This document shows, piece after piece, positions 1-23,349 of a stretch of 23,349 nucleotides of DNA. Each line of letters begins with the position of its first letter. Position 1 is the first letter of the stretch. Source of the stretch: a virus; the IMG/VR virus record IMGVR_UViG_3300046167_000197, positions 1-23,349 of that record; one strand, given 5' to 3'. The position numbers and the translations under genes are program-made. The notes under the pieces are model-generated. The model had not been told where the DNA came from, made no database searches, and worked only from the letters and a program-made list of their open reading frames with translations.

Positions 1-908
1 TTCTCTACAACCAGCATAAATGCCTGAACCCCATCAGGCCGGGTTACTACTGCCTCGTATACCTTCTGTCCCGGTACACCGTTTTGTTTTGCAATCTCGC
101 CCCTCTGTTGCGCCGCTGCCAATGACTCTAGGCGGCTGATGATCTCTTCACCGGCTTCATCGGTTTTAGCAAGTTCTATTTGCTTCAAGGTGCTGTTATA
201 GTTGTTAGCTTCATCTCCATACTTTTTGTATGTCGGTAAATTTTCCACCTTTTTAATCTCATCTGAGATTTGGGTAGCAAGGGATACATCGGCATCAGTT
301 GCCCCAGAGGCTTTCGCAACAATAATCAGGTTATTAATGTCTGCGGAGCTTTTACCTGCCAAATTGCTTGGAGCAATTATATCCTGCCATTGACCAGACT
401 GCTTAATTGTAATGGCATTCTCAATAGTGGTCTTTTTGCTTTCATCCATATTAGGATCTACGGCTATAGAGGTTTTTAACTCATTTGCATCCGCTGTGAC
501 CAGATACTCCCTAAAGAGTTGGTTTCCTCGATTTTCATACTCTTTGCGCCATGCCTCAGTATACTTAGTTGGATTGGCTCTCAGGTTACTCCCAAAAGCC
601 TGCCAATCTGCAAAAGTTTTAATACCCGATATGTCAATATCTTCAGGGGTTTCTCCAAATGGCTTAATTCTAACTTCACCGGCTTTGTTCACCTCGACAG
701 AGCCGTCTTCAGGAAGCGTTGTACCCTCCAAAGGCGTACCTCGTTCCTCAAAAATACGCAGCATTTCTTGGGCTTGGGTGGAGTAAGCACTTGTTGGGTC
801 TGCAGCAATTTCTGCTACATCACTTGCACGGAACGCCTCATCGGTCTGACTTGTGGTCCCTCCAGCCCCCAAATTAGAGCCTGTTTCTATTTCACCATCA
901 GGTCCCAA
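1..908 (-). CDS. Continuation of the large internal virion protein, runs off the window
   Basis: A minus-strand frame is open from just after a TAG at 914-912 to the window edge, about 300 codons. No good start exists: only a TTG at 908 with a weak AGGTG upstream, and the first in-frame ATG is at 764, well inside an already coherent protein. It reads GPDGEIETGSNLGAGG, then TSQTDEAFRASDVAEIAADP, IKTFADWQAFGSNLRANPTK, AGKSSADINNLIIVAKASGA and, near the edge, KVYEAVVTRPDGVQAFMLVV. It is helical and charged. This fits the body of a long internal or ejection protein whose N-terminus is the upstream 165-codon frame. The C-terminus lies outside the window. Confidence 0.65.
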   Translation of the reverse strand, partial: MGPDGEIETGSNLGAGGTTSQTDEAFRASDVAEIAADPTSAYSTQAQEMLRIFEERGTPLEGTTLPEDGSVEVNKAGEVRIKPFGETPEDIDISGIKTFADWQAFGSNLRANPTKYTEAWRKEYENRGNQLFREYLVTADANELKTSIAVDPNMDESKKTTIENAITIKQSGQWQDIIAPSNLAGKSSADINNLIIVAKASGATDADVSLATQISDEIKKVENLPTYKKYGDEANNYNSTLKQIELAKTDEAGEEIISRLESLAAAQQRGEIAKQNGVPGQKVYEAVVTRPDGVQAFMLVVE

Positions 909-1395
909 ACCCTACACCTAGATCAGAAATCTTAGGATTAGCCTCCATGTTTGGCCCTTGGAAAGGCATGTCAACCATTTCCGTAGTTGGTGCAACAAAT
1001 TCAAGTTGTCCACTTTTAACACGGTTTTCCGTAGACGTAACAACAGCACCTACATCACCATCCATAAGTTCAAGTTGGTTTTGAAAGTAAGTGACCGCTG
1101 CAGCATTATCTGTAGTACCTGTGAAGTCTAGGGCGAGTACTTTAGCATTTCTAGCAAGTTTCTTCGCCGCTGCCTCTTTTTTAGCTTGTGCAGCGGCAAG
1201 ACGTTTAGCTTCTGCAGCGGCTTCTCTTTTAGCGATCCGCTTCTCTTCACGCTCTTCTGCGGCACGAGTCATAATACCTTTAGCCATAATACCAGCACCG
1301 GTATCTATCGCCTTCGCCAGTGTGTTGTCAGGCTGTTTAAAACCGCCAGCGGCAATCTTACCGGATATTCTGGATTTGGTTGACCGTAGGGACAT
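898..1395 (-). CDS. N-terminal part of a large internal virion protein, ending at an apparent frameshift
   Basis: ATG at 1395 overlaps the preceding stop. The 165 codons begin MSLRSTKSRISGKIAAGGFK and include a long Ala/Lys/Glu helix (EKRIAKREAAAEAKRLAAAQ, about 50-80), then a folded part ending ...ISDLGVGFGT before TGA at 900-898. Reading one base fewer in the GGG at 906-904 continues directly into GPDGEIETGSN of the next entry, so this looks like the first 160 residues of one long protein rather than a separate gene. Alternatives are a true programmed +1 shift or two separate genes. The size and location resemble podovirus ejection (internal core) proteins, which form the DNA-ejection conduit; that is inference. 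Confidence 0.65.
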   Translation of the reverse strand: MSLRSTKSRISGKIAAGGFKQPDNTLAKAIDTGAGIMAKGIMTRAAEEREEKRIAKREAAAEAKRLAAAQAKKEAAAKKLARNAKVLALDFTGTTDNAAAVTYFQNQLELMDGDVGAVVTSTENRVKSGQLEFVAPTTEMVDMPFQGPNMEANPKISDLGVGFGT

Positions 1396-1952
1396 TACAC
1401 CACCTCTTCTTCAGTATCAGACCCACCCAGCATGAGCGCCTGTTCTTCCGCTGTAGCGGTCATTTCTTCTGCAGGCTGTGCCGGTGCCATAAGACCGCCT
1501 TCAGCCTCTGGGACGGCCTCTGGGGCGCTCTCAGGGGGTGTCTCTTCAGGGTCTACATCATCAACAACACCCATCATCATTTTAAGCGTAGTGGATGTAA
1601 TTGGAGTGCGTTTAGCATTGAGACCATCTTCGTATTTAATGTTCTCACTATCGGCTAAGATCTGCAGATAACGATAGACCGGGCCAGCCGCTAAGATAGC
1701 CATATCGATCTGGAATTTACCACGACCAATACCCTGCATCATTAAGCCTGCAACGATGTTAGTCAGAGGGCGTCCTAGCTCCATAAGACTGTAAACGATC
1801 TCCGCAGTTGTTTCGTCATTCATACGCTCCATGACGTACTCTACTGTACCGTCATAGGTCTCAATCTCTGGTGGCCGGTGCCATGGGTAATTACGAGTAT
1901 CAGCGGTGTAGTTCTCACCCGGTATCGGGCCTATTGTCCTTGGATCAAACAT
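1395..1952 (-). CDS. Hypothetical virion-type protein, 185 residues
   Basis: The protein begins FDPRTIGPIPGENYTADTRN and YPWHRPPEIETYD, a strongly recognisable start that I recall from uncharacterised marine phage proteins. It is followed by a helical domain with two hydrophobic helices (PLTNIVAGLMMQGIGRG and IDMAILAAGPVYRYLQIL) that could be membrane-associated or buried. The last ~55 residues are Pro/Glu/Ala-rich and acidic, like the C-terminus of the portal and the acidic module near 19500. ATG at 1952 overlaps the previous stop by 8 nt. A structural or internal head protein is plausible because of its place between the S74 protein and the large internal protein, but no function is shown. 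Confidence 0.65.
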   Translation of the reverse strand: MFDPRTIGPIPGENYTADTRNYPWHRPPEIETYDGTVEYVMERMNDETTAEIVYSLMELGRPLTNIVAGLMMQGIGRGKFQIDMAILAAGPVYRYLQILADSENIKYEDGLNAKRTPITSTTLKMMMGVVDDVDPEETPPESAPEAVPEAEGGLMAPAQPAEEMTATAEEQALMLGGSDTEEEVV

Positions 1953-2124
1953 CGTCCACCTCTTCTTCGGCTAGGGGTTCCATGTCTGCTAGATCTTCTT
2001 CTAGCTCATCCATGTAATCAGGTGTGTAGATCACAGGATTGTCCTGAACCTTCATAAGCTCTTCAGGCATACTACCTTTCAGAAAGCTCTTAATTGACTT
2101 CTCAATTGCGTCTTCAAATTTCAT
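1945..2124 (-). CDS. Small acidic protein, 59 residues
   Basis: ATG at 2124 lies inside the end of the S74-protein gene (11-nt overlap) and the stop overlaps the next start by 8 nt. The product begins MKFEDAIEKSIKSFLKGSMP and ends in a strongly acidic tail (DELEEDLADMEPLAEEEVDD). It is probably helical and has no cysteine. Continuous overlaps and codon use like the neighbours make it a credible gene. Function unknown; short acidic proteins next to ejection proteins may be assembly helpers. Confidence 0.65.
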   Translation of the reverse strand: MKFEDAIEKSIKSFLKGSMPEELMKVQDNPVIYTPDYMDELEEDLADMEPLAEEEVDDV

Positions 2125-4237
2125 TTTTAAGCTTCCCGTAATTAACCATCAGGTAGCCCTCTGGCCCCTCAATTACCGTGTCAGGATGTGTCTTCTGAAC
2201 TTCCTGTGCGATCACGCCCATGGTCGGATACTTGTCGTAGCCGATTTCCTTGGCTGTGTCGTTCCAATCCCATGTATAGAACTGGACGCCGTTGAGTGTG
2301 TCATAGGGCTGAATGTTTTCTTTAAGTCGTACATCAGAAGCACCTGCAGCGGCTGCAGCAATTTGAATACCGCCGCCCAGAAGCGTATCAAAGAGGCTTG
2401 CCTTCTGTGGTGTTGCAGCCTGTGCTTGCATCTCACCTAATAGAAGGCGAAGCTCAAACTCTTCTTCACTAACCGCACCCTTGAACAAGTAATCCAAGGT
2501 GCTGTCTGTACGATCCCAGACCCGGTTGAGACCCTCTTGCGACAGATCTAGAATGTTTTTGGTGTCTGCAGCCGCTGCATCATAAGCCATCTGAGTATTG
2601 GTGGTTGCAACTGTCTGCCGCCACTGGGCGTTAGATTCATCCACAGCATATTGCATCTTTGAGTAGAACTGTTGGCGCTCATTTTCCAAAGCCATACGGA
2701 ACTCAGTGGCATCATTAATCTCGCCAGCATTAAACCTTTTAAGTTCAGATAACAGGTTAGCGTTAAACTGTTCCACCTGCGTACCAAGCTCAGTGTAGAA
2801 CTTAGTGAAGTCGTTCTTGCTTTCTGCAGAGAACCTGCGGGTTGCATTCTCTTGTTGTGTATCCTCAAGCAAAACCTGCACACGGGCCTGCGTGTTGACC
2901 ATAAAGGCCTGTTGTTCGTTGGTAAGGTTAGACAGGTCCATTTCTAAGAATGATTTAGCATTCTGTACCGCTGCATTCTCACGGGCATCTAAGTTAGCTA
3001 AATCGAAGTTGGACAGAACCGTCGCTTTGTTGATGATAGCCTGTTGCTTGTTGTCTAGGTTTTTAACAGTGAGTGTTTGAAAGAACTGCGCCTCTTGCTG
3101 TGCAATTGGCAGGCTTGCTTCCATCAGAGCGGTAGCCATAGCCGCTGTGGCTGCAGTACCGGTCATGCCGCTGAATGTAATTGTACGCCCTACTGCACGG
3201 GCCTGTGCTTGCGCCCATGCAGGGATCTTAGGTTCACCGTCAGAGCCAACAAAAGCATCGGCCAGCATCTCAAGCTGTCCGGTTACGGTAGACTTTGTAT
3301 CTACATAGTTTCCTTCGCCCAAATTCTGCGCCATGAGCTTACCGGAAACGGTTCGTGTATCAATTACTTGGCTAAACTTCTGTGCGGCGTAGTCATTTAG
3401 GGCTTCGCCTGTTTGGTTTGCTGTGCCATCAGCGTTAATACCTGTAGCAGAACCCTCCATGTCCAGCGTGTAGCCTTCTGCATCCACTAGATTAGCATCA
3501 CGGACCTCACCTGTGGCAGCGTCCATAATAAACTGTGGGTTATCCATGCGATCAGATGCAGTAGCTGTGGTGAACGATGCAGGGTCTACTGCGGTGGGGC
3601 TGCTAACTGGTGCAATACCAGAGACCGTCTGAGGTAGATACTTCTCAAGCCCCTTGAGGGCGTAGTTAGGATTACTAGGATCTAGTAGTGTTCCTGCAGT
3701 AGCTGGGTCTAGGTTTGGAATAATGTCAGAAAGGTTAATACCCTTTGCATCCAGAAATGCTTTAGGGTCTGCAAGCATCGCTTGGATTTCTTCGTTGGAC
3801 GCAACCACACCAGAATCCACAAGCATTTTAGCTATACCCTCAGAGGACAAAGCACCGGGGGCAGCCTCTTCGCCTGCCTGATCTGCATCTGCCGCAGTCT
3901 GCGCAGAAGAACCGCCCTGCTTTTTATCATTATCATCATCATGCTCAGTAGGGTTTGGGTCAATTATTGCTGTGCCACTGCCAAAAATGTCTTTAATGTC
4001 ACCAACAGCGTCAGAAAACGTGTAGTCTTCTCCGTGTCCTGCAGACTTATCACCAACAGATTTATTTTTCTGGTTGGTATCCGTAGAGTTCATTGCCCCA
4101 CCAGAAATAATCGTATTGGTATCAGTGTTTACCAGATTACCGCCTTGATATTCCGTGTTATTGCCCGTCGTAGTTACATTAGCCAAGCTTTCAGTAAAGC
4201 TGTTGCCGCCACCAAAGGTATCTGCCCATAAACCCAT
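2114..4237 (-). CDS. Large virion protein ending in a Peptidase_S74 chaperone domain
   Basis: This 707-residue protein has a low-complexity Asn/Thr/Gly N-terminus, an acidic region with a run of aspartates near residue 100, and a long helical middle (about 370-600) rich in Ala, Gln, Glu and Asn. The C-terminal 74 residues from Ser634 read SDVRLKENIQPYDTLNGVQF, then YTWDWND, GVIAQEVQKTHPDTV and LMVNYGKL, matching the S74 intramolecular chaperone. In this family, cleavage occurs just before the Ser of the SD-x-RLK motif, with the nearby Lys assisting, and the chaperone is shed after trimerisation. This suggests a trimeric fibre- or rod-type virion component whose mature form ends near 633. Translation starts at the TAATG shared with the o-spanin stop. 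The role in the virion is not identified. Confidence 0.75.
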   Translation of the reverse strand: MGLWADTFGGGNSFTESLANVTTTGNNTEYQGGNLVNTDTNTIISGGAMNSTDTNQKNKSVGDKSAGHGEDYTFSDAVGDIKDIFGSGTAIIDPNPTEHDDDNDKKQGGSSAQTAADADQAGEEAAPGALSSEGIAKMLVDSGVVASNEEIQAMLADPKAFLDAKGINLSDIIPNLDPATAGTLLDPSNPNYALKGLEKYLPQTVSGIAPVSSPTAVDPASFTTATASDRMDNPQFIMDAATGEVRDANLVDAEGYTLDMEGSATGINADGTANQTGEALNDYAAQKFSQVIDTRTVSGKLMAQNLGEGNYVDTKSTVTGQLEMLADAFVGSDGEPKIPAWAQAQARAVGRTITFSGMTGTAATAAMATALMEASLPIAQQEAQFFQTLTVKNLDNKQQAIINKATVLSNFDLANLDARENAAVQNAKSFLEMDLSNLTNEQQAFMVNTQARVQVLLEDTQQENATRRFSAESKNDFTKFYTELGTQVEQFNANLLSELKRFNAGEINDATEFRMALENERQQFYSKMQYAVDESNAQWRQTVATTNTQMAYDAAAADTKNILDLSQEGLNRVWDRTDSTLDYLFKGAVSEEEFELRLLLGEMQAQAATPQKASLFDTLLGGGIQIAAAAAGASDVRLKENIQPYDTLNGVQFYTWDWNDTAKEIGYDKYPTMGVIAQEVQKTHPDTVIEGPEGYLMVNYGKLKNEI

Positions 4238-4482
4238 TAGATCTTATCCTTTTCTTCTTCACATCTGCGGATACGATCTCGCAAGTAGATGTAGTTTTTT
4301 ACAGCCTCATCTATTGCCGTAGCATCGGCAGGAAGGCTCTCTAATTCATTGGCTAATTGGGCATTGAACCGGTCATCATACTGCTTGATTTGCGGGCAGT
4401 ATATTTCGAGTTGGGTTCTATAAACCGTTTGAGCGCAGCCGGTCAGTGATAGACTTGCGATCAGTAAGATTGTCGCTTTCAT
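4237..4482 (-). CDS. Outer-membrane spanin lipoprotein (Rz1-like)
   Basis: The start ATG at 4482 gives 81 residues beginning with a classical lipoprotein signal: MKATILLIASLSLTGCAQ with lipobox L-T-G-C, so Cys15 would be lipidated. An upstream ATG at 4536 would place basic residues ahead of the signal and is less likely. The mature part is helical and charged (ATAIDEAVKNYIYLRDRIRR) with two more cysteines (in IYCPQ and RRCEEE), and lacks the proline-rich stretch of lambda Rz1. The first 65 nt lie inside the i-spanin gene in a different frame. The stop overlaps the next start (TAATG). The ribosome site is weak, which is common for embedded Rz1 genes and suggests coupling to i-spanin translation. 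Confidence 0.82.
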   Translation of the reverse strand: MKATILLIASLSLTGCAQTVYRTQLEIYCPQIKQYDDRFNAQLANELESLPADATAIDEAVKNYIYLRDRIRRCEEEKDKI

Positions 4483-4660
4483 TTTCAGACATCGCCTTAT
4501 AAAAATCAGCCGCCTTTTGTTGCGCCTGTAGTTCATCCGTCAGAACTTTATTCTTCTCTTTTGCCCGTCCTTTAATCTGCCCAAAGACGTAAATAATGGG
4601 CAGAGCAAGGGCCAAGGTGGCTATGATGTAAGTCTTCACTTTGCCGAAGATACTAAACAT
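4418..4660 (-). CDS. Inner-membrane spanin (Rz-like)
   Basis: Spanins link inner and outer membranes and disrupt the outer membrane after peptidoglycan is cut. The best start is the ATG at 4660 overlapping the endolysin stop by 8 nt; an upstream in-frame ATG at 4723 would add 21 unlikely residues. The 80-residue product has an N-terminal transmembrane anchor (TYIIATLALALPIIYVFG, about 10-27) followed by a charged coiled coil (KEKNKVLTDELQAQQKAADF). This is the standard i-spanin layout, though short. Its 3' end overlaps the outer spanin gene in another frame by 65 nt, as in the Rz/Rz1 arrangement. Confidence 0.82.
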   Translation of the reverse strand: MFSIFGKVKTYIIATLALALPIIYVFGQIKGRAKEKNKVLTDELQAQQKAADFYKAMSENESDNLTDRKSITDRLRSNGL

Positions 4661-5387
4661 CAACCCCGTCCTTTTGATCCTTCCACCGTGCGTATGCAGC
4701 CAGAGCGATACCGGCGATTGCACAGAGTAGGAAAACGGTCTTTAGGCTGTCAGCGTAGGCTACAAGCCCCTGTAGCTGTCCTGCCATTTCGTTCAGGCCG
4801 GTAGCTGCACCAGCAATACCTACACCGGCCATCGTCTTAGATTTACCTAGAGGTTTCTTGTCTTGTGCTGCAGGCTTCTGTGCCATTGGTACATCAACGT
4901 CATCGCTAGGTAGCTGTGCGTCCAATGTGAACAACGCTGCCTCTGCAGAACGGCGGCGTGTGAGGCCGGTAAGAGGCTGAAGTTTGCCACCAACCCGTGC
5001 CTTGTTCCAGCGCATCAATTGCGCCGGTACTGCAGAATAATCTCCAGCATTTAATTTCTTCCTCAGAGTAGATCCTGAGAAGGCACCACTACCAAGGTTG
5101 AATACGAACGACACTAGAGCGTCGAACTGGTACTGCGTTAAAGGTACATCTACCAGACGCTTAACATCGGCCTCGTAGATCTTCATGTCTTGCCGCAAAA
5201 GGTCTTCTGCCTCTTGCTTTGTAAGACGCATATTCTTCTTAACACCTTTAGTGTGGCCGTAGCCGATGGAGAGAATATTAGCCGGACAACGATATGGGAC
5301 TACCATACCGTCTGGTCCTACTTTGTGCAGACCCTCAAACTTCTTGATTAAGTTAAGGCCTTGGTCAGAGATTGATTTAGGATGCAT
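4653..5387 (-). CDS. Endolysin: GH24 lysozyme with a C-terminal membrane segment
   Basis: It hydrolyses the MurNAc-GlcNAc bond of peptidoglycan. Of two possible ATGs, the one at 5387 is preferred: GAGG lies 8 nt upstream and overlaps the previous TGA. It gives 244 residues. The lysozyme domain spans about 7-150, with catalytic Glu18 in IKKFEG, SIGYGHT at 40-46, and the C-terminal fold pattern FDALVSFVFNLGSGAF and LTGLTRRRSAEAALF. The usual Asp and Thr of E-8-D/C-5-T appear as Cys34 and Ser40, with a longer E-to-C gap. A linker rich in Lys, Ala and Gly follows, then a transmembrane helix about 217-233 (TVFLLCAIAGIALAAYA) and a charged tail. No signal peptide is seen. The last 8 nt overlap the spanin gene. 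Confidence 0.87.
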   Translation of the reverse strand: MHPKSISDQGLNLIKKFEGLHKVGPDGMVVPYRCPANILSIGYGHTKGVKKNMRLTKQEAEDLLRQDMKIYEADVKRLVDVPLTQYQFDALVSFVFNLGSGAFSGSTLRKKLNAGDYSAVPAQLMRWNKARVGGKLQPLTGLTRRRSAEAALFTLDAQLPSDDVDVPMAQKPAAQDKKPLGKSKTMAGVGIAGAATGLNEMAGQLQGLVAYADSLKTVFLLCAIAGIALAAYARWKDQKDGVDV

Positions 5388-5397
5388 TATGTTTACC

Positions 5398-6810
5398 TCA
5401 CGTTGCCGTCGAGGCAAAAGGCTGAGACCCGGTCATAATGCCGGGGCTAGAAGCTCCGCCGTAACCCATCTGATCCATCTGGCCCATTAGCTGATCAATA
5501 TTTATACGGCTACGGTCTGTAATTTGGCCCTGTGCGCTAAACGTGGCAATATTCAGATTGTTATTTGTATCAAATCCACGCTGCGTGACGCTACCATTTT
5601 CGTTATTAGATTGCGGGATCAAACGACCTTCGCCGTCAAAACTGTCTGCTAATTTTGCGTATTCCATTGTCAAAGCTGGGTCCATATTTTGGCCTTCAGC
5701 TAGGATCACTTCCCTAATAGTAGACAGCCTCTGAAGCATGTCCTGCTTGGTCTGTTGCTGTCCCGCTGTCTGCGCCTGAACCCCAGAACTAATTTGTTTA
5801 AAAGCAGCACCGAAGTTGGTGACCATGTTATCTTGATTCCGCATTGTTTGCTCGGTGTTACGAGCAATAGAATCGTTTTGCTGGGAGGTTGCATCGAAGT
5901 TACGATTTAGATCGTCACGAACCTGCCCGAAACCTCCGGTGACTTGATTTACAAGGTCAGCTCGTGCTTGGGTCGCAAGCGTAGTATCGTCGGTATACTC
6001 AGAGCGGAAGTCAGAAAAGTTATCCTGCAAGCCGCCTACTGAACTTTGAATATTAGCCTGACCATCGGCCAACCCACCGTAGTAAGTATTTGCTCGATCA
6101 GACATGCCCTCTAAATATTGTTGCAGGCTTGTTTGACCCCCAAGTACATTAGCAGAGAGGTCCGTAATGCTCTGGTTCTGTGTATCAAACTGTGTGTTTA
6201 CATTATTGTTAACCGAAGCAAACCCCGTGTTCAGGTTGTCGTCTACCGCATCAAAACGGTTTGTCATATTACCAGACAGATCCGAAACGCTGTTCTGTAT
6301 GTTTGTCTGGCCCTCTGAAACATCGTTAAAGGATTGGTTCATGTCGCTGAAGCCAGAGTTTACAGAACCTTGTACGCCGGACAAGTTGCTATTCACAGTA
6401 GCAAATCCAGTGTCAGTCACACCTTCGAGGCTACCAATGCGGTTTTCAATGCCAGAGGTGTCTACTGTTTGGTTGACCACCTGTGTCTGCGGTATAGAAG
6501 CGATCTGATTACTAAGGTTGCTCTGACCCGTGGAAAGGCTGTTTTGATTAGACAACATAGTATCCTGATTGCCCATCATCGTATCTTGATTGCCCGTCAT
6601 CGTGGCTTGGTTGCCAGTGATTGTCTCACCCACAGCCGCAGTTTCTGCAAAACCGGCATTAGTGTTCTCGTTAACAGCGGTCACGCCGCCCTGAACACTT
6701 TCGTCCACTTGTGCCGCAGTAGCACCACCGCCACCGCCCTTATACGCAATCAGACCAGAAGCCCGTGGGTGTAGATACCGATAGGGCATAAAAGGGTTAT
6801 ACAGTTGCAT
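5398..6810 (-). CDS. Coiled-coil, repeat-rich internal virion protein
   Basis: This 470-residue protein starts with an aromatic/Pro segment (MQLYNPFMPYRYLHPRASG) and a Gly run. After that come hundreds of residues in short degenerate repeats: GNQATMTGNQDTMMGNQDTM early, and then units of the type (F/L)-x-x-V-(N/D)-x-(N/S)-(L/F) such as GFATVNSNLSGVQGSVNSGF and RFDAVDDNLNTGFASVNNNV. This indicates long trimeric or parallel coiled coil. A helical stretch (DMLQRLSTIREVILAEGQNM) and a Gly/Met-rich end follow. It lies where podoviruses carry internal or ejection proteins, after the GNAT-like gene and before lysis. A fibre-like or internal rod role is likely; I do not recognise a named family. Confidence 0.6.
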   Translation of the reverse strand: MQLYNPFMPYRYLHPRASGLIAYKGGGGGATAAQVDESVQGGVTAVNENTNAGFAETAAVGETITGNQATMTGNQDTMMGNQDTMLSNQNSLSTGQSNLSNQIASIPQTQVVNQTVDTSGIENRIGSLEGVTDTGFATVNSNLSGVQGSVNSGFSDMNQSFNDVSEGQTNIQNSVSDLSGNMTNRFDAVDDNLNTGFASVNNNVNTQFDTQNQSITDLSANVLGGQTSLQQYLEGMSDRANTYYGGLADGQANIQSSVGGLQDNFSDFRSEYTDDTTLATQARADLVNQVTGGFGQVRDDLNRNFDATSQQNDSIARNTEQTMRNQDNMVTNFGAAFKQISSGVQAQTAGQQQTKQDMLQRLSTIREVILAEGQNMDPALTMEYAKLADSFDGEGRLIPQSNNENGSVTQRGFDTNNNLNIATFSAQGQITDRSRINIDQLMGQMDQMGYGGASSPGIMTGSQPFASTAT

Positions 6811-7266
6811 CTAAATCTCCATGTCGAATACATAATATTGAGTTTTGTATTTGTTGCCTTGCCTAGAACTGAGCGTCTGAAGGCGTCTTAACCAGCCCTT
6901 GCGCCCCCATACCTGAAGATGCGAACAGCCGTTCTTTTTGGCAAAGTCCTCAAACAATCTGTGATCTGCTTCGACCTGCTTGAGTGAAACACCGTTAGTG
7001 GTGTTGGTGATAATCTGACACGTTTTTACGTTCTTCTGCGTCAAAAATCTAAGGGTTGTTGTGCAGACTATCTTGCTATCCGGGTCCAGCGTGATCCACA
7101 CAAAGACTGTGCCATTGATGGCGTCCTTGAAGAGATCAAATACAGACATCTCATCGATCCCGTGGGACAGTGCTTTGTCTATGTCGCCTTGTATGGAAGG
7201 CCATACATGTAAAACTTCTGGGGGTGTTAGCAGGACAGTCCGAAACTCAGGGGTTTCTTCTGTCAT
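6811..7266 (-). CDS. GNAT-like phage protein (T7 gp13-like position)
   Basis: This 151-residue protein has the layout of small GNAT-fold proteins found among internal virion genes. There is a helix with PPEVLHVWPSIQGDIDKAL, a strand pair around VFVWITLDPDSKIVCTTTLR, then a helix and a C-terminal GCSHLQVWGRKGWLRRLQ followed by QYYVFDMEI. The G-R-x-GW-x-R-x-L pattern followed by a final strand is shared with phage GNAT-like proteins such as T7 gp13, an internal virion assembly factor. The classical acetyl-CoA-binding R/Q-x-x-G-x-G/A motif is not apparent, so it may be non-catalytic. TTTAGG lies ahead of the ATG, and the stop touches the next start (TAGATG). The role in internal protein assembly is inferred from position. 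Confidence 0.6.
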   Translation of the reverse strand: MTEETPEFRTVLLTPPEVLHVWPSIQGDIDKALSHGIDEMSVFDLFKDAINGTVFVWITLDPDSKIVCTTTLRFLTQKNVKTCQIITNTTNGVSLKQVEADHRLFEDFAKKNGCSHLQVWGRKGWLRRLQTLSSRQGNKYKTQYYVFDMEI

Positions 7267-7299
7267 CGGTGCCTAAACTGATTGGTAATACTATGTAAA

Positions 7300-7328
7300 A
7301 GTTTAGCACTTAGTTGGTGTATTAGCAA
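7300..7328 (-). promoter_or_regulatory. Weak candidate promoter before the GNAT-like gene
   Basis: In the only sizeable gap (7267-7346) of this region, TTGCTA (7328-7323) and TAAACT (7305-7300) are spaced by 17 bp, each 4 of 6 to the sigma70 consensus. The gap is AT-rich and has no terminator-like hairpin. It is also possible that the gap is just spacer. Confidence 0.3.
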
Positions 7329-7346
7329 GCGTTAATTAAAGGCAGT

Positions 7347-7862
7347 TTATGGTTTAGTAGGCCAATCAGAATCTTCAAGGAACGGCCAGTTACTGTTACC
7401 AGAAAGGTCTCTAAGGTTTGTTCTGTAGGTAGACCATAAAGCTTTTAGATCGTCAGTTAACGGAGTGTCAGCCGCTTGCGTCCAATCACTTTCCATCAAG
7501 AGGGTGTTCCGCTTGCTTCGGGTTATGCTTGCTTCGATCTCAAAAACCTCTGGAAATTCAGGGGCAACCTCCACAGCTTCTTCATCTGGAGTCGTTGGGA
7601 TAGACAACGCACCCTTAGATTCAGATTTTAAAAGATTCTGATTCGCTATCACAAATGCTTCAACCATTTCTTCTGTAGTAAATCTAAAAACAGGTGAAGT
7701 CATTGATAAGAAATCAAAGTTAGGAATCTTGATGTGACTGCTTGCAACAAACGTATTAGGCGTGAAGTCGCTATCGCTATCAGTTACCTCCTCTGGTGAT
7801 TGGGAGCCAAAAACCAAAGTAGAAGTCAAGTCATCATGTATGGTTAATTGATACTCGTGCAT
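7347..7862 (-). CDS. Tail-fibre assembly chaperone (Phage_tail_APC type)
   Basis: The C-terminal part of this 171-residue protein carries the well-known pattern of the PF16778-type tail assembly chaperone: RNTLLMESDWTQAADTPL, then a W-x2-YR-x2-LRDL segment and a final proline/tryptophan tail (WPFLEDSDWPTKP). Such proteins help fold or attach tail fibres and are normally encoded right beside the fibre gene. The N-terminal ~100 residues are variable, as in this family, and probably specific for the local fibres or adhesins. Translation is coupled to the 89-residue gene by TAATG. The call for the C-terminal domain is firm; which of the upstream fibre or adhesin proteins is the client is inferred. 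Confidence 0.82.
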   Translation of the reverse strand: MHEYQLTIHDDLTSTLVFGSQSPEEVTDSDSDFTPNTFVASSHIKIPNFDFLSMTSPVFRFTTEEMVEAFVIANQNLLKSESKGALSIPTTPDEEAVEVAPEFPEVFEIEASITRSKRNTLLMESDWTQAADTPLTDDLKALWSTYRTNLRDLSGNSNWPFLEDSDWPTKP

Positions 7863-8131
7863 TACTTTTCAACCCCCACTAACATAGTAGTGCCGCTGTT
7901 GTCAGCCTTAATTACATCGCCCCCGTTTAAGGTGATAGGTAGATAGGCATGTTGAAAATAGCTGCTGTGATAGGGCCAAATCAGTTGAGTCCCGTTAATA
8001 TAACCGGGTCCCGTACTACTGTTATTCCACAGATGCCCTTCAAAAGTTTTCCCGGCCGGGACCGTATACATGACTGCCTGCGATGATCCTGTCTTTGCGA
8101 TGGTAGTGCCGCTTCCTGCTGATAAAGCCAT
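7862..8131 (-). CDS. Hypothetical small beta-rich protein, 89 residues
   Basis: ATG at 8131 has a near-perfect AAGGAGG 6 nt upstream, one of the strongest ribosome sites in the window, which suggests high expression. The sequence is beta-rich, with no cysteine and few charges (TVPAGKTFEGHLWNNSSTG, then LPITLNGGDVIKADNSGTT), which fits a small jelly-roll or decoration-type domain. The pattern of a Gly-turn followed by a hydrophobic strand recalls the N-terminal modules of the two adhesin-like paralogs, but I cannot establish homology by eye. Its TAATG stop couples it to the chaperone gene. A small fibre cap or head/tail decoration protein is possible; no family is assigned. Confidence 0.6.
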   Translation of the reverse strand: MALSAGSGTTIAKTGSSQAVMYTVPAGKTFEGHLWNNSSTGPGYINGTQLIWPYHSSYFQHAYLPITLNGGDVIKADNSGTTMLVGVEK

Positions 8132-8144
8132 TATAGCCTCCTTA

Positions 8145-9581
8145 TTATGTTTGTTCTATTCCGGTGATTGTTACTTTTACATCTGCGTTAGTTAGACCCG
8201 CTGCGCTTGCTACAGAGGTAGGAATAGGATGTCCGTAGTGACGCCAAAGATAGCCAGAGGAACCTCCTTTATTTCCAAATTGAGGGTCTTCAGTATATGA
8301 ATATTTTAGATTACCTGTTGCATCTAAAGTATACATTACATTGTTTGTATCTCTGTACCGAACACCACCAGTGGCTGTGTAACCGAGTTGCCCTCCATGA
8401 AAGTTTTGATACAGTCCTAGCGCTGTAATGTTATTGTGTTCCGCCCAGTCAGAAGAAGCTATTTGCTTTCTAGTATTTACGGCAGAAGGGGCTGCTGATC
8501 CAGTACTACCTAACATTTCGGACCAAGACCACGGGCCTTTAACCTGTGTAAGATTATTAGCTCCATTATGGTAGTATATATACCAAGCATCGTTTGAGTG
8601 ATCTACTGCCAATACAAAACTACCGTGGGTAAATTGCAGAGCAGCTGGTAGGTGTGCCTCATAGAATGCACCTGTGATAGTATTCTTGATGTATATAGAG
8701 CCAGAGTAGCCGCTACTAGGCATGTAACAATACATATCGTGGTACACACCACCTCTGGGGTACGAGGAAGTAGGGTGTGGAGAAGGGTGGGAGCCGCTAG
8801 TCCACCAAGGGCTTGCTGTGTGGGTAGTCACGCTATAAGTTTGTGGGTATATATAAGGCTGATGTTGCTGAAAAGTCGAACCATCCATACTGAAAAACCT
8901 GTCGTAGGAAGCAGAACGGCTTGAGCCTGATGCTGAGACTTCCTTTCTAAAGTCACGAAAGCCAAAAGTCTTATAGTTTTGGTAAGTCATTTGATAGTTA
9001 TTAGCAGGGCTATATCCAAGCGTCCCTCCAGTTTCTAGTGCTCTGGTTGCATGGAAAACTTGTACAGAGTTATCATCATGTGCAATGTAGTGAATGTTAT
9101 TTGTCCCGCCTTGACTAGGACCCGGCTTGTATAGATCAATAATTTGGCTAGAGTAAGACAAAGACCCAACAGTTTCATTGGATTCCCATTGAAATTGTAG
9201 AGATGAGTCTGAAGTATTAACTGCGTTACCCGCAGAATCCTCTATGTAGGAGTAATAACGAAGTTTTGTTCCGTCATTACAGACGCCAATTACTTTTTCG
9301 GCTACTATAGGAAAGTCATTAGTTTTCAATTTAAGTACCGAAGTCGGTGCTAGAATTTGATGTCCTTCTAAAGTTACAGAACCTCCTGCACCTACCTTGA
9401 CGCCTCCGATGTTTACACCGTCCAACTCAAGATAAGTATCCTTTAGTGCAATATCAGGTGAGGTTACGCTAATACTTTTTATAACTTTATTATTGCCACC
9501 GCTTAATAGCGTATGCTCACCATCGTTTAGATTACTTTGGTTTAAAGTACTGTCAAACAGCTTTTTAAATGCCTCTGCCAT
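8145..9581 (-). CDS. Adhesin-like virion protein, paralog B (478 residues)
   Basis: Paralog of the preceding gene. It opens with a matching module (DGEHTLLSGGNNKVIKSI, then LKDTYLELDGVNIGGVKVG and ILAPTSVLKLKTNDFPIVAE). It continues with AHDDNSVQVFHA, HPTSSYPRGGVYHDMYCYMP and a C-terminal YLWRHYGHPIPTSVASAAGL. Identity looks low but landmarks are collinear, pointing to an old tandem duplication followed by divergence of the surface-exposed middle. AAGGATACGACATG gives its ribosome site, 9 bp after the stop of paralog A. It probably forms a second fibre or spike specificity. Confidence 0.6.
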   Translation of the reverse strand: MAEAFKKLFDSTLNQSNLNDGEHTLLSGGNNKVIKSISVTSPDIALKDTYLELDGVNIGGVKVGAGGSVTLEGHQILAPTSVLKLKTNDFPIVAEKVIGVCNDGTKLRYYSYIEDSAGNAVNTSDSSLQFQWESNETVGSLSYSSQIIDLYKPGPSQGGTNNIHYIAHDDNSVQVFHATRALETGGTLGYSPANNYQMTYQNYKTFGFRDFRKEVSASGSSRSASYDRFFSMDGSTFQQHQPYIYPQTYSVTTHTASPWWTSGSHPSPHPTSSYPRGGVYHDMYCYMPSSGYSGSIYIKNTITGAFYEAHLPAALQFTHGSFVLAVDHSNDAWYIYYHNGANNLTQVKGPWSWSEMLGSTGSAAPSAVNTRKQIASSDWAEHNNITALGLYQNFHGGQLGYTATGGVRYRDTNNVMYTLDATGNLKYSYTEDPQFGNKGGSSGYLWRHYGHPIPTSVASAAGLTNADVKVTITGIEQT

Positions 9582-9590
9582 GTCGTATCC

Positions 9591-11066
9591 TTAGCTTGCA
9601 GTGTAACCGAAAACACTGATGTCAAAAGTTGGTTGACTTATTCCAGCGCTACTCATTTCTGAGGCGCTCATTTTACCCATAGTGCGTTTCCATAGATAGT
9701 CGTTATGGGGCGTAAAGTTATCTATACCCTGAAAAGTAGAGTGCGTGTATATAACGCTACCATCATAATCACAGGCAACGTGTTCATTGGACTGATTTTT
9801 GTAGCCGAAGCCACCGTCCATGCGGTCAGAAAGCTGGCACGCTGAAAAACTGTAGTCACAATAATTCCCGCCGTTGAAAGTTACGGTTGCATTGGTAATA
9901 GGTGCGTTTGGCACCCCACCCGGAGTAGTTGACTCAAGATAGCTAATGGTATCATTCGATGTTGATCTATATATTGTTGTTGAACTAGCGGGACGCCAAA
10001 AAACAAATTTATCGTTATCGGTATCAATTGACACCGTAAAATCTCTATTACCAGAGGAGGACCAACCAGACATAGAGTTAAAATGGAACATTTGCCCTGT
10101 TTTTAAACTAACCCCGTATACTCGTTCACCATAACCGTTTTGTGGGATCCAGAAATACCAGTCACCAATACTGTGCGCCCTTGGGTACGAGCTAGTAGGT
10201 TGTGGGCTGAATTGTCCATGGCTGGTTGCGGGGCTTGAATTTGCAACGCCACCCCACTTATCGAAGTCTACTAGGTTAGTTTCATTCCAACGAGGAGAGC
10301 CCCTTACTTGAAATCTATTTCCAGTGATATCTATGACGTTCAAAAGAGCCGCAGGTCCACCGTTACTTGCACTCAAGTTAGCGGTTTGCACTGAGCGGCT
10401 TATATCTCTATCAAACGCAAAGCCTCTGTAGTTAGCTGAGTGACCCGTTTGACTAATAACTCCTTGTGTCCCACTGTGACCTTCTGCGTAGTCTTGGGCA
10501 TGATGCCTATTTATCTTTTGTACAGAGTTACCATCGTGGTATATTGCATTCATCCAGTAAAATGGCTGATAAAGAGAACTACCTGGTCCCGGTATGCGTG
10601 CAGCAAACCCTCTTGCGTCAACTATATCTATGTAGCAGACAGCATTGGCGTTGCTGGTAGCGAACATACTTTTGTTTTGAGTAAGGGTGGTTGTAACCGT
10701 CCCAGTATTTTGATCTCGAACCAGTGTGTTTACATACAGATGGCGAGAAGATGAAATAGTCTGTTCATACTCTTTATAAAAAGCAACAGGGTAAGTATTA
10801 GGCGCTTTTATTTTTACTGTAGAATTAGGGGGGACAACAATCTCGCCTGTAAGAGTAGTACCTGAGTCTGAAATTGAAGCTACATTATGTCCGTTTACTT
10901 CAAGGTAAGCACCTTTAAGCTTTACACCTGCCCCAAGGTTAAATTTAACCTCTTTAATTATCTGACTGGTGCTACTGTTCGTAGTGAAAAGTGTATGCTC
11001 ACCATCAGACTGAAGTTGAGATTCTCCTAGCGTAGCATTGTAAATGCGACCTACTGAGTTAGCCAT
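9591..11066 (-). CDS. Adhesin-like virion protein, paralog A (491 residues)
   Basis: This beta-rich protein is a paralog of the next gene along its whole length. Shared landmarks include an N-terminal module with DGEHTLFTT, then LKGAYLEVNGHNV and ISDSGTTLTGEIVVPPNSTV; a middle part with YHDGNSV; PTSSYPR followed by an aromatic strand (DWYFWIPQNGYGERVYG); and a C-terminus with YLWKR. Gly, Ser and aromatic residues are frequent and charged helices rare, as in phage surface adhesins. It lies directly after the long fibre and before the tail-assembly chaperone, so it is likely a second receptor-binding or fibre-tip component. TAAGG upstream of the ATG is the ribosome site. I recognise no enzyme motif, and the receptor is unknown. 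Confidence 0.6.
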   Translation of the reverse strand: MANSVGRIYNATLGESQLQSDGEHTLFTTNSSTSQIIKEVKFNLGAGVKLKGAYLEVNGHNVASISDSGTTLTGEIVVPPNSTVKIKAPNTYPVAFYKEYEQTISSSRHLYVNTLVRDQNTGTVTTTLTQNKSMFATSNANAVCYIDIVDARGFAARIPGPGSSLYQPFYWMNAIYHDGNSVQKINRHHAQDYAEGHSGTQGVISQTGHSANYRGFAFDRDISRSVQTANLSASNGGPAALLNVIDITGNRFQVRGSPRWNETNLVDFDKWGGVANSSPATSHGQFSPQPTSSYPRAHSIGDWYFWIPQNGYGERVYGVSLKTGQMFHFNSMSGWSSSGNRDFTVSIDTDNDKFVFWRPASSTTIYRSTSNDTISYLESTTPGGVPNAPITNATVTFNGGNYCDYSFSACQLSDRMDGGFGYKNQSNEHVACDYDGSVIYTHSTFQGIDNFTPHNDYLWKRTMGKMSASEMSSAGISQPTFDISVFGYTAS

Positions 11067-11077
11067 TTAGATATTCC

Positions 11078-14000
11078 TTAAACATAAGTGTACAGTGTCG
11101 CCATACTGACACCAGCCGCAGCGACCGCCGTATCAACATAGTTTTTGTTTGTTGCGTCCGTCCCAGATGAAACGGTATCAACGCCTTGGATTCGGCCTGT
11201 ACCACCCAGAACAACGCTGCCGTGGTGTACAGTAAGATTTGAGCTATCAAGCTGCATCTTCTCACTGTTATTAATGAAGAACTCTGTGCGACTGTCACGG
11301 ACGTGCTTAATTGCCCACTGACTATCGCTATCTAAAAAGCCAATCTCATTAGAGCTGGTAGCGTACACAGAACCACGAACAGTGCTATTGTGGTCATCTC
11401 TGAAGCGTATTCCGTTTGCAGAGCCACCACCCGCTACGTTCCACCAATCATCATGGTCACTGTACCAGTGCTGAGTTGTGGCTTGGTTATACATACCGTC
11501 GCCAGAAGCATTGTTACGGAACCAATCGTTTGCATACACATTGCTGAACGTGGGGCTGTTGTTAGTATTTAAACTTTGGTTTGCAGAGTAAGTTGTATAG
11601 CCAGCACCGTTTGTTAGCTGGTTGTTGTTTGTAATGTAGTTGGCATTAGTCGCACCAGTGTATCCCAGATCACCAAGGGTTAATGTGCGAGTACCCATGC
11701 TGGTAATAACACCATCAGTTACATAGATATTATCTACAATCGTTGACCCAGATGTATTAATGTCGCTGTCTGTGCCAATGACGGTGTTGTAAGTGCCTGC
11801 AGCCTGTTTGCCATTTAGGGCAGTCTGCAATCCATCTACGTTTGAGATAACGTGATTGTGGCTATCGTCTGCTACTGTGACTGAAAGCGTAGCATTGCCG
11901 AGGTTTGTAAATGTAGCACTCCCAGAAGCATCACCGGAAAGCGTCAGAGTAGGGTCAGATGTGGCTGTGGCGGTGATCGTAATATCACCTGTTCCGTCAA
12001 AGGTAGCAGAGCCGGTTACATCCCCGCCCAGAGCAATACTTCTACTTGTTTGTAGTGCGGTTGCTGTACTTGCATTGCCCGTCAGAGAGCCAGTTATTGC
12101 ACCGGAACTTGTGATCGTACCTGTGATATCGATGTCACCAGTACCGTTGATGTTGTTTGTGTTGAGGTCGAGGTCACCGCCCAACTGAGGCGTGGTATCT
12201 TCGATGATGTTTGCAATGGCTTGGCCTAAAGTAAATGCAGCCTGATCCCAGTTTGTGCCATCCCAAATATAAAGTTGGTTATCTGTCGTATCATAATAGA
12301 TGGCCCCAGTATCCAGCGCATCCCCATCATTATCGACTGATGGACCAGAAGCCTTCGCACCTAGATAGATGTCGGTAAACTCATCTAGGGCATCAATTGC
12401 GTCCTGCTTTGCTGTATTCGCTGTGCTTGCAGAACCCGCTGCCGCCGTTGCCGAAGCCGCTGCGTTAATCTCAGAGGTAGCCGCCGCCGCTGCGCTTGCA
12501 GATGAAGCCGTAGCAGATCCTAGAATACCGTCTGTGTAACCTTTGGACGCAGCATGGTCATTGGAAGTCGGAGTAGCCAGACCTGTGATATTGTTGGAAC
12601 CCATATCAAGGTTACCAGACATGCTATCGCCGCTTTTGGTAACCTGTAGAGCGTCTTGTTGATCGGAATACGCCTTAGTCGAAAGGTCTTGTGCTGCAGT
12701 CGGATCGGATGCGTTAGTTACCTTGTTCGCACCCATGTCGATGGCACCAGACATTGTACCGCCTGCAAGAGGTAATTTAGTAGCAATGCTGTTTGTGATT
12801 GTGGTAGAGAAGTCTGCATCATCGCCCAGCGCAGCCGCTAATTCATTTAGCGTGTCCAATGCACCCGGAGCACTATCAACTAATCCAGCTACAGCGTTAT
12901 CAACGTCTACCTTTCGTGCCGCATCATTGTCGTTTGTTGGCGCAGAAAGGTTAGTAATAGTAGCAGTCGTGCCTGCATCCATGTTCAATGTACCGTTGAT
13001 GGTTACATCGTTAAATGTGGATGAGCCTGTGCTTGCATTTACGTTACCACTAATGTCGCCTGTGACATCACCTGTAATAGTACCTGATGCAGTGACGTTA
13101 TCGAAAGTCGATGTGCCTGTAGGTGCGCTGACGTTACCTGCTAGGTCACCTGTGAAACCGTTGTTAGCAGTGGCTGTAGTAAAGGTCGCTGCATCAGGTG
13201 TTGTCGCACCGATAATCGTACCGTCGATGTTACCACCGTCGATATTAACAGTCGCTAATGACGCCAAACCTGATGTTTCAACTGTAGTAAACCGGGCTGT
13301 ATCAGGGTTTGATACACCGATCTGTGTTGCATCGATGTTGCCGCCGTTGATGTCTACTGTCGCAATAGTAGCAGTGCCTGAAACATCTACGTTGGTTGAG
13401 AAGTTAGCAGACGTACCCGTGATGCCGCCTGTGGTTAGTGTACCTGTAAGTGTGGTGTTGCCTGTAACGCCCAGCGTACCTGCAACTGTCGCATTTTCAT
13501 CTACGTCGAGCGTATCGATATGCGCAGTGCCATCTAAGTATAAATCCCGAAATTCTTTGGTTGCTGTACCCAAATCCCGAAGGTTTGTAGCAGAGGGGAC
13601 TAAGGATGTAGCGATTTCAGAATTGACGTATAGGACATCCGTACCTGTGTCACCAATGGTGGTGTTGCCGTTCAGTGTTGTAACACCATCGACATCAAGG
13701 TTTGTATCAATCTGGGCGTTGCCACCTACTGTTAGATCAACAGCTACTGTAGCACTCTCATCCACATCCAATGTGTCGATGTGCGCTGTACCGTCTAGGA
13801 ACAGGTTGCGAAACTCTTTAGCCGCCTCACCCAGATCTCGTGCATCGTCAGAGTTAGGGACAATGTTGGTAGAAACCTGAGCATTAACCGCAACCGTATC
13901 GGTGTTTGCATTACCGATTATGGTATTACCGTTAAGCGTTGCATCACCCGTGACCGTTGCGTCGGTATCTACAGTTAAGCTACCATCTACGTCGAGGTCA

Positions 14001-14530
14001 CCTGTAACGTCCACGTTGTTCTGGAACGAACTCGCTGCAGTAACGGTTATGGAGCCACCAATTGTGGCATCCCCTGCCATAAGCAAATCAGCAAAACGAT
14101 TACCTACAGCACCTAGATCAACAACACCGTCACCTGACGGAAGGATATTGTTTGCACTGTTTGTGGCCGCTATCTCATACCATGCCGCTGCAGAAGATAC
14201 ATCGGATATACAAACGTATATACGGTTCGTTGTAGTGTTCAGCCACAGAGAGCCTTTTGCATAGCCTGCAACCGTATCATCTGTGATCGTAGGGTTTGAT
14301 GTGGCGGTAGTGTTATTGGCACCACCTACCCCGCCGTTTACCTGTTGTAAGTACCCTGCGACTGATGTTGCTAGATTGATCTTAGGGGCATTACCTGTAG
14401 TACCATCATGCGTGTGACCCGTAATGCCGAAAGCTGTTTCTATCTGGTCGAACTCAGCATTGAGAGGTGGAGCAGTAATATCTGCACCGTTGGTAATGTC
14501 GGGTCTAGATTGCCGATTGTAACCAGCCAT
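11078..14530 (-). CDS. Long repetitive tail fibre
   Basis: This 1150-residue fibre has an N-terminal segment with GHTHDGTTGNAPKI (about 38-51), a pattern I recall from marine phage fibres and likely to be the tail-binding part. It is followed by a WYEI/SLWLNTTTNRIYVCI insert near 94-121. Residues ~127-350 contain three related units ending in DLG....F(A/R)(D/N)L, the latter two 87 residues apart. Residues 350-560 hold short Thr/Gly/Asp-rich beta repeats (VDINGGNID, VNIDGGNID). An Ala/Ser-rich coiled stretch lies around 680-720. The C-terminal region is aromatic (WYSDHDDWWNVAGG) and ends with DATNKNYVDTAV. The start has AGGAAGG inside the preceding gene's last codons. Such fibres bind the host surface. 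No chaperone domain sits at its own C-terminus. Confidence 0.82.
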   Translation of the reverse strand: MAGYNRQSRPDITNGADITAPPLNAEFDQIETAFGITGHTHDGTTGNAPKINLATSVAGYLQQVNGGVGGANNTTATSNPTITDDTVAGYAKGSLWLNTTTNRIYVCISDVSSAAAWYEIAATNSANNILPSGDGVVDLGAVGNRFADLLMAGDATIGGSITVTAASSFQNNVDVTGDLDVDGSLTVDTDATVTGDATLNGNTIIGNANTDTVAVNAQVSTNIVPNSDDARDLGEAAKEFRNLFLDGTAHIDTLDVDESATVAVDLTVGGNAQIDTNLDVDGVTTLNGNTTIGDTGTDVLYVNSEIATSLVPSATNLRDLGTATKEFRDLYLDGTAHIDTLDVDENATVAGTLGVTGNTTLTGTLTTGGITGTSANFSTNVDVSGTATIATVDINGGNIDATQIGVSNPDTARFTTVETSGLASLATVNIDGGNIDGTIIGATTPDAATFTTATANNGFTGDLAGNVSAPTGTSTFDNVTASGTITGDVTGDISGNVNASTGSSTFNDVTINGTLNMDAGTTATITNLSAPTNDNDAARKVDVDNAVAGLVDSAPGALDTLNELAAALGDDADFSTTITNSIATKLPLAGGTMSGAIDMGANKVTNASDPTAAQDLSTKAYSDQQDALQVTKSGDSMSGNLDMGSNNITGLATPTSNDHAASKGYTDGILGSATASSASAAAAATSEINAAASATAAAGSASTANTAKQDAIDALDEFTDIYLGAKASGPSVDNDGDALDTGAIYYDTTDNQLYIWDGTNWDQAAFTLGQAIANIIEDTTPQLGGDLDLNTNNINGTGDIDITGTITSSGAITGSLTGNASTATALQTSRSIALGGDVTGSATFDGTGDITITATATSDPTLTLSGDASGSATFTNLGNATLSVTVADDSHNHVISNVDGLQTALNGKQAAGTYNTVIGTDSDINTSGSTIVDNIYVTDGVITSMGTRTLTLGDLGYTGATNANYITNNNQLTNGAGYTTYSANQSLNTNNSPTFSNVYANDWFRNNASGDGMYNQATTQHWYSDHDDWWNVAGGGSANGIRFRDDHNSTVRGSVYATSSNEIGFLDSDSQWAIKHVRDSRTEFFINNSEKMQLDSSNLTVHHGSVVLGGTGRIQGVDTVSSGTDATNKNYVDTAVAAAGVSMATLYTYV
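13469..14152 (-). repeat. Diverged internal repeats in the tail-fibre gene
   Basis: Three copies at protein level: from residue 127 (NNILPSGDGVVDLGAVGNRF), from 219 (VSTNIVPNSDDARDLGEAAK) and from 306 (IATSLVPSATNLRDLGTATK). Copies two and three continue LFLDGTAHIDTLDVDESATV and LYLDGTAHIDTLDVDENATV. DNA has drifted at third positions, so the duplication is not recent. Confidence 0.75.
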
Positions 14531-14532
14531 GA

Positions 14533-16176
14533 TTAACGCCTTCCTGAAATGCTAAATTCAAATACTAAACCCTGAATTGTATATGGTTTAGACTGTCCAA
14601 TGGTTGTAAAAGTGGCCCGTGCTGAAAAACCGGACCCTTGAATATCTGATGTCATAATTGGTTTGGAATTGCCGCCGTAAATGACGTTTACACCTGCATA
14701 GTCTAGATCCTGACCGCCGTAGGCAACAGGACCACCCTCGCTCTCGTTTAGGTAATTAAGAGGGCGAGGCGTATTGGGTGTTCCCCAATCATACGCCATT
14801 GATAGAAAAAGCTCGACCGGACCTTCAGCCCTTATGAAGGTATTAACCTTTCGAAGAACCTTGCGAACCTCTGTATCACCAAAGTCTAAATAGGGTGTGC
14901 TGTATACCCCAAGTATATCTCTTGTGTTAAAAGAAGAACCCTCTTCCTGCCGATACACTTTCCCATCATAGTCGCCGTGCAAAACGTATTCTTCTAGACC
15001 GATATAATCGGATGTTACGCAAGAGGTTCGTATGCCTACAAGCTCTCCAAACTCCCAGCCAACCTGACCATTTTGATCCGATAGACCCCCAATGATTCCG
15101 TAGCTTTCTTCCAGATCTTCTGTACCATCACCAACAAAAAACCGGACCTGAGACTTACCACGGATTACAACACCGTTAATCGTGTCCATGTCGTAATTTT
15201 TGATCATGTTGACCAAAGTTACCTGAATAGATTTGGAAAGTGTGGTTAGCTCAATATCACCAATTCGGGAAGTACCAGCAACTGGTCTAAAACCTTCTGG
15301 GGAAAGAAAAATTAGATCCCCACCGATTTCAAGAACGCTATCACGGGCTACACAACCTACGTTTGTAGTCACTTGATCCAGAGTAAACCCAACACTCACA
15401 TCGGGACTTACTTTTTTAATGGAGTTTACGCCGAATATAAAAAGATCATCACGGAAGGGCTTGAACTGGATTATATTGAAACCGGGAGTAATCTGACCAG
15501 CACCACTGGAAACTGTAAAATCTAATGGATCACTAGGTGCAGAGTGAGAAATTACAGCCCTAGAAGTTAAGTCGCCACCTAAGAAAAGGTGGTTCTCAAA
15601 AACCTCTACAATAGCAGGGGCGTTGACAGCTTGATCACCACCCGGACTAGAGGAGCCTCCTGTGTTTGTGTTGGTCAACTCATACCAGTTTGTACCGTCA
15701 AATAGTTTGGCAGGATTTACCCCGTCCACAAAACATATCTGTGATCCAGAGCCGAAGTCGAACTGTGTGTGGCGTAGCTTCGTAACTGTGCGGCCATTGG
15801 CTGTGTAACTAAGAGTAACAGTCGGAGGTAGCAGGATCTTCTGCCACCCCGATAATTCTATAAATCTGTATAAGGAGTAGCTGTTGGAGCCTAAGTCTTT
15901 TCGAGCGGCAATAATATATGGGTTGCCTAAATGTTCATTTTTATAAATTGCAAGCCCAAGGATTGGGCCTTCAGCCAGACCTACTCCAACCTCTTGGTCC
16001 AAACCACCTAGTAAAGAGTAACCTTCAATACGACGATAGCCGCCATAAAGTGACGGCTCAAAATTAACCAAGCGAGTAGCTGCACCGGGAGAAGCTTCCG
16101 CAAGAAACAAATGGTTTTCGTTTGAGTTTAAGCCGCCTGAACAGACAACCTTATAGCTCTGAATTTCATCAGGCAT
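14533..16176 (-). CDS. Tail nozzle / DNA-stabilising tail protein (P22 gp10- or T7 gp12-like)
   Basis: At 547 residues, rich in beta strands and with few charged helices, this protein fits the propeller-like nozzle subunits that extend the podovirus tail tube and plug it after packaging. Recurrent strand/turn units such as HLFLGGDLTSRAVISHSAP, RDDLFIFGVNSIKKVSPD and GGDLIFLSPEGFRPVAG are typical of this class as I know it. The start ATG (16176) shares bases with the adaptor stop, and the stop TAA lies 2 nt before the fibre start, so the adaptor-nozzle-fibre order matches P22- and T7-type tails. Exact subfamily is not determined; the call comes from size, fold character and synteny. Confidence 0.7.
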   Translation of the reverse strand: MPDEIQSYKVVCSGGLNSNENHLFLAEASPGAATRLVNFEPSLYGGYRRIEGYSLLGGLDQEVGVGLAEGPILGLAIYKNEHLGNPYIIAARKDLGSNSYSLYRFIELSGWQKILLPPTVTLSYTANGRTVTKLRHTQFDFGSGSQICFVDGVNPAKLFDGTNWYELTNTNTGGSSSPGGDQAVNAPAIVEVFENHLFLGGDLTSRAVISHSAPSDPLDFTVSSGAGQITPGFNIIQFKPFRDDLFIFGVNSIKKVSPDVSVGFTLDQVTTNVGCVARDSVLEIGGDLIFLSPEGFRPVAGTSRIGDIELTTLSKSIQVTLVNMIKNYDMDTINGVVIRGKSQVRFFVGDGTEDLEESYGIIGGLSDQNGQVGWEFGELVGIRTSCVTSDYIGLEEYVLHGDYDGKVYRQEEGSSFNTRDILGVYSTPYLDFGDTEVRKVLRKVNTFIRAEGPVELFLSMAYDWGTPNTPRPLNYLNESEGGPVAYGGQDLDYAGVNVIYGGNSKPIMTSDIQGSGFSARATFTTIGQSKPYTIQGLVFEFSISGRR

Positions 16177-16865
16177 TAAAACTGAATCCTAGTATCTCGC
16201 ACCGAGGTGTAATTGTTAATGTAGATGGACTGCAGGTTCTTTAGACCAGACTCAAAGGAAACATATGCGGATTGAGATGCTTGAATGTTGTCTTTGAACA
16301 TGTACAGAAAATACATTGCCCCATCGACTAGAACGGTATCGAATTCTGAGGGGATGCGACATTCATCGTCGAAGTTTGTTAAATCTGTAAAATTTTGGTA
16401 GTATCGGAAACGAATTGTGTAAGCTTCATTGGGCGAAGGGGTTACACCAAAACCAGTACCGTGGCTGGCAAAAACAAAATCAGGAACATCCCGTCCCTGT
16501 GATCCTGCGTTATAATCTGCATCCCGAGAACGACTATACCATTCATCACGCTCAATAGGTTGAAGGGTCTTAAACTCTACCCCCAGACTATCGTTTTTTT
16601 GGATCTGAAAGCTATTCCAATCAGCTATTTTGTAGTTTGAGGGCCATGTATATTCAGTTTGCCCCGCAACTAATGAAAGCGTGTGTTCAGCGGCATTAAA
16701 AGGCCAGCTATATTCTGCCTGATTAAGCCGAGCTACAGATGACTGCACTGCATCTTTAACAAGGGCGTGTACACCCCGTACTGATGGAAAATCACCTGCA
16801 ACGATTTCAACTTCGTTTAAACGACGAAGAACCTGATTACATAAATCGATGTATGTAGTGGGCAT
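16176..16865 (-). CDS. Head-tail adaptor (P22 gp4 / T7 tail tubular protein A-like)
   Basis: This 229-residue protein probably forms the ring under the portal that closes the head and connects the tail nozzle. It begins MPTTYIDLCNQVLRRLNEVE, an N-terminal helical pattern typical of the podovirus gp4/tail tubular A family. Around residues 40-65 comes WPFNAAEHTLSLVAGQTEYT and the aromatic W-P-S-N-Y-K-I strand, followed by a helical C-terminus (YFLYMFKDNIQASQSAYVSF). The family's usual length is 150-230 residues. ATG at 16865 has AGGAC upstream, and the stop overlaps the next gene as TAATG. Position directly after the coat gene and before the nozzle-type gene supports the call. Confidence 0.75.
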   Translation of the reverse strand: MPTTYIDLCNQVLRRLNEVEIVAGDFPSVRGVHALVKDAVQSSVARLNQAEYSWPFNAAEHTLSLVAGQTEYTWPSNYKIADWNSFQIQKNDSLGVEFKTLQPIERDEWYSRSRDADYNAGSQGRDVPDFVFASHGTGFGVTPSPNEAYTIRFRYYQNFTDLTNFDDECRIPSEFDTVLVDGAMYFLYMFKDNIQASQSAYVSFESGLKNLQSIYINNYTSVRDTRIQF

Positions 16866-16878
16866 GAATAGTCCTCAG

Positions 16879-16911
16879 AAAAGGGTGTTGGGGGCAAGTT
16901 TCCCTGCCCCC
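16879..16911 (-). terminator. Intrinsic-type terminator after the capsid gene
   Basis: Ten bases past the capsid stop, GGGGGCA (16911-16905) pairs with TGCCCCC (16896-16890) around an 8-nt loop, followed by AACACCC and TTTT (16882-16879). The stem is strong, but the T-run is short and displaced, so partial termination is likely. A terminator straight after the coat gene lowers expression of downstream tail genes in many podoviruses. Confidence 0.65.
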
Positions 16912-16920
16912 GCTTGGCTA

Positions 16921-18210
16921 TTAGGCCAAGTTGTAGTTTGCTGTGATCAAGCCTTCTGGGCGCAAGATTTTGCGGCCATAGAGCTGGAGACCCCGAACAA
17001 TGTCTGCGAATGTTTCTGGTGAGCGGAAGCTCTCAGTTTTCGCAATTTGGTCAGCTACTGCTACTGAGGAGTCATGGCCTGCGACCAAAACACCGAAGTT
17101 AGTTGCAGAACCTGCAGAGGCAGATGTACCAGCGCCTGTACCTTTGTAAGGAAGGTTGTTGGACTGATATACACGGAAGCCACGGATGGTGCCGGGAAGG
17201 CGACCATTGCGTACTTCTGAATCGCCACCGAAATCTGAATTTACGAGCTTTGCGTCTTCGTCCATCAAGATCTCTTTGAACACCGGGTCAACGACGATCC
17301 AACGACCATCTGTGTCCACGTTAGCTGCGTCCATAAGACGAGCCATGCGGTTCAGAACAGCCAAAGGTGATGTCAAAGCACCAGCGCCGCCACCTGCAGT
17401 TACAGGAATGGAGTTAGCTGCGGTGGAACCACCGAAGGCACCTTGTGTCAGTTTGTTAGCTGCAAGCAATTCGTCGTTGCCTGCGGCTGCATTTGCTTTT
17501 GTACCTGCTGCTGCAGTACGAGCCGCCCATGCAGAACCGCTCCATGAGTAACCGGACATGTAGCCCAGAACGTCTTGGTCAAACGCATCACGCAGTTTGA
17601 AACCAGCACGGTCTGTTGCTAAATCCATGAACGAAACGTGGGAGTGCGCTTCCTCAATGTCATCTAAAGAAAACTGAAAATAGTTGCTCTGGTCAACAAT
17701 CATAGTGAAATCAATATCTTGCAAGTCTTGTGTCGCAAGCGTAGTGCCACGGGCATAAGAATTGATTGTGATTTCGGGTTCTTTAATAATTTTGCATTAT
17801 GTTCAGGCAAGTTCGCTAGTTTTTGCCCCGCTCTTTCGAGCCGCTACATGTCGCCATGCAGATCAGACTATATCACCATCCGCTAGGGATGCTCTGCGCT
17901 TCGAGCCGCTTGGCTCTACTCCATTTCTGGATAGTCGTTGAACCTTCCTCTTGCGAGGCTTGGCTGCTGATTGTCTCGTAGAGATGTCCCAGCAATTCAC
18001 AGAGTTATTCGATCAGGATCACTCCTGAAAGCCGCCAAAAAATTAAACGGAGTCGCCCATGTTAGCGATTTCGCCAGCATAGTCAGTGTTAGTAATATCT
18101 TCTACTACGGAAGAGTTACGGAAAGCCTTTTGGACTTTCTTGGAATAGATAACTGGTGAAAAGTTACCGTTTGGGAGGTTTGTGTACCCACCCGCTGATG
18201 GAAAAGCCAT
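16921..18210 (-). CDS. Major capsid protein, split by a group I intron: exons 18210-18047 and 17794-16921
   Basis: This is the HK97-fold-type coat protein that builds the head. Exon 1 (164 nt) starts at the ATG at 18210 with AAGGAG 8 nt upstream and encodes MAFPSAGGYTNLPNG through ...IANMGDS plus two bases of Val55. Exon 2 (874 nt) begins C-AAA-ATT and continues VKIIKEPEITINSYARG to TAA at 16921. Together they make 1038 nt, or 345 residues, a usual coat length. The joined stretch GDSVKIIKEPEITI is continuous in the manner of related podovirus coats, which read GDxVxIxKEPxIT here as I recall. Without splicing, codon 56 is TAA. An ATG at 17724 inside exon 2 could be mistaken for the start, giving 267 residues, but it lacks the conserved N-terminal region. 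Gene order (scaffold before, terminator after) fits. Confidence 0.88.
17795..18046 (-). ncRNA. Group I self-splicing intron (252 nt, no endonuclease ORF) in the capsid gene
   Basis: The RNA excises itself by two transesterifications started by guanosine. Visible pairings are as follows. P1: exon CCGU (18050-18047) with GCGG (18035-18032), giving the required U.G pair at the 5' splice site. P10: UUUUG (18040-18036) with exon-2 CAAAA (17794-17790). P2: CAGGA/UCCUG. P3: CUCUGU (18004-17999) with GCAGAG (17897-17892). P4: UGCUG (17994-17990) with CAGCA (17969-17965). P6a: CCUC-GCAA-GAGG. P7: GACUAU (17936-17931) with AUAGUC (17871-17866). P7.1: CCA-GAAA-UGG. P7.2: GAGCC-AAGC-GGCUC. P8: CAUCC/GGAUG. 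P9: UGCAUG-GCGA-CAUGUA. P9.1: GCUC-GAAA-GAGC. The last base is G (17795). The P7.1/P7.2 insertion suggests subgroup IA (IA2-like). No LAGLIDADG, GIY-YIG or HNH frame is present. Confidence 0.93.
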
Positions 18211-18496
18211 TGTAATATCTCCTTGTGAAATGGCAGGTCGGACTAACCGACAGACAAGACAGAAGGGAATTATTAAGTGGCAGTGCTGATGTTATGGGTG
18301 CGTATAAGATGCATCAGGCCATGATACAAATCTACGGGCCATACCACACTGGTAGACTAAAATTCTTAATTCTTCTGAGGGTAATAACAAACTAAGAGGT
18401 AGTCTTTAAAAGAGGCTCTGGTTTGTGAGAGATCATCTAAACAATCTCGTAGCTATCTTATGTAATAAGACAGGTAGAAGTTTGCTTGATATAATA

Positions 18497-18525
18497 ATTA
18501 TAGCACGTTTAGTATTAGTAGTAAA
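18497..18525 (-). promoter_or_regulatory. Sigma70-like promoter upstream of the capsid gene (proximal)
   Basis: TTTACT (18525-18520, 4 of 6 to consensus -35) is followed after 17 bp by a perfect TATAAT (18502-18497), reading toward the capsid gene. Transcripts from here would carry a leader of about 280 nt. Confidence 0.5.
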
Positions 18526-18564
18526 TAGCTATTACTATAACCTGACCCTAGTAGGGACAGCCCT

Positions 18565-18592
18565 AGCATATAAGTATTGATCAAGTTGTCAA
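18565..18592 (-). promoter_or_regulatory. Sigma70-like promoter upstream of the capsid gene (distal)
   Basis: TTGACA (18592-18587, perfect -35) is followed after 16 bp by TATGCT (18570-18565, 4 of 6 to TATAAT) in an AT-rich setting, reading toward the capsid gene. The -10 abuts a short stem-loop. Confidence 0.55.
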
Positions 18593-18619
18593 TAGTTAAT
18601 GTACTAGGACTGCCGTTAA

Positions 18620-19396
18620 TTACCGTGCGCCGCCGGTCATGTCGTAGGTGAATGCACCTTCAGTTCGCATGGCCTGAAGAATCGCTTCCTCATTGGCTTC
18701 ATACTCACGGTCAGACATACGGGCTACTTGGCTTTCGCTAAACTTAGCTTTGCCTGTTGCCGCAGGTGCTGCAGAGGTTGAACGCCCTACCGACTGTGCT
18801 GCAGATTTTTTGGAGGAAGACTTACGCTTACCTGTATCTGCTTTGTACAAATCGATGGCACGGGCTGCAGCCATTGCATCTGTGTTGTTCTTGTATAGCG
18901 CATCGCTAATATACAGAGGCTGCATTGTAACCCATTCATGGAATGCAGGGTCTTGCCTAATATCATTGAAGTCGGGATGCAGCTTCATTAGCTGTTGTTC
19001 CGCCTCTTTTTTGGTGAGCTTGTTTTCCAGATCTTTGAGATGGCCTAGACGCTTCTCACCCTCTTCAAGAGCTTCATTGGCACGTTTCCGTGCAATGGTG
19101 TCTACGATTTTGGAAACATCAGGATACTTCTTAGACCATGCCTCGATTTCATCATCAGTCTTGGGAAACTTAATCTGTCCCTTTGCTGCGCTATCAAGCT
19201 GTTCTTTGAGCTTCTCTAGCTCCTGATCCTTCTGGGACATCAACTGTTGGGTGTGTCGCCGCAGATCACCGTACCGCTTTTTGAATGAAGCCTCTTCTGG
19301 CTCTTTAGGTTCAGCATCTACTGATACCTGTGCTTCAAGTTCTTCAGAGTATTTGCTGTCAGCCTCAAACTCTTCTTTACGTTTATATTTGCTCAT
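18620..19396 (-). CDS. Capsid scaffolding protein
   Basis: Scaffolding proteins direct coat assembly into procapsids and then leave. This 258-residue product has the usual composition: very charged, rich in Lys/Glu/Gln, almost wholly helical, with no cysteine. A strong coiled coil covers about residues 45-70 (QQLMSQKDQELEKLKEQLDS) and another about 100-140. A Ser/Ala/Lys linker follows (about 195-220), and a short basic/acidic helical C-terminus of the type that usually binds the coat. The start ATG at 19396 has AAAGGA 7 nt upstream. It sits immediately before the major capsid gene, which is the standard place. The assignment rests on composition and synteny rather than on a conserved motif. 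Confidence 0.8.
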   Translation of the reverse strand: MSKYKRKEEFEADSKYSEELEAQVSVDAEPKEPEEASFKKRYGDLRRHTQQLMSQKDQELEKLKEQLDSAAKGQIKFPKTDDEIEAWSKKYPDVSKIVDTIARKRANEALEEGEKRLGHLKDLENKLTKKEAEQQLMKLHPDFNDIRQDPAFHEWVTMQPLYISDALYKNNTDAMAAARAIDLYKADTGKRKSSSKKSAAQSVGRSTSAAPAATGKAKFSESQVARMSDREYEANEEAILQAMRTEGAFTYDMTGGAR

Positions 19397-19410
19397 AGTT
19401 TTTCCTTTGG

Positions 19411-19436
19411 GGGCTTCACTCTTTGGTGAAGGTGGC
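19411..19436 (-). other. Hairpin between the acidic protein and the scaffold gene
   Basis: On the minus strand CTTCAC-CAAAGA-GTGAAG forms a 6-bp stem with a 6-nt loop, flanked by GGGC and CCCC that could extend it. No U-run follows, so it is not a standard intrinsic terminator. It lies just upstream of the scaffold Shine-Dalgarno and might be an RNA processing or stability element. Confidence 0.35.
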
Positions 19437-19444
19437 CCTCTAAA

Positions 19445-20185
19445 TCACACGATGAAAGTAACCTTTGGCTTCTTCACCATGCCGTACATGGAAGTCTTTT
19501 TGGAATAATCACTGTCTTTGTAATCATCTGTTTCGTTGACTTCCGGTTCCTCTTCGGAAACCTCCACAACTGCCTCTTCTACTACTTCACCCTCTGGTGT
19601 TTCGGCATCGTCTGAGGCTGTTTCTTCACAGCCTTCACACTCTTCATCCATACAAATTGGACACATGCCGTCTTCGACTGTTTCTCCGCCAGCCGCTTGG
19701 ATAAGGCCCATGGTATCCATAGCCATAAGCCCCATCTTTGCCTCTTCTTGCATATCCATGATGTGTTTTAGGCCATGCCATTTCACAACATCCGCAGGCA
19801 GAACGTATTCGCCTTGGGATATGTTAATATCAATATCGTCACGCACCTCTTCGGCAGAGGAACCCACAGGGATTGGGTTACCGGAGACAGGGTCTACTGG
19901 ACCCATCATGCCGCCGTGGTACATGTCTAGTTCATCTTCCTCAGAGGTGGCTTTCTGCACTGCCTCTGCACGGGTTTTTTCGTAAGAAGAAAGAGACCCG
20001 TCATTGTCCAGATCTGCTTTGTTTTCGTCTAATTGAAATTTATTATCTGCCATGTCTTCGCCTTCCGGGGTCATAATGCCTTTACGAGCTACCGCTAAAC
20101 CACCAAGGGCCATGCCTTCTGGATTGGCCTCTGCGTACTCTGGATAAGTAATCGTAATGTTGTGTGAGAAATCTGTGTCGTACAC
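19445..20185 (-). CDS. Acidic virion-type protein with an EF-hand-like loop and a C-x2-C-x4-C-x2-C cluster
   Basis: This frame is open from the C-terminal end of the SleB hydrolase domain (YDTDFSHNITITYPEYAEAN) into a distinct acidic module. A stand-alone start is plausible at the ATG at 20053, with GGAAGG 8 nt upstream, giving 202 residues. From that start, residues 14-25 (DLDNDGSLSSYE) match a calcium-binding EF-hand loop. A central segment, ISQGEYVLPADVVKWHGLKH, recurs in marine phage proteins as I recall. Cysteines 131, 134, 139 and 142 form a zinc-knuckle-like cluster, and the C-terminal third is Glu/Asp-rich. There is no stop between the hydrolase and this module, so in a repaired sequence they would form one ~510-residue protein. 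The function is unknown; a head-associated role fits the location before the scaffold. Confidence 0.7.
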   Translation of the reverse strand: MYDTDFSHNITITYPEYAEANPEGMALGGLAVARKGIMTPEGEDMADNKFQLDENKADLDNDGSLSSYEKTRAEAVQKATSEEDELDMYHGGMMGPVDPVSGNPIPVGSSAEEVRDDIDINISQGEYVLPADVVKWHGLKHIMDMQEEAKMGLMAMDTMGLIQAAGGETVEDGMCPICMDEECEGCEETASDDAETPEGEVVEEAVVEVSEEEPEVNETDDYKDSDYSKKTSMYGMVKKPKVTFIV

Positions 20186-20585
20186 CGGCTCTTGGCCTTC
20201 ATACCCACGGGTAAAGTATGCTTGCCGATGGTAATAGGGTCTGGGCCAGAGAAGTCCGTACCACGGGCCTTTGGTTGTAGCTTGTATTCTGAAAGAATGT
20301 ACGTCCGTCTACTGCGTCCTCTGCCCATCTGATAGTAATCAGCGAACTCAGCAGTGACCCTGTTGCAGATCCTCTTCTGGTACGGGGATGCTATAAACGT
20401 CACCATACTTACGGATCGGTTCAAACTCATCTGCAGGTCAGAAGCTCATCTACGGTGTCTGGGAAGCGTGAAGAGGCTAGTCGGTTGAAGATCACCCCAC
20501 GGACAGCGTTTCGGCCTTCTACGCCCTCCCCACGGGCTTCTGCCCATACCAGACGCTCAATCTTATCTGCATCCTCGTAGGGTAG
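20186..20585 (-). pseudogene. SleB-type cell wall hydrolase domain, broken by several single-base indels
   Basis: Read in consecutive frames this stretch gives a recognisable Hydrolase_2/SleB (PF07486-type) domain. It starts ERLVWAEARGEGVEGRNAVR with the presumed catalytic Glu of WAEARGE near 20540-20538, then GVIFNRL and FPDTVDELL. After one-base shifts come FEPIRKYGDVYSIPVPEEDL, VTAEFADYYQM, AEDAVDGRTFFQNTSYNQ, ARGTDFSGPDPITIG and YFTRGYEGQEPVYDTDFSHN. The family cleaves peptidoglycan; in a phage it would help genome entry or lysis. Apparent indels lie near 20436 (extra), 20359 (extra G), 20325 (extra G), 20271 (missing A) and 20218 (missing T). All can be explained as homopolymer-length changes, which suggests sequencing or assembly error, though true decay is possible. 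The last part of the domain continues into the next entry. Confidence 0.75.
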
Positions 20586-20978
20586 CTACTGTCTTTGGGA
20601 CGAGCCTTTGGGCGAGAGCTTGTTTCGACCATCAAGACCGCCCTCATCAAAAGCCCTTTTATTGTTCTGTAATATCTCAGAAGCCTCTTCAGGACTTGTC
20701 ATGTCTGTCATAGATTTATGAATTTCTGCGTCGAAATCTTCTAATTCTTGAACCGCATTGTCACCTGTACGGGTAGGCCAATCCACGCCGCTATCAATTG
20801 CAAAACGGGTAGCTTGTTCATCAGAAACTATTTCACCATCCCATACAGTGGGTATCAGAGTTTCGACCCCATCTATGTTTACTATGATGGTATTCACAGT
20901 CGCTAAGTTGCCGTCCTCAAGAGTTTTAGCTTTGCCCTTCGCAATGTTTAGGTAGTGATGCTCAGTAATAGCGTCCAT
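20586..20978 (-). CDS. N-terminal module upstream of a SleB hydrolase, 130 codons to an amber stop
   Basis: ATG at 20978 overlaps the previous stop. The first ~100 residues contain HHYLNIAKGKA, then ETLIPTVWDGEIVSDEQA and SGVDWPT, a pattern I associate with a small recurrent phage domain of unknown function. The last ten residues before the TAG at 20586 look out of frame. Reading past two presumed homopolymer-length errors (an extra G at 20605-20606 and a missing C at 20580-20582) removes the stop and joins this module directly to the hydrolase domain downstream, which is in the same net frame. It is therefore probably not an independent protein but the N-terminus of a multidomain one. It could also be a real stand-alone protein ending at this TAG. 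Confidence 0.6.
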   Translation of the reverse strand: MDAITEHHYLNIAKGKAKTLEDGNLATVNTIIVNIDGVETLIPTVWDGEIVSDEQATRFAIDSGVDWPTRTGDNAVQELEDFDAEIHKSMTDMTSPEEASEILQNNKRAFDEGGLDGRNKLSPKGSSQRQ

Positions 20979-21193
20979 TAGTCTGCACCCTTAATCACTT
21001 CATCACGAAGTGTTTTGAATCTACGAAGCTCTGTGATTGCCCCTTGAATTTCTAAAATTCGTTGTGGGTCTTTTTGTTTTTCTAGAAGGTCACGAAGGCC
21101 TTCAATTCTAGCTGCAACGTAATCGTGCAGTAGATCCATTTGCTCTTTGTTATTTACCAAAGGAAGCAATAGGCGATATAAATTCTTATCCAT
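20978..21193 (-). CDS. Hypothetical protein, 71 residues, helical
   Basis: ATG at 21193 is preceded by an AAGG Shine-Dalgarno with 7-8 nt spacing. The stop overlaps the next gene as TAATG. The product is highly charged and predicted almost wholly helical, with a heptad-like middle part (RIEGLRDLLEKQKDPQRILE) and no cysteines or membrane segment. Small helical proteins between portal and scaffold occur in many podoviruses and have been suggested to be assembly cofactors, but nothing here shows a specific role. I do not recognise a named family. Confidence 0.7.
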   Translation of the reverse strand: MDKNLYRLLLPLVNNKEQMDLLHDYVAARIEGLRDLLEKQKDPQRILEIQGAITELRRFKTLRDEVIKGAD

Positions 21194-21350
21194 TATTTAC
21201 CTTGAAACAGTACAACGCAATGTTGTTGGTAGTGACTAGAACACTCGCCTTAGTCATTTCTTCCATGCAGATTTTCTCGCTGGGATACTGACCTATCTGG
21301 TAATGCGTTACGTTGCTGTTCAGTACTTGAAAGAACAGAAGTACCCACAT
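21186..21350 (-). CDS. Small protein of 54 residues, translationally coupled to the portal
   Basis: ATG at 21350 overlaps the portal stop as TAATG, and the frame runs 54 codons to TAA at 21186-21188, overlapping the next start by 8 nt. The product begins with a short hydrophobic stretch (MWVLLFFQVL), which could be a signal or membrane-association segment too short for a sure call. It carries two cysteines, one in the middle (KICMEEM) and one near the end (ALYCFKV). Short proteins with a hydrophobic start and two cysteines are common in phage late regions, but I do not recognise a named family. The tight overlaps on both sides argue for a real gene filling what would otherwise be a 155-bp gap. 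Confidence 0.6.
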   Translation of the reverse strand: MWVLLFFQVLNSNVTHYQIGQYPSEKICMEEMTKASVLVTTNNIALYCFKVNNG

Positions 21351-23349
21351 TACTGAGGCTGTCCTTGTGGCGGCTGCGGTACGTTCCCGCCGTTGTCCCC
21401 ACCACCTGCGCCTGTGAAGCCGGGAGCGCCCGGTTCTGGTGCGCCACCCGGTGCGATATTACCGTTGCCGTTGCCTGTAGGGTCTTGTGGGGAAGGTGCG
21501 CCACCTGGTGCCGGTGCAGCTTGTGCTGGATCAGGCTGGGGCATCATTGCTTGGATCTCAGCCATCATCTTGGCTTGGATCATCGCTTCCCGTGGATCGT
21601 TCATAATCTTGTCTTCATCTAGGTCCATAGACGCTGCAAGCTCACGCAAGATGAAGTCGTACTTAACAAACGGGGCCATCTGTTGATTGGCGGTCATCTG
21701 CATAAACTGTAGCAGACGCTGACTGCGGATCTCATTGCGCATCAAGCTTTCTGTGCCACGGGCTTTAACCGTAAGATCACCTTTGGTGTATTGCTGATCG
21801 AAGTTGAATTGCATGTTGAAAGCGAAGAGTGCCTTACCCAGAGGTGACAGAAGGTAGTCATCTAGATTGCGCACAACCGCTTTAATGTTCTGTGCGGCTG
21901 CACCCATCAACATGGACATACCAGAGGCTGTACGACCAACCCCCATCACACCGCCAGCACCGTGGCTGTAGGACGGGATACCAGTAGCCTCATCAGATAG
22001 CTGCCGTGCCTTATCGAACATCATTAGAAGTTCTTGGCTGACGTTAGGGAACTTGGTGCCAAAAATGGCCTGTCCGGGTGCGCCAGCCTGTCTCCGAAAC
22101 ACCTTGCCGGGGTACACAGAAAGATCCTGACCCGGTACTAGGTTGGTCTCATCAATCTCAATAAGTAGGTTACCAGACAACGCACCGTTATCTACAGCCA
22201 TCCGCATGAAGCCGTTCATCAGAAGCTGTGTGTCTTCCATATTCTCTGCTACGCCAATGCCGAAGAACCCGTAGGGGTTTAGCTCATAAGGCACTGCAGA
22301 GTATGGGATGCGTGTAGGTGTGAAGGGGTTGATTACCAGACGCAGGATCTGACCATTACAAATCCATACGTTGACCTGTACTTCATCACGATCTTCTACC
22401 TCATCGGGTAATTCGATGTCAGCCTGTTCAGCAAGCTCAGTATCCAGCACACCCCAATACTCAAGAACCTCATAGCGGTCGGGGCTTTCAGAGTTATTGC
22501 TCTCATCAAGAGCATCTTCCCAATACTCACGTTGGTACTGTGGACCGTACTCAATAGCCAGTTCGATGCTCTCATCACGGAAGTGTGGGCGGCGTTTAAG
22601 GCTACGAAGTTGGGTACGGTTCAGACGGTGACGCTGTATAGTAAACTCAGCTTCAGCCATGTTTCGGGCGTCTGGATCGGGGTATAGATCCCAGATAGAC
22701 ACATACTCCACTTTGGGAATAGTTTCAAACAAAGGATCATAATTACCCCCATCATCCCAGCGGGGATATTCTTTGTCGAATGCAAATGGACCCTTCAAGA
22801 TACCTGTACCAAACAGGCAGGTCTCAAAGGCTACAGACCGCAGATGCTTAGAGGCGTTGGTTTCGTCCAACTGATCGTGCATCTTGCGTTCCATGCTCTG
22901 GGCGGCAAGTTTTGCAGGCTCAAAGTAGATAGCAGAAGGTGAATCCCCTGTACCCATCTCTAATTCGTCGGCAATAGGCTCTAATTTGTCCTTATATGGC
23001 CCCAAATCCTTCTCAATGTCGGGGCGGGCAATAGGACGCTTGGGTGTGTACTGTACACCGGCCATTTCCTCTACTTTTTCAGAAGTAATGGCATTTGGGT
23101 CGTAATTAACCGCACCAGCAACATTAGAGGGGTACTTACGGCTTTCAATACCCACTGGAAACTTAGAACCGGCGAATAATACGTCTACAACTTGCGCATA
23201 TGCAGCCAAAACCTTGGTTTTAGTGATCTTAACAAAGGCTTGGGACTTTTCTGTATCAGTAAACTGCACTTCGGGACCGTAAAGACCACGGTAGTTGCGG
23301 TATGACATCAACCAACGCTCTTCATCGGACAAGCGGTGGTCTTTTGACT
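21350..23349 (-). CDS. Portal (head-tail connector) protein, N-terminus outside window
   Basis: The portal ring sits at one capsid vertex, where DNA enters and leaves and where the tail attaches. About 666 codons are visible. A TTG at 23332 could be read as a start, but the frame stays open to the window edge (preceding codons S-K-D-H-R-L), so the real start most likely lies outside. Residues are mixed alpha/beta with charged helices, including stretches such as FVKITKTKVLAAYAQVVDVL near the start and a long helical region in the last third. The final ~60 residues are a low-complexity Pro/Gly/Ala/Gln tail. The size (over 660 residues), the position ahead of scaffold and capsid genes, and overall similarity to portals of marine podoviruses as I recall them support the call. 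The stop TAA overlaps the next start (TAATG). Confidence 0.82.
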   Translation of the reverse strand, partial: SKDHRLSDEERWLMSYRNYRGLYGPEVQFTDTEKSQAFVKITKTKVLAAYAQVVDVLFAGSKFPVGIESRKYPSNVAGAVNYDPNAITSEKVEEMAGVQYTPKRPIARPDIEKDLGPYKDKLEPIADELEMGTGDSPSAIYFEPAKLAAQSMERKMHDQLDETNASKHLRSVAFETCLFGTGILKGPFAFDKEYPRWDDGGNYDPLFETIPKVEYVSIWDLYPDPDARNMAEAEFTIQRHRLNRTQLRSLKRRPHFRDESIELAIEYGPQYQREYWEDALDESNNSESPDRYEVLEYWGVLDTELAEQADIELPDEVEDRDEVQVNVWICNGQILRLVINPFTPTRIPYSAVPYELNPYGFFGIGVAENMEDTQLLMNGFMRMAVDNGALSGNLLIEIDETNLVPGQDLSVYPGKVFRRQAGAPGQAIFGTKFPNVSQELLMMFDKARQLSDEATGIPSYSHGAGGVMGVGRTASGMSMLMGAAAQNIKAVVRNLDDYLLSPLGKALFAFNMQFNFDQQYTKGDLTVKARGTESLMRNEIRSQRLLQFMQMTANQQMAPFVKYDFILRELAASMDLDEDKIMNDPREAMIQAKMMAEIQAMMPQPDPAQAAPAPGGAPSPQDPTGNGNGNIAPGGAPEPGAPGFTGAGGGDNGGNVPQPPQGQPQ

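Follow-up and report, generated by a model that had tools for sequence, protein, structure and literature searches.

How the main shell protein of a phage could be made from a gene whose reading frame is broken near its start is the question raised by a 23,349-nt virus record from IMG/VR, all of which was analysed and is referred to here as the window. The coat gene begins with an ATG at 18210 on the minus strand, and the unspliced frame runs into an in-frame UAA at codon 56. When 252 nt are taken out, the frame is open over 345 residues and reads GDSV-KIIKEP across the joint. The stop, the resumption 252 nt further on and the 345-residue joined frame had been proposed in a preliminary description of this DNA and were borne out by the reading frames. 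From the anatomy of the insert (Table 1) we consider it very likely that the gene is interrupted by an autocatalytic group I intron, a mobile selfish element of no demonstrated benefit to the phage, which would splice to restore the coat protein.

Sequence comparison identifies the interrupted gene as that for the major coat protein in a phage of the HMO-2011/CRP-like type. The joined protein matched phrog_267 (major head protein; E 2e-59) in PHROG and also matched three solved phage capsid proteins; a Pfam search of the window coat protein returned no match. The closest phage-record homologues among the matches listed were from Roseobacter phages CRP-235 (87.1%) and CRP-738 (80.7%), and the HMO-2011 coat protein was 55.4% identical to that of the window. 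Some coat homologues among the phage records are annotated as P22 coat protein. The CRP-235 coat gene is unbroken; it is preceded by a gene of unknown function and followed by two tail genes, and the gene order in the window is similar. The phage carrying the window coat gene is presumably of podovirus morphology and, judging by its relatives, probably marine. Approximately 400 nt (18211-18619) separate the coat gene from the preceding gene and contain no minus-strand frame of at least 60 codons. Elsewhere in the window, the minus strand of 2114-4237 encodes a protein of 707 residues that carries a peptidase S74 chaperone domain at its C-terminal end and also matches virion structural and DNA-ejection PHROG families.

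Relatives of the coat protein were collected from phage records and from IMG/VR. All 40 homologues listed, from a total of 358 phage records, align as one piece. From IMG/VR, the best 80 of 599 relatives were examined: the joint is read through in 77, the intron is present in L012 and L026, and one locus is cut off. The ranking disfavours split genes, so that 77 of 80 is not a frequency of empty sites. Coat homologues 96.5-97.7% identical to the window protein lack exactly the 252-nt insert. The joint is crossed without a gap in L002-L005, in the two nearest, L002 and L003, by DNA alignment as well; the insertion is therefore exactly 252 nt long, a point that the comparison with intron-less coats proposed in the preliminary description was to check. 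These one-piece homologues, in the phage records and in IMG/VR alike, speak against a dead intron flanked by a split or shortened coat made from separate start codons. That reading, which we hold to be very improbable, can draw on a 267-codon frame opening at a TTG at 17724, but no clear Shine-Dalgarno sequence was seen in the 20 nt before either of the two earliest in-frame start codons within exon 2.

The window was searched with Rfam at the gathering threshold, and the sole match was the group I intron family RF00028 (17844-18055, minus strand; 79.5 bits against a gathering score of 50; E 5.2e-19). The match covers positions 1-253 of the model, which is its whole length, and the covariance-model check suggested beforehand thus came out well above its cut-off. 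The full group I pairing set that had been described from the letters was found again: P1 with its U.G at the cut, P10 and P2 to P9.2 are all there, every named pair is of a standard type and the terminal base is G. P1 comprises only 4 pairs. The pseudoknotted P3/P7 core with P4, P5, P6 and P8, by which a group I intron is recognised, is thus present. Subgroup IA is defined by extra hairpins, P7.1 and P7.2, between P7 and P3; both were found in the window intron, which we take to be of the IA type. The absence of an endonuclease had been read correctly, the longest start-to-stop frames inside the 252 nt being 45 codons in the sense and 52 codons in the antisense direction, so that no intron-encoded homing endonuclease was recognised. 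Nor was an endonuclease gene found among the 19 larger frames scanned in the window, which is a fragment.

Table 1. Features of the interrupted coat gene in the window, and intron sites in coat genes of the same type (L numbers are loci; positions after a colon are those of the locus).
Feature	Position	Strand	Remarks
Exon 1 of coat gene	18047..18210	minus	164 nt, made up of codons 1-54 plus two bases from codon 55
Exon 2 of coat gene	16921..17794	minus	874 nt including stop
Predicted splice joint			exon-1 end GACUCCGU + exon-2 start CAAAAUU
Group I intron without endonuclease gene	17795..18046	minus	252 nt; Rfam RF00028; exact absence in homologues
In-frame UAA	18043..18045	minus	intron positions 2-4; would end translation of the unspliced message at the ribozyme edge
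Guide GCGG	18032..18035	minus	P1 with exon-1 CCGU (18047-18050), U.G at cut
Guide UUUUG	18036..18040	minus	P10 with exon-2 CAAAA (17790-17794)
P2 hairpin, GUGA loop	18014..18027	minus	5/5 pairs in 12/12 aligned introns; 4 pairs with two-sided change
P3 5' strand (18000-18004), P4, P5, P6, P6a	17940..18004	minus	pairing and comparison
P7 5' strand GACUAU (guanosine site)	17931..17936	minus	partner AUAGUC at 17866-17871
P7.1 and P7.2 hairpins	17903..17931	minus	pairing and comparison
P3 3' strand and P8	17877..17896	minus	pairing and comparison
P9, P9.1, P9.2	17806..17859	minus	pairing and comparison
Site A	inside codon 55		window, L092, L093, L012, L026 and others
Site B	after codon 106		L275:3151-3420, L277, L278:3151-3422, L117:726-995, L164:3891-4160, L205:385-654
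Site C	inside codon 96		L130:4044-4878, L168
Site D	after codon 20		L092

An unconstrained fold of the intron alone was only mildly better than those of shuffled sequences (z -1.61; 15 of 200 shuffles as good), and covariation was relied upon for the structure instead. The set comprised 12 representatives of 21 coat introns, taken from four sites of the coat gene; near copies and the endonuclease-bearing intron of L130 were left out. In the named helices 93.1% of cells were paired, against 33.1-40.1% for slid versions of the same helices, a comparison favoured by the relatedness of the introns and by the structure having been drawn from the window itself. Two-sided changes were present in 39 of 67 pairs. 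None of 500 shuffles attained the covariation score, but 48 of the 500 attained the count of further pair types. Wherever an intron has letters, pairing is complete in P2, P3, P6, P7, P7.2, P9, P9.1 and P9.2. Across the set P7.2 was 100% and P7.1 94% paired, both with two-sided changes. Pairing reached 86-88% in P6a, P8 and P10 (P8 87%; P10 columns 87.5%) and was weaker in P4 (83%), P1 (79%) and P5 (77%). These six lower values are partly due to length differences and to one misaligned 5' end, the aligner (MAFFT) having put the 5' exon end of L026 in the wrong place, to the disadvantage of P1. The group I fold is, on this comparative evidence, supported by covariation among twelve related introns, and core helices that covary are a further point against a dead intron.

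In the proposed reaction, exon 1 (CCGU) of the coat transcript, and later exon 2 (CAAAA), would pair with the guide sequence of the intron. A bound guanosine would cut after the U of exon 1, the freed exon 1 would attack after the terminal G of the intron, and the joined exons would encode the 345-residue coat protein. The early UAA may serve to keep ribosomes off the ribozyme; an in-frame stop lies within 7 codons of the 5' splice site at site A and in the coat introns inspected at other sites.

IMG/VR was searched with an exact core pattern, and the intron was found at site A in 12 further contigs carrying 11 IMG dataset numbers, some of which could be re-assemblies of one sample. Its length is 252 nt in seven of these contigs, 258 nt in three and 248 nt in L092, and in L087 it is cut by the contig end; both junctions are visible in 11 of the 12. 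The window is a single metagenomic contig, as would be expected of an assembly chimera or sequencing artefact; the recurrence of this intron in 12 further contigs, each time at site A, tells against any assembly error and leaves that explanation a negligible probability. A search with exon 2, which is independent of the intron, gave among the best 80 loci nine with the site-A intron and three with another intron further on. Four plasmid records matched the intron, none of them over 80% of its length.

Group I introns were located by reading frames at at least three further sites of the HMO-2011-type coat gene (sites B, C and D, Table 1). Those of L275, L277 and L278 and both introns of L092 scored 74-98 bits with Rfam. 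The introns of L117, L164, L168 and L205 were assigned from the core pattern and alignment, and that of L130 from the pattern and the frame. When the Rfam group I model was applied to 11 related contigs, no group I intron was returned in six. L092 (7545-8164) carries two introns in a single coat gene; in the numbering of the window coat, one lies at codon 20 and the other at codon 55. The L130 intron, at 835 nt, contains a 172-residue frame that matches PHROG 1035 (endonuclease VII; 2.1e-41) and, more weakly, HNH endonuclease families; Pfam gave no match for this frame. Local conservation of the coat protein stands at the 94th percentile at site A, the 93rd at site D, the 81st near site B and the 68th near site C, and the highly conserved position that had been ascribed to the window intron was thereby upheld.

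The introns group by site. Those of the window and L092 at site A are 87.9% identical over 248 nt; the two introns within the L092 gene are 74.9% alike, and the site-B introns of L278, L117, L164 and L205 are mutually 80.5-92.2% alike. The window and L092 differ far more in their coat genes (exon 2, 60.0% identical DNA; coats, 55.8% identical protein) than in their introns, of which the simple reading is transfer, not shared descent. Horizontal transfer of the site-A intron between distant coats is thus strongly indicated by these comparisons. The window intron had earlier been offered as a possible neutral mobile remnant. Its distribution does fit a mobile element, but 'neutral remnant' is too weak a term for an intron that has apparently moved between 56%-identical coats. 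We regard it as a selfish element lodged in a conserved part of an essential gene. Lacking an endonuclease gene itself, it would spread by recombination between co-infecting phages or by means of a borrowed endonuclease acting in trans.

A coat tree was made by a quick method. Matching gave 171 sequences, of which 161 were kept after rows with 40 or more gaps had been dropped (L205 among those lost); 116 remained once contigs present twice had been reduced to one copy and identical intron-less rows removed. On this tree, with forks open among close rows, the site-A label needs six changes and the site-B label four. L092 is on a long branch and its placement is unsure. L093 and L278, which are paired with a support of 94, differ in their intron site, the former having an intron at A and the latter at B. 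This pair bears on the proposal that the intron is a regulatory device, the efficiency of splicing governing how much coat protein is made or when; that splicing may time capsid production had been suggested in the preliminary description. The position of the intron in the gene for the main shell protein, the immediate stop in the unspliced message and the recurrence of related introns beside head-protein exons all lend it some colour. Among closely related coats, however, some have the intron and others lack it (nine of the best 80 loci carry the site-A intron), and such patchy presence points to gain and loss and argues against an essential regulatory role or a conserved switch. We therefore consider regulation improbable and retain the selfish element as the preferred reading.

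The exon flanks of site A were compared between alleles with and without the intron. The sequence CCGU|CAAAA is present in the window and in 10 of 10 close intron-bearing alleles and in none of 77 empty ones, among which the 5' half CCGU was found in 17 and the 3' half CAAAA in five. The shared flanks may reflect co-conversion or simply the requirement that the exons match the guide sequence. Over 20 nt at the joint, intron-bearing alleles differ from their nearest empty ones by 3-6 positions; these junction differences were considered as proof of co-conversion and dropped, as the empty alleles also vary there (0-7 among themselves). Exon 1 of 10 other site-A alleles, one of them identical to the window, shows no replacement and 0-17 synonymous codon changes. 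That only synonymous changes separate intron-bearing alleles in this exon is a final point against a dead intron; the pattern is as expected if exon 1 is still translated within the coat, and some of the changes may predate the intron.

To survey the host genes of related introns, IMG/VR was searched with two exact core patterns, each giving at least 120 stretches, and 119 (L094-L212) and 117 (L281-L397) new loci were examined. Flanking exon fragments of at least 40 residues were used in the first set and of at least 100 residues in the second, and PHROG tallies were taken over the first 25 families. The commonest family was a major head protein in three of the four tallies (10 of 89, 7 of 76 and 9 of 82 fragments). 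In the fourth (upstream fragments, L281-L397) it was photosystem II D1, with 11 of 76, the same head protein and an endonuclease VII coming next with six each. Among the families listed, 2-3 fragments each were assigned to DNA polymerase, RNA polymerase and terminase. With eight fragments that had PHROG head-protein matches, plus the window coat, as seeds, a head-protein exon was found to adjoin the intron at 32 of 119 loci in the first set and 17 of 117 in the second, counts which are not strictly comparable owing to the different fragment cut-offs; the intron had such an exon at either end at 13 loci of the first set and 2 of the second. A head-protein exon lay within 1.6-1.9 kb at 38 and 24 loci of the two sets. 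Several distinct head-protein families were represented among the adjoining exons. All these host-gene counts describe a sample of two core variants, not a census, and are raw with respect to gene length.

By DNA similarity the intron core matches 653 records of cultured phages, whose group I introns share the core of the window intron and differ from it in their host genes. In seven matched phages that were inspected, the gene in or beside which the intron lies is that for terminase in two and for ribonucleotide reductase, DNA polymerase or primase/helicase in one each; in the remaining two the neighbours are hypothetical proteins. No capsid gene was named under the match in the 60 matches listed of the 653, many of which carry no annotation there. 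We regard as evenly balanced the wider proposal that the head gene is a favoured home of introns in uncultured tailed phages, and that separate intron lineages moving between phages have entered the HMO-2011-type coat gene at four or more sites, so that capsid production in the wild would often depend on ribozyme splicing, hidden by cultured collections.

Group I introns in capsid genes are already known, including in podoviruses, with splicing demonstrated in mycobacteriophage LittleE. The suggestion in the preliminary description that none had been described in a podovirus coat gene is accordingly not supported: crAss-like phages of the Delta and Zeta groups have them (PMC7886860, PMC10136315), and the review that repeats the finding describes crAss-like phages as podovirus in morphology (PMC10136315). 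These phages resemble the window in morphology and in having group I introns, in one case several per gene, in the major capsid gene, and differ in phage order and hosts and in that their introns were identified mainly by endonuclease domains. RT-PCR and N-terminal sequencing demonstrated the splicing of the LittleE intron (PMC3706429). It shares with the window the major capsid gene as host, a U ending exon 1, a G ending the intron and relatives without it. It is, in contrast, 819 bp long with an endonuclease frame, resides in a Mycobacterium siphovirus and is 'most likely' group I in its authors' words (PMC3706429), whereas the window intron has 252 nt, no endonuclease and a score from the group I model; splicing is known for the former and deduced from anatomy for the latter. 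A capsid-gene intron of lactococcal phage Tuc2009 is cited in the same paper. The minor-tail-gene intron of BAKA, whose splicing was demonstrated, is like that of the window in being small (265 bp), free of an endonuclease and in a virion gene, and unlike it in belonging to a mycobacteriophage tail gene (PMC3706429). A cyanophage psbA intron, also cited there, may be compared with the photosystem II D1 fragments of our upstream tally.

Many introns have been reported in terminase, nrdD and polymerase genes of Jug phages, transcripts supporting the splicing of 37 of 76 (PMC12363816, a preprint). A DNA polymerase gene intron is suspected in OM43 phages, which are distantly related to the HMO-2011 type (PMC10580990). 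T5orf172 homing endonuclease genes neighbour terminase (35%), ribonucleotide reductase (33%) and capsid (31%) genes, and capsid genes were thus already known as a homing-gene neighbourhood (PMC10448857). Among the open-access papers listed by literature searches, no report was found of an intron in HMO-2011-type coat genes and no paper on introns in major capsid protein genes of uncultivated viruses; the main text of a group I intron database paper mentions neither phage nor capsid. New here are the twelve other contigs with the site-A intron, the transfer indicated by L092, the further sites in the coat gene, the presence of two introns in one gene, the HNH-type endonuclease frame of the L130 intron and the counts of head-protein exons adjoining related introns.

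If splicing occurs as the anatomy suggests, the main shell protein of such phages depends on a ribozyme, and gene callers would report a cut-off coat, the 267-codon frame, for them. The wider pattern, with several sites in one gene, transfer across distant coats and many head-protein hosts, makes it possible to test whether introns favour those late genes that are most highly conserved and expressed, and by what means endonuclease-free introns move.
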